This document shows, piece by piece, positions 1 through 64,000 of a DNA stretch of 64,000 nt. Position numbers and translations under genes: made by a program. This DNA comes from Comamonadaceae bacterium (GTDB lineage: Bacteria; Pseudomonadota; Gammaproteobacteria; Burkholderiales; Burkholderiaceae_C): positions 28,551 to 92,550 of the forward strand of contig CANBWP010000009.1 of NCBI GenBank assembly GCA_947373185.1, in the 5' to 3' direction. The stretch's first letter is position 1; each line of letters begins with the position of its first letter. Below the pieces are notes generated by a model. It was not told the DNA's origin. It saw only the letters and a program-made list of their open reading frames with translations, and made no database searches.

Positions 1-65
1 TCAAGCCCTTTGTTGAGCTCGCATGCAGACTGAAATTTGAACTGACATTGACCACTGAGAAACTT

Positions 66-2978
<2,913 letters not shown>

Positions 2979-3015
2979 CTTTCAAAGATTCAGGAAATTA
3001 ATTTTCACAATCTTC

Positions 3016-3068
3016 AAATCACGACGAAGAAATACAATGCAAAAACGCAACACTTCTTCGCGTGATTT
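3016..3068 (+). other. Long imperfect intercistronic hairpin between nrdA and nrdB
   Basis: AAATCACGACGAAGAA (3016-3031) pairs with TTCTTCGCGTGATTT (3054-3068) with one bulged A; no U-tract follows. Confidence 0.6.
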
Positions 3069-3137
3069 CATTTCATTTCAAAACATTGCTTTGCATTTCG
3101 TCCGCAAGCTTTCATAATTCACACATTGGAAATTTCT

Positions 3138-4367
3138 ATGTTGTCCTGGGACGATTCATCTAAACCTGCGTTGCAACCTGCAATGCCAAGCTTTCCCCCA
3201 AGCGGTCCATCTGCCGACCGCTTCGCTGATCTGTCTTCATTCACAGCCAACGCATCCTCCATCAGCGCATCCTCCGTCAATGCGGCCAGTGCAGCGCCAT
3301 CCCCTGTGATGACCGCTGCCACACAAGCAGCACCCACGACAGGCGCCGCACGCCGTGTCAATGCCGCAGACAAACGCATCATCAACGGCCAAACCGACGT
3401 CAACCAGTTGGTGCCCTTCAAATACAAATGGGCTTGGGAAAAATACCTCGCCACTTGCGCCAACCACTGGATGCCGCAAGAAGTGAACATGACACGCGAC
3501 ATCGCACTTTGGAAAGACCCCAACGGTTTGACCGAAGACGAGCGCCGCTTGGTCAAGCGCAACTTGGGCTTCTTCGTGACAGCCGACTCTTTGGCTGCCA
3601 ACAACATCACTTTGGGTACTTACCGTCACATCACGGCCCCCGAGTGCCGTCAGTTCTTGCTCCGTCAAGCTTTTGAAGAAGCCATTCACACCCATGCCTA
3701 CCAGTACATCACGGAGTCTTTGGGTCTGGACGAAAGCGAAATCTTCAATGCTTACAACGAAGTTCAGTCCATTCGCGACAAAGACGAGTTCCTGATTCCG
3801 TTCATTCACGCCATCATGGACCCTCACTTCAAAACGGGCACTCAGGAAACTGACCAAACCCTCTTGAAGTCACTGATCGTGTTTGCCTGCCTCATGGAAG
3901 GCTTGTTCTTCTACGTGGGCTTTACCCAAATTCTGGCTTTAGGCCGCCAAAACAAGATGACAGGTGCTGCCGAGCAGTACCAGTACATCTTGCGCGACGA
4001 GTCCATGCACTGCAACTTCGGCATCGACCTGATCAACCAGATCAAGCTTGAGAACCCCCAGTTGTGGACCGCTGAATTCAAAGCCGAAATCAATGAACTG
4101 TTCATGAAAGCCGTTGAATTGGAATACCGTTACGCCGAAGACACCATGCCCCGCGGCGTGCTCGGCCTCAACGCTTCCATGTTCAAAGGCTACTTGCGCT
4201 ACATCGCCAACCGCCGTGCCACCCAAATCGGCTTGGAAGCTCTCTTCCCCAACGAAGAGAACCCCTTCCCATGGATGAGCGAAATGATTGACTTGAAGAA
4301 AGAACGCAATTTCTTCGAGACCCGCGTCATTGAATACCAGTCGGGCGGCGCCCTGTCTTGGGACTGA
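3138..4367 (+). CDS. nrdB: Ribonucleoside-diphosphate reductase, beta subunit
   Basis: ORF with RNR R2 ligand motifs ([21 protein letters not shown]); downstream of nrdA. Start at ATG 3138 (MLSWDD). Confidence 0.95.
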
Positions 4368-4392
4368 TACTTTCTACATGACGTTCCTGTTT

Positions 4393-4440
4393 AAACCTCA
4401 CACCACGATCGCGCTTTGCGGCGCTGGGGTGAGGTTTTTC
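4393..4440 (+). terminator. Rho-independent terminator downstream of nrdB
   Basis: AAACCTCAC...GTGAGGTTT stem followed by TTTTT. Confidence 0.7.
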
Positions 4441-4443
4441 CCC

Positions 4444-4480
4444 ATTCAAGGTGTTGAGATTCATTCTCAGCACCTTGAAT
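4444..4480. repeat. 16-bp-stem inverted repeat upstream of the histone-like gene
   Basis: ATTCAAGGTGTTGAGA (4444-4459) / TCTCAGCACCTTGAAT (4465-4480), loop TTCAT, one GU-type pair; no poly-U. Confidence 0.75.
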
Positions 4481-4553
4481 CGCTTTGCGACTCCAACATT
4501 CGCAAAGTGTTTCACCCTGTTGATTTTTCTAATTGATCAAGGAGAAAAAAATC

Positions 4554-5051
4554 ATGGCAACTGCAAAAAAAGCGGCACCCAAAAAAGTCGCAGCAAAAAA
4601 ATCGGCACCTAAAAAAGCCGTTGTGAAAAAAGCACCTGCTAAAAAAGCAGCTCCCGCTAAAAAAGCAGCCCCTAAAAAGGCCGTCGCTAAAAAAGCTGCA
4701 GCGCCTAAAAAAGCAGCACCTAAGAAAGCCGTAGCTAAAAAAGCTGCAGCGCCTAAGAAAGCCGTCGCCAAAAAGGCAGCAGCACCTAAAAAAGCAGCTC
4801 CTAAAAAGGCCGTAGCTAAGAAGGCAGCAGCTCCTAAAAAAGCCGCAGCTAAAAAAGCAGCTCCTAAAAAAGCCGCTAAAAAAGCCGTTGCTAAGAAAGC
4901 TGTCAAAAAAGCCGCTCCTAAAAAAGCCGCTAAAAAGCCTGCTAAAAAAGCCGCTAAGAAAGCTGCGAAAGCGCCCGCTGCCCCTGCTGCCGCTGCGACT
5001 GCATTGAATCCACAAGCTGCATGGCCGTTTCCTTCGGCCGCCAAGCCTTGA
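4554..5051 (+). CDS. Histone H1-like Lys/Ala-rich nucleoid protein (AlgP/HctB-like low complexity) with non-repetitive C-terminal tail LNPQAAWPFPSAAKP
   Basis: ATG 4554 preceded by AAGGAG; protein consists of PKKA/AKKA repeats. Confidence 0.85.
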   Translation: MATAKKAAPKKVAAKKSAPKKAVVKKAPAKKAAPAKKAAPKKAVAKKAAAPKKAAPKKAVAKKAAAPKKAVAKKAAAPKKAAPKKAVAKKAAAPKKAAAKKAAPKKAAKKAVAKKAVKKAAPKKAAKKPAKKAAKKAAKAPAAPAAAATALNPQAAWPFPSAAKP

Positions 5052-5077
5052 TTCAACGTTGATTCGTTAGCCAAAGC

Positions 5078-5112
5078 AAAAGCCCGATGCTGCAAAGCGT
5101 CGGGCTTTTTTT
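5078..5112 (+). terminator. Rho-independent terminator of histone-like gene
   Basis: AAAGCCCGATGC tgcaaa GCGTCGGGCTTTTTTT. Confidence 0.85.
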
Positions 5113-5120
5113 ACAGGGCT

Positions 5121-5585
5121 TCAAGGGTAAAAAGTGAGAAGGCGATAGCCGACAAAAACGGGGTCGTTTTGTCGCAGCTGAAGCTGCCATTCATATTCAA
5201 CGATTTCTCCTGGCGACAAAAATGGCGCCCCTCCCGTTTCGGCAGGATTGAACACTTTGCGCATCAGGGCTTTGTCTTGAGCATCGGTCAATGTCAGTTC
5301 AACCCATGGGCTGGCCACTGGCAGTGTTGACGTGTTGCGCAAATTCAATTCCAAGCGCCAGCCAGAGCCTTCCGACATCAAGTCGACCGAGGCATGGTCG
5401 ATCACCATGGCATCGGCTTTTTGCAATGGCGAAATCTGGCAGCCTGCCCACTGGCAGATGGAACTGACCAAAGGCTTCAAACGAGGCTCATGCGCCACCC
5501 AGGTATCTTTGAAGTGAAGGGCAAGCTGAAACAACAAGCCCAGAATGCCTAGGAGGGCCCAGAGCCATAAGCCTCGGTAAGCCAT
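5121..5585 (-). CDS. DUF3426-like membrane-anchored protein lacking an N-terminal zinc ribbon
   Basis: ORF after prmA; N-terminal TM segment and C-terminal domain like DUF3426 (FLSPGEIVEYEWQLQL). Confidence 0.65.
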   Translation of the reverse strand: MAYRGLWLWALLGILGLLFQLALHFKDTWVAHEPRLKPLVSSICQWAGCQISPLQKADAMVIDHASVDLMSEGSGWRLELNLRNTSTLPVASPWVELTLTDAQDKALMRKVFNPAETGGAPFLSPGEIVEYEWQLQLRQNDPVFVGYRLLTFYP

Positions 5586-5599
5586 GTGAGAAATAGACT

Positions 5600-6493
5600 T
5601 TAGGCCGCCGTGCTGCGCTGAGCGGTCATCAAGATCCAGCCGTCTTCACGATCTGCCACAGACAGGGTCACGAAAGGTGCATAAGCCTGAATCAATTCTT
5701 CTTCTTGACGTTCCAGAATACCGGCCAAGACCAAATGACCCGACGCTTCGAGGTGGTTGCACAACAAGGGCGCCAGCACTTTCAAGGGGGTGGCCAAAAT
5801 GTTGGCCAGCACCGTTTGATAAGTTCCTTGCGCCAATTCGGGCTGGCCCGCATTCAAACTCACAGCGTTGGCGAGTGCGTTGAGCTCAGTGGATGTCACG
5901 GCTGCCTCGTCGATGTCGACCGCATCAATTTGCGTGGCACCAAACTTGGCAGCCCCAATGGCCAAAATGCCTGAACCGCAACCGTAGTCCAGCACGCGCT
6001 GTCCCTTGACCGGGTGCGTGGCAATCCAGCGCAGACACATGCGCGTGGTGGGGTGAGTGCCCGTACCAAATGCCAAACCAGGATCCAAGCGAATGATCGC
6101 CTTGGCCTGTTCAGGCGGTTCGTGCCAAGTTGGCACAATCCAAAACTCTGGCGTGATTTCAACGGGGGCAAATTGCGATTGCGTCAGACGCACCCAATCT
6201 TGATCGGGCACGGCAGCAATCGACAAGATTTGGCAAGCTTCAAAGAAATCTTGCGCGGCCAACAACACCGCCGCTTCCTGGGCCGCGTCTTCTTTGGCAA
6301 ACAAAGCCACAAGCTTGGAGCGCTGCCAACCGTCTTTGGGCGGCGGCATGCCGGGTTCGCCAAACAAGGCTTGTTCGTGCGCCGTTTGGGCGTCCGCGTC
6401 TTCCACCGAAACGCTCAAAGCATCCAATGCTTCAAGCGCATCACTCAAGACCTCGACACGTGCCTCTGGGCACAACAAGTTCAACTCAAACAT
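5600..6493 (-). CDS. prmA: Ribosomal protein L11 methyltransferase
   Basis: LDPGLAFGTGTHPTTRMCL and VLDYGCGSGILAIGAAKFGA SAM-binding motifs; prmA-accC order. Confidence 0.93.
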   Translation of the reverse strand: MFELNLLCPEARVEVLSDALEALDALSVSVEDADAQTAHEQALFGEPGMPPPKDGWQRSKLVALFAKEDAAQEAAVLLAAQDFFEACQILSIAAVPDQDWVRLTQSQFAPVEITPEFWIVPTWHEPPEQAKAIIRLDPGLAFGTGTHPTTRMCLRWIATHPVKGQRVLDYGCGSGILAIGAAKFGATQIDAVDIDEAAVTSTELNALANAVSLNAGQPELAQGTYQTVLANILATPLKVLAPLLCNHLEASGHLVLAGILERQEEELIQAYAPFVTLSVADREDGWILMTAQRSTAA

Positions 6494-6495
6494 GT

Positions 6496-7845
6496 TCAAC
6501 CTTTGCGGTGACGCAGCCACTCTTCCAAGTAGTGAATGTTGGTGCCGCCTTGTACAAATTTGGCATCACGCAAAATTTCTCGGTGCAATGCAATGTTGGT
6601 GCTGATGCCTTCCACCACGGTCTCGGCCAGGGCCGTTTGCATGCGGGCAATGGCTTGGTCGCGTGTGTCACCATGGGCAATGATTTTGCCAATCATGGAG
6701 TCATAGTTCGGCGGCACAAAGTAGTTGTTGTAGACATGTGAGTCGACACGAATGCCAGGCCCCCCCGGCGCATGCCAAGTGGTGATGCGGCCAGGTGATG
6801 GCGTGAATTTGAAGGGATCTTCCGCATTCACACGGCACTCAATGGCATGCCCCCGAATTTCAATTTGGCGCTGCGTGAAAGGCAATTTCTCGCCTGCAGC
6901 GACCATGATTTGGGTTTTGACAATGTCAATGCCTGTGACCCACTCTGTGACGGGGTGTTCAACTTGAACACGGGTGTTCATCTCAATGAAATAGAACTCG
7001 CCGTTTTCGTACAAAAATTCAAACGTACCCGCACCGCGGTAATTGATCTTTTTGCAAGCCGCCACACAACGCTCACCAATCTTGTCAATGAGTTTGCGGG
7101 GAATACCCGGTGCCGGTGCTTCTTCAACCACTTTTTGGTGACGACGCTGCATGGAGCAATCGCGCTCACCCAAGTAAACGGCATTCTTGTGCTTGTCCGC
7201 CAAAATTTGAATTTCGATGTGTCGCGGATTCTGCAGATACTTTTCCATGTAGACCGCAGGATTGCCAAATGCAGCGCCCGCTTCGGCCTTGGTCATTTGT
7301 ACCGCGTTGATCAGCGCAGCTTCGGTGTGCACCACACGCATACCGCGGCCGCCACCGCCACCGGCCGCCTTGATGATCACAGGGTAACCGATGCTCTTGG
7401 CGGTACGCCGAATGATGACGGGGTCATCAGGCAACTCACCTTCAGAGCCAGGCACACAAGGCACGCCGGCCTTGATCATGGCTTGCTTGGCTGACACCTT
7501 GTCGCCCATGATGCGAATGGATTCGGGGGTGGGGCCAATGAATTGGAACCCACTTTTCTCGACCCGTTCTGCAAAGTCTGCGTTTTCACTGAGGAAACCA
7601 TAGCCCGGGTGAATGGCTTCGGCATCGGTCACTTCGGCCGCTGAAATGATGGCCGGCATGTTGAGGTAGCTCAGACCCGAAGCAGCAGGCCCAATGCAAA
7701 CGGCCTCTTCCGCCAGCTTGACGTATTTGGCTTCGCGGTCGGCTTCGGAGTACACCATGACCGCTTTGATGCCGAGTTCTCGGCAGGCGCGCTGAATGCG
7801 CAGGGCAATTTCCCCGCGGTTGGCAACCAGAATTTTCTTGAACAT
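6496..7845 (-). CDS. accC: Acetyl-CoA carboxylase, biotin carboxylase subunit
   Basis: [42 protein letters not shown]-grasp. Confidence 0.97.
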
Positions 7846-7860
7846 AAGAATCCCGGTCGA

Positions 7861-8346
7861 TTATTCGATGATGTACAAGGCTTGACCGTATTCCACAGCC
7901 TGGCCGTTTTCGCACAAGACTTGCTTGACGGTGCCGGCTTTGTCAGATTCGATTTCGTTCAAAATCTTCATGGCTTCAATGATGCACAGCGTGTCGCCTT
8001 CTTTGACGGTGTCGCCAACTTGAACAAACGGCGCAGCGCCGGGGCTGGAAGAGCGGTAGAAAGTGCCCACCATGGGGGACTTGACGTTGTGACCGGCAGC
8101 AGCAGCGTCGGCAGCCACAGCGGCAGCCGTGACAGCAGCAGCATCGGCAATTTGAGCGGCCGTCGGGGCAGCAGGCGCGGCGGGTGCGGAGGCCGGCACC
8201 ATCACTTGCTGGGTTAACACAGGAGCGCCCGAAGCAACAGCACCCTTGACGATGCGGACCTTGCCTTCAGCCTCGGTAATTTCCAATTCAGTGACGTTAG
8301 AGTCAGAAACCAAGTCGATCAAGGTTTTAAGTTTGCGCAAATCCAT
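7861..8346 (-). CDS. accB: Biotin carboxyl carrier protein of acetyl-CoA carboxylase
   Basis: [13 protein letters not shown] start; biotinylation motif [12 protein letters not shown]. Confidence 0.96.
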
Positions 8347-8515
8347 GTTACCCCCTGTGTTTGCTAGCGAAAACGTCGAATTTACACCAAAAACACAGTC
8401 AAATGGGCGCAATTGCTCTCATTTATCAATTTTAGTCAGGCTCAACCAGGCGCATCCACGGTTGTTGGCGAGGCTAGGTGAGGGTTGCGGCCTGAAAGAT
8501 CTTCCCAGGCCCAGG

Positions 8516-9130
8516 TCAAAGGACCTTTTTCAACCAGGCATCCAAATCTTCTTGATCTAATTTGCCTGCTTTTTGCGCCAAAAGCTTGCCTTTTGCATCA
8601 AAAATCACGCTGTAGGGCAAAACACTCTCTGCATTGCCGAGGGTCTTGCCAAGTTCCGTCCCGTTGAAACCTGCCAAGCCGACAGGAAAACTCAAAGGCT
8701 TTTGACTTAAAAAGCGCCTCACCATGCTGGGTTGATCAACGGCCAGGCCCACGACTTGAAGCGATTTAGCCTGATTTAACTTATAAAAGGCATCAATTAA
8801 TGGCAGTTCTTCAATGCAAGGGGGACACCAGGTGGCCCAAAAGTTGACCAACAAAGGCTTGCCCCGCAACTCAAGCATGCTCAAAGTACCACCCTCAGGC
8901 TTTTCAAAGCTTTGCGTCCAAAAATTTTGCACCGCGGCGTCCATCACACCCTGCGGTTGAAACTTTTGCCAAGCCACCAAGGCGCCTGCCAGACCGGCAG
9001 TGATCCCCAAGCCCGCCATCAGCCAATGCCGACGATCCATCAATGGCTTGCCCGCAGCGTCTTCTGGTCTGGCCAAATCTGCCAAGCTTCCAGACCTGCT
9101 TGCATTATTTTCGTTAACTTCGTTCTTCAT
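8516..9130 (-). CDS. TlpA-family thioredoxin-like protein
   Basis: FWATWCPPCIEELP active site, N-terminal TM segment. Confidence 0.88.
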   Translation of the reverse strand: MKNEVNENNASRSGSLADLARPEDAAGKPLMDRRHWLMAGLGITAGLAGALVAWQKFQPQGVMDAAVQNFWTQSFEKPEGGTLSMLELRGKPLLVNFWATWCPPCIEELPLIDAFYKLNQAKSLQVVGLAVDQPSMVRRFLSQKPLSFPVGLAGFNGTELGKTLGNAESVLPYSVIFDAKGKLLAQKAGKLDQEDLDAWLKKVL

Positions 9131-9137
9131 GCCTACA

Positions 9138-9722
9138 TCATGCCTCAATTAATCGTTGAACAGCGGCCAAATCGCCACGCGGCGAACGTCCTTGACCATC
9201 CAACTTCAGCGCACCCCGCAAATCGTCAAACTCATTGACCAGGAGGTGGACCCCAATTTCTTCGCCCAATGCCTCACAAAAACTGTGAATACTCAGTGCC
9301 TCAACGGGCTCCCCATGCAGGCCCTTGACCGTTCTCGCTTCGTAGTCGACCCCTTTGTTGATCAGTTCAATTTCTGTTGCTTTGGCATCATCGCAAAACA
9401 ACTGCAGGTAAATGTCTGACAAACGGGTGGCCGTTCCATGCCAGACAGCGCCTCCCAAATAGGGGCGAAAGCTGTCCAAGCGCTTCATCCACATCAGGGC
9501 ATGCTGGCGCAAAGCCAAGAGCTCCTGGGGTTGGGTGTCTGCACAAAAAATCTCAATGTATTCACGCACCTGCGCCTCGACCTGATCGTTGTTGGGCAAG
9601 GGCGTTTTAGGCGGCAAGCCCAGCACTTTCAAGGCGCGTTTTTTGGCCGGGCCGTATTCCAAACCCTCTTCCACCACGCATTGCGCAGCCGAAGCTGCAA
9701 TTTCATCCGTCAAATCTGCCAT
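9138..9722 (-). CDS. Conserved hypothetical protein
   Basis: Complete ORF (MADLTDEIAASAAQCVVEEGLEYGPAKKRA...), divergent from mpl. Confidence 0.7.
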   Translation of the reverse strand: MADLTDEIAASAAQCVVEEGLEYGPAKKRALKVLGLPPKTPLPNNDQVEAQVREYIEIFCADTQPQELLALRQHALMWMKRLDSFRPYLGGAVWHGTATRLSDIYLQLFCDDAKATEIELINKGVDYEARTVKGLHGEPVEALSIHSFCEALGEEIGVHLLVNEFDDLRGALKLDGQGRSPRGDLAAVQRLIEA

Positions 9723-9753
9723 GACGCCATTGTGCACCGCCTAAAATCCCCCC

Positions 9754-11166
9754 ATGCATATTCATATTTTGGGCATTTGCGGAACCTTCATGGGCGGCTT
9801 GGCCGCGTTGGCACGAGAAGCTGGCCACCGGGTCACGGGCTGCGACGCGGGCGTTTACCCTCCCATGAGTCATCAATTGGAAGCGCTGGGGATTGAGCTG
9901 ATTGAAGGCTTCGGCGTTGATCAGATGAGCCTCAAGCCCGACCTCTATGTCATTGGCAATGTGGTCAGCCGCAGCCGCCTGCCCTCGGGCGAGCCTAAAT
10001 TCCCTTTGATGGAAGCCATTTTAGAGTCTGGCGCGCCCTACACCAGTGGGCCCCAATGGCTGTCCGAACATGTGCTGCAAGGCCGCCACGTGTTGGCGGT
10101 GGCCGGCACCCATGGCAAAACATCTACCACCTCGATGCTGACTTGGATCCTGGAAGCAGCAGGCCTGACACCTGGATTTTTGGTGGGCGGTGTGCCTTTG
10201 AATTTTGGTGTTTCCGCACGCTTGGGTGAGGTCGCACCCGGCCATTCACGCAATTACTTTGTGATCGAAGCCGACGAATACGACACCGCCTTTTTTGACA
10301 AGCGCAGCAAGTTTGTTCACTACCGCCCCCGCACGGCCATTTTGAACAACCTGGAGTTTGATCACGCCGACATCTTTGACGACTTGAAAGCCATCGAGAA
10401 ACAATTTCACCATCTGGTGCGCACAGTGCCTGGCCAAGGTCGTTTGGTCGTGAATGGTCTGGAAGAGAGTTTGACGCGCGTGCTTGCGCAAGGTTGCTGG
10501 AGTGAGGTCAGGACATTTGGTGCGACCGTCAGCGACTTGGTGGCCGAAGGCGAACCCAGTGATTTTGCAGTCATGCAACAAGGCCGCAAAGTGGCCCATG
10601 TCACATGGTCTCTCGGCGGCGTTCACAACCAACTCAATGCCTTGGCCGCCATTGCGGCGGCAGAGCACGTGGGCGTGGCACCCGCTGTGGCAGCACAAGC
10701 CTTGGCCAGCTTTCAAAACGTCAAGCGCCGCATGGAAGTGCGTGGCTCGGTGGGCGGCGTCACGGTCTATGACGACTTTGCGCACCATCCCACCGCCATT
10801 CGCACGACACTGGATGGTTTGCGCCGACAAATTGGCAGCACACAGCGCATCTTGGCCATCTTTGAGCCGCGCAGCAACACCATGAAGCTGGGCACCATGA
10901 AGTCTCAGCTGCCATGGAGCTTGGCGCAAGCCGACCTCTCGATTTGCCACAGTGGCGGCCTCGATTGGGATGCCCATGTCGCACTGGCCGAGATGGGCCA
11001 CAAAGCCCTGGTGGCCAGCACGATCGATGAGGCGGTGACGCAAGTGATGGCACACGTTCAGCCGGGTGACCATTTGCTGTGCATGAGCAATGGCGGCTTT
11101 GGCGGCATTCATGACAAGCTCCTGAAGGCCTTAACAGACAAGCCAACAGGTGCTGTCGCTGTTTAA
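9754..11166 (+). CDS. mpl: UDP-N-acetylmuramate:L-alanyl-gamma-D-glutamyl-meso-diaminopimelate ligase
   Basis: MHIHILGICGTFMGGLAALA; VAGTHGKTSTTSMLTWILE; Mur ligase family. Confidence 0.94.
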   Translation: MHIHILGICGTFMGGLAALAREAGHRVTGCDAGVYPPMSHQLEALGIELIEGFGVDQMSLKPDLYVIGNVVSRSRLPSGEPKFPLMEAILESGAPYTSGPQWLSEHVLQGRHVLAVAGTHGKTSTTSMLTWILEAAGLTPGFLVGGVPLNFGVSARLGEVAPGHSRNYFVIEADEYDTAFFDKRSKFVHYRPRTAILNNLEFDHADIFDDLKAIEKQFHHLVRTVPGQGRLVVNGLEESLTRVLAQGCWSEVRTFGATVSDLVAEGEPSDFAVMQQGRKVAHVTWSLGGVHNQLNALAAIAAAEHVGVAPAVAAQALASFQNVKRRMEVRGSVGGVTVYDDFAHHPTAIRTTLDGLRRQIGSTQRILAIFEPRSNTMKLGTMKSQLPWSLAQADLSICHSGGLDWDAHVALAEMGHKALVASTIDEAVTQVMAHVQPGDHLLCMSNGGFGGIHDKLLKALTDKPTGAVAV

Positions 11167-12287
11167 GCGTGACGCCGCGCCAGCACCGCTTTGGACAAGG
11201 TCTCCAAGACCCTCTCACTGTCTGGCCAGCCAATGCACGCATCGGTGATGCTTTGGGCGTACTTCAAGGCACTGGGGTCGTCCTTGCCAGGCGTGAATTT
11301 CTGCGCACCGCCCTCTAGGTGACTCTCCACCATCACGCCAAAAATTTGACGTGAACCCTTGCTGATTTGTGCGGCAATGTCCTGGGTGACATTCACCTGG
11401 CGTTCGTGTTGTTTGCTGCTGTTGGCATGGCTGCAATCGATCATCAAGGTGGCGGGCAGTTTGGCTGCTGCCAAGTCTTGACAAGCCGCCGTGACACTGG
11501 CTTCGTCGTAATTGGGGGCTTTGCCGCCGCGCAAAATAACGTGGCAATCTGGATTGCCTTGCGTTTGCACAATGGCCACTTGGCCATTTTTGTGAACCGA
11601 CAAAAAGTGATGGCCGCGTTCAGCCGCTTGAATGGCATCGGTGGCAATTTTGATGTTGCCATCGGTGCCATTTTTGAAACCAATGGGCGCCGACAAACCG
11701 GAGGCCAATTCACGGTGAACCTGGCTTTCTGTGGTGCGCGCACCAATAGCGCCCCAGCTGATCAGGTCGCCGATGTATTGTGGCGAGATCACATCCAAAA
11801 ATTCGCTGCCTGCAGGCAAACCTTGGCGATTGATTTCAATCAACAATTGACGGGCAATGCGCAAGCCTTCGTCAATGCGAAAGCTCTCATCCAGGTACGG
11901 ATCATTGATCAGGCCTTTCCAGCCCACGGTGGTTCGAGGTTTCTCGAAATAAACCCGCATCACAATCTCCAAGGTGTCTTGGTACTTGTCGCGCAAAGGC
12001 TTCAGGCGACGTGCGTAATCCAAAGCGGCCACAGGGTCATGGATTGAACAAGGGCCAATGACCACCAACAAGCGGTCGTCTTTGCCCGCCATGATGTTGT
12101 GAATCTTGCGGCGCGTTTGCGAAATCAAACTCTCCACCGCGGTGCCCGTGATGGGGAAGAAACGCATCAAATGCTCGGGCGGCGGCAACACGGTGATGTC
12201 CTTGATGCGTTCGTCATCGGTCTGCCCTGTGCGCTCCAGCGGGTTGACATAGCGAGGCTCCGAGCTGGCTTTGGCTTTGGTGTTCAT
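11163..12287 (-). CDS. aroG: 3-deoxy-7-phosphoheptulonate synthase (class I, AroG type)
   Basis: LLVVIGPCSIHDPVAALDYARRL; MRVYFEKPRTTVGWKGLINDP; GAIGARTTESQVHRELASGLS. Confidence 0.94.
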   Translation of the reverse strand: MNTKAKASSEPRYVNPLERTGQTDDERIKDITVLPPPEHLMRFFPITGTAVESLISQTRRKIHNIMAGKDDRLLVVIGPCSIHDPVAALDYARRLKPLRDKYQDTLEIVMRVYFEKPRTTVGWKGLINDPYLDESFRIDEGLRIARQLLIEINRQGLPAGSEFLDVISPQYIGDLISWGAIGARTTESQVHRELASGLSAPIGFKNGTDGNIKIATDAIQAAERGHHFLSVHKNGQVAIVQTQGNPDCHVILRGGKAPNYDEASVTAACQDLAAAKLPATLMIDCSHANSSKQHERQVNVTQDIAAQISKGSRQIFGVMVESHLEGGAQKFTPGKDDPSALKYAQSITDACIGWPDSERVLETLSKAVLARRHA

Positions 12288-12317
12288 CGTGTGCTCCTGT
12301 TCAAAAATCGTGACGGC

Positions 12318-12352
12318 AAAAAAAAACCGCCGGGGGTTGAGTCCGGCGGTTG
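12318..12352 (-). terminator. Rho-independent terminator in the aroG leader (attenuator)
   Basis: Minus strand AACCGCCGG actcaacc CCCGGCGGTT followed by a T run, between leader ORF and aroG start. Confidence 0.85.
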
Positions 12353-12370
12353 GTAGAGGGGTTCAGTGAC

Positions 12371-12445
12371 TTATGCGCTGGCCTCTCGTCCGCCTAGGAC
12401 TGAGAATGCAAAATAAAAGCTAAAAAAGCTCAAGCGCGTGGTCAT
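12371..12445 (-). CDS. Putative Phe-rich leader peptide MTTRLSFFSFYFAFSVLGGREASA of the DAHP synthase attenuator
   Basis: 25-codon minus-strand ORF with 5 Phe and 1 Tyr in 8 residues, 18 nt upstream of a terminator that precedes aroG. Confidence 0.72.
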   Translation of the reverse strand: MTTRLSFFSFYFAFSVLGGREASA

Positions 12446-12507
12446 GGGAAAAGAATGTAGCACAAGTTTTCGACAGTTTTCTGACAACACAGTCAGGCCG
12501 GACGCCT

Positions 12508-13968
12508 TCAAGCTGTGCCGCCCACCGTCAGGCCTTCAATGCGCAGTGTCGGCTGTCCTACGCCCACAGGCACACTTTGACCTTCTTTGCCACAGACGCC
12601 CACGCCTGAATCCAATCGCATGTCGTTGCCAATCATGCTGACTTGTTTCAGACATTCAGGGCCACTGCCCACCAAAGTGGCGCCCTTCACGGGGTATTGA
12701 ATCTTGCCGTTCTCCACCCAGTAAGCTTCACTGGCCGAGAACACGAACTTGCCGCTGGTGATGTCCACTTGGCCACCACCGAAGTTGGTGGCATACAGGC
12801 CTTTTTTGATGCTGGCCACAATTTCTTCGGGCGCTTTGTCGCCGCCCAACATGTAGGTGTTGGTCATGCGGGGCATGGGAATGTGTGCATAACTTTCACG
12901 TCGGCCATTGCCCGTGGGTTTGACACCCATCAAACGTGCATTCATGGCATCTTGGATGTAGCCCTTCAAAATACCGTCTTCAATCAGCACATTGCGCTGG
13001 CTAGGGCAGCCTTCGTCGTCCACATTCAAAGAGCCTCGGCGGTCCGACAGCGTGCCATCGTCCAGCACCGTCACCCCTTTGGCGGCCACACGTTTGCCAA
13101 TCATGCCGCTGAAGGCGCTGGAGCCTTTGCGGTTGAAATCGCCTTCCAAACCGTGGCCGATGGCCTCGTGCAAGAGCACACCCGGCCAGCCAGAACCCAA
13201 CACCACGGTCATCACGCCAGCGGGTGCGGGGCGCGCATCCAAGTTGGTCAGCGCTGCATGCACGGCATCGTCCACATAGGCATTGATCATGGCATCGTCA
13301 AAATACGCCAAGCCAAATCGGCCGCCGCCGCCGCCACTGCCCACTTCGCGGCGACCCTTTTGTTCGGCAATCACCGTCACAGACAGGCGCACCAAGGGGC
13401 GCACATCGGCCGCCAAAGTGCCGTCGGCACGGGCCACCATGACCACGTCGTATTCACTGGCCAAACCTGCCATGACCTGGACCACTCGGGGGTCTTTGGC
13501 GCGGGCCAATTGCTCTACTTTCTCGAGCAACTGAACTTTGTCGGTGCTGTTCAGCGTCCCCATGGGATCGAGCGAAGGGTAGAGCGAACGAATACCGGCG
13601 ATCTTGCGAGCCGGTACTTTGGCTTTTTGGCTCTGATGGGCTTGTGCAATGGCGCGAACCGTTTGCGCAGCGTCCATCAAGGAGGCCTCAGAGATGTCAT
13701 CTGAATACGCAAAGGCTGTTTTTTCGCCGGCCACGGCACGCACACCCACGCCTTGGTCGATGCTGAAACTGCCGGTTTTGACAATGCCCTCTTCCAAACT
13801 CCATCCTTCAGCGCGGGTGTATTGAAAATACAAGTCGGCATCGTCGACTTTGTGCGCTTTGATGGCACTCAAGGCCTTGGCCAAATGGGTTTCGTCCAGG
13901 CCAAAAGGCTCGAGCAACAAGGACCTGGCCGTGGCCAAGCGTTCAAGGGTAGGTTCGCGTGAAATCAT
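12508..13968 (-). CDS. tldD: Metalloprotease TldD
   Basis: LLHEAIGHGLEGDFNRKGSSAFSG (HExxxH-type); start MISREPTLERL. Confidence 0.93.
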   Translation of the reverse strand: MISREPTLERLATARSLLLEPFGLDETHLAKALSAIKAHKVDDADLYFQYTRAEGWSLEEGIVKTGSFSIDQGVGVRAVAGEKTAFAYSDDISEASLMDAAQTVRAIAQAHQSQKAKVPARKIAGIRSLYPSLDPMGTLNSTDKVQLLEKVEQLARAKDPRVVQVMAGLASEYDVVMVARADGTLAADVRPLVRLSVTVIAEQKGRREVGSGGGGGRFGLAYFDDAMINAYVDDAVHAALTNLDARPAPAGVMTVVLGSGWPGVLLHEAIGHGLEGDFNRKGSSAFSGMIGKRVAAKGVTVLDDGTLSDRRGSLNVDDEGCPSQRNVLIEDGILKGYIQDAMNARLMGVKPTGNGRRESYAHIPMPRMTNTYMLGGDKAPEEIVASIKKGLYATNFGGGQVDITSGKFVFSASEAYWVENGKIQYPVKGATLVGSGPECLKQVSMIGNDMRLDSGVGVCGKEGQSVPVGVGQPTLRIEGLTVGGTA

Positions 13969-14005
13969 GGCCTGATTGTAGGCAAGCTCAGATGGCCCTG
14001 CAGGT

Positions 14006-15163
14006 TCAAGTCTGAACCAATCGTTTGGCCTTGGCAATCGACATCAAAATACCCAAACCCAAGCCCAGCGTCACCATGGCAGTGCCGCCATAACTGATGA
14101 AGGGCAAGGGCACCCCCACCACAGGCAAGATGCCGCTGACCATGCCCATGTTGACGAAGGCGTAGGTGAAGAAAATCATGCTGACACTGCCAGCCAGCAA
14201 GCGCGTGAAAAGGGTGGGCGCTTCGCGCGCAATGACCAAGCCCCTGAAGACCAAAAAGAAGAAGCCTGTGATGAGCAACAGCGTCCCCACCAAGCCAAAC
14301 TCCTCAGAGAAGGCCGCAAAAATAAAGTCGGTGGTTCGCTCGGGAATGAACTCCAAGTGGGTTTGCGTCCCCTGCATAAAGCCCTTGCCCCAGAACCCGC
14401 CAGAGCCGATGGCGATCATGCCCTGAATGATGTGAAAGCCCTTGCCCAGTGGGTCGCGTGCAGGGTCTAAAAGCGTGCAAACGCGCTGACGTTGGTACTC
14501 GTGCAAGAGCTTCCAATCGACGCCATCGGCACACAACTGAGACTCGAAAATGATCAACAACAAAATGCCCACCAAGCCGATGGCCACCGGCGGCACAATC
14601 AAGCGCCAGCTCAGACCCGCAAAAAACAACACCGCGGCACCCGTGCTCAAGACCAACAAAGCCGTGCCCAAATCGGGCTGCCGCATGATCAGACCGACCG
14701 GCACCACAAGCAGCAAAGCCGCCACCACAAAGTCGAGCGGCCGCAATTGACCTTCCCTTTTTTGAAACCACCAAGACAGCATCAAGGGCATGGCAATTTT
14801 CAAAATTTCGCTGGGCTGAATGACCACCCCCACATTGAGCCAACGCCGGGCGCCTTTCTTGGTGATGCCAAAAATGGCCACCGCGATCAGCAGCACGACG
14901 CCAAAGGTGTAAATGGGCACGGCCAGGCTCATCAACCTTTGGGGTGGAATTTGAGCCATGCCAAACATGATGACGGCTGCAATCATCATGTTGCGGCCAT
15001 GGTCGACAAAGCGCGTGCCATGGTCAAAGCCCGAGGAATACATGATCAGCATTCCCGCGCAGGCCAGCACAAAGACCGCGAAGGCCAAAGGGCCGTCAAA
15101 TCCTTCAAACAAGTAAAGGATGCGAGACGACAGGCTGGGTTTTTCGATCACGGGCGGCATGGG
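14006..15163 (-). CDS. rodA: Rod shape-determining protein RodA (SEDS family)
   Basis: SEDS motifs GARRWLNVG, PSEILKIA, FIPERTTDFIFAAFSEEFG, PFISYGGTAM. Confidence 0.94.
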   Translation of the reverse strand, partial: PMPPVIEKPSLSSRILYLFEGFDGPLAFAVFVLACAGMLIMYSSGFDHGTRFVDHGRNMMIAAVIMFGMAQIPPQRLMSLAVPIYTFGVVLLIAVAIFGITKKGARRWLNVGVVIQPSEILKIAMPLMLSWWFQKREGQLRPLDFVVAALLLVVPVGLIMRQPDLGTALLVLSTGAAVLFFAGLSWRLIVPPVAIGLVGILLLIIFESQLCADGVDWKLLHEYQRQRVCTLLDPARDPLGKGFHIIQGMIAIGSGGFWGKGFMQGTQTHLEFIPERTTDFIFAAFSEEFGLVGTLLLITGFFFLVFRGLVIAREAPTLFTRLLAGSVSMIFFTYAFVNMGMVSGILPVVGVPLPFISYGGTAMVTLGLGLGILMSIAKAKRLVQT

Positions 15164-15255
15164 CTGATTATCCTTTGCTTCCCCCCTCTTTTTCAATTCT
15201 CAGAATTGATCGGGGACTTGCACCCAAAGGGCCGCCTCATGGGACAATCGGGCCC

Positions 15256-17337
15256 ATGTTTTTATTGTTTGAAGAAGCCGGCAAATTTTTGGCCGGACGC
15301 GTCCTGTCTGAGGCAGAAGCCTCGGTTCAGGTGGAATTGGACAGCGGCAAAAGGGTCAAAGTCAAAGGCGCCAATGTGCTTTTGAAGTTTGAAAAACCTG
15401 CGCCGGCCGTTCTGCTGACCGAAGCCACCCTCATCAGCCAAAGCATTGAGCTCGATTTGGCGTGGGAATTTGCGCCCGAATCCGAATTTGGTTTTGCCGA
15501 TGTAGCGCGCGAGTACTTCAGTGCCGACGCCAGCACCATCCAGCAAGTGGCGGCCTTGATTCGCTTGTACGAAGCGCCACATTATTTCCGCCGCGCTGGC
15601 AAAGGCCGCTTCAAGAAAGCGTCTGCCGAAACCGTTCAATTGGCTTTGGCCGGCATTGAAAAGAAAAAACAATTGCTCGCACAAATTGAAGCCTGGTCGC
15701 ATGAGTTGATGGCGGGCCAATGCCCAGCCCCCATCAAAGACCAGCTTTATAAAATTTTGTTTCGACCGGACAAAAACGCGCCTGAATACAAGGCGGTGGT
15801 AGAAGCCAGTCGCGCCAGTCAAACCGCGCCGCTCACCTTGTTGCAAAACGCAGGCGCCATTGCCAGTGCTTACGATTTTCACTGGCAGCGGTTTTTATTT
15901 GACAACTTTCCAAAGGGCACTGGTTTTCCCAAACTGGATGCACCGCGCATTGCACACGCGTTGCCATTGGCACCTGTGCAGGCCTATTCGATTGACGACT
16001 CGCAAACCACCGAAATTGACGATGCCTTGTCGCTGCAAGGTTTGGGTTCGGGCAGCGTCGTGGTCGGCATTCACATTGCCGCGCCCGGTTTGGCCATTGC
16101 GCCCAACAGCGCCATTGACCAAGTCGGCCGCGCGCGTTTGTCCACGGTGTACATGCCTGGCTACAAAATCACCATGTTGCCCGACGAGGTGGTGCAGCAA
16201 TACACTTTGGCCGAGGGACAAGCTTGTCCTGCGGTGTCGCTGTATGTCACCTTCGACGAAGCCACCCTCAGTATTCAGCATACCGAAACCAAATTGGAAC
16301 GCGTGCCCATTGCAGCCAATTTAAGACACGATCAACTGGACAATTGGGTCACACCCGCTTGGCTTGAAAATCCGCCCACCGCGCGCGAAGGCGAACCCCA
16401 ACTGCCCATTTCGCACGAGAGCCTGGCATTTTTCTGGCGTCTGGCACAGCACTTGAAAGCGGGCCGAGAAGTGGTCCGGGGCAAGCCCGAAAATTTCAAC
16501 CGACCCGATTACAACTTCCGTTTGGTGCGCGACCACACAGACGCACCACCCACCGGCCAAGAGTCTGTGCAGATCAGTGTTCGTCAACGCGGCGCACCGC
16601 TGGATCTGATCGTGGCCGAAGCCATGATTTTGGCCAACAGCACTTGGGGCCAATGGTTGGCCAGCTTGGGTGTGCCGGCCATTTACCGAAGCCAAGCCAG
16701 CATGGCGCCTGGCGTCAAAGTGCGCATGGGCACCAAGGCGCTGCCGCACGCCGGCATTGGCGTGCCGGCCTACGCCTGGAGCACTTCGCCGCTGCGCCGC
16801 TACACCGATTTAGTGAACCAGTGGCAAATCATTGCCTGCGCGCAGCATGGCGCAACCGCCGCACTGGCAGCGCCCTTCAAGCCCAAAGATGCGCAAATGT
16901 TTGCCATCATCAGCGCCTTTGATGCGGCCTACACGGCCTACAACGGCTACCAATCGGGCATGGAGCGTTTTTGGACACTGCACTATTTGAAGCAAGAACA
17001 CATCACGGAAGTGGTGGCCAGTTTGGTCAAAGAAATGGCAGGTGGCAGTTGGTTGGTGCGTGCCGACCACTTGCCATTGATGCTCAACGTGGTGGGTGCC
17101 TGCGGCATGATGCGCGGCGAAAAAGTCAGGGTTCAATTGGGCGCCATCGATGCCATGGCCCTGGATGTGAGCGGCACCGTCATTGAAAAATTGGCGTCGC
17201 CTCACACTGCGACCGATGACGCTGAGGCCAACGCGGAAGACGCACTGGACGACATGGACGATGCCGCCTCTGGCCCCATTGCCATTGCCATGAATGTCGA
17301 CGAGACCGCCACCGACGACGCCAGCACTGCGCCATGA
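15256..17337 (+). CDS. RNB-domain (RNase II family) exoribonuclease
   Basis: SIDDSQTTEIDDALSL, YMPGYKITMLPDEVV, YAWSTSPLRRYTDLVNQWQI. Confidence 0.92.
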   Translation: MFLLFEEAGKFLAGRVLSEAEASVQVELDSGKRVKVKGANVLLKFEKPAPAVLLTEATLISQSIELDLAWEFAPESEFGFADVAREYFSADASTIQQVAALIRLYEAPHYFRRAGKGRFKKASAETVQLALAGIEKKKQLLAQIEAWSHELMAGQCPAPIKDQLYKILFRPDKNAPEYKAVVEASRASQTAPLTLLQNAGAIASAYDFHWQRFLFDNFPKGTGFPKLDAPRIAHALPLAPVQAYSIDDSQTTEIDDALSLQGLGSGSVVVGIHIAAPGLAIAPNSAIDQVGRARLSTVYMPGYKITMLPDEVVQQYTLAEGQACPAVSLYVTFDEATLSIQHTETKLERVPIAANLRHDQLDNWVTPAWLENPPTAREGEPQLPISHESLAFFWRLAQHLKAGREVVRGKPENFNRPDYNFRLVRDHTDAPPTGQESVQISVRQRGAPLDLIVAEAMILANSTWGQWLASLGVPAIYRSQASMAPGVKVRMGTKALPHAGIGVPAYAWSTSPLRRYTDLVNQWQIIACAQHGATAALAAPFKPKDAQMFAIISAFDAAYTAYNGYQSGMERFWTLHYLKQEHITEVVASLVKEMAGGSWLVRADHLPLMLNVVGACGMMRGEKVRVQLGAIDAMALDVSGTVIEKLASPHTATDDAEANAEDALDDMDDAASGPIAIAMNVDETATDDASTAP

Positions 17338-18233
17338 ACCCACCTTCAGCGCCCTTCTCGGTGAAGCCTCACACACATCATCCTTTGATGTGGACCTTGG
17401 GCATCTCGATCGCTTTGCATGCGGCGCTGTTGAGTTTCAAATGGGTGGCGCCTGCCAGTTTTGACCGTCTCTTCGACAACACCCCCTTGGAAGTGGTGTT
17501 GGTCAACGCACGCAGCAGCCAAGCGCCCGACAAGGCCTTGGCTTTGGCACAAGTCAACTTGGCGGGGGGCGGACAAGTGGCGGGCAACAGCATGCAAACC
17601 AGCCCCTACAGTGCCCATGCGCAAGACCAAAGCGGCCAAGAGCTCCAGCAGCTCGAGCATAAAATTGAAGCCCTCAAAAACGAACAAGTCCGACTGATTC
17701 AGCAGCTCAAGCAAGAGCTGTCGCAACTCAACAGCCAAAGCCCTCAAAACAATGTGTCGTCCCTCAAGTCTGATGCGGTGGCAGAACGACAAAAGCAACT
17801 GTCGAGTCAGTTGGCGCAAATTGAGAAACAATCACAAGCGATGCAGGGTGGCCCTAAAAAACGCTACATCGGTCCTGCCACGCAAGAGGTGTCTTTTGCG
17901 CGCTATTACGACAAAATGCGACGCAGCATTGAAACCACTGGCACCGAGAACTTTCCACAAGCCGGTGGCGAAAAGCTCTACGGCAGCCTCACCATGGTGA
18001 TCACACTCAATGCCCAAGGCAAAGTAATTCAGACAGAAGTGGCCACCCCATCGGGCAAGCCGCTGTTGGACCAACGGGCTGTGGCCATTGTGCAAGGCGC
18101 AGCGCCCTTTGACAGTTTCACGCCTGAGATGAAGCGCCAAGCCGATCAATTGGTGGTGGTCACGCGCTTTTTGTTTGCCCGCGATGAAACCCTTGAAACC
18201 CGCATGTTGGCGCCCCAGCCCGTCAGCAGATGA
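17334..18233 (+). CDS. TonB-family energy transducer with coiled-coil-like linker
   Basis: N-terminal TM, C-terminal TonB-like region (YGSLTMVITLNAQGKVIQTEVATPSGKPLLDQRAV). Confidence 0.8.
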   Translation: MNPPSAPFSVKPHTHHPLMWTLGISIALHAALLSFKWVAPASFDRLFDNTPLEVVLVNARSSQAPDKALALAQVNLAGGGQVAGNSMQTSPYSAHAQDQSGQELQQLEHKIEALKNEQVRLIQQLKQELSQLNSQSPQNNVSSLKSDAVAERQKQLSSQLAQIEKQSQAMQGGPKKRYIGPATQEVSFARYYDKMRRSIETTGTENFPQAGGEKLYGSLTMVITLNAQGKVIQTEVATPSGKPLLDQRAVAIVQGAAPFDSFTPEMKRQADQLVVVTRFLFARDETLETRMLAPQPVSR

Positions 18234-18976
18234 AGACCCTCCTCTTGGCGCTCAAACAGTGGCTCAAGTTGGTGCTGATGGGTTTTTTGGTGCTGCAAGT
18301 TTTTTTCACCGGCCGCATTGCCTTCATGGCGTTGGTCGATCCTGCCTCCACCGCCTTTGAGCGATCGCAGGCCTGGCAAATCATCACGCAGAAAGGCCAC
18401 TTGATCTGGCGCCAAGAATGGCGGCCTTCGACGCAAGTCTCTGGCAATTTGAAACGTGCCGTCTTGGCCTCAGAAGACAGCGCCTTCACGCAACACCATG
18501 GCGTTTGGTGGGATGCTGTCGAGCAAGCATGGCGCAAAAATGCCAAAGCCCAAGCCAATGTCGAAGCACAAACTGCCAAGAAAAATGCAGCAAAACACGC
18601 GGTGCCCAAGATTGTGGGCGGCTCCACCATCACGCAGCAACTGGCCAAAAACCTGATGCTCAGTGGCGAGCGCAACATGCTCAGAAAAGCCCAAGAATGG
18701 GTCATCACCATGGCACTGGAGACGTGCTTGAGCAAACAACAAATTCTGACCCTGTATTTGAACCATGTGGAATGGGGCTTGGGGGTCTTTGGTGCAGAAG
18801 CTGCGTCCCAGCACTATTTCCGAAAACCAGCCAGCCAATTGACGGCGTGGGAAGCCGCTCGTTTGGCGGTGATGTTGCCTCGCCCTCGGTATTTTGAAAA
18901 ATTGCCCGAGTCTGTCTACCTCAGTGACCGCGCCCAAACCATCATGGGCCGCATGAACGATGTTGCGCTGCCCTGA
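18230..18976 (+). CDS. mtgA: Monofunctional biosynthetic peptidoglycan transglycosylase
   Basis: GT51 motifs AVLASEDSAFTQHHG and GGSTITQQLAKNLMLSGERNMLRKAQEW. Confidence 0.95.
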   Translation: MKTLLLALKQWLKLVLMGFLVLQVFFTGRIAFMALVDPASTAFERSQAWQIITQKGHLIWRQEWRPSTQVSGNLKRAVLASEDSAFTQHHGVWWDAVEQAWRKNAKAQANVEAQTAKKNAAKHAVPKIVGGSTITQQLAKNLMLSGERNMLRKAQEWVITMALETCLSKQQILTLYLNHVEWGLGVFGAEAASQHYFRKPASQLTAWEAARLAVMLPRPRYFEKLPESVYLSDRAQTIMGRMNDVALP

Positions 18977-18997
18977 GCCCGCAAGGACAATGACGGC

Positions 18998-19546
18998 ATG
19001 AGAATTCTTGGCATTGACCCTGGACTGCAAACCACCGGCTTCGGTGTGATTGATGTGAACGGCTCCAAACTGAGTTACGTGGCCAGTGGTGTGATTCGCA
19101 CCGACAAAGTTCAACAAGGCAATTTGCCCAATCGCCTGAAAGTCATTTTTGATGGTGTGCTCGAAATCAATGCACGGTATCAACCCACCACATCGTCGGT
19201 AGAAATTGTGTTTGTGAACGTCAACCCTCAGGCCACTTTGCTCTTGGGTCAAGCCCGCGGTTGTTGTGTCACCGCCCTGGTGTCCTGTCACTTGCCTGTG
19301 GCCGAATACACGGCTTTGCAAATGAAGAAGGCCATCACGGGGCATGGCCGCGCAGCCAAATCTCAAATTCAAGAGATGGTCAAACGCATGTTGAATTTGC
19401 CCAAAGTACCGGGGCCAGATGCGGCCGATGCGCTAGGACTGGCCATCACCCACGCACACGCCAGTCCGTCGATGAACAAGCTGGCGGCGCTGGATGTGCT
19501 GAATCGAAAAACACACGGCATGTACCGAGACGGCCGAAGCCACTGA
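18998..19546 (+). CDS. ruvC: Holliday junction endodeoxyribonuclease RuvC
   Basis: [36 protein letters not shown]. Confidence 0.97.
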
Positions 19547-19565
19547 CACCTCAGGGTCTTGAGAA

Positions 19566-20795
19566 TTATTTGGGCAGGACCATGCGGTCGCGCTGGGCCA
19601 GATCTGGAAAGACCTTCAAGGCGGCAATGGCCACACCCACGGTGGCCAGTCCGCCAAAGACCACGGAGCCCACAGGACCCCACAGGGCCGCGGTGCTGCC
19701 TGACTCGAACTCACCCAATTGATTGGAAGCCCCAATGAAAATGGAGTTGACGGCCGCCACACGACCGCGCATGTCTTCAGGTGTTTCCAATTGCATCAAA
19801 GTCAGACGCGTGACGACACTCACGTTGTCGGCCGCGCCAGCCACCATCAAGGCGACCAAGGACAAGGCCATGTGGGTCGAAATGCCAAAAACAAAATTGG
19901 CGGCACCAAATACAGCCACGGCAACCAACATCCAACGTCCGACTTTGCGCTCAATCGGCCAATGCGTCAGAACGGCTGCCATGAGCAAGGCGCCCACGGC
20001 AGGTGCAGACCTGAGAATGCCCAAGCCCTCGGGTCCTGTGTGCAAAATATCTTTGGCATAAATGGGCAACAAGGCCGTCACACCGCCTAGCAACACGGCA
20101 AATAAATCGAGTGCAATGGCACCCAACAAAACTTTGTGCTGCCACACAAAGTGGGCACCTGCTAACACACTGCGCAAGTCGGCTGCAGCCCGAGAAGGTT
20201 TGTGTTCGTAACGCACAGACAAGGCGGCCACAAAGGCGATGAACAAGAACACCGCACAGGTGCCATAAACCGCATTGACATGCGTGGCGTACAAAATGCC
20301 GCCCAAGGCGGGGCCACCAATGACGGCCGTTTGAACACCCGTGGAACTCAAGGCCACCGCGCGTTGCAACAAGTTAGGGGGCACCAAGTGGGGCGTTAAG
20401 GCTTGCTGGGTGGGCATTTGAAAGGATCGCACCATGCCCAAAATGGCCGACACCACCAACACCCATTCACGCGTGACGGCATCGGTGTGTGTGCCCCACA
20501 CCAACAGGCAGGCGACGACCGCTTGAATCAACATGCAAGTGGCATAAATGTGCACCTTGTGCAAGCGGTCGACGATGTGGCCCGCTGGCAAGGTCAAAAT
20601 GAGCGCCGGCACAAATTGAAACAAACCCACCAAACCCAAATCCCAAGCACTGCCAGTGATGGCATACATGTGCCAAGCCAGTGCCACCATCAGCATTTGA
20701 TTGGCCAAGATGCCAGACACGCGGGCCAGCCAAAAACGCAAGAAGGGTTTGTGCGCCAGCAGATCCTGGAGCGTGGGTGGGGTGGTTTGTGTCAT
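19566..20795 (-). CDS. MFS transporter
   Basis: Multi-TM protein, FLRFWLARVSGILANQMLMVALAWHMYAITGSAWDLGLVG. Confidence 0.88.
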   Translation of the reverse strand: MTQTTPPTLQDLLAHKPFLRFWLARVSGILANQMLMVALAWHMYAITGSAWDLGLVGLFQFVPALILTLPAGHIVDRLHKVHIYATCMLIQAVVACLLVWGTHTDAVTREWVLVVSAILGMVRSFQMPTQQALTPHLVPPNLLQRAVALSSTGVQTAVIGGPALGGILYATHVNAVYGTCAVFLFIAFVAALSVRYEHKPSRAAADLRSVLAGAHFVWQHKVLLGAIALDLFAVLLGGVTALLPIYAKDILHTGPEGLGILRSAPAVGALLMAAVLTHWPIERKVGRWMLVAVAVFGAANFVFGISTHMALSLVALMVAGAADNVSVVTRLTLMQLETPEDMRGRVAAVNSIFIGASNQLGEFESGSTAALWGPVGSVVFGGLATVGVAIAALKVFPDLAQRDRMVLPK

Positions 20796-20799
20796 TGAA

Positions 20800-21723
20800 T
20801 TACCAAGCACGCACCGGCAAGGCAAAGCCTTCGGGTGCTTTTTTCACGTCGTCAAAGCTGACCATTTCGTAGGCATCGGGCTGGTCCAAGAGGGCGCGCA
20901 GCAATTGGTTGTTCATGGCGTGGCCAGAGCGGAAAGCACTGTAACTGGCGATGAGGGGTTTGCCGATCAAGTACAGGTCGCCCATGGCATCCAAAATTTT
21001 GTGTTTCACAAACTCATCGTCATACCGAAGGCCGTCGCTGTTGAGCACTTTGTAGTCGTCCATCACGATGGCGTTGTCCAAACCGCCCCCCAAGGCCAAA
21101 CCATTGGAGCGCAGCATTTCAACGTCTTTGGTAAAACCAAATGTGCGGGCACGCGCAATGTCGCGGGCGTAAAGGTCGCGGCCTAAATCGAACACCACTT
21201 GCTGCCCTGTCGAATCGACAGCTGGGTGCTGGAAATCAATTTCGAAACTCAATTTGTAGCCATCAAAAGGCTCCAACTTGGCCCACTTGATGTTCTCGCC
21301 CTGCCCATCTTTGACTTCCACCGTTTTCAAAACGCGGATGAATTTTTTGGGCACTTGTTGCAGCTCAATGCCGGCACTTTGCAGCAAGAACACAAAGGAG
21401 GAAGCAGAACCATCCAAGATGGGGACTTCCTCTGCCGTGATGTCGATGATCAGGTTGTCGATGCCCAAGCCGGCACAAGCCGACATCAAATGTTCCACCG
21501 TGTGCACTTTGGCTTGACCACTGGAGATGGTGGACGCCAAGCGTGTGTCAGTCACGCTTTGCGCAGAAATGTGAATGTCAACCGGCTCCGCCAAATCGAC
21601 CCGGCGAAAGACGATGCCGGTGTCGGGCGCAGCAGGGCGCAAGGTCAATTCAACACGTTGGCCACTGTGCAAACCCACACCCACGGCCTGGGTGAGGGTT
21701 TTGATGGTTCTTTGAGCAAGCAT
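20800..21723 (-). CDS. lpxC: UDP-3-O-acyl-N-acetylglucosamine deacetylase
   Basis: [51 protein letters not shown]. Confidence 0.97.
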
Positions 21724-21803
21724 GGGCCGATTTTAATTTCTCAAGCCCAAGCTTGCTTGAAGAGGGTTTTTCAGACCCACTCTGACTCAAAGAGACTTGA
21801 AAA

Positions 21804-23027
21804 TCAGTCTGCTTGCTTGCGCAAGAAGGCTGGAATTTCAATGTCGTCCATACCAGCAGAGGCCATGCCGTCCACTTTGGCAGCCGCTTGTGTGCGGTTG
21901 GTGCGCCACACGCTCGGCGTGTTCAAACGGCCATAGTCGCCGCCCAAGGCAGGGCTTTGAGCGCCCAATGTGGGCGACACAGCGTCTTGTGTGTCAACTG
22001 TAAAAGGCGCATCGTAAGTGCCCGTGCGCAGCACTTGCAAAGGCGGCGCAGTGCGGCGTGCACCTTGGCTTGACAAGCCAGTGGCCACCACGGTCACGCG
22101 AATTTCGTCGCCCAGGCTTTCGTCATAAGCTGTACCGTAAATGACGTGTGCGCTTTCAGAAGCATAGGCACGGATGGTGTTCATGGCTTGCTTGGACTCG
22201 CTCAATTTGAGGGAACCTTTGGCTGCGCTGATCAACACCAACACGCCTTTGGCGCCCGACAAATCGATGCCTTCGAGCAGTGGGCATGCCACCGCTTGCT
22301 CGGACGCAATGCGCGCACGGTCAGGACCGCTTGCAGACGCTGTGCCCATCATGGCTTTGCCAGGTTCGCCCATGACAGTGCGCACGTCTTCAAAGTCGAC
22401 GTTCACGTGGCCAGGCACATTGATGATTTCTGCAATACCGCCGACCGCATTTTTGAGCACGTCGTTGGCGTGCGCAAACGCTTCGTCTTGGGTCATGTCT
22501 TCGCCGCCGGGCAATTCCATCAACTTTTCATTGAGCACCACGATCAATGAGTCGACGTTGGCTTCAAGTTCAGCCAAACCAGATTCAGCGCTTTGCATGC
22601 GGCGACCGCCTTCAAAGTCGAAAGGCTTGGTGACCACGCCCACCGTCAGGATGCCCATTTCTTTGGCAACGCGCGCAATCACAGGCGCGGCGCCTGTACC
22701 TGTGCCGCCGCCCATGCCGGCTGTGATGAACAACATGTGCGCGCCTTCGATGGCGGCGCGAATGTCTTCAACCGCTTCTTCAGCGGCATCGCGACCTTTT
22801 TCGGGTTTGCTGCCAGCGCCCAAACCGGTGTGACCCAATTGAATGAAGCGGTGCGCAGCACTGCGTGCCAATGCCTGTGCATCGGTGTTGGCGCAAATGA
22901 ATTCAACGCCTTGAACGTTGCGCTCGATCATGTGCTCGACCGCGTTGCCGCCGCCGCCGCCCACGCCGATCACTTTGATTTGCGTTCCTTGATTGAACTC
23001 TTCGACTTGGATCATTTCAATGCTCAT
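21804..23027 (-). CDS. ftsZ: Cell division protein FtsZ
   Basis: GVGGGGGNAVEHM; AGMGGGTGTGAAPVIA tubulin signature. Confidence 0.98.
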   Translation of the reverse strand: MSIEMIQVEEFNQGTQIKVIGVGGGGGNAVEHMIERNVQGVEFICANTDAQALARSAAHRFIQLGHTGLGAGSKPEKGRDAAEEAVEDIRAAIEGAHMLFITAGMGGGTGTGAAPVIARVAKEMGILTVGVVTKPFDFEGGRRMQSAESGLAELEANVDSLIVVLNEKLMELPGGEDMTQDEAFAHANDVLKNAVGGIAEIINVPGHVNVDFEDVRTVMGEPGKAMMGTASASGPDRARIASEQAVACPLLEGIDLSGAKGVLVLISAAKGSLKLSESKQAMNTIRAYASESAHVIYGTAYDESLGDEIRVTVVATGLSSQGARRTAPPLQVLRTGTYDAPFTVDTQDAVSPTLGAQSPALGGDYGRLNTPSVWRTNRTQAAAKVDGMASAGMDDIEIPAFLRKQAD

Positions 23028-23156
23028 GGTGCTCTCCTAAAACTGTTGCAGTTGCCTAAATATTGATTTTCGAAAATTTTATTTTTGTTGGGTCAAGTGA
23101 GATTCAACATCGCGGATGTGGACTCCCCCTTGCCAAATAAAGTTTGTGCCAGTCCA

Positions 23157-24386
23157 TCAGAAGTTACCCACGATGAAGTCTTTCAAGCGTGTGAAGGCGT
23201 TGTTCATGGAACCCTTCTTCTGTGAAACTTTGAAACCACGCAAGCGCGCCAAACGGGCTTCTTCCATCAGGCCCATCACGGTGGCCACGCGCGGTTGGCT
23301 GACCATGTCAGACAAAGCGCCGTTGTATTTGGGGACGCCGCGGCGAACGGGCTTTAAGAAAATGTCTTCGCCCAGCTCCACCATGCCTGGCATCACAGCG
23401 CTGCCGCCTGTGAGCACAATGCCCGAAGACAAAACTTCTTCGTAGCCTGACTCGCGAATGACTTGTTGGACCAACGAGAAAATTTCTTCAACGCGGGGTT
23501 CGATCACGCCGGCCAAGGCTTGCTTGGACAGCATGCGCGGTGCGCGATCGCCCAGGCCAGGCACTTCCACTTGCGCTTCAGGATCGGCCAACAATTGTTT
23601 GGCACAACCGCTTTCGACTTTGATGTCTTCAGCGTCTTTGGTGGGGGTGCGAAGTGCCATGGCAATGTCGCTGGTGATCAAGTCGCCAGCGATGGGAATG
23701 ACTGCTGTGTGGCGAATGGCACCGTTGGTGAAGATGGCCACGTCGGTGGTGCCAGCGCCAATGTCCACGCAGGCAACGCCCAATTCACGCTCGTCTTCGG
23801 TCAATACCGCCAAGCTGGATGACAAAGGATTGAGGAGCAACTGGTCCACTTCCAAACCACAGCGGCGCACACACTTGATGATGTTCTCAGCGGCGCTTTG
23901 TGCACCGGTCACGATGTGGACTTTGGCTTCAAGGCGCATGCCGCTCATGCCGATGGGCTCTTTCACATCTTGGCCATCGATCACAAACTCTTGCGGCGCC
24001 ACCAGCAACAAACGCTGGTCGGTGGAAATGTTGATGGCGCGGGCTGTTTCCACCACACGAGCGACATCCGCTGGCGTCACTTCTTTGTCTTTCACGGCCA
24101 CCATGCCGCTGGAATTCAAACCGCGAATGTGGCTGCCCGTGATGCCGGTGTTGACGCGCGTGATTTTGCAATCCGCCATCAGCTCGGCTTCTTTCAAAGC
24201 TTGTTGAATACTTTGCACAGTGGCATCGATGTTGACGACCACACCGCGTTTCAGACCATTGCCCGGGGCCACACCCATGCCAGCCAGTTTCAATTCGCCA
24301 CCTGGCATGACCTCGGCGACGACGACCATGACCTTGGACGTGCCAATGTCGAGACCGACCACCAAATCTTTGTATTCTTTTGCCAT
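23157..24386 (-). CDS. ftsA: Cell division protein FtsA
   Basis: VVGLDIGTSKVMVVVAE; VDIGAGTTDVAIF; GIVLTGGSAVMPGM. Confidence 0.98.
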   Translation of the reverse strand: MAKEYKDLVVGLDIGTSKVMVVVAEVMPGGELKLAGMGVAPGNGLKRGVVVNIDATVQSIQQALKEAELMADCKITRVNTGITGSHIRGLNSSGMVAVKDKEVTPADVARVVETARAINISTDQRLLLVAPQEFVIDGQDVKEPIGMSGMRLEAKVHIVTGAQSAAENIIKCVRRCGLEVDQLLLNPLSSSLAVLTEDERELGVACVDIGAGTTDVAIFTNGAIRHTAVIPIAGDLITSDIAMALRTPTKDAEDIKVESGCAKQLLADPEAQVEVPGLGDRAPRMLSKQALAGVIEPRVEEIFSLVQQVIRESGYEEVLSSGIVLTGGSAVMPGMVELGEDIFLKPVRRGVPKYNGALSDMVSQPRVATVMGLMEEARLARLRGFKVSQKKGSMNNAFTRLKDFIVGNF

Positions 24387-24424
24387 ATGTTCAACCGTTC
24401 TTGTCTAAATCTTCAATCTACTGA

Positions 24425-25213
24425 TCATGGTTTTTTCAAACCATCTGGCACCACCGTACTCACACCCCGTAAACGCAAGGCATAACCACTCTCGTAACGC
24501 AAATCTGCGGACAACAATGACGTGGCCGTGCGGCCATAGCGCGAAGCCACTTGGGTCAATGTCTTGAAAAACACTTGAAGTTTTTCACCAATTTCTTGCT
24601 GTGTTCCGTTGCCCAACTCGAGGATGGCACCAGACTCCAACTGCGCTGTCCAACTGCCGCGCTGACTCAGTTCCAACTTTTCCAATCCCATGTCCATCTT
24701 GGCCAACAAGGGTTTGAGAAATTTGTACATGTCCAGCACGGTTTTGGCTTGCGTCTCTGGGCCTTTCAGCACAGGCAATGCATCGGCGTCCACATCGTCG
24801 GCATTGACTTCAAAGACAGCGCCTTCTGCGCTCAAAAATTTGCCCTCACCCTCAAAGCCCCACTGCGCCACGGGTTGAAACTCATCCAAGGTGACCGACA
24901 AACGGTTGGGGAATTCGCGGCGAACCAGCGCAGAGCGAATCCATGGGATTTGCTCGAACGCTTGGCGTGCCTGCAACAAGTTCAACGTGAAGAAGTTGCC
25001 CGACAGGTGGGGCAGCACGTTGGCGCGCACGGTCACCACATTGCTGTGTGCCACATTGCCCTTGACCGTGATGCCTTGAATGGCAAAAGCAGGATGACGC
25101 AGCAACCAGCCAATGCCGCTGGCAATGCACAACACAAAGGCCAAGCCGAACAGCGTCAAAGATGTCCATTGCATCAGACGCACGTCCATGGGCAAGGCAA
25201 TCGACTTTTTCAT
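24425..25213 (-). CDS. ftsQ: Cell division protein FtsQ
   Basis: N-terminal TM plus POTRA-like segment; between ddlB and ftsA. Start [10 protein letters not shown]. Confidence 0.94.
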
Positions 25214-26187
25214 GCACCCACCTCTTGGGTCGCGGGATGCTCTAAACCCGCATTGCGCAGCAGATGCAAACACAAAGCTTCGTAATCCATGCCAGCGGCT
25301 TTGGCCGACATGGGCACCAAAGAGTGACCGGTCATGCCCGGCGAGGTGTTGATTTCCAGCAGATAGGGCTGTCGGGTTTGACCATCGATCATGACGTCCA
25401 CACGGCCCCAACCTTTGCAACCCAAGACCCGATAGGCTTGGAGCACGTGTGCTTGAATGGCTTTTTCTTCGGCTTCAGGCAAACCGGAGGGCACCAAATA
25501 CTGGGTGTCGTCCGTGAAGTACTTGTGTTCGTAGTCGTAATTACCAGCGGGTGCCACGATGCGAATGACAGGCAAGGCTTGCGCGTTGTCACCTTCGCCC
25601 AACACGGGGCAGGTCACTTCGTCGCCAGCAATGAACTGCTCACACAAAATGTCTGTGTCGCATTGTGCAGCGGCTTGCAAGGCCTGAGGCAATTCGCTGG
25701 CCTGAAGCACCTTGAACACGCCAATGGAAGAGCCTTCTCGTGCAGGCTTGACAATCAGGGGCAAGCCCAAGGTTTGCAGCACTTGCGCTTGCACCGCTTC
25801 ACCCAAGTTGGTATTTTTCAGCAACACATAGCGCGGTGTGGGCACACCCTCAGACAACCACACCCGTTTGGTCATGGTCTTGTCGATGGCAATGCTGGAA
25901 GCCATGACACCAGAGCCCGTGTAGGGAATGCCCAGCAATTCGAGAGCGCCTTGTACAGTACCGTCTTCACCAAAGCGGCCATGCAGCGCAATGAAGCAGC
26001 GCTGAAAACCTTCTTTTTTCAGATCGCTTAAATCGCGTTCGGCAGGATCGAAGGCATGGGCATCGACACCTTGCGCGCGAAGTGCAGACAACACGCCATT
26101 GCCCGACATGAAGGAGACTTCGCGTTCGGCAGATCGGCCGCCCATGAGGACTGCGACTTTGCCGAAATGCAGGGAATGAGTGCTCAT
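25210..26187 (-). CDS. ddlB: D-alanine--D-alanine ligase
   Basis: [36 protein letters not shown]. Confidence 0.97.
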
Positions 26188-27593
26188 GCAGCACCTCCCA
26201 TTTTCTGAACTTGAGCGGGCACTGCGCCGATAGAGCCGGCACCCATGCAAATGACGATGTCACCGTCATTCGCATTGTCAAAAATAGCCTGCGCCATGGC
26301 CTCGATTTTATCTACAAAAACGGGTTCAATTTTGCCGGCAACACGTAAAGCTCGCACTAAAGTTCGGCCATCGGCTGCGACGATGGGTGACTCACCGGCT
26401 GCATAAACTTCGGACATCAAAACGCGGTCTGCGCCATGGCTGATGACACGCACAAAATCTTCAAAGCAGTCGCGGGTTCGGCTGTAACGATGGGGCTGAA
26501 ATGCCAGCACCAAACGACGACCTGGAAATGCACCGCGCGCAGCAGCCAAGGTGGCGGCCATCTCCACGGGGTGGTGACCGTAATCGTCGATCAAAGTGAA
26601 GCTGCCTGGCTTGTTGCACAGCTTGACTTCGCCATAGCGTTGGAAGCGGCGACCCACGCCTTTGAAGTTGGCCAAGGCGCGCTGCACCGCTGCGTCCTCG
26701 ACACCCAACTCAACCGCCACGGCAATGGCGGCCAACGCGTTGAGCACATTGTGTTCGCCGGGTAAGTTCAGGACCACCTCGAGATCGGGCAAGGTCACGC
26801 CATTGCGCCTTTGCACTGTGAAGTGCATTTGCCCGTGCTCGGCTTTGACATCGACCGCCCGGATTTGGGCGCCTTCTTGCAAACCGTAGGTGGTCACTGG
26901 CCGGGCCAAGGCATCGACAATGCTTTGCACGCCGGCATCGTCCGAGCACAAGATGGCCGTGCCATAAAACGGCATGCGGTGCAAAAAGTCGACAAAAGCC
27001 GATTTCAATTTTTCGAAATCGTGCCCATAAGTTTCCATGTGGTCGGCATCGATGTTGGTCACCACGGCCATGACAGGCAGCAAATTCAAAAACGACGCAT
27101 CTGACTCGTCAGCCTCGACCACGATGTAGTCACCGGTGCCCAATTTGGCATTGGTGCCAGCACTGTTCAAACGACCACCAATCACAAAGGTCGGGTCTAA
27201 ACCGCCTTCAGCCAAAACACTGGCCACCAAGCTGGTGGTGGTGGTTTTACCGTGGGTGCCTGCAATGGCCACGCCCTGCTTCATGCGCATCAACTCGGCC
27301 AACATGACGGCGCGTGGCACCACCGGAATGTGTTTGGCGCGGGCGACCAAGACTTCTGGGTTGTCCGCTTTCACCGCAGTGGATGTCACCACTGCATCAG
27401 CGCCCTGGACATTGTCCGCGCTGTGGCCAATGTGGGTTTGAATGCCCAAAGCCGACAAGCGGCGCAAAGTGGCACTGTCAGCCAAGTCAGAACCTGAAAT
27501 GGTGTAACCCAAATTGAACAAAACTTCGGCGATGCCGCTCATGCCGGCGCCGCCGACGCCGATGAAATGGATATGACGGATGGCGTGTTTCAT
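26184..27593 (-). CDS. murC: UDP-N-acetylmuramate--L-alanine ligase
   Basis: [34 protein letters not shown]. Confidence 0.97.
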
Positions 27594-28651
27594 GCGGCCA
27601 ATGCCTCACAAGCTGCCACCACATCGCGGGTGGCATGGGTCTTTTTCAAGGCCCATGCTTTTTCAGCACAGGCCAACAATTCGGTTCGATTCAACTGGCT
27701 CAAACGCTCTGCCAAGGATGTTGGTGTCAATTGCGCTTGCGGCATCAGCCAGCCGCCGCCTTGCTGAACCAAGAAATTGGCATTGGTGGTTTGATGGTCG
27801 TCCACGGCAAAGGGAAATGGCACGTAGATAGCGGCCGCACCGACTGCAGCGATTTCGGTCACGGTACTGGCACCAGAACGGCAAATGATCAGATCGGCAT
27901 CGGCAAAAGCCTGTGCAGTGTCTTCAATGAAAGGGGTGAGTTCAGCGGTCACGCCTGCATGGGCGTAGTTGTGACGCAAGGCTTCAATTTGCTTCGCGCC
28001 ACTTTGATGCACCACGACGGGTCGCTGCTCTATGGGCAACAAGGCCAAAGCTTTGGGCACGATGTCATTCAAAGCCTGCGCCCCCAAACTGCCACCGACC
28101 ACCCAAACCTTGAGGGGCCCCGTGCGGCCTGCAAATCGCTCTGCGGGTGACCCTTGTTGGAGAAAATCTAGACGCAATGGATTGCCCACCCATTGGCCTT
28201 TTTTCAGCACATTGGGAAATGCGGTATAGATGCGATCGGCCACACCGGCCAGCACTTTGTTGGCCATGCCCGCCACTGCGTTTTGCTCGTGCAAGACCAA
28301 GGGCTTGCCCAAGAGCGCGGACATCATGCCGCCAGGGAACGTGATGTACCCACCCAAGCCCACCACCACATCGGGATTGACACGGCGAATGATTTGAATG
28401 CTCTGCCAAAACGCTTTGAGCAAACGCAGTGGCAACAAAGCCAAACGGGTCAAGCCTTTGCCGCGCACGCCACCAAACTCAACCGGCTCAAAAGCGAAAC
28501 CGCGTTGGGGCACCCATTGACTTTCCATGTTGCCAGGCACACCCAGCCAATGCACACGCCAGCCTTCGCTGCGCAAAGCCTCGGCCACCGCCAAGCCTGG
28601 AAAAATATGCCCCCCCGTACCGCCCGCCATGATCAATGCGCAACGACTCAT
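27590..28651 (-). CDS. murG: Undecaprenyldiphospho-muramoylpentapeptide beta-N-acetylglucosaminyltransferase
   Basis: [50 protein letters not shown]. Confidence 0.97.
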
Positions 28652-29931
28652 GTGCGGCCTCCCCGCATCATTTGCTTGTTCTCGGAATCGATCCGCAGCA
28701 CGATGGCAATGGCCACCATGTTGAGCAAGATGGCCGACCCGCCGTAACTCATGAGCGGCAAGGTCAAACCCTTGGTGGGCAAGGCCCCCAAATTCACACC
28801 CATGTTGATGAAGGATTGAAAGCCAATCCAAATGCCAACGCCTTGAGCCACCAAACCTGCAAATGTGCGGTCAAGGGCCAAGGCTTGACGGCCAATCACC
28901 ATGATGCGGCGGCTTAACCACAAGAACAGACCAATCACGGCCATCACACCGACCAAGCCAAATTCTTCACCAATCACCGCCAACAAAAAGTCGGTATGCG
29001 CTTCGGGCAACCAATGCAGTTTTTCAACACTGCCACCCAAGCCCACACCAAATATTTCACCTCGGCCAATGGCAATCAAGGAGTGCGAGAGTTGATAGCC
29101 TTTGCCCAAGGTGTGCGTCGGATCCCAAGGGTCTAAATAAGCAAAAATTCGTTCACGGCGCCAAGGCGACGCGGCAATGATCATGGCAAAGGCAAAAACC
29201 AAAATGGCCAAGATCAGGAAGAACATGCGAGCGTTCACGCCGCCCAAGAACAAGATGCCCATCGCAATGATGGCGATCACCAGGAAGGCGCCCATGTCGG
29301 GTTCGGCCAACAAGAACACCCCCGCCAAACCCACCGCAGCACCCATTGGCAAGACCGCGCGGAAGAAGCGCTCTTTCACTTCCATCTTGCGCACCATGTA
29401 GTCCGAGGCATAAATGATCACCGCCAACTTCGCAAACTCAGAGGGCTGAAAATTCATGACGCCCAAGGAGATCCAACGCCGCGCGCCGTTCACGCCTTTG
29501 CCAATGAAAGGAATCAATACCGCCACCAGCAAAAACAAAGAAAAGATGAACAGGGGCCGCGCATTCTTTTCCCACATTTCCAAAGGCACTTGGAACGCAA
29601 GCAAGGCCACCCCAAAGCCAATCAGGATCGAGATGACATGACGAACCAAGAAATGTGTTTGGGCATAGCGCGCAAACTTGGGGTTGTCTGGCATGGCAAT
29701 GCTGGCCGAATAGACCATGATCATGCCCCACATCAACAAGGCCACCACCACCCACACCAGGGCTTGATCAATGTTTTGAATCTTGCCTTGAGCGCCTGAA
29801 TTGTTGCCGTAGTCGTAGCTGCCCAAATTGACAGGCAAGCCCACTTCGCCAGACGCTTGCACCGAGGCACCGCCAGCGCGGTTGAACAAACCTGCAGCCC
29901 AAGATGTCATGCCTGACCACACAGCGTTCAC
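28648..29931 (-). CDS. ftsW: Putative lipid II flippase/SEDS glycosyltransferase FtsW
   Basis: SEDS motifs ([21 protein letters not shown]); dcw position. Confidence 0.96.
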
Positions 29932-31448
29932 AGCGAACCCTCCATGGATTGACCGGCCGCATCGGCAATCTCAGCAACGGCTTGGCAGAAGACTTGCGCA
30001 CGGTGGGCATAGTCTTTGAACATGTCAAAACTGGCGCACGCTGGTGACAACAAAACCGCATCACCTGCTTGGGCCACTTCTTTGGCTGCCTGCACAGCCT
30101 CGGGCAAGGTCGAGGCGTCCATCACGGGCACACCACACAACTTCACAGCGTCGCGAATCAGGGGCGCATCGCGACCGATCAAGACCACCGCCCGCGCATG
30201 TCGGCTGATGGGTGCGGCCAAAGGCGAAAAGTCTTGGCCCTTGCCGTCGCCGCCCAAAATCACCACGACACGACGATCTTGGCCCAAGCCCACCAAAGCA
30301 GCCACCGTGGCACCCACATTGGTGCCTTTGCTGTCGTCAAAATATTCAATGTCGTTGACGATGGCCACAGATTGCACACGGTGTGGCTCACCTTGGTATT
30401 CACGCAGGCCAAACAACATCGATGCCAAACTGCAACCGGTGCTGCTGGCCAAGGCCAATGCGGCAAGTGCATTGACCGCATTGTGACGACCCCGAATGCG
30501 CAAGGCATCGGCAGGCATCATGCGTTGGATGTGAATCTCTTCCACTTCGCCTTTGCGCAAACGCCGCGTTTCATCCGACGCCAGTGCACGCACCAACCAA
30601 GTCATGCCATTGACAGTTTCCAAACCAAAATCACCTGGCCGCTGAGGCATGTCTGCGCCATAGGTGAGGTGTTCACGCTCAATGGGTTTTTGTAACTTGG
30701 CACGGATCGGCGCTGGCAACATGGCCATGACTGTTGCATCTTCACGGTTCAAGACCATCAAGGAGGTGGCACCAAAAATGTTTTGCTTGGCCGCGGCGTA
30801 GGCTTGCACAGTGCCGTGCCAATCCAAATGGTCTTGCGTCACGTTCAAGACTGTGGCGGCGCTGGGCTCAAAGGGACCCGCGTTGTCCAACTGAAAACTT
30901 GACAACTCCAAGACCCACACTTCAGGCAATGCGTCGTCCATGCATTCACGCAAAGTGTCTAGCAAGGTGGGGCCAATGTTGCCGGCCACTTTGACAGACT
31001 TGCCTGCGCGCTCAAGCAATTGACCGGTCAGTGAAGTGACCGTTGTTTTGCCATTGGTGCCCGTGATGGCCAAGACATGCGGCGCATAAGCTCGCGTCTC
31101 TTTCAACTTTTCCAGTGCCTGTACAAACAGCGTCAGCTCACCCCCCACCCACAGGCCCAAGCCCTTGGCCGCATCCAACACGGGTGCAGTTTCTGCCGGC
31201 GCCAATCCGGGGCTGGCAAATACAGCGCGCACAGAGGTGCCATGAATCAAATCAGCACTGAAGGGGCCGCTGACCCACTGGACGTTGGGCAATTCACTTT
31301 GCAAAAGGCTCAAATTGGCAGGCGCGTCACGGGTGTCAGCCACCGTCACATCGGCACCCATGTGCGCGCACCAACGCGCCATGGCCAGGCCTGAGGCGCC
31401 CAGTCCCAAAATCAAAATGTGTTGGCCTTGAAGGTATTTCATGTTCAT
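29928..31448 (-). CDS. murD: UDP-N-acetylmuramoylalanine--D-glutamate ligase
   Basis: [42 protein letters not shown]-like motif [11 protein letters not shown]. Confidence 0.96.
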
Positions 31449-32623
31449 CTGAGCTTCAAAGTCGACAAGCCCACCAGGCACAAGAGCATGGTGATGATCC
31501 AAAAACGAACCACCACTTGCGTTTCTTTCCAACCGCTCTTTTCAAAGTGATGGTGCAAAGGCGCCATTTTCAAAATGCGCCGGCCTTCGCCATATTTCTT
31601 CTTGGTGTATTTGAAGTAAGACACTTGGGCCATGACCGACAAGGCTTCCACCACAAAAATGCCCCCCATGATGGCCAGCACAATTTCTTGACGAACAATG
31701 ACGGCAATGGTGCCAAGTGCCGCACCCAATGCCAGCGCACCCACATCACCCATGAACACTTGCGCAGGATGGGTGTTGAACCACAAGAAGGCCAAACCGG
31801 CACCCGCCATGGCCGCGCAGAAAATCATCAATTCGCCGGCGCCAGGAATGTAGGGCAAGAACAAATATTTGGCATACACCGAACTGCCCGTCACATACGC
31901 AAACAAGCCCAAAGTTGACCCCACCATCACCACGGGCATGATGGCCAAGCCATCCAAGCCATCGGTCAAATTGACCGCATTGCTCGAGCCCACAATGACC
32001 AAGTAAGTCATGACCATGAAGCCCAGCACACCCAAGGGGTAGCTCACTTCTTTGAAGAACGGCACCAACAAACCTGCTTTGGGGGGCAAGTTCAAATCAA
32101 AACCCGACATGACCCATTTGAAAAACAAATCCAAGACGCGCAGGTTGGAACTTTCTGAAATGCTGAAGACCAAGTAGAAGGCTGCTAACAAACCAAGCAC
32201 CGATTGCCAGAAATACTTCTCGCGTGAGCGCATGCCTTCAGGATCTTTGTTGACCACTTTGCGCCAGTCATCGACCCAGCCAATGGCGCCAAAACCCAAA
32301 GTGACAATGAGCACAATCCAAACAAAACGATTGGACCAGTCAAACCACAAGAGGGTGCTGACCGCAATGGACATCAAAATCAAGACGCCACCCATGGTGG
32401 GCGTACCACTCTTGGCCAAGTGTGATTCCATGCCATAACCGCGAACAGGCTGGCCAATTTTCAAAGCCGTCAAATGACGAATGACGGCGGGACCGGCGAT
32501 CAAACCAATCAACAAAGACGTAAGGGCCGCCATGACCGCCCGGAAAGTGATGTATTGAAAGATGCGCAAAAAACCCCATTCAGGGGACAAGCTCTGCAAC
32601 CATTGGGCCAAATTAAGCAGCAT
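31445..32623 (-). CDS. mraY: Phospho-N-acetylmuramoyl-pentapeptide transferase
   Basis: [35 protein letters not shown]. Confidence 0.97.
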
Positions 32624-34067
32624 GCACGGACTCTCTTTCTTGTACAGGAGCAGACAGCGTGCGCTCGCGCAATGTTTCAACCAAACGTTCCATCTTCATA
32701 AACCGCGAACCTTTGACCACCACACTTTGGTAATCAGCAATGTGCGTCCGCACAGCCTCTTGCAGGTGGGCCATGTCTTCAAAGTGGTGCGATCCTGCAA
32801 AGGCTTGGCTGCTGAATTGACTCAACTCACCCAAGGTGAACAGGTCATCGATGCCACAGGACTTGGCATAGGCGCCGACTTCGGCATGAAACTCGGGGCC
32901 CTTTTCACCCACCTCACCCATGTCGCCCAAGACCAGCAAACGAGGTGCAGGCAATTCGGCCAAGACATCGATGGCAGCCCGCACAGAATCGGGGTTGGCG
33001 TTGTAGGTGTCATCCACCAAGGTCAAGGCATGGCCGTCAATTTGCCACTGCCAAGATTTGGAGCGCCCCTTCACAGGCTCGAAACTTTCGAGCCCCTTCA
33101 CGATATCGACCAGTTGCATGCCAGCGGCCAACGCACACGCGCTGGCTGCCAACGCATTCAACACGTTGTGTCTGCCAGCAATGGCCAAACGACAAGGCAA
33201 GCGGCCTTGGTCCGTGCACAGCGTGAATTGCCAAGCACCCTGAACCCACGCAATGTCATGAGCTTGAACATCACCCGCCTCAAATCCGAAGGTCATGACT
33301 TTGCGAGCGCCGGCCAAAGACTGCCACAAAGCGGTGTAGTCATCTTGCGCAGGAAAGACCGCGACACCTTCTTCAGGCAAGGCCCGAATGACTTCGGCGT
33401 TTTCTCTGGCGACCGCTTCCACGGTGGCCATGAATTCTTGGTGCTCGCGCTGCGCATTGTTGACCAGGCCCACACTGGGCTTTGCAAAACGCGCCAGCAC
33501 TTCAATCTCACCAGGGTGGTTCATGCCCAACTCGACCACCGCACGACGATGCTTGGCACGCAGGTTGAGCAAGGTCAGCGGCACGCCGATCTCATTGTTC
33601 AAGTTGCCTTGCGTCGACAAGGAAGGGTGTGAGGCATCTGCGCGCAACACCGACGCAATCATTTGCGTCACAGTGGTTTTACCGTTGCTGCCTGTGACGC
33701 CAATCAACGCCAACTCAAATTGCCGACGCCACTGGGCGGCCAACTCACCCAATGCGTCACGCGCGTTGGGCACACAGAATGCGGGTACGGTCACACCTTC
33801 TAAATGGGCCCCACGCAAGCCTTGCGCAGGGTCGGTGGCTTCGAACACCACAGCCACGGCGCCCTGAGTCACCGCTTGTGCCAAGAAGGCTGTGCCGTCA
33901 AAATTCTCACCCTTCAAAGCGATGAACAAATCACCAGGCACCACACTGCGACTGTCGGTGCGAACCGCTTTGATCACCACATCCTGCGCATGGACAGCAA
34001 GTTGTTCAGCAGGCATGGCCACAGCCAATGGCAACCATGCTTGAAGTTGTGCCAGCGTCATGTTCAT
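32613..34067 (-). CDS. murF: UDP-N-acetylmuramoyl-tripeptide--D-alanyl-D-alanine ligase
   Basis: [34 protein letters not shown]. Confidence 0.96.
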
Positions 34068-35632
34068 GCACTGACTCCTGGACGCAATGCACCCGACGCA
34101 CGCAAGCGCAAAGCTTGTTCGGCTTGGCGGCGATCGTCAAAGGGGTATTTGACACCGGCAATCTCTTGGGTTTCTTCATGGCCCTTGCCTGCGATCAGCA
34201 CAATGTCTTTCGCTTGTGCATGGGCCACGGCGTACCCAATCGCTTTGGCACGGTCCAACTCTTGGTGCGCAGCCTGGGGTGCTTTCAAGCCTTGACGCAT
34301 GTCGGCCGCAATGGCTTCAGGCAATTCGTTGCGGGGGTTGTCGCTGGTCAACACCAGATGATCGGCGACGGACTCTGCCGCAGCGGCCATCAAGGGACGC
34401 TTGCTGGCATCTCGGTCGCCACCACAACCCAGCACGCACCACAATTGAGAACCCATGGCTTGTGCAAAAGGTTTCAATGCAGACAAAGTTTGCGCCACCG
34501 CATCGGGCGTGTGCGCGTAATCCACCACAGTCAGTGGCAACTGCTCACCAGGCACCGTCACTTTTTCCATGCGGCCGGGCACGGCCTTCAAAGTCGCGCA
34601 GACCGATGCAGCATCCACCAAGCGCACACCCAAGGCACGCAAGGACGCCAACACACCCAAGAGGTTGTCGACGTTGTAGTCACCCATCAACGAGGTGTGC
34701 ATGGACACACGCTCATTGCCTTCCCGCACTTCAAACGCGAGTCCTGCTTCTGTGCGTTTCAAGTCACAGGCCTGCAAGCGTGCTGCTTTGTTTTGGCGCG
34801 AGCAGGTCCAGATGTCCAAGCCATCGTGCGAATGAACTTTCAAAGTTTCAGCCAAGCGTGCACCCTGCGCGTCATCAATGTTGATCACAGCCACTTTCAA
34901 TGCGGGCCATGCAAAGAGTTCGGCTTTGGCTTGCCAGTAGGCGGCCATGGAGCCGTGATAGTCCAAATGGTCTTGCGTGAAATTCGTGAACACCGCCAAT
35001 TGAATCTGTGTGCCTGCCAAACGCTTCTCTTCAAGGCCGATCGAACTGGCTTCAATGGCACAGTGAGTCACACCCGCTGCCACATACTTTTTAAATTCGG
35101 CTTGCAACAACACAGGGTCTGGTGTTGTCATGCCTGTGGCCACCACATGGGGGGGCACACCCACGCCCAAAGTGCCCACCACAGCGCAGCGGGGTGCACG
35201 CTGATCGGCCACATTCGGCAGGGCATTCAAGGCCTGCGCCAACCACCAAGCGGTCGAGGTTTTGCCGTTGGTGCCCGTCACGGCCAAGACCTTCAAAGAC
35301 TTGCTGGGTTGCTCATAATACGCATCGGCAATCCAACCTGTGGCCGCTTTCAAACCACTGTAGGCCGCAACGCGATTGGATGTCATCTCCGCTGTGGCGG
35401 CATCTGACTGCCAAGTGGCCATCCATGCTTGAGCAGCTTGTGCCTCGACCAAACACACGTTCGCACCTTGCTTCAAAGCAGACGCAACATAGGCCCGGCC
35501 ATCGGTGGCTGCACCTGGCCACGCAATGAAGGCGTCGCCTTCTCGCACGGCACGGCTGTCTGTGCACAATGCGCCCGTGACGTGTTGACGCAACCATTCT
35601 GCGGCTTGCGTGGGACTGTGCAAAGTTTGCAT
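34064..35632 (-). CDS. murE: UDP-N-acetylmuramoyl-L-alanyl-D-glutamate--2,6-diaminopimelate ligase
   Basis: TGTNGKTSTAWWLAQAL; DYAHTPDA; TSDNPRNE. Confidence 0.97.
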   Translation of the reverse strand: MQTLHSPTQAAEWLRQHVTGALCTDSRAVREGDAFIAWPGAATDGRAYVASALKQGANVCLVEAQAAQAWMATWQSDAATAEMTSNRVAAYSGLKAATGWIADAYYEQPSKSLKVLAVTGTNGKTSTAWWLAQALNALPNVADQRAPRCAVVGTLGVGVPPHVVATGMTTPDPVLLQAEFKKYVAAGVTHCAIEASSIGLEEKRLAGTQIQLAVFTNFTQDHLDYHGSMAAYWQAKAELFAWPALKVAVINIDDAQGARLAETLKVHSHDGLDIWTCSRQNKAARLQACDLKRTEAGLAFEVREGNERVSMHTSLMGDYNVDNLLGVLASLRALGVRLVDAASVCATLKAVPGRMEKVTVPGEQLPLTVVDYAHTPDAVAQTLSALKPFAQAMGSQLWCVLGCGGDRDASKRPLMAAAAESVADHLVLTSDNPRNELPEAIAADMRQGLKAPQAAHQELDRAKAIGYAVAHAQAKDIVLIAGKGHEETQEIAGVKYPFDDRRQAEQALRLRASGALRPGVSA

Positions 35633-37365
35633 CAGAACGACTCCTCCACACGATTGGCCACAATTTGCGGCTTGACATTCATGTCGGGCTGTACACCCAA
35701 CAAGCGCAAACTTTGCTGCACTGTTTGACTGAACACCGGCGCTGCCACATCGCCACCAAAATAAACACCGTTGGAGGGCTCATCAATCATGACTGCAACC
35801 ACGATGCGCGGATGCTCAATGGGTGCCAAGCCAACAAACACGCCGCGGTATTTTTTACCAGCATAGCCCTTGCCTTCTTGCTTGTGTGCTGTGCCAGTTT
35901 TGCCACCCACAGAATAACCATTGGCTTGCGCTCTGGGTGCGGTGCCGCCAGGGCCTGCTGCCATGTTCAACATGTGGCGCATGGCTTCGGCATTGGCAGG
36001 CGAAATCACAGGCACGCCCACAGGAATTTGACCGTTCTTGATCAGGGTGGCGGGCAGTGATTTACCGTCACTGGCAAAGATGGTGTACGCGCGCGCCATT
36101 TGGAACAAACTGACAGACACACCATAGCCATAGCTCATCGTGGCCTGCTCAACGGGTCGCCATGTTTTGGCTGCACGCAAACGACCACTCACCACACCTG
36201 GAAATGGCAATTGGGGTTTTTGTCCCAAACCCACTGCCGTGAAAATTTCCCACATCTCGCGGGGCTGCATTTGCATGGCAATTTTGACGGTGCCCACGTT
36301 GCTCGACTTTTGAATGACTTCATTCACCGTCAAGGCACCATGGGGGTGAGAGTCGGTGATGGTCGAGCCCGTGATGTTGATGCTGCCCGGTGCCGTTTGA
36401 ATGATTGTTTCAGGTTTGATCAAGCCCTTTTCCAACGCCAAAGCAATGGTGAAAGGTTTCATGGTGGAGCCAGGCTCAAAACTGTCGGTGAGGGCACGGT
36501 TGCGCAATTGCTCACCACTCAAATTGACACGCTTGTCGGGTGAATAACTGGGGTAATTGGCCAATGCCAAAATTTCGCCAGACTGCGCATCCAACACCAC
36601 CACACTGCCGGCTTTGGCCTTGTTCTCCAGCACCGCTTCACGCAATTTTTGATACGCAAAAAACTGCACTTTGCTGTCAATGCTCAACTGCAAATCTTCA
36701 CCGTCCAAAGGCGGCGTCATCTGACCCACATCCTCGACCACACGTCCCAATCGATCCTTGATGACGCGGCGTGCGCCAGGCTTGCCGGCCAGTTGATTTT
36801 GGAAAATCAGCTCCACACCTTCTTGGCCTTTGTCTTCCACATTGGTAAAGCCTACGATGTGTGCTGCGGATTCGCCCTCTGGATACAAGCGCTTGTATTC
36901 TTTGATGCTGTAGATGCCCTTGATGTTCAAGGCCATGATTTCTTTGACCGCCTGCTCGTCCATTTGACGACGCAGCCAAACAAAGGTTTTGTCTTCGTTC
37001 TCGAGTTTCTTGGCCAATTCGGCAGGCGTCATTTCCAACCATTTGCCCAACTGACGCAAACCTTCTGGCGAACGGTCGATCTCTTCAGGATTGGCCCACA
37101 CACTGGGCGCAGGCACACTGGACGCCAAAATCAAACCATTGCGGTCCAAAATGCGGCCGCGGTTGGCAGGCAGTGTCAGGGTTCTGGCAAAACGAACTTC
37201 ACCTTGGCGTTTGAAGAAAGCATTTTCAAACACCTGCACATACGATGCCCGCACCGCCAAGCCCACGAAGGCCAAGGCCATGGCAGCCACAATCAATTTG
37301 CTGCGCCAAACCGGCGTCTTGCTTGCCAGCAAGGGGCTTGAAGACAACTGAACACTGCGGCTCAT
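35632..37365 (-). CDS. ftsI: Peptidoglycan D,D-transpeptidase FtsI (PBP3)
   Basis: FEPGSTMKPFTIA; KSSNVGTVKIA; VGGKTGTAHKQ. Confidence 0.97.
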   Translation of the reverse strand: MSRSVQLSSSPLLASKTPVWRSKLIVAAMALAFVGLAVRASYVQVFENAFFKRQGEVRFARTLTLPANRGRILDRNGLILASSVPAPSVWANPEEIDRSPEGLRQLGKWLEMTPAELAKKLENEDKTFVWLRRQMDEQAVKEIMALNIKGIYSIKEYKRLYPEGESAAHIVGFTNVEDKGQEGVELIFQNQLAGKPGARRVIKDRLGRVVEDVGQMTPPLDGEDLQLSIDSKVQFFAYQKLREAVLENKAKAGSVVVLDAQSGEILALANYPSYSPDKRVNLSGEQLRNRALTDSFEPGSTMKPFTIALALEKGLIKPETIIQTAPGSINITGSTITDSHPHGALTVNEVIQKSSNVGTVKIAMQMQPREMWEIFTAVGLGQKPQLPFPGVVSGRLRAAKTWRPVEQATMSYGYGVSVSLFQMARAYTIFASDGKSLPATLIKNGQIPVGVPVISPANAEAMRHMLNMAAGPGGTAPRAQANGYSVGGKTGTAHKQEGKGYAGKKYRGVFVGLAPIEHPRIVVAVMIDEPSNGVYFGGDVAAPVFSQTVQQSLRLLGVQPDMNVKPQIVANRVEESF

Positions 37366-37658
37366 GGCTTCTTCTCCATGGGCTTAGCCATGTCAGCCGG
37401 TGGTTTCACATACTGCGTGATGCCCGGTGTGACCAATCGCATTTGCAATTGTTGTTTGGCGATTTGCTCAATGCGCAAAGGGGATGCTTGCGCACGGCGC
37501 TCAACTTGTAAACGCTCATGCTCCAACTCCAACCGCGTCGCTTCTTTGGTGGCCGCCTCTAAGGCCATGAAAGAGCGGCGCGCTTCATAGTGGCTGTGCA
37601 CCAAAAACATGGCCGAGCCAATGATGGCGATGACCAAAAGCAGATTCAGGCGCGTCAT
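37362..37658 (-). CDS. ftsL: Cell division protein FtsL
   Basis: Short single-TM coiled-coil protein between rsmH and ftsI. Confidence 0.94.
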
Positions 37659-38578
37659 GCTGGCACCTCTGTTCGCTCGGCCACGCGCATGATTGCGCTG
37701 CGCGAGCGAGGGTTGGCCGCCACTTCCGCCTCACTGGGCCGAATGCGCTCCAGCGATTTCAATTTCATGGCCTGCGGCACCGCAAAGGGCGCGCGGCGGT
37801 CATACACTTCTTTGGAATGTTTGGCGATGAATTGCTTGACGATGCGGTCTTCCAAAGAATGGAAACTGATGACCACCAAACGCCCCCCGGGTTGCAGCAC
37901 TTTCAAGCTGGCCTCTAGCGCTTGTTCAAGCTCCTCAAGCTCGGCGTTGATGAAAATCCGAAGAGCCTGAAATGTCCGCGTTGCAGGGTCCTTGCCCGGC
38001 TCGCGGGTTTTGACCGTGCTAGCCACGATCCCGGCCAAATCGGCGGTGGATGAAATTGGGCCCCGCTCTTGTCTGCGAGCCACAATCGCCTTTGCAATCG
38101 GAAAAGCAAACCGTTCTTCGCCATAGTCACGTACAACCTCCGTGATCTGATCCACACTGGCAGTGGCCAGCCACTCGGCCACACTCTGACCGCGCGTGGT
38201 GTCCATGCGCATGTCTAAGGGGCCATCGAAACGAAAAGAAAAACCCCTGTCGGGGTTGTCAATTTGGGGGGAGCTGATCCCAAGGTCCATCAGGACACCT
38301 GCAATGCTGCCTGCGGGCAGCTCACCCAAGTGCCGGAAACCTTCGTGCCGAATCGTGAAGCGCCCATCTTGTATGTGGGCCGCCTCAGCAATGGCTTCGA
38401 CATCTTTGTCGAAAGCAATCAGTTTGGCTTGTGCAGGCAAGCGCGACAAAATCAGACGAGAGTGTCCACCACGGCCGAACGTTGCGTCCACGTAGGTGCC
38501 CGCTGCATCAGCATGGTCAATCAATGAATCAACCGCTTCAGCGAGCAAGACGGTGGTGTGTTGCCAAGTCGTTGTCAC
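37655..38578 (-). CDS. rsmH: 16S rRNA (cytosine(1402)-N(4))-methyltransferase
   Basis: [36 protein letters not shown]; start GTG 38578. Confidence 0.96.
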
Positions 38579-38585
38579 ACAGGCC

Positions 38586-39014
38586 TCAGAACGAAAAGTC
38601 CTTGAAGACATCGGGCATCTCGCCCTGCATGGCTTTGGCTTCTTGTGCGTCGTAAGCCGTTTTGTCCCACAACTCAAAGTGATTGCCCATGCCGAGCAAG
38701 ATGGTGTCTTTGGCAATGCCGGCTGCAGCGCGCAATTCGGGCGACACCAGCACTCGGCCGGTGCCGTCCATTTCCACATCCATGGCGTTGCCCAAGAAAA
38801 TGCGCTTCCACCACTGAGCCTCCATGGGCAACTGAGCAATGCGCTCGCGAAAGCGCTCCCACTCCGTACGCGGAAACACCATCAAGCAACCATGAGGATG
38901 TTTCGTGATGGTCAATTGACCACCCGCCGTGGCGCTCAAAACCTCGCGGTGACGCGTCGGCACCGACAGGCGGCCTTTGGCGTCCAAACTCAACGAAGAT
39001 GCACCTTGAAACAC
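38586..39014 (-). CDS. mraZ: Transcriptional regulator MraZ
   Basis: [24 protein letters not shown]; first gene of dcw cluster. Confidence 0.97.
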
Positions 39015-39055
39015 TTGATTCTCAATTCCTGGTTACGACACACGCAATTTGGGCA

Positions 39056-39085
39056 TTTCTCCCACTTAATTGCACTTTTTTGCAC
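39056..39085 (-). promoter_or_regulatory. Putative MraZ-binding direct-repeat box in dcw promoter
   Basis: Minus strand GTGCAAAAAA-GTGCAATTAA-GTGGGAGAAA: three GTG[C/G][A/G] repeats at exact 10-bp period, next to a possible -10 TACAGT. Confidence 0.65.
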
Positions 39086-39306
39086 TGTATCAGGAATTCA
39101 CGCGCCCACAAGGGGGTTTTCAAGTTTTTTTCAATGAAATCAAGGGCTTAGGACGCTCTGTGCATGAGAAACTGCTTGAAAAAATCGTTGAAAATTAGGT
39201 ACTTAGAAGTTTGTCTGCAAGTAACTTCTGAGACATTTTGGACTTTAAAAAATTCCGAAAATCGCGTAAATATTTTTCAAGCCAGACATCTTTGCCAGTT
39301 CCAACG

Positions 39307-39333
39307 AAAAAAAGGCTCCGATGGGAGCCTTTT
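39307..39333 (-). terminator. Rho-independent terminator of dksA-like gene
   Basis: Minus strand AAAAGGCTCC-CATC-GGAGCCTTTTTTT. Confidence 0.85.
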
Positions 39334-39354
39334 GAATGTTCGAAAAAAGCCGCA

Positions 39355-40710
39355 TCAATCGCCGAACATCTTTTGTTTCAGTTCGCGGCGCTGCTGGGCT
39401 TCCAAAGACAAATTGGCAGTGGGGCGAGCCAACAAACGACCCACGCCAATGGGTTCGCCCGTTTCGTCGCAATAGCCGTAATCACCAGCGTCAATGCGCT
39501 GAATGGATTGCTCGATTTTCTTCAGCAATTTGCGTTCGCGATCACGCGTGCGCAACTCCAGCGCATGCTCCTCTTCAATGGTGGCACGGTCTGCGGGATC
39601 GGGCACGACCACGGTGTCTTCACGCAAATGCTCAGTGGTTTCACCCGCATTGGCCAAAATGCCTTGCTTGAGCTGAACCAATTTAAGGCGGAAAAAAGCC
39701 ATTTGCGCATCGTTCATGTAGTCGTTGTCGGACATGGCCATGACTTCAGCGTCGGTCAGCTGGTCGGGTTTTTTGGTTTTCCAGTTGTTGGCCAACTTGG
39801 CATCTTTTTTAACGGCCACAAAGGGAGGAGGAGTCAGAACTTGAGAAGGCATGTTTTGGAGATAACTGGCTTTTGCAGCCGTAGAGGCCACCGATTGAGC
39901 CATCGATGGCACGGTAATTTGGGCGAGTCGCGCAGAAGGACGCACAGCACGGGCTGGCACATCACCCGAGGCCACTGGGGCCACGGCCACCGGGGTGGCG
40001 ACAGGCACAGGTGCTTTTTCAGCTTTGGCGGGCTTCGGCGCTTTGACCGCTTTGTCTGCTTTCACAGGAGCGGCTGGTTTTTCGGCCGCTTTCACGGGCG
40101 GCTTGGCCACCACCTTGGGCGCAGCTTTGGCAGCGACTGGCGGGGTGACCTTTGAATTAGGCTTAGTTGCAACCTTCGTTGCAACCTTCGTTGCAGGCTT
40201 CGTTGCAGGCTTCGTTGCAGGCTTAGTTGCAGGCTTAGTTGTAGCCTTAGGGACCGCTTTCGGTGTCGCCTTCACAAGCACTTTGGGTGCTGGCTTGGCC
40301 GCTTTGCCGACCGGTTTGACCGCAGCCTTGCTTGCAGGTTTTGCGGCTTGTTTTTTGACCGCGGGCTTGGCCACAACCTTGGCTTTCACAGGGGCCTTGA
40401 TGCTTGCTTTGGTCGCCACTTTGGCCTTGGCCTTGGCTTTGACTGCCGGCTTCGCAGGCGACTTGCTTGCAGGCTTGGCCGCTGCTTTGCTCACGGGTTT
40501 GGCTGCGGACTTGGGCGCTGCTTTGGGCGTTGCCTTTTTCACGACAGGTTTGCCCTTGGAGACGGCTTTGGCCACAGCAGTTTTGGCCGATTTTGCAGGC
40601 GCTGTCTTGGTCAGTTTCTTCGCAGCTGCAGCCGGTTTAGCGGTCGCACTCTTCGTCGTACTGGTTTTCTTCACTGCGGTTTTTGAGCTCGTTTTAAGGG
40701 GCTTTTTCAC
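39355..40710 (-). CDS. dksA: DksA-family RNA polymerase-binding protein with long Lys/Ala/Pro-rich N-terminal extension; zinc cysteines mostly lost
   Basis: C-terminal DksA module (DPADRATIEEEHALELRTRDRERKLLKKIE... YGYCDETGEPIGVGRLLARPTANLSLEAQQ). Start placed at GTG 40710 with AGGAG 7 nt upstream; raw ORF extends to 40755. Confidence 0.88.
   Translation of the reverse strand: MKKPLKTSSKTAVKKTSTTKSATAKPAAAAKKLTKTAPAKSAKTAVAKAVSKGKPVVKKATPKAAPKSAAKPVSKAAAKPASKSPAKPAVKAKAKAKVATKASIKAPVKAKVVAKPAVKKQAAKPASKAAVKPVGKAAKPAPKVLVKATPKAVPKATTKPATKPATKPATKPATKVATKVATKPNSKVTPPVAAKAAPKVVAKPPVKAAEKPAAPVKADKAVKAPKPAKAEKAPVPVATPVAVAPVASGDVPARAVRPSARLAQITVPSMAQSVASTAAKASYLQNMPSQVLTPPPFVAVKKDAKLANNWKTKKPDQLTDAEVMAMSDNDYMNDAQMAFFRLKLVQLKQGILANAGETTEHLREDTVVVPDPADRATIEEEHALELRTRDRERKLLKKIEQSIQRIDAGDYGYCDETGEPIGVGRLLARPTANLSLEAQQRRELKQKMFGD
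40160..40243. repeat. 12-bp tandem repeat, 7 units, inside dksA tail ((T)KPA / KVA units)
   Basis: Plus-strand units ggcttagttgca/accttcgttgca/ggcttcgttgca repeated contiguously. Confidence 0.85.
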
Positions 40711-40906
40711 GTCCTGTCTCCTAGCCGTGGCGGCTTGCGTGCTTCCTAGAAGCACCAGCCATTGGCAAATGAATTGTGGTCATCGGCTCATTTGCGTCAA
40801 AACCCATATTTTTCGACCTTCTGGGCGCATGGAGGGGCCCAATTAAGGGACCCCGTCAGGGCGCAGATTGTAGCGACTGAACGGCCTCAAAACGCTTTCC
40901 GGAAAA

Positions 40907-42019
40907 CTAAACCAAACTTTGCTCAAGACCTTGCAACAAAATGTCTTTGGGCAAGTCGATGCCAATGAACACCATTTTGCTAACTTTAGGCTCGTTTTCA
41001 GCCCAAACGGGCCCCAAATCGCTGCCCATCAGCTGGTGAACACCCTGGAAAATGACTTTTCGCTCGGCGCCCTTCATGTTCAGTACGCCTTTGTATCGCA
41101 ACATGCGGGGTCCATACACGTTGACGATGGCGCCCAAAAAGTCTTCCAACTTGGCCGGATCGAAGGGCCTGTCGGATTTAAAGACAAAACTCTTCACATC
41201 GTCGTCAAAATGATGGTGGTGGCCGTGTCCTTCAGCCTGATGCGACGGGTGATTGCAAGGGTCGCCGTGTTCATGACCTTCGTGATCGTGGTGTTCATGC
41301 TCATCGGCTTGGCCATGCGCGTGCCCACAATGCTCGTCGTGCACATGCGGCACCTCTTCTTTCAAAAAGTCGGGGTCAATGTCCAACTTGGCATTGAGGT
41401 TAAAACCTCGCAAATCAAACACCTCGGCCAATGACACTTCTCCAAAATGCACCACTTTTTGGGGTGCGCGGGGGTTCATGTGGGCCAAGCGGTGTTGCAA
41501 GGCCTCCAGCTCAGAGGGCGCGACCAAATCGGCCTTGCTGATGAAAATCTGATCGGCAAAGCCCACCTGGCGACGCGCCTCTTGGCGATCGTTCAACTGC
41601 TGCGCAGCGTGTTTGGCATCGACCAAGGTCAAAATGGCGTCCAGCAAAAAGCTTTCGGCAATTTCATCGTCCATGAAAAAAGTTTGCGCCACAGGACCCG
41701 GATCGGCCAGTCCTGTGGTTTCAATCACCACCCGTTCAAAATCCAATTCACCTTTGCGCTTTTTGGCCGCCAGGGTTTGCAGCGTGGTGCGCAGGTCTTC
41801 GCGGATGGTGCAGCAAATGCAGCCATTGCTCATCTGGATGATTTGCTCGTTGGTGTCAGACACCAAGATGTCGTTGTCGATGTTTTCTTCGCCAAACTCG
41901 TTTTCAATGATGGCAATTTTTTGGCCGTGAGCCTCTGTCAACACGCGCTTAAGCAGCGTGGTTTTGCCTGCGCCTAAAAAGCCAGTCAGGATGGTGGCGG
42001 GAATCAAAGCCATGGACAT
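40907..42019 (-). CDS. CobW/YjiA-type (COG0523) GTPase with His-rich metal-binding loop
   Basis: TILTGFLGAGKTTLLKR; CxCC motif GCICC; HDEHCGHAHGQADEHEHHDHEGHEHGDPCNHPSHQAEGHGHHHH. Confidence 0.93.
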   Translation of the reverse strand: MSMALIPATILTGFLGAGKTTLLKRVLTEAHGQKIAIIENEFGEENIDNDILVSDTNEQIIQMSNGCICCTIREDLRTTLQTLAAKKRKGELDFERVVIETTGLADPGPVAQTFFMDDEIAESFLLDAILTLVDAKHAAQQLNDRQEARRQVGFADQIFISKADLVAPSELEALQHRLAHMNPRAPQKVVHFGEVSLAEVFDLRGFNLNAKLDIDPDFLKEEVPHVHDEHCGHAHGQADEHEHHDHEGHEHGDPCNHPSHQAEGHGHHHHFDDDVKSFVFKSDRPFDPAKLEDFLGAIVNVYGPRMLRYKGVLNMKGAERKVIFQGVHQLMGSDLGPVWAENEPKVSKMVFIGIDLPKDILLQGLEQSLV

Positions 42020-42114
42020 GCTCCAGAAAAAGAGAGATCAAACAGTCGTCAAGAAGAGGCTGAAGTGTAGCCACCCACAGAAATGCTTTGCTGGGTCAGC
42101 AAATTGCGCCCCTC

Positions 42115-43299
42115 TCATCGTTTTTTCACCACCACCAAACCTTTCAGGTACTCCCCTTCAGGAAAATGAATGGTCATTGGATGGTCAGGCGCACCTTGCA
42201 AGCGCTCACTGATGTAGCCATCGACGCCCGCATCGGTGCCCGCAGAGGCCACAATTTTGTGAAACAGATCGGCACTGATCCCCCCTGAGCAAGAGTACGT
42301 GAACAACTCGCCCCCCGGCGCCAACAACTTGAAGGCCAACCGGTTGATGTCCTTGTAAGCCCGTGCGGCGCGGTCGGCGTGGGCTGCCGTCGGTGCGAAT
42401 TTGGGTGGGTCCAACACAATGGCATCGAACTGCACCCCCTGCTCAATGAAGGCACGCAGCGACGCATTCACATCGGCATCCATGAACGTGGTGCGCGACG
42501 CGTCAAAGCCATTGAGCAGCACATTGGTCTTGGCTTTTTCAAGTGCTGGGGCCGATGAATCGATGGAGGTGACATGCGCTGCACCACCTGCCAATGCTGC
42601 CACGCTGAAACCGCCTGTGTAGCAAAAGCAATTGAGCACGTTTTGAAATTTTCGAAACACGGTGTGCTGATAAAAGCGGAATCGGCTGTCACGTTGGTCC
42701 AAATAAAAGCCTGTTTTATGACCTTCTGCAATGTTCAGCGAGAGTTGCCATTGATGCTCTTGCAACAGCAATTCGGTGGGCCCCTCGCCGCGCAGCCAGC
42801 CCGTCACTTCAGGCAGGCCCTCCAAAGAACGCACATTGGCATCTGAGCGTTCGTAGAGCTTGCGCAGGCCCGTGGCCTTGAGCAAGGCATCGGCCATCAC
42901 GGACTTGAATCGCTCGGTGCCGCACGAGGTGAATTGCGCCACCAAGGTGTCGCCATAACGGTCAACCACCAAGCCTGGCAAGCCATCGGACTCGCCATGC
43001 ACCAAGCGCAGGCCATTGCTCTGAATGTCAAACAAGCTGCGGGCTTGCACAGATTGTTGGATGAGGCCCTCAATGAAAGCGGCATCAATTCGCTGGGCTT
43101 CGTCAAAACTCCAAACCCGCGCGCGAATGCGCGAAGTTGGGCTGAAAGCCGCCCACGCCAAGAACACACCGTCGTGTGACTCCACGCGCACGGTTTCACC
43201 GGCATCGGCATTGCCTTTGGCAATGGCCGATTCAAAAATCCAAGGGTGTTGGCGTTGCAGCGAGCGCTCTTTGCCGGCTTTGAGTCGAATCGTTTTCAT
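42115..43299 (-). CDS. Class I rRNA methyltransferase (RlmI-like, PUA domain)
   Basis: LKAGKERSLQRQHPWIFESAI; NCFCYTGGFSVAAL; DAIVLDPPKFAP. Confidence 0.9.
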   Translation of the reverse strand: MKTIRLKAGKERSLQRQHPWIFESAIAKGNADAGETVRVESHDGVFLAWAAFSPTSRIRARVWSFDEAQRIDAAFIEGLIQQSVQARSLFDIQSNGLRLVHGESDGLPGLVVDRYGDTLVAQFTSCGTERFKSVMADALLKATGLRKLYERSDANVRSLEGLPEVTGWLRGEGPTELLLQEHQWQLSLNIAEGHKTGFYLDQRDSRFRFYQHTVFRKFQNVLNCFCYTGGFSVAALAGGAAHVTSIDSSAPALEKAKTNVLLNGFDASRTTFMDADVNASLRAFIEQGVQFDAIVLDPPKFAPTAAHADRAARAYKDINRLAFKLLAPGGELFTYSCSGGISADLFHKIVASAGTDAGVDGYISERLQGAPDHPMTIHFPEGEYLKGLVVVKKR

Positions 43300-43349
43300 A
43301 CCGACATTGTCCCACTGTGTGGCGCACCAATGTCGGTCCAACGCCCTGC

Positions 43350-44312
43350 TTATTTGGGGCCACGCTTGGCGCGTGGATGCGCCGCGTCATAGGCTTTGGC
43401 CAAATGCTGAAAATCCAAGCGGGTGTAAACCTGGGTGGTGCTGATGTTGGCGTGCCCCAGCAACTCTTGCACAGCCCGCAAATCGCTGCTCGATTGCAGC
43501 ACATGGCTGGCAAATGAATGCCGCAGCATGTGCGGATGCACGGGCGTTGCCAATCCGGCCAAGAGGCTGCGCCGTTTCAAACGTTGCCAAACCGATTGCG
43601 CAGTTAAGCGCGTGCCGTGTCGCCCTGGAAACAAAGCCAAAGCGGCGTCCGACAAACCTGGGGCAGATTGCGTCAGCATGCCCACCGCTTGACTGCGCAA
43701 AGGCAACCAAGCCTCCAGGGCCTTGATGGCCGCCTGACCTAGAGGCACCGTTCTGCGCTTGCCGCCCTTGCCCTGCACCATGACCTCGGCACCCTGTAAA
43801 TCGATCCAACCTCGGCCTTTGTGGGCTGCTTCTGAGCTGGCCACCACATCCAAACCCGTCAGCTCCGCCACACGCAAGCCGCAGCCGTACAGCAACTCCA
43901 CCATGGCTGCGTCACGCGCCTCTAACCATGGGTCATCGGCTTCTTCGGTGTGCTCTGCCAATTGCACCGCCTCATCGACCCCCAAAGCTTTGGGCAAGGG
44001 TTTAGACACTTTGGGTGCACGCACCCCTTCTACAGGGTTGTGCGCCATGAGGTTTTCACGGGCCAGCCAATGGTAGAAGCCGCGCCAGCCCGACAAAATG
44101 AGGGCAATGCCGCGGCCCGTTCGGCCGCCGCTGTGCATTTGAGCCACCCAACGCCGTACATGCTGGGTTTGAACTTGGGCCAAATCCACCTTGGCCTCTT
44201 CGGCCAAGCTGGCGAGTTTTTGCAAGTCGAGCGAATACAGCGTGGTGGTTCGCTCAGCCAGGCGTTTTTCAAAACGCACGTGATCAAGATAACGAGCGAC
44301 GCGCTCGTCCAT
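43350..44312 (-). CDS. xerC: Tyrosine recombinase XerC
   Basis: LLYGCGLRVAELTGL; HPHMLRHSFASHVLQSSSDLRAVQELLGHANISTTQVYTRLD. Confidence 0.94.
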   Translation of the reverse strand: MDERVARYLDHVRFEKRLAERTTTLYSLDLQKLASLAEEAKVDLAQVQTQHVRRWVAQMHSGGRTGRGIALILSGWRGFYHWLARENLMAHNPVEGVRAPKVSKPLPKALGVDEAVQLAEHTEEADDPWLEARDAAMVELLYGCGLRVAELTGLDVVASSEAAHKGRGWIDLQGAEVMVQGKGGKRRTVPLGQAAIKALEAWLPLRSQAVGMLTQSAPGLSDAALALFPGRHGTRLTAQSVWQRLKRRSLLAGLATPVHPHMLRHSFASHVLQSSSDLRAVQELLGHANISTTQVYTRLDFQHLAKAYDAAHPRAKRGPK

Positions 44313-44322
44313 GGCGAAAGCC

Positions 44323-45018
44323 TCAGTCCTTGCTAGGCAACAAAGCCGACAAGGCCGCGCTGCACAATTCGGCCAAGTGCTCTAAAAAGTCGGTGCCCAT
44401 GCCGCTGTGAAAACGCTGCGCATCGGGCGAGGCCAACACCAACAAACCGAAGGGTGCTTGGTCTTTGCCCAAGCGCAAAGGCAACAAAGCCACAGAAGCG
44501 GCTTGCGCTGGTTCTTGCAGCCACTGCACAGCCTCCACGCCCGAGGTGGCACCCACAAACGGAGCGGCATAGCTGACCGCAGCTTGCTTCACCTCATCGC
44601 TGACGTTTTGGCTGTAAGCCGCATCGGCAAAGGCTTCAGAGACACCCCACAAACGCAGCGCCACTTGCGGCACCTGAAAACGCGACTCAATGTTTTTCAA
44701 AGCAGACGGCACGCGCTCGGCCGCGGGGGTTTGCAACAACTCGCACGCCCACTTTTGCAACTTCTCGGTCATGATCATGTTCTCGTTGCCATGGCGAATC
44801 ATGTCCATGATGCGCATTTCAAGTGCCCGAATTTTGTCGCGCAGCATTTGCGCTTGGCGCTCTTGCAAACTCACAGAGCGGTGGTTGTCGGGGCTGAGCA
44901 ATTGCACCGTGGCCAAGAGCTGTGCATGGCGTTCAAAAAAGTCAGGCGTGTTGGCTAAAAAATCAGCGATGTCATCTTCGGTGATGGGGTTCATCGGATT
45001 GATGGGTGTGGGTGTCAT
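44323..45018 (-). CDS. DUF484 family protein
   Basis: Domain order FLANTPDFFERHAQLL...VSLQERQAQMLRDKIRALE; between dapF and xerC. Confidence 0.88.
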   Translation of the reverse strand: MTPTPINPMNPITEDDIADFLANTPDFFERHAQLLATVQLLSPDNHRSVSLQERQAQMLRDKIRALEMRIMDMIRHGNENMIMTEKLQKWACELLQTPAAERVPSALKNIESRFQVPQVALRLWGVSEAFADAAYSQNVSDEVKQAAVSYAAPFVGATSGVEAVQWLQEPAQAASVALLPLRLGKDQAPFGLLVLASPDAQRFHSGMGTDFLEHLAELCSAALSALLPSKD

Positions 45019-45032
45019 GCCTGTCTTTCAAT

Positions 45033-45923
45033 TCAAGGTAAATCAGGGACTTCAATGTCCCCTTCAAACACAGAGGTGGCCGGCCCCGTCATCAGCACCG
45101 GCTGCGACAGGTCGCTCAAGGCAGCGCCTTGCCATTCGATGGTCAACACACCCCCATGGGTTTGCACATCCACTTGGGGGTTGAGCCTGCCCATGCGAAT
45201 GCCCGCGACCACAGCGGCACATGCGCCGGTGCCGCAGGCCAGGGTTTCGCCAGCACCCCGCTCAAACACCCGCAACTTCACAAGATCGCGATTCACAATT
45301 TGCAAAAACCCGACATTGACACGGTTGGGAAATGCCGGGTGGTGTTCAATCAAGGGGCCTTGCGTGAGGACGGGGGCCGTCTCAACTTGGTCCACCACCA
45401 GCACTGCGTGGGGGTTGCCCATGGACACCACGGCAACCTGAGCCACCGAATTCTGCCCCGCTTCCCTCAATGGCAGCTGCCAAACTTCGCAAGCATTCAC
45501 CAGGCTGTGTTGCAGGCCTTCAGGCTTGAAGGGCACCTTGGGCAAATCCAAAATGGGCGCCCCCATGTTGACGGTGACGCGGCCATCGGCGTTCATGTGC
45601 AATTCAATTTCGCCTTGCTGCACTTTGACCCGTATACGGTCTTTGACGGTCAAGCCTTTGTCGCGCACATAGCGCACAAAACAGCGCGCCCCATTGCCGC
45701 AATGCTCAACTTCGCCACCATCGGCGTTGTGAATCACGTATTCAAAGTCCAGTGATGCATTGGGGGCTGGTCGAACGCTCAGGATTTGATCGGCGCCCAC
45801 GCCAAAGTGGCGGTCTGCCAAAAAACGGTATTGCGCCGTGGACAGATTCAAGCGGCCACGCGTTTCGTCGAGCACCACAAAATCGTTGCCCGCCCCTTGC
45901 ATTTTTGTAAAGCGAATTCGCAT
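45033..45923 (-). CDS. dapF: Diaminopimelate epimerase
   Basis: [40 protein letters not shown]. Confidence 0.97.
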
Positions 45924-45991
45924 GGCCGAATTATCCTCGGTTCGGGACGCAGTTTGCACAAGCCTTCAGACTAGGGCCGATAATCTCTCCC

Positions 45992-47632
45992 ATGGTCCGA
46001 CCTCACCAACTTCTTCATCCTCAACGCGAGCCTGCCCAGCCTCGACCTGCAGCCACCGTATTGCTGCTGCGCGATGGCGCGCAGGGCATCGAAGTGCTCA
46101 TGACTCGCCGCGCCTTGACAGCCAGTTTTGCACCGGGTGCTTTTGTCTTTCCGGGTGGCGGCATTGACGACCTTGACGCCGCCTCCCATGCCCAAGCATC
46201 TCGGCGCCCCACGCAAACTGACTTGCACCTCACGCAGGCCATTGCCGCCATTCGCGAAAGCTTTGAAGAACTGGGCATTTTGCTGGCCTATCGTTCAGAC
46301 CAACACATGGCCACGGGCGACGACATTGCCAAGCTTGACCGAAGCCAGCCCTTTGCAGCGCAGTGCCAAGCACAGCAACTCAAGTTGGCCGCCGATCAGG
46401 TGTTTGTGTTGGCGCAGTGGACCACCGATCGCGATTTGGCCAAGCGCTTTGAGGTGCCATTTTTGGTGGCCAGAATGCCGGCAAACCAAACCCCCGTGGC
46501 CGATGAGTCGGAACAATTCGAGCCCGTGTGGGTGCAGCCTGCAGAGGCCCTGAAGCGCCACGAAGCAGGCGATTTCTTCATCATCTTCCCCACCATTCGC
46601 ACGCTACAGCGGCTTCAAGCTTTTGACACAGTGCAAGCGGTGTTGGACGCCTGTGCTGTCAGCGATGAACCCTTGTGGACCAGCTGCCCGCGTGCAGGCT
46701 GGTTGGCCGGTCAGGTCGAGCGTTACATGGAGCACGAGCCGCCCTTTGGCGAGCTGGCCCTCACCAGCCCCGACGGTCAAATCGTGCACCACCTTGATTG
46801 GCAGTCAGACCATCCGGTGGCGCTTTTGAAAAACGTGCAGCGGTTGACGGCACCCAACCCGGGCGTCATGACAGGCCCTGGCACCAACACCTACTGGGTG
46901 GGCGACCCCCATGGCGGCTACATCGTGATCGACCCCGGCCCTGCCGACCCCGATCATTTGGAGAAAATTTGGCGAGCGACCAGCGGTCAAATTCGCATGA
47001 TTGTGTGCACCCACTCACACCCGGATCACTCACCTGGGGCCAAGCCTTTGCAGGCCCTGTGCGCCAGTTCCAGCGGCCAAAGACCCCCCGTCTTAGGCTT
47101 GCCATCTGCCAGCACCGCCAATGCGCAAAGTCAATTCACACCCGATCGCGCGCTGGCCCATGGCGAACTATTGCAAGTCGGCGAACACAGCCTCAAAGTG
47201 CTGCACACCCCTGGCCATGCTGCCAACCATGTCTGCCTGGCTTTGCTAGAAGACGGCTTGCTGTTCTCGGGCGACCATGTGTTGAACGGCAGCACCACCG
47301 TGGTCAACCCGCCCGATGGCAACATGAACGATTACCTCGACGCATTGGACTTGCTGGCCGCAGCGTGCCAAACCCATGGCCTTGATTTCATTCTGCCTGC
47401 GCACGGCTACGTCTTGGGGTTTGCGGCACAAGCCATTGCCCAACTCAAAGCCCATCGTTTGAAACGTGAGGCCAAAGTCTTGGCCGCCATGCGGGCCTTG
47501 CCGCATGGCACCCTCGAAGAATGGGTGGCCCATGCGTATGACGATGTGCATGCCCGCTTGTGGCCTGTGGCCGCTCGCTCCCTGCAAGCCCACGTCGACC
47601 GCATTCAATCGATGCCGCCTGGCAACCACTGA
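45992..47632 (+). CDS. Nudix hydrolase - metallo-beta-lactamase fold fusion protein
   Basis: N-term GAFVFPGGGIDDLD...AIRESFEELGILL; C-term CTHSHPDHSPGA plus downstream His/Asp motifs. Confidence 0.87.
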   Translation: MVRPHQLLHPQREPAQPRPAATVLLLRDGAQGIEVLMTRRALTASFAPGAFVFPGGGIDDLDAASHAQASRRPTQTDLHLTQAIAAIRESFEELGILLAYRSDQHMATGDDIAKLDRSQPFAAQCQAQQLKLAADQVFVLAQWTTDRDLAKRFEVPFLVARMPANQTPVADESEQFEPVWVQPAEALKRHEAGDFFIIFPTIRTLQRLQAFDTVQAVLDACAVSDEPLWTSCPRAGWLAGQVERYMEHEPPFGELALTSPDGQIVHHLDWQSDHPVALLKNVQRLTAPNPGVMTGPGTNTYWVGDPHGGYIVIDPGPADPDHLEKIWRATSGQIRMIVCTHSHPDHSPGAKPLQALCASSSGQRPPVLGLPSASTANAQSQFTPDRALAHGELLQVGEHSLKVLHTPGHAANHVCLALLEDGLLFSGDHVLNGSTTVVNPPDGNMNDYLDALDLLAAACQTHGLDFILPAHGYVLGFAAQAIAQLKAHRLKREAKVLAAMRALPHGTLEEWVAHAYDDVHARLWPVAARSLQAHVDRIQSMPPGNH

Positions 47633-47680
47633 TTGGCCCCCAGGCACCTCCTGACCCCATTTTCCAAAGAATTGCATTGA

Positions 47681-48430
47681 ATGACTGAACCCCAAGCTGC
47701 GCCAAGAAGCGCCTCCGAACGCGCAGAAGGCATTCGATTGTCCAAGCGCGTGGCCGAAATTTTGAAATGCTCACGCAGTGAAGCAGAGCAAGTCATTGTG
47801 GGCGGCTGGGTCAAGGTCAACAACAAGGTGGTGGACGAGCCCGCCCACCGCGTGTCCAATGAGCACATTGACATTCACAGCACCGCGCAGCGCGGCAAAG
47901 TGCCCTTGCTCACGGTCATTTTGCACAAAACAGCAGGACAGAGCTGTTTGCCCCACCTGAAAGCCAATGTGTGGACCAGCTTCACGCCTGAGTGGCGGTC
48001 CAAGCAAGACCGTTCGGGCATCACCCTGACGCCGCGACTGCAAAAAATATTGCAATGCGCCGCCGCCTTGGAAGATGCCGCCACGGGCTTGGTCGTCTTG
48101 TCGGAAGACCCCAGCATGCTGCGCAAACTTCAAGACGATCGCTCCCCGCTAGAGCACGAATTGCTGGCCGAGGTGCACGGCAGCGTCAGCGATGAACAAC
48201 TGCGCGCCATGAACCCCATGGGCCTGAAAACCAGCATCAACAGCGAAAACCCCAGCAAAACGGGCTTGCGCATGGCCTTCAAGGGCTATCAGCCAGGTTA
48301 CGCAGCAGGGGTGATAGAACACGCCGGCCTTCAGTTGGTGGGGCTCAAACGCAGCCGCATGGGCCGCGTCCTCCTGGCCCCCTTGGCGCCGGGTCAGTGG
48401 CGAGCCTTGATGCCCTATGAAAGATTCTGA
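47681..48430 (+). CDS. S4-domain RNA pseudouridine synthase (RsuA/RluB/RluF type)
   Basis: S4 segment IRLSKRVAEILKCSRSEAEQVIVGGWVKVNNKVV; C-terminal RsuA-type region. Confidence 0.8.
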   Translation: MTEPQAAPRSASERAEGIRLSKRVAEILKCSRSEAEQVIVGGWVKVNNKVVDEPAHRVSNEHIDIHSTAQRGKVPLLTVILHKTAGQSCLPHLKANVWTSFTPEWRSKQDRSGITLTPRLQKILQCAAALEDAATGLVVLSEDPSMLRKLQDDRSPLEHELLAEVHGSVSDEQLRAMNPMGLKTSINSENPSKTGLRMAFKGYQPGYAAGVIEHAGLQLVGLKRSRMGRVLLAPLAPGQWRALMPYERF

Positions 48431-48497
48431 AAAAACAGCTTTTAGGGCATTTTTGCGACATTCCCTGTCAATTAGCCCTTGAAATTCATGAGGTCAC

Positions 48498-48509
48498 CCT
48501 CAATTGAGG
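48498..48509. promoter_or_regulatory. Perfect palindrome CCTCAATTGAGG upstream of the Rrf2 gene (possible operator)
   Basis: Overlaps possible -35 TTGAGG, 17 nt from possible -10 TACGCT. Confidence 0.45.
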
Positions 48510-48570
48510 TGTTATGTTTGAGAAAATACGCTCACATTTGATTCGCCGCTTGCGCTGAAAGGAAACCACC

Positions 48571-49098
48571 ATGCGTTTGAGCACCAAAAGTCGTTTTGCC
48601 GTCACGGCCATGATCGATGTCGCCTTGCGCGAAGATCGAGGCCCCGTCTCGCTCTCGGCCATCAGCGAACGTCACCAAATTTCCCTCTCCTACCTGGAGC
48701 AACTGTTCAGCAAATTGCGCCAACACCAACTGGTGGAAAGCACCCGCGGTCCTGGCGGTGGTTATTCTTTGGCTCGCAATGCCGAAAAAATCACCATGGC
48801 CGACATCGTCAGTGCCGTTGACAGCCCTTCCGAGTCTGAAGACGCCACCAATGCAGAAGGCAGCACTTGGATGAGCAGCGAGTTGTGGGCCAGTCTGAAC
48901 GAGAAGATGTTGGCCCATTTGCAGTCCATCAGCTTGCGTCAACTGGTGGCAGAGCAGCGCGCCAAAGGCGTCACTGTGGAGCCGGCCCCCTCTGTGGTCA
49001 AGCGCGGCGTATTTGCCAAGCCCAAAAGTCAGCCCGTCAAACTGAACGTGCCCAACTCGGTGTTTGCGTTGGCAGCCAGCTTGGTGCCGACGCGCTGA
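48571..49098 (+). CDS. IscR-like Rrf2-family transcriptional regulator lacking all cysteines
   Basis: MRLSTKSRFAVTAMIDVAL...ISLSYLEQLFSKLRQHQLVESTRGPGGGYSLAR; no Cys in 175 aa. Confidence 0.88.
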   Translation: MRLSTKSRFAVTAMIDVALREDRGPVSLSAISERHQISLSYLEQLFSKLRQHQLVESTRGPGGGYSLARNAEKITMADIVSAVDSPSESEDATNAEGSTWMSSELWASLNEKMLAHLQSISLRQLVAEQRAKGVTVEPAPSVVKRGVFAKPKSQPVKLNVPNSVFALAASLVPTR

Positions 49099-49102
49099 AA
49101 AA

Positions 49103-49465
49103 GTGTGAAGCCCGCCGATAAGCCGGATTCTGTGCATTGAAGTTGCCCTCAATGTGACCGCCATTACTCTGGGCCGAGGGTTGCCCACTCGGCTCGGTGC
49201 TACCTACCCGCACACTCTCCGGAACCAGATCAACGTGTGCCTATTTGGTATTGCTGCGCGTAGAGATTGCCCGTTTCACCCGAACTGAATCGGCTCGTCT
49301 CTGTTGCTCTAATCCTCACCTTGGTGCCTTGCGGCCTTTCGGTGGAGAGGTGTTACCTCCTACGCTGTCCTGTGCAGTCCGGACGTTCCTCCAGTGCGGC
49401 CTTTCGGCCCATTGCTTGCGCAATGGCATTGCTGCTTGCACCAGCGACGGTCTGGCGAGCTTCAC
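49103..49465 (-). ncRNA. rnpB: RNase P RNA (bacterial type A)
   Basis: Minus strand: 5' GAAGCTCGCCAGACCGTCGC, GGAGGAACGTCCGGACTGCACAGG, AGAGCAACAGAGA, CCAAATAGG, 3' ATCCGGCTTATCGGCGGGCTTC pairing with the 5' end. Confidence 0.93.
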
Positions 49466-49574
49466 CCCCGCATTATCGCCCTTTGGCATTAACTTATGCT
49501 GAAATTGGCAGAACAAGTAGGTCAAAATGCATTTCAACGCATTTGAACTCGACCAACCCACAAGGACCAAGACC

Positions 49575-50492
49575 ATGAAAGCTCACAACGTCTTACAGAC
49601 CATTGGCAACACGCCCCACATTCGCATCAACAAACTGTTTGGCGCCAATGCCAATGTGTGGATCAAATCCGAGCGCAGCAACCCCGGCGGTTCGGTGAAA
49701 GACCGCATTGCCTTGGCCATGGTGGAAGATGCTGAAAAATCAGGCGCCCTCAAACCTGGCGGCACCATCATTGAGCCCACCTCGGGCAACACCGGCATTG
49801 GCTTGGCCATGGTGGCGGCCGTCAAGGGCTACAAATTGGTCTTGGTCATGCCCGACAGCATGTCCATTGAGCGCCGCCGCTTGATGCTGGCCTACGGCGC
49901 CAGCTTTGACCTGACCCCCCGCGAAAAAGGCATGAAGGGATCGATTGCACGCGCCGAAGAATTGGTGGCCAGTACCCCCGGCGCTTGGATGCCTCAGCAG
50001 TTTGAAAATCCGGCCAACATCGATGTGCACGTTCGCACCACGGCCCAAGAAATCTTGGCCGATTTCCCAGAGGGCATTGATGCCATCATCACAGGTGTTG
50101 GCACCGGTGGCCACTTGACCGGCACCGCCAAAGTGCTGAAAGCCAAATTCCCCAATCTCAAAGTGTTTGCCGTCGAGCCCACCGCATCGCCTGTGATCTC
50201 TGGCGGCGCACCGGCACCCCACCCCATTCAAGGCATTGGCGCTGGCTTCATTCCTAAAAATCTGGACACCAGCTTGCTCGACGGTGTGATTCAAGTGGAA
50301 GCCGAAGACGCCCGCGAATACGCACGCCGCTCTGCCCGCGAAGAAGGTTTGTTGGTGGGCATTTCTTCAGGCGCCACCTTGGCCGCCATTGCCCAAAAAT
50401 TGAAAGAGCTGCCCGCCGGCGCCACCGTGCTGGGCTTTAACTACGACACTGGCGAGCGTTACTTGTCGATTGAAGGCTTCTTGCCAAACTGA
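49575..50492 (+). CDS. cysK: Cysteine synthase (O-acetylserine sulfhydrylase, CysK type)
   Basis: [56 protein letters not shown]. Confidence 0.93.
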
Positions 50493-50502
50493 ATATCAGA
50501 GC

Positions 50503-50543
50503 CGCCAGATGCAAAGCAGGGTTTCCTTGCTTGGCATCTGGCG
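50503..50543. repeat. Strong inverted repeat downstream of cysK
   Basis: CGCCAGATGC ... GCATCTGGCG perfect 10-bp arms with further internal pairing; no T-tract. Confidence 0.6.
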
Positions 50544-50593
50544 CGATAATTGGCGGGTCTGCTTGATAACCACAAGCCCAACTACCGACAGCC

Positions 50594-52408
50594 ATGATTC
50601 GAATCTCAGAACTCAAACTGCCCTTGACCGCATTGCCGGTGGAAGTGCGCCGCGCCGCAGATGCGCCGTCTGAAACCGACGAAGACCGCATTCCGCCCCC
50701 TCACCCCGAATCAGCGCTGCGCCAACTGGCCGCAAAAGCACTGGACATCGATGTGTTGGCGATTGACCAACTGCAAGTGTTCAAACGCAGCTTCGACGCA
50801 CGCAAAGCCGATTTGTTGGCCGTGTTCATTGTCGACATCACCTTGAAAGATCCCGCAGCTGAGGACTCGCTGCTCAAGCAGTTTTCTGGCAACCCTCACA
50901 TTCAAGCCACGCCGAACATGACTTGGCAGGCGCCTTGCCATGCACCCGCCCATTTTGGCGAACAAGAGGGCGAGCGCCCTGTGGTGGTGGGCTTTGGACC
51001 TTGCGGCATTTTTGCAGCCTTGAGCTTGGCGCAAATGGGCTTCAAGCCCATCGTCATTGAACGCGGCAGTCCCGTGCGTCAGCGCACCAAAGACACCTGG
51101 GGCTTGTGGCGCAAACAAACACTCAACCCCGAAAGCAATGTGCAGTTTGGTGAAGGCGGCGCCGGCACTTTTTCTGACGGCAAGCTCTACAGCCAAATCA
51201 AAGACCCGCGCCATTTGGGTCGCAAGGTGATGAACGAGTTTGTGCAAGCGGGTGCGCCTAGCGACATTTTGTTTGCGGCGCATCCCCACATCGGCACGTT
51301 CAAATTGGTCAAGGTGGTGGAAAACTTGCGAGAGCAAATCATTGCCATGGGCGGCGAAGTGCGTTTTGAACAACGCGTGGTTGACATCGACATTCAAACC
51401 ACCGCGCAGGGCCGACAAGTCACCGGCCTGCACATGGAAGACCGCAACACGGGCGAGCGTTCACACTTGGCCACCCAGCATGTGGTGCTGGCTTTGGGCC
51501 ACAGCTCGCGCGACACCTTCACCTTGTTGTACGAGCGCGGCGTTTACATGGAAGCCAAAGCCTTCTCGGTAGGCGTGCGCATTGAACATCCGCAAAGTGT
51601 GATCGATGCAGCGCGTTGGGGACGTCATGCGGGCCATCCTTTGCTGGGTGCCGCCGATTACAAATTGGTCCACCACGCACAAAACGGTCGTGCGGTTTAC
51701 AGCTTTTGCATGTGCCCCGGCGGCACGGTGGTGGCCGCCACCAGCGAGCCAGGCCGCGTGGTGACCAACGGCATGAGCCAATACTCGCGCAACGAGCGCA
51801 ACGCGAATGCGGGCATGGTGGTGGCCATCGAACCTTCAGACTATCCATTGGATGTTGCTGCATGGCAAGCCGCATTTGGCCAAGCCGATGGTTTGAAATG
51901 GGCTCTGCAAGCGCAAACGATGGCGCAGCAATCGCCCAAGGCGTATCACCCGCTGTCGGGCATTGTGTTTCAACGTCTGTTGGAATCTAAAGCCTTTGTG
52001 GCAGGCGGTGAAAACTACACCGCGCCCGGTCAATTGGTCGGCGACTTCTTGGCAGCGCGGGCGTCCAAAGATTTTGGTGCGGTGCAGCCTTCCTACAAAC
52101 CGGGCGTGAGCTTAGGCGATTTGTCACAAGTGCTGCCCGCATTTGCCGTGCAAGCCATGCGTGAAGCGCTGCCGGTGTTTGGCCGCAAGATCAAAGGCTA
52201 CGACATGCAAGATGCCGTGCTGACGGGCGTCGAAACACGCACGTCTTCGCCTCTCAAAATGACGCGTAACGACAACTTCCAAAGTTTAAACACACTGGGG
52301 CTTTACCCCGCAGGTGAAGGCGCCAGTTATGCCGGCGGTATTTTGTCGGCAGGCGTCGATGGCATCAAAGTGGCCGAAGCTTTGGCCCTCAACATTCTGG
52401 AGGCTTAA
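50594..52408 (+). CDS. NAD(P)/FAD-dependent oxidoreductase (uncharacterised FAD-dependent dehydrogenase family)
   Basis: VVVGFGPCGIFAALSLAQMGFKPIVIERG dinucleotide-binding motif; GEGGAGTFSDGKLYS. Confidence 0.88.
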   Translation: MIRISELKLPLTALPVEVRRAADAPSETDEDRIPPPHPESALRQLAAKALDIDVLAIDQLQVFKRSFDARKADLLAVFIVDITLKDPAAEDSLLKQFSGNPHIQATPNMTWQAPCHAPAHFGEQEGERPVVVGFGPCGIFAALSLAQMGFKPIVIERGSPVRQRTKDTWGLWRKQTLNPESNVQFGEGGAGTFSDGKLYSQIKDPRHLGRKVMNEFVQAGAPSDILFAAHPHIGTFKLVKVVENLREQIIAMGGEVRFEQRVVDIDIQTTAQGRQVTGLHMEDRNTGERSHLATQHVVLALGHSSRDTFTLLYERGVYMEAKAFSVGVRIEHPQSVIDAARWGRHAGHPLLGAADYKLVHHAQNGRAVYSFCMCPGGTVVAATSEPGRVVTNGMSQYSRNERNANAGMVVAIEPSDYPLDVAAWQAAFGQADGLKWALQAQTMAQQSPKAYHPLSGIVFQRLLESKAFVAGGENYTAPGQLVGDFLAARASKDFGAVQPSYKPGVSLGDLSQVLPAFAVQAMREALPVFGRKIKGYDMQDAVLTGVETRTSSPLKMTRNDNFQSLNTLGLYPAGEGASYAGGILSAGVDGIKVAEALALNILEA

Positions 52409-52412
52409 AGCC

Positions 52413-53159
52413 ATGCCACATTTTGCGCGTCAACGCGGGCACCACGTTGTGGTCTTTTTATTCAGCTTGCTGAGCATGGGTTGGGCGCATGCGCAAGGCG
52501 CGCCGACCGATCCTGAATGGGCTTTCAAACTCACACCTTCTTGGTATGCCACACACCATGAAACCCAAGCAGCCGATGTCAACCTCCGAGGCAACTTAGG
52601 CCAGCACACCACCTGGGTGGGCCAATATGTGCGGGGCAATGAATTCCAACAAACGCGATTTGGCTATGAGTACAACGCCAACTTCGCGTGGGGTCAAATG
52701 GTGCCCTCGCTGCAAATCGCCTCCAAAGGTTTTGTGGGCGGCTCCCTGAATTTTCAAATCGGCGGCGCCAATTACCTGCTCACGGGTTTGGGTCGAACCA
52801 ATTTGAAAGATTATTACAACTTGACCTTTGACCCCAACGATTCTTATGTGATTGGCGTGGGCAGCAAGGCCATCCCAGGCCACGTCTTCAATCTCTTCAG
52901 TGTGCGCGATAATCGCCTCCACACAGGCCAAACCGTGACGCACGGCATGTGGCGCTGGCAAATCAATGACGCACAGCGTCTGGTCACAGACTTTTCACGC
53001 AAGACGGGTAGGCTGACCGCCGATGCCCCCCCTGTGCAAGGCAACGCTTTGTCTGTGACCTATGACATTGGCAACCATTTCTTCCGGGTGGCCAAAGAAC
53101 AAAAAGTCAATTTCACCGACCACGATCAACATCGAATTTCAGCAGGCTTTCGCTTTTAA
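52413..53159 (+). CDS. Putative outer-membrane beta-barrel protein of unknown function
   Basis: Signal-peptide-like N-terminus (LSMGWAHAQG), alternating beta-strand pattern, C-terminal ...ISAGFRF ending in Phe. Confidence 0.65.
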   Translation: MPHFARQRGHHVVVFLFSLLSMGWAHAQGAPTDPEWAFKLTPSWYATHHETQAADVNLRGNLGQHTTWVGQYVRGNEFQQTRFGYEYNANFAWGQMVPSLQIASKGFVGGSLNFQIGGANYLLTGLGRTNLKDYYNLTFDPNDSYVIGVGSKAIPGHVFNLFSVRDNRLHTGQTVTHGMWRWQINDAQRLVTDFSRKTGRLTADAPPVQGNALSVTYDIGNHFFRVAKEQKVNFTDHDQHRISAGFRF

Positions 53160-53163
53160 AACC

Positions 53164-53886
53164 ATGCGCTACGTCATTTCCAAAACTGTCTCCGCCTTTT
53201 TCTGGTTCAACCTCGTCCTTGCCTCTGGCAGTGCATTTGCTGCACGCCCTTTGAACACGGACGATGCCAATGTGGTCGACCCCCAAAGTTGCCAGGACGA
53301 GAGTTGGGTCAAAAAATCAAAAACCAGCATCGAGCGATGGATCGTGCCGGGTTGCAATTTTTTTGGCGACACCGAGATATCGGTGGGGGCCAATTTTCAA
53401 TCTGACACTGGGCTTGAAAGCGCTCAATACCATTTGCTGCAAGCCAAGAAAAGATGGCGCGTTTTAGAGCAAGACAGCTGGGGGCTCTCCACCACCTTGG
53501 GGACGCTCCAACACACCTCCCGCGTTGCGTCAGAAACAGTCGACGATGTGTATGTGAATGTCCCCATCACCTGGTCGATGGGCGAAGACCGGTTCACGCA
53601 CCTCAACTTGGGGTGGGTCAAGCATCAAGCACAGGGCTATGGCGCCAAAACCTGGGGCTTGGCATTTGAGCAACCCTTCAACAGCCATGTGATCGGCATC
53701 TTAGAAACCTATGGAGAAGAAAAGCAGTCCAGCAAATACCAAGTGGGCTTGCGCTTCTGGATCATCCCGCAGCGGGTTCAAATTGACACCACGCTGGGCA
53801 ATGTCTGGGGACCTTCAGGCCATGGCGCCCTCAATCAGCGTTGGTTCTCCATGGGCTTGCGCTTGCTCTCGCCAGCACTGTATTGA
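53164..53886 (+). CDS. Putative secreted/outer-membrane protein of unknown function
   Basis: Signal peptide (LVLASGSAFA-A), RPLNTDDANVVDPQSCQDESWV; aromatic C-terminus; 4 nt after the previous gene. Confidence 0.65.
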   Translation: MRYVISKTVSAFFWFNLVLASGSAFAARPLNTDDANVVDPQSCQDESWVKKSKTSIERWIVPGCNFFGDTEISVGANFQSDTGLESAQYHLLQAKKRWRVLEQDSWGLSTTLGTLQHTSRVASETVDDVYVNVPITWSMGEDRFTHLNLGWVKHQAQGYGAKTWGLAFEQPFNSHVIGILETYGEEKQSSKYQVGLRFWIIPQRVQIDTTLGNVWGPSGHGALNQRWFSMGLRLLSPALY

Positions 53887-55302
53887 TCAACGTTGAAACA
53901 ACACATGGGCTTGCAAGCCCGTGCCATGGTCGGCATTTTGAAGCCAAAACTTGGCCCCTAACAATTGCGCATAACGCGTCACGATTGACAAGCCCAAGCC
54001 CAAACCTTGGTTCGAGCCATCGCGGTTAGCGCCTTGCACACCCCGTTTGAGAATGTTCTCACGGTCTTCTGCGGCAATGCCTGGCCCGTTGTCCAAGACC
54101 ACCATCTCGACGCCTTCCGTGTGCGTTTGCAATGAGACGGTCACTTCTTGGGTTTGACCACCAGCGGGCTTGCCATAGCGCATGGCATTGTCCAAGAGGT
54201 TGTTCAAAATACCTTCTGCCAAAGCCTTGTTGGCCAAAATGAAACAGGCTTGTTCCATGCCAACCGCACCCAGGTCAATGTGCAGGTCTCGGGCAGACGC
54301 ACTGCGTTGCAAAATGGCGGCGGTGATCACCTCGTCCAGCTGCACCAGCTCCGTTTTTTTCTCCATGTCGGCTTCATCGGCAATGGCCAAAGCCAAGAGT
54401 TGATCGGTCAAATGGCTTGCGCGGATGCTGCTGTCTCGAATTTGATGCAATTGGGAACGCCACAACGCGGGCTGGGAACTCTCCAAGCCGTATTCAGCCA
54501 AGGCACGAATGCCTGCCAACGGCGTTCGCAACTCGTGCGCGACATTGCCCGTGAATTCTTTTTGGGCATTCAAGCCACCTTCAATGCGGCGCAAAAGGGC
54601 ATTCACCGCATTGCCCAAATTTTCCAAGTCAATGGTGCTGGCCCTCACTTGCATCGGTGACAAGTCTGAACCATCGCGGTTTTGCACCACCTGCATCAGC
54701 TCGGCCAAGGGTTGCAGATCTTTGGCAATGACCCAACGCAACCAAGCACCAATCATGACCAGTAACAGAAGCTCAGGAATGACGGAGTAGGCCAACAATT
54801 TCTCGAGCAACTGGGTTCGGCTCATGGCGGTTTGCGCCACGATCACCGAAAAACGCTCGGGTCGCTCTTGGCGCAACACCACCGCACGCATGTTTCGACC
54901 TTGAAACACAATGTTCTCAAATTCAATCAGATTGCCCGTTCTTTGTGACACGCTGGGCGTGGTCAAACCAGGATGCCCGGCCAACAAACTGCCATCCGCA
55001 TTGATCAGTGCAAAGGCAACGGCTTCGCTTTGGTCAAACAACAAACTGTTGAGTTCTGCAGAGGTCATGTTGACCTCCAAGCCCGATTGCGGCATGCCCT
55101 TCAATTTGACATGGCTGGCCACCATGTATGCATCGTCCAGCAAGGAGCGATCGAAAGCTTGTTGCACAAAGTAATTGGCAATGCCCGCAGAGAGCAAGGT
55201 GCCCAGCAACCAGACCATGCCCAGTGGCCACAGAACGTGACGCATGAGTCGGTATTGCAGCGAAGATTTGGCTGCTTGACCGAACGTTGTCGAGTCGCTC
55301 AT
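53887..55302 (-). CDS. Two-component sensor histidine kinase
   Basis: Two TM segments, FTGNVAHELRTPLAGIRAL H-box, VVLDNGPGIAAEDRENIL, GLGLGLSIV. Confidence 0.93.
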   Translation of the reverse strand: MSDSTTFGQAAKSSLQYRLMRHVLWPLGMVWLLGTLLSAGIANYFVQQAFDRSLLDDAYMVASHVKLKGMPQSGLEVNMTSAELNSLLFDQSEAVAFALINADGSLLAGHPGLTTPSVSQRTGNLIEFENIVFQGRNMRAVVLRQERPERFSVIVAQTAMSRTQLLEKLLAYSVIPELLLLVMIGAWLRWVIAKDLQPLAELMQVVQNRDGSDLSPMQVRASTIDLENLGNAVNALLRRIEGGLNAQKEFTGNVAHELRTPLAGIRALAEYGLESSQPALWRSQLHQIRDSSIRASHLTDQLLALAIADEADMEKKTELVQLDEVITAAILQRSASARDLHIDLGAVGMEQACFILANKALAEGILNNLLDNAMRYGKPAGGQTQEVTVSLQTHTEGVEMVVLDNGPGIAAEDRENILKRGVQGANRDGSNQGLGLGLSIVTRYAQLLGAKFWLQNADHGTGLQAHVLFQR

Positions 55303-55988
55303 GCATCTTCCTCGATCAAATATCCAATGCCGCGCATGGTCCGAATCACGGCGCCAGAGTTTTCTAACTTGCGTCGCAACCTGGAGATGAAAGTCTCTAA
55401 GGCGTTGTCCCCCAAAGATTCGTCAAAGGAGGACAATTTTTCCGATAAATTTCTTTTGTTGATGACGCGGCCGGGCGGGCTCATCAACTCCCACAGCACT
55501 TCAAACTCACGCGCAGGCAACTGAAGCGATTCATCGGCCAAGGCAAATCGTCGCTGTTGTCGATTGAGTTGCAATTGGCCAATTTGGGTCAGGTCATCGG
55601 CACCCTGGCTGCGCCGCAAAATGGCCCTGAGCCTGGCTTCAACTTCATTGAGCTCAAAGGGTTTGCCCAAGTAATCATCGGCGCCTGCGTCCAAGCCTGC
55701 GATACGCTCTTCTGTGCGGTTTCTGGCTGACAAGATCAGCACAGGTGTTCGGTCGCCTTTGGCGCGCATTTGTCGCAACAAAGTCAGGCCACTGGTCATG
55801 GGCGCATGGGCTTTCGACGATTCCGGCAAATTCAAATCCAGCAAAACCACATCAAAGGTCTGCACCGCCCACAATTGGCGCGCGCTGGCCAAATCGCCGG
55901 CCGTGTCCACGCGATTGCCTGTGTCCGCCAGTTTTTGAGACATGACGACACGCAAGGTGGGGTCATCTTCAATGAGCAAAATTCGCAT
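55299..55988 (-). CDS. OmpR-family response regulator
   Basis: MRILLIEDDPTLR receiver; DAGADDYLGKPF; winged-helix C-terminus VINKRNLSEKL...ETFISRLRRKL. Confidence 0.94.
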   Translation of the reverse strand: MRILLIEDDPTLRVVMSQKLADTGNRVDTAGDLASARQLWAVQTFDVVLLDLNLPESSKAHAPMTSGLTLLRQMRAKGDRTPVLILSARNRTEERIAGLDAGADDYLGKPFELNEVEARLRAILRRSQGADDLTQIGQLQLNRQQRRFALADESLQLPAREFEVLWELMSPPGRVINKRNLSEKLSSFDESLGDNALETFISRLRRKLENSGAVIRTMRGIGYLIEEDA

Positions 55989-56034
55989 GGGCTGTGTTCA
56001 ATGTGAGCAAATGTCAGACCTTGGTACAGGCACT

Positions 56035-56056
56035 TGGTCAGGTCATGGTCAGGTCA
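56035..56056. promoter_or_regulatory. Tandem 11-bp direct repeat TGGTCAGGTCA x2 (putative response-regulator site)
   Basis: Two exact adjacent copies (56035-56045, 56046-56056) between the divergent regulator and efflux genes. Confidence 0.6.
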
Positions 56057-56075
56057 TATCGCAGATAAACGAGGC

Positions 56076-57362
56076 ATGAGCATACGACAGTTAATTTTTT
56101 ATGTGGCGTGTCTGACTAATTTTTCTTTAGCAGCACAAACCCTCCCCCCCGCACTGGCTGCAGTGTCAGGTCCCTTGACCTTGGCCCAAACGCTGGAAGC
56201 CGCCAAATTCAATGCAGCTTCTCGCATGTCCCAACAAGACCTGGCCGCAGCCCATTCGGATATTTTGGCAGCAGACCGCGCTCCCTTGCCAACATTTTCT
56301 GCCAAGGCCAGCGCCACAGACAACAGCGGGCAAGCCAGCACCACGACCGGTAGCCTGACCTCGCAACGCAGAACTGACAAGTCCTGGGGCCTCGACTGGA
56401 CCTTGGAGCGGGGCGGCAAACGCACCCACCGTACCGAAGCGGCCAAACTGAATGCCCAAGCTGCGCAGGCAGAATTTGCTGAAACTCAAATTCAGCAACA
56501 ACTGCTGGCCAAAGATTTGTACTTTGAATTGCTGGCCGCACAAGAGCGCACGCAACACCTGAAAGCCATCGCCCAAGCGGTCGAAGCCAGCGCCAGCGCT
56601 GCCAAATTGCGCGCCAAGGCGGGAGATTTGTCGGCCCAAGATACGATGCGCGTCGAAATCGAAGCCGAGCACGCCCTGTCAGACTTGCGAAAAGCGCAAT
56701 TGGACGAAAAGCGCGCCAGCTATCTGCTCAGTCAAACTTTAGGCTTGAACAACGCGGCCACCCACAAACTGAGCGTGGCTGCCGACTGGCCGCAAACCTC
56801 CATGCGGGCTCTGGAACAATCGCAATCTCTGGAAAATTGGCTCAGCGCACGCCCCGATGTGCAAGCATTCCAGTTGCGTGCACAGGCCGCCCAAGCGCTT
56901 TTGGAAAATGCCAAAGCACTGGGCAAGATTGACCCCACCATTGGCCTGTCGGTAGACAACAACCCTGGCACCAACAAGCGCCTGACCGAATTGAGGGTGC
57001 AATTCCCTTTGCAAGTGGGCAGCACCTACGATGGTGAAATTGGCCGCGCCACGGCGCAAGCCTTTCAAGCACAAACCCAATGGGAACAAGCCAAGCTGAA
57101 TGCACAAGCCGAATGGCTGAGCATGCGAGAAGCCTATGCAGCCTCTTTGGCACGCTTGAGCATCTACATGCAAGAGATCGTGCCGCGTGCGCAAAAAGTC
57201 GCCACCCAAGCTGAATTGGCCTACACCAAAGGCGCGATGCCATTGGTCGACTTGTTGGATGCCCGCCGCACCCTCAAAAATTCTTTGCTCGAAGCGGTAG
57301 ACGTTCAAGCCGAACACGCCAAGACCGCCACCGCTTTGCAATTGCGTGCACCCAAGCCTTGA
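56076..57362 (+). CDS. TolC/CzcC-family outer-membrane efflux protein
   Basis: MSIRQLIFYVACLTNFSLAAQ signal; OEP coiled-coil heptads; upstream of adaptor and RND pump. Confidence 0.88.
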   Translation: MSIRQLIFYVACLTNFSLAAQTLPPALAAVSGPLTLAQTLEAAKFNAASRMSQQDLAAAHSDILAADRAPLPTFSAKASATDNSGQASTTTGSLTSQRRTDKSWGLDWTLERGGKRTHRTEAAKLNAQAAQAEFAETQIQQQLLAKDLYFELLAAQERTQHLKAIAQAVEASASAAKLRAKAGDLSAQDTMRVEIEAEHALSDLRKAQLDEKRASYLLSQTLGLNNAATHKLSVAADWPQTSMRALEQSQSLENWLSARPDVQAFQLRAQAAQALLENAKALGKIDPTIGLSVDNNPGTNKRLTELRVQFPLQVGSTYDGEIGRATAQAFQAQTQWEQAKLNAQAEWLSMREAYAASLARLSIYMQEIVPRAQKVATQAELAYTKGAMPLVDLLDARRTLKNSLLEAVDVQAEHAKTATALQLRAPKP

Positions 57363-57407
57363 GCTTGAAACGCCTCCTCTTTAATTTGACCGAACCTCAG
57401 TATTCAC

Positions 57408-58583
57408 GTGAAAAACATTTACCTCTCCCTCCTGATGGCTGGCTGCTTGGCGGCCTGCTCTGAAGCGCCCACTCCCAAAGTGGCTGAGCCCCAGCCCATC
57501 ATGCAAAACAATCAATTGCGGTTTCCAGAAGGCAACTCGCAATTGGCCTTGTTGGTCACCGTGCCCGCCAAAGCATCAGAAGCCATCGCGGTTGATCTGC
57601 CTGCGCATTTGGTTTGGAATGAAGACCGCACCCAACGCATTTACGCCCCCTTGGCGGGCCGTGTGGCCAGCATTCACACCGACTTGGGCAAGTCCGTGCG
57701 CAAAGGCGAAACCTTGCTGGCCCTGCTTTCACCCGAATTTGGCGCGGCACAGGCCGATGCGTCCAAAGCCATGGCTGATTTGCGATTTGCCGAGAAAAAT
57801 TTCTACCGACAAAAAGAACTCTTTGACGCGGGCATCGTCGCCCGCAAAGATTTTGAACAAACAGAAACAGACGCCCTGCGCGCAAAAGCAGAAGCCGATC
57901 GCGCCGTTGCACGCATCAACCTCTATGGCGCGCACGGCATGGTCAACCAGCAATTGACCTTGAACAGCGACATGGCCGGCGTGGTGGTCGAAAAGAACGT
58001 CAACCCTGGCCAAGAAATCAGGCCCGAACAATTTGGCCCTGGCGCATTGGCGCTGTTTGTGGTGTCCGATCCATCCAGCCTCTGGGTTCAAATTGATGCA
58101 CAAGAAGCCGACATCAGCGCGCTCAAGCCTGGTGCCAGTTTCGAGTTGAGCGTGGCAGCCTTGGGCGACCAAAAATTCAAAGGCCGGGTCATGGCCAGTG
58201 CCGATGTGATTGACCCCAACACCCGCACCATCAAGGTCCGCGGTGTCGTGGAGAACCCTCAACGCATGTTGAAAGCGGAGATGTTGGGCACAGCACAAAT
58301 CCACCGTTCTCTGGGCCAAGGCTTGGTCGTGCCCGCCAGCGCGGTCTTGCTGCGTGGCACCCAACATTGGGTCTTCGTTAAAACAGCGGCAGACACTTTT
58401 GAGCCCCGCATGGTCAAGCTGAGCTACGAAGGCAGCAAAGTGTCGATTGTCAGCAGTGGTTTGCAAACCAATGACCAAGTCGTGAGTGAGAACAGCTTGC
58501 TTCTGGCGCGAGAGTTCCGAATTGCAGAAGAAACCGCCAAAAGCACAGCAGCAGCCAACGGTAAAGCGACAGAGTCCAAATGA
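57408..58583 (+). CDS. RND efflux periplasmic adaptor (CzcB/CusB-like lipoprotein)
   Basis: Lipobox LAAC; GRVASIHTDLGKSVRKGETLLALLSPEF. Confidence 0.9.
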   Translation: MKNIYLSLLMAGCLAACSEAPTPKVAEPQPIMQNNQLRFPEGNSQLALLVTVPAKASEAIAVDLPAHLVWNEDRTQRIYAPLAGRVASIHTDLGKSVRKGETLLALLSPEFGAAQADASKAMADLRFAEKNFYRQKELFDAGIVARKDFEQTETDALRAKAEADRAVARINLYGAHGMVNQQLTLNSDMAGVVVEKNVNPGQEIRPEQFGPGALALFVVSDPSSLWVQIDAQEADISALKPGASFELSVAALGDQKFKGRVMASADVIDPNTRTIKVRGVVENPQRMLKAEMLGTAQIHRSLGQGLVVPASAVLLRGTQHWVFVKTAADTFEPRMVKLSYEGSKVSIVSSGLQTNDQVVSENSLLLAREFRIAEETAKSTAAANGKATESK

Positions 58584-61500
58584 GAAAAATCATTCACTAT
58601 GCATTGCACCAGCCTTTGTTCATTGTGCTGGGCACGGTGCTGTTCGCCATGGCGGGCTTGTTAGCGTTTAAAAATCTTTCAGTGGAAGCTTTTCCGGATG
58701 TCACCGACACACAGGTGACCATCATTGCGCTCTACCCAGGGCGCGCTGCAGAAGAGGTTGAGAAGCAAGTCACCTTGCCCATTGAAGTGGCATTGTCAGG
58801 CGTGCCCAATTCCATCCGGATGTTCTCGCACACGCAGTTCGGTTTGTCTTTCACCGTCATCACCTACGACGACAAAGCCGATGTGAACTTGGTCAGACAA
58901 CAAGTCAACGAGCGTCTGCGCGGTGTCGATTTGCCGCAAGGCGTCGAAGCCAACATTGCCCCCAACGCCACGCCTGTCGGCGAAGTCATGCGCTACCGCT
59001 TAAAGGGCGATGGCAAAACCACCTCAGAGCTGCGCACCTTGCAAGACTGGGTGGTCGAGCGTGCCATTCGCCAAGTCCCCGGTGTGGCCGATGTGGTGGC
59101 CATGGGTGGCTTCATCAAACAGTATGAAGTGCAACCGGATTTGGACAAACTGCGCGCCTACAAGCTGAGCTTTCAAAACTTGCTCGACGCACTGGGACGG
59201 GGCAACGCCAACGCGGGTGGCAGCTATGTGTCACAGGGCTCTCAGCAGTTTGCCATTCGGGGCATTGGCCTTTTGAAATCGGCGCAAGACATTGGTCAAA
59301 TTGTGGTCACCTCACGCAACGGCACACCCATTTTGATTCGCGACATTGCCCAAATCAAAGTGGGCGCCGTGCCGCGCCTGGGCACAGTCGGCCAGGACAA
59401 TGACGATGACATCGTGACCGGCATCATCGTCATGCGAAAAGGCGAAAACCCCAGCGAAGTGCTCAAAGGCATCAAAGTCAAAGTCGACGAATTGAACGCG
59501 CGCACATTGCCCAAAGGCGTGCAAATTGTGCCGTTTTACGACCGCACATGGCTGATGGACAAAACCCTCTCCACAGTGTTCAAGAATTTGGTCGAAGGCG
59601 CATTGTTGGTGTCGCTCGTTTTGTACCTGTTCTTGTCCAACATGCGTGCCAGTTTGGCGGTGGTCTTGGTCATTCCTTTGGCCTTGTTGTCCACCTTCTT
59701 GGGCCTCAAAATCATGGGCGTGCCCGCCAATTTGCTCAGCTTGGGCGCCATGGATTTCGGCATCATTGTGGACGGCGCGGTCATCGTGGTTGAAAACATC
59801 ATGCACCGACTGGCAGAGAACCGAGAAGACATGTCGGAGAGTGAGCGACGGGAAGTGATCATCAATGCCACCAACGAAGTGGGGCGCCCTACTTTGTTCT
59901 CCATGCTGATCATCATTGCGGCGCACATTCCTATTTTTGCGCTCCAGCGCCATGAAGGCCGAATTTTCCAGCCGATGGCCTTGTCCGTCACCACCGCCTT
60001 GGTGGGCTCACTCATCTTCTCGCTCACCCTGGTGCCCCTCCTCACCTATTGGATGCTGCGCAAGAAACTGCCGCACGGTGACAACAAGTTGGTGGCCAGT
60101 GCCAAGAACTTCTACCGTCCCATTTTGGCTTGGGCTTTGAACCACCGCAGCAAAGTGGTGGCCATTTCCTTGTCCTTGTTTGCCGTGGCCATCTTGGCGG
60201 CTTCACGCTTAGGGTCTGAGTTCTTGCCTGAACTCAACGAAGGCACCATCTGGGTCAATGTGCGTTTGCCCTCCAGCGTGTCAAATCTGGAAGCCACTCG
60301 AATCTTGCACGACGTTCGGCAAGCTTTGATGAAAGTGCCAGAGGTCAGAACCACCGTGTCCAAGGCCGGCCAACCCGAAGACGGCACCGACCCGAAAACC
60401 ATCAGCATGGCCGAAGTCTTCGTGGACATCAAACCACCTGAAGAATGGCGCAAAGGCCTGACCAAAGACCAATTGATTGAAGAGATGGACCGCGCCGTTT
60501 CAGCCCTGCCCGGCATGGAGCCCTCTTTCTCTCAGCCCATTCGAGACAACGTGCTGGAGTCCATTTCTCAAATTGACGGCCAAATTGTGATCAAGGTGGC
60601 CGGCGATGATTTGGTCGAACTCAAGCAATTGACGGAATCCATCGAGCGTGAAATCAAACAAGTCAAAGGCGTTTACCGTGCTGAGATTGACCGCGCCGGC
60701 GACCTGCCGCAGTTGGTGATTGACATCAACCGAGAGCGGGCCGCCCGCTATGGCCTGAACGTCAGTGACGTCCAAGATGTGATTGAAACGGCTTTGGCCG
60801 GCAAATCGACCACTCAAATTTGGGAAGGCGAACGCAAGTTCTCCGTGGCGGTGCGACTGCCTGAAGACCGTCGCAGCATCACGCACTTGTCAGGCATTTC
60901 CATTGCGACACCTGACGGTGGCTACACAAGCCTTGGCTCTGTCACCGACATTCGAGAAACCAGCGGCGCCATGAACATCGCACGCGAGGCAGGCCGTCGC
61001 ACCATGGCCATTGGCATCTTCATCAAAGACCGTGACATGGGCTCTGTGGTGGCAGACATGCAAGCGCGTGTGAACAAAAACATCAAAGTGCCAAACGACT
61101 ACAACATCACCTGGTCGGGTGAATTTGAAAACCAAGAACGCGCCATGAAGCGTTTGTCGGTGGTGGTGCCCATTTCGCTGCTCTTGATCTTTGTGCTCTT
61201 GTTCGATGCGTTTGGCTCCTTCAAAACAGCCAGCCTCATTTTGATCAATGTTCCCTTGGCCCTGATTGGTGGTTTTGTGGCGCTGTGGATTTTCTCCATC
61301 CCGCTGTCTGTTTCTGCCGCCATTGGTTTCATTGCCTTGAGTGGCCAAGCTGTGCTCAATGGCGTCGTGATGCTGACCGTGTTCCAGCAATTGCAATCCT
61401 CTGGCATGACCGTGGTGGAGGCCGTCTTAGAAGGCTCCATGCAACGCCTGCGCACCGTGCTCATGACCGCCATGCTGGCAGCACTGGGTCTTTTGCCCAT

Positions 61501-61651
61501 GGCACTGTCCCACGACATTGGCTCGGAAACACAGCGTCCCTTGGCCATCGTGGTCATTGGCGGCCTCTTTACCGCCACGCTCCTGACCCTGATCGCGCTG
61601 CCTGCGCTGTATGTGGCGTGGTTCGATCGCAAACCTAAAGCCAAGGCTTAA
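58580..61651 (+). CDS. Heavy-metal efflux RND permease (CzcA/CnrA-type)
   Basis: 1023 aa; AFPDVTDTQVTIIALYPGRAAEEVEKQVTLPIE; TM4 DFGIIVDGAVIVVEN. Confidence 0.93.
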   Translation: MRKIIHYALHQPLFIVLGTVLFAMAGLLAFKNLSVEAFPDVTDTQVTIIALYPGRAAEEVEKQVTLPIEVALSGVPNSIRMFSHTQFGLSFTVITYDDKADVNLVRQQVNERLRGVDLPQGVEANIAPNATPVGEVMRYRLKGDGKTTSELRTLQDWVVERAIRQVPGVADVVAMGGFIKQYEVQPDLDKLRAYKLSFQNLLDALGRGNANAGGSYVSQGSQQFAIRGIGLLKSAQDIGQIVVTSRNGTPILIRDIAQIKVGAVPRLGTVGQDNDDDIVTGIIVMRKGENPSEVLKGIKVKVDELNARTLPKGVQIVPFYDRTWLMDKTLSTVFKNLVEGALLVSLVLYLFLSNMRASLAVVLVIPLALLSTFLGLKIMGVPANLLSLGAMDFGIIVDGAVIVVENIMHRLAENREDMSESERREVIINATNEVGRPTLFSMLIIIAAHIPIFALQRHEGRIFQPMALSVTTALVGSLIFSLTLVPLLTYWMLRKKLPHGDNKLVASAKNFYRPILAWALNHRSKVVAISLSLFAVAILAASRLGSEFLPELNEGTIWVNVRLPSSVSNLEATRILHDVRQALMKVPEVRTTVSKAGQPEDGTDPKTISMAEVFVDIKPPEEWRKGLTKDQLIEEMDRAVSALPGMEPSFSQPIRDNVLESISQIDGQIVIKVAGDDLVELKQLTESIEREIKQVKGVYRAEIDRAGDLPQLVIDINRERAARYGLNVSDVQDVIETALAGKSTTQIWEGERKFSVAVRLPEDRRSITHLSGISIATPDGGYTSLGSVTDIRETSGAMNIAREAGRRTMAIGIFIKDRDMGSVVADMQARVNKNIKVPNDYNITWSGEFENQERAMKRLSVVVPISLLLIFVLLFDAFGSFKTASLILINVPLALIGGFVALWIFSIPLSVSAAIGFIALSGQAVLNGVVMLTVFQQLQSSGMTVVEAVLEGSMQRLRTVLMTAMLAALGLLPMALSHDIGSETQRPLAIVVIGGLFTATLLTLIALPALYVAWFDRKPKAKA

Positions 61652-61663
61652 CAGAAAGACCCT

Positions 61664-62278
61664 ATGACCCGCAAACTGCTTCTCTCACTCAGCATGCTTC
61701 TGACTGGCCTGTCGGCCCATGCCGACGGCTTCTTGGGCATTGACCATCGTTTGAACTTTGACAATTCCGGCATCTGGTCCAGAAGCAATCAGAAAAACTT
61801 AGAGATGGGTTCGGCAGCGGTGGTTCTGGGCGGTGCACTGTGGGAAGGCAATGACACACGTTTGGGCAAAACATTTTGGAAATCAACGGAGTCCATGTTG
61901 ATGGGCGATGTGCTGGCACAGGCTGGCAAATTGGTCTTCAGAAGACAACGCCCTATCGATGGCAACGATCCCAACGCATGGTTTCAATCGGCCAGCAACA
62001 AAAGTTTCCCAAGTGGTGAAGTGACGCACATCACCGCCATCGTGACGCCCTTCATTGCAGAATATGGCCAAGACCATCCTGCCGTGTGGGCGTTGGCAGC
62101 CTTGCCTTTGTATGACGGCATGGCCCGTATGAAATCTCAAGCGCATTGGCAAACCGATGTGTTGGCTGGCATGGCCTTGGGCGTTGGCACAGGCCTTTAT
62201 GCGGGCCAAGAAAAACACAACTGGTTGGTGCAAGCCTTGCCAGGCGGCATGCGGATCGGCTACAAGAAATCCTTTTAA
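61664..62278 (+). CDS. PAP2-superfamily phosphatase-like periplasmic/membrane protein
   Basis: KLVFRRQRP (KX6RP), FPSGE variant of PSGH, ARMKSQAHWQTD (RX5HX3D). Confidence 0.82.
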   Translation: MTRKLLLSLSMLLTGLSAHADGFLGIDHRLNFDNSGIWSRSNQKNLEMGSAAVVLGGALWEGNDTRLGKTFWKSTESMLMGDVLAQAGKLVFRRQRPIDGNDPNAWFQSASNKSFPSGEVTHITAIVTPFIAEYGQDHPAVWALAALPLYDGMARMKSQAHWQTDVLAGMALGVGTGLYAGQEKHNWLVQALPGGMRIGYKKSF

Positions 62279-62284
62279 GCCGCG

Positions 62285-62890
62285 TCAGACCATCAACACG
62301 GGCACCATGGAGGCGATCAACAAGATGGCCATGGTGCCGTTGAAGATTTTGCGCCATGTGTCTTGTTGCAAATAGCGCTCTAACTTAGCGCCCAGCCACA
62401 CCCACAAACCCACACTGGGAAAATTAATGGCGCTGAACATCATGCAGGTGAGCACCACAAAAGTGAGCGATGCATCGGTGGGCATGTAGTTGCTGAAATA
62501 GCCAATGGCCATGATCCAGGCTTTGGGATTGACCCACTGAAAAGCGGCCGCACCCAGGAAGCTGATGGGTTGTGTGGCCGCTTCGCCGTTGCGCTCTGGC
62601 GCACCACTGCGGGCGACGCCCCACGCCAAATACACCAGGTAAGCAAAGCCTATGACCTTCATCACTTGGTACACAAAGGGATAGGCCTTCAGCAAACTTT
62701 CAAGGCCCGCGCCGACCAACAGCAGCATCACAAAGTGACCCAAAGAAACGCCCAGCCAATGCGGCAGTGTGCGCTTCACACCAAAGTTAACGCCCGAGGC
62801 CAACAACATCATGTTGTTGGGCCCTGGGGTCACCGAGGTCACAAATGCAAACATGGCCATGGCAGCCACCAGTTCGACGTTGAAGCTCAT
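62285..62890 (-). CDS. LysE/RhtB-family translocator
   Basis: SVTPGPNNMMLLASGVNFGVKRTLPHWLGVSLGH; multi-TM. Confidence 0.92.
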   Translation of the reverse strand: MSFNVELVAAMAMFAFVTSVTPGPNNMMLLASGVNFGVKRTLPHWLGVSLGHFVMLLLVGAGLESLLKAYPFVYQVMKVIGFAYLVYLAWGVARSGAPERNGEAATQPISFLGAAAFQWVNPKAWIMAIGYFSNYMPTDASLTFVVLTCMMFSAINFPSVGLWVWLGAKLERYLQQDTWRKIFNGTMAILLIASMVPVLMV

Positions 62891-64000
62891 GACTTGCTTG
62901 CCTTAGGCCATTGGGTGTGAAACTTGCCAGGTTTGTCCAAACGTTGATAGGTGTGGGCGCCGAAGTAGTCGCGCTGCGCTTGCAACAAGTTGGCGGGCAA
63001 GCGCGCTGTGCGGTAAGCATCGTAGTAGCTCAAAGCACTCATGAACGCAGGCACTGCCACACCATTCATGGCAGCCATGGCCACCACCTCACGCAAGTCT
63101 TGTTGGCACTCGGCCATCAGGCGTGCAAAGTGATCGTCCACCAGCAAGTTGGTGAGATTGTGTTGGACGGCAAACGCACGGCGAATGTCTTCCAGCAAAT
63201 GCGCACGGATGATGCAACCGGCGCGCCACACCGACGCCACTTTGTCCATGGGCAATTGCCAGTCGTGTTCTTTGTCACCGGCTTTGATCAACGCAAAACC
63301 TTGGGCATAGGCGCAAATTTTGGCAGCCAGCAAAGCCTTTTGAATTTTGGGCAAGACTTCTTGGAGGTTTTGTACAGCTTGGGGCTGAGGGCCCTTCAGT
63401 AATTTGGAAGCCACCACGCGCTCGGGCTGCACGGCACTCATGGTGCGCGCAAACACAGCGTCGGCAATGGTGGGCGCACTGACCCCCATGTCTAATGCAA
63501 TTTGGCTGGTCCATTTACCTGTGCCTTTTTGCTCGGCGGTGTCCAGAATCATGTCGACCAAAGCATTGCCGGTTTCTGGATCTTCGTGCGACAAGATGTC
63601 GGCCGTGATGTCAATCAAATAACTGCTCAACTCACCTTGGCCCCATTCACGGAACACCGCGCTCTTTTGCTGCGCGGTCATGCCCAGGCCCTTCATGAGC
63701 GCATAGGCTTCGCAAATCATTTGCATGTCCGCGTATTCAATGCCGTTGTGCACCATCTTCACAAAATGGCCTGCACCACCTGGCCCCATCCATTCACAGC
63801 AGGGTTGACCGTCGTCGGCTTTGGCAGCGATGGCTTGCAGAAAGGGCCGCACCAAAGGCCAAGCTTGCGCGCTGCCACCGGGCATCAAAGCGGGGCCTTT
63901 CAAAGCACCTTCTTCACCGCCACTGACGCCAGAGCCGACGTACAAGATGCCGGTGCCTTCGAGCGATTCCATTCTGCGTTGGGTGTCGCGGTAGAGGGTG
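62887..64000 (-). CDS. gnd: 6-phosphogluconate dehydrogenase (decarboxylating), 5' end beyond window
   Basis: GSGVSGGEEGALKGPALMPGG; GPGGAGHFVKMVHNGIEYADMQ; stop at 62887, reading frame open to the window edge. Confidence 0.95.
   Translation of the reverse strand, partial: TLYRDTQRRMESLEGTGILYVGSGVSGGEEGALKGPALMPGGSAQAWPLVRPFLQAIAAKADDGQPCCEWMGPGGAGHFVKMVHNGIEYADMQMICEAYALMKGLGMTAQQKSAVFREWGQGELSSYLIDITADILSHEDPETGNALVDMILDTAEQKGTGKWTSQIALDMGVSAPTIADAVFARTMSAVQPERVVASKLLKGPQPQAVQNLQEVLPKIQKALLAAKICAYAQGFALIKAGDKEHDWQLPMDKVASVWRAGCIIRAHLLEDIRRAFAVQHNLTNLLVDDHFARLMAECQQDLREVVAMAAMNGVAVPAFMSALSYYDAYRTARLPANLLQAQRDYFGAHTYQRLDKPGKFHTQWPKASKS

Follow-up and report, generated by a model that had tools for sequence, protein, structure and literature searches.

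Very probably, the aroG gene of the window (the whole 64,000-nt stretch of DNA analysed here) is preceded by a ribosome-mediated transcription attenuator, which would set its expression by the supply of charged aromatic tRNAs. Read directly from the minus strand, a 24-aa Phe-rich ORF (12445-12371), a terminator hairpin with a T run (12351-12318) and aroG (12287-11163) follow one another. A sequence-only reading of this DNA had described the same order and proposed a Phe attenuator. The order is confirmed, and among 80 aroG relatives fetched with their organism names (mostly Comamonadaceae and neighbours), 72 loci share an aromatic-rich ORF of comparable length and the same terminator. That reading had also named lack of conservation in relatives as evidence against itself; the ORF frame, the Phe codons and the hairpins are in fact kept there, and sequence comparison shows the order of the elements, the other aromatic codons, the alternative pairings and the gene context to be conserved with them.

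Leader, promoter and downstream gene

The leader, MTTRLSFFSFYFAFSVLGGREASA, opens with the ATG at 12445 (minus strand) and its stop codon ends at 12371; the putative control codons are F7, F8, F10, Y11, F12, and F14. Homologous aromatic-rich ORFs are found in relatives, other families included. The aromatic fraction is 0.295 in frame 0, vs. 0.12 and 0.10 in the other two frames. Phe codons vary synonymously (TTT 330, TTC 179), as do Tyr codons (TAT 92, TAC 112), and the C termini of the peptides are variable and frame-shifted among relatives. No Pfam or NCBIfam profile matched the leader peptide, peptides this short being hard to detect.

An extended -10 promoter element, TGTGC-TACATT (TGTGCTACATT; 12464-12454, minus strand), lies 8 nt ahead of the leader ATG. 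It had been picked out as a -10-like sequence earlier, and conservation bears this out: its TG and TA..T positions are kept in 69-71 of 73 Comamonadaceae-type sequences, and in about 70 of the 73 the hexamer ends 6-9 nt ahead of the ATG. Of the 54 other leaders, 25 have a TANNNT ending 5-10 nt ahead of the start; some families (f32, f20) show no evident element of this kind. A simple promoter scan detected neither a full sigma-70 site nor a conserved -35. A Shine-Dalgarno sequence is absent from the window's leader, again as first noted. Because the spacing between -10 and ATG is fixed, the 5′ end of the transcript probably coincides with the leader AUG or adjoins it, so that the ORF would be leaderless. 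This favors the near-leaderless start suggested before; the leader would be an added likely case of leaderless translation in which the geometry of the start matters for regulation. The aroR-aroF transcript of Corynebacterium glutamicum is reportedly leaderless.

The downstream gene (12287-11163, minus strand) encodes a class I DAHP synthase of 374 aa (PF00793, E = 2e-96), with an AGGAG ahead of its ATG at 12287. Between the T run and aroG there are 31 nt in the window (median 43 among relatives), leaving little room for a separate aroG promoter. This aroG is the only DAHP synthase found in the window's genome: there is one match to aroG, no type II enzyme was found, and the other PF00793 match lies between pyrG and eno, which makes it kdsA. 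With a single DAHP synthase, that genome would have all its flow into the pathway under this switch. In most of the Comamonadaceae sampled there is a second aroG paralogue, before which no leader was detected. The data do not bear out a link between sensing of three amino acids and possession of a single DAHP synthase, an idea also considered: two aroG genes are usual in Comamonadaceae whose leader contains Trp, and the window's genome combines a single aroG with a Trp-less leader. In three loci of one family (L099, L107, and L111; f23), one attenuator precedes a tandem pair of DAHP synthase genes.

Alternative pairings and the calculated switch

Four pairing regions can be recognized on the minus strand. 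Region 1, UUCUC-A-GUCC (12406-12397, codons 14-17), is the partner of region 2, GGCGG-AC-GAGAGG (12394-12382), which can pair instead with region 3, CCUCU-ACCAA-CCGCCGG (12359-12343). Region 3 is at once the antiterminator partner of region 2 and the left arm of the terminator; region 4, CCGGCGG (12333-12327), is the right arm. Helix 1:2 is formed by UUCUC and GAGAG, the 2:3 antiterminator by GGCGG and AGAGG with CCGCC and CCUCU, and 3:4 is the terminator, 5′-AACCGCCGG-actcaaccc-CCGGCGGTT with its T run, from 12351 to 12318; nine U (12326-12318) follow the stem. The stability of the leader RNA exceeds that of 200 of 200 dinucleotide shuffles (z = -4.1).

Compensatory changes support two of the helices. 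For 1:2, 92.7% of cells are paired and double changes occur at four of the five pairs; for 3:4, double changes from A-U to G-C are found at two pairs (60/8 and 37/27 sequences). When partners were swapped between species (116 sequences), native pairing was stronger in all three helices (z = -6.6 for 1:2, -9.5 for 2:3, and -11.9 for 3:4), and none of 3000 permutations reached the native strength of 1:2, 2:3, or 3:4; the relatedness of the sequences is uncorrected in these statistics. The outer arm of 2:3, a conserved pairing of AGAGG (12386-12382) with CCUCU (12359-12355), also exceeds its swapped partners when taken alone (z = -6.0). A two-base extension of 2:3 is found in 58 of 104 sequences, against 40.8 expected (maximum 50 in 1000 swaps), and the base ahead of the region 2 GGCGG tends to co-vary with region 3 (C with G, U with A). 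A column-wise count of 2:3 pairs on a MAFFT alignment was not above shuffles, because the CCUCU arm floats in its spacing; support for 2:3 therefore comes from the alignment-free pairing tests. The GGCGG of region 2 occurs in all three reading frames across lineages, which argues that it is kept as RNA and not as peptide.

On these compensatory changes and native-over-swapped comparisons, the leader RNA has the anatomy of a classical four-region attenuator: control codons for amino acids made by the pathway sit in a short ORF upstream of a biosynthetic gene, with a predicted intrinsic terminator between the two and mutually exclusive 1:2, 2:3, and 3:4 helices. The attenuation logic proposed at the outset thus holds up, with a conserved antiterminator that is in part a different helix. 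In the window, the pairing first suggested (GUCC-UA-GGCGG with CCGCCGGAC) is able to form; its GUCC/GGAC half, however, is not conserved: as an extension of the antiterminator it is found in 6 of 104 relatives, the same as the swapped-partner level, and in the window's own fold GUCC pairs inside 1:2. An Rfam covariance-model scan of the leader matched no leader family (Phe_leader, Trp_leader, or others) at E up to 1, giving chance matches only; the covariance model built here describes a family that Rfam lacks.

The effect of a stalled ribosome was calculated by folding, for each A-site codon, the RNA that runs from downstream of the ribosome footprint through region 3. For the window, the predicted probability that region 3 is sequestered is 0.98-1.0 at A-site codons 2-14, falling to 0.18 at codon 15, 0.03 at the stop codon and 0.07 without a ribosome. 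The calculated edge of the switch is therefore codon 14 (F14), the last aromatic codon of this leader; the edge shifts by about one codon over footprints of 12-17 nt. Over 116 leaders, mean sequestration is 0.94 at aromatic codons, 0.20 at the stop, and 0.44 without a ribosome; 97% of aromatic codons are permissive, vs. 60% of all codons, and in 73 of the 116 the last aromatic codon is the last permissive one or the one before. By this calculation, a ribosome stalled at the control codons would cover region 1 and free region 2. The model shows the aromatic run to sit in the right window of positions; codons before the run are also permissive, so the run is not uniquely special. At equilibrium, the terminator is favored even with a stalled ribosome (-28.5 kcal/mol for the full RNA, vs. 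-16.6 for the antiterminator before region 4), so that the switch must be kinetic, chosen while RNA polymerase moves, as in known attenuators.

The proposed sequence of events is then as follows. Transcription would begin from the leader AUG or within a few bases of it, and the leaderless ORF would be translated as the RNA emerges. A shortage of Phe-tRNA or Tyr-tRNA (in most relatives, Trp-tRNA as well) would stall the ribosome in the aromatic run, covering region 1; region 2 could then pair with region 3 before region 4 is made, and RNA polymerase would proceed into aroG. With enough charged tRNAs, the ribosome would reach the stop codon and cover region 2, and the 3:4 terminator would end transcription. 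Without translation, 1:2 would form, and with it the terminator.

Sensed amino acids, alternatives and known systems

Phe is present in all 117 leaders examined, and is their commonest residue; Tyr is found in 111 and Trp in 83 (57 of 63 Comamonadaceae-type leaders, 26 of 54 others). Of the 16 leaders without the usual W-F-S, 10 retain Trp elsewhere or in slightly altered context, which suggests selection for the residue. Trp is missing from the window's leader and from five other Comamonadaceae-type leaders; the window, L001, and L002 (the Limnohabitans clade) have YFAFS and no Trp. The Phe signal first proposed stands insofar as every leader has Phe codons, and is probably too narrow as a signal of Phe alone, since the family carries Tyr and often Trp codons as well. 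Inferring the sensed tRNAs from the codons, we take the signal of the family to be probably aromatic (Phe, Tyr, and often Trp) and not Phe alone; in the window's clade, which has no Trp, we take it to be Phe and Tyr.

A more restricted reading, in which the attenuator responds to Phe only and the Tyr and Trp codons are incidental, is tentative, if a good deal more than negligible. It would account for the universal Phe codons and for the Comamonadaceae-type leaders without Trp, and has a precedent in C. glutamicum aroR, where availability of Phe but not of Tyr is reported to affect transcription (PMC11802643), a warning for any mixed-aromatic reading. Against it are the frequency of Tyr and Trp, and the retention of Trp where W-F-S is not.

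It is quite unlikely that the leader instead forms a separate unit, a small gene or small RNA that has its own terminator and acts in trans, and that aroG is under some other control. The leaderless trpL of Sinorhizobium meliloti does work in trans, as both RNA and peptide (PMC7298713); here, however, a second promoter before aroG would have little room, aroG is downstream throughout, the conserved 2:3 pairing is needed by attenuation only, and the peptide C termini vary. A role in trans in addition to attenuation is possible. That the terminator merely stops read-through from tldD (12508-14037, minus strand; PmbA/TldD domains), which ends 63 nt upstream of the leader ATG on the same strand, with the Phe-rich ORF a product of chance, can be dismissed: the promoter element between tldD and the ORF is conserved, and conservation of the ORF frame and alternative pairings across many families already contradicts it.

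An aromatic attenuator before aroG, the preferred reading, has several partial parallels. It shares the four-region logic and the control codons adjoining region 1 with the enterobacterial pheA (pheL) and trp (trpL) attenuators, but precedes aroG, has mixed aromatic codons, and lacks both a Shine-Dalgarno sequence and an Rfam match. In E. coli, aroG is controlled by TyrR instead. Leaders that sense more than one amino acid are known from the ilvGMEDA and thr attenuators, with branched-chain or Thr/Ile codons. For DAHP synthase genes, an attenuator has been reported in C. glutamicum, and others have been proposed in Acholeplasma and for E. coli aroF. The closest known system is C. glutamicum aroR-aroF, in which a Phe-Tyr-Phe leader precedes a DAHP synthase gene whose transcription rises under Phe limitation (Neshat et al. 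2014, as cited in PMC11802643; leader also in PMC4046766). It is actinobacterial, with no Trp mentioned, while the proteobacterial element has its own GGCGG/CCGCC; the two are likened by description, not by sequence. The S. meliloti trpL-trpE(G) transcript likewise starts at the leader AUG, but that leader has Trp codons only and regulates trpE(G) (PMC7298713). The uORFC-13-1 motif before Acholeplasma aroF also combines a uORF containing a Phe codon with a terminator, but belongs to another phylum, has a ribosome-binding site and a different structure, and is represented by 24 sequences only (PMC8632094).

No aroG attenuator in beta- or alphaproteobacteria was found in the open literature, a scope that leaves out Vitreschak (2004) and Lopatovskaya (2010). 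The mechanism is classical, and within that scope the well-supported betaproteobacterial aroG example is apparently new. Control of entry into the aromatic pathway is little described in betaproteobacteria, and the element offers a concrete candidate RNA switch. Should the Trp, Tyr, and Phe codons all act as signals, a single leader on one enzyme would do the work for which E. coli uses three isozymes and two repressors. In Ralstonia, deletion of one aroG raises the other 10-20-fold, which is unexplained (PMC6379268); the attenuator may be the reason.

Distribution and descent

The element precedes aroG in Comamonas, Variovorax, Acidovorax, Polaromonas, Hydrogenophaga, Limnohabitans, and many others, and reaches far beyond Comamonadaceae. 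In the 72 loci the terminator, ACCGCCG..CGGCGGU-U(n), is mostly 20-42 nt past the leader ORF. Among the eight exceptions, one has the ORF but no terminator that could be found (L015) and one has almost no upstream DNA (L029). The other six have no element: the Cupriavidus chromosome-2 aroG genes (L075, L076) and several from Polynucleobacter (L066-L069) are without a leader despite close relatives that bear one, and, nested in a leader-bearing clade, look like losses.

The order was sampled with 399 genomes from 158 genera: one covariance model (R1) detected the element in 97 of them (54 genera), and another, built on a wider set (R2), gave full-length matches at E ≤ 1e-7 in about 104. In the window's genome, neither gave a credible second copy, the weak matches being mostly generic terminators. 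Of 98 matches opened outside that genome, 92 have aroG downstream, 55-84% identical to the window's; the remaining six comprise two Leu-rich leaders upstream of leuA, a weak aromatic leader from a Neisseriaceae-like genome, and three matches that are partial and cover the terminator only.

Outside the order, matches also occur in f63 and f68, two further families of the same class, and in four from other classes of the phylum (f251, f255, f258, f262), all of them before aroG; MITVATSYFWYFSYDSSLAAGGSRSI is an example of these leaders. In a tree built from 73 AroG proteins, midpoint-rooted and without leader-free AroG from those classes, these sequences form one supported group beside the betaproteobacterial family f4, and some of their leaders share a ..RSI* end with f4 leaders. 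This fits transfer of aroG together with its attenuator. The broadest proposition, of a widespread, undescribed leaderless-ORF attenuator that integrates charging of Phe, Tyr, and Trp tRNAs on the first enzyme of the common pathway, is old in betaproteobacteria, and was carried with aroG into other proteobacterial classes, could about equally well prove right or wrong.

A contig labeled Verrucomicrobiota (L080, a Terrimicrobiaceae MAG) has a betaproteobacterial-type aroG and leader, and is probably misbinned. The aroG and leader of a Solimonas sp. (L054) group with Comamonadaceae, apart from the other out-of-order matches, reflecting either a separate transfer or a misassigned genome.

The two Leu-rich matches (L169, L170; family f22) have a leader ORF (MFSIRQSVLLLLANDPTGPALEHVC in L169) and a GC terminator before an acetyltransferase-like gene and leuA; here the aroG model has detected a leucine attenuator. 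In the Neisseriaceae-like genome (L171, about 1210-1380; E = 4.7e-4), an aromatic-rich ORF, MQIRSVAYFYWYRTKVRYLFASA, and a terminator precede a gene other than aroG.
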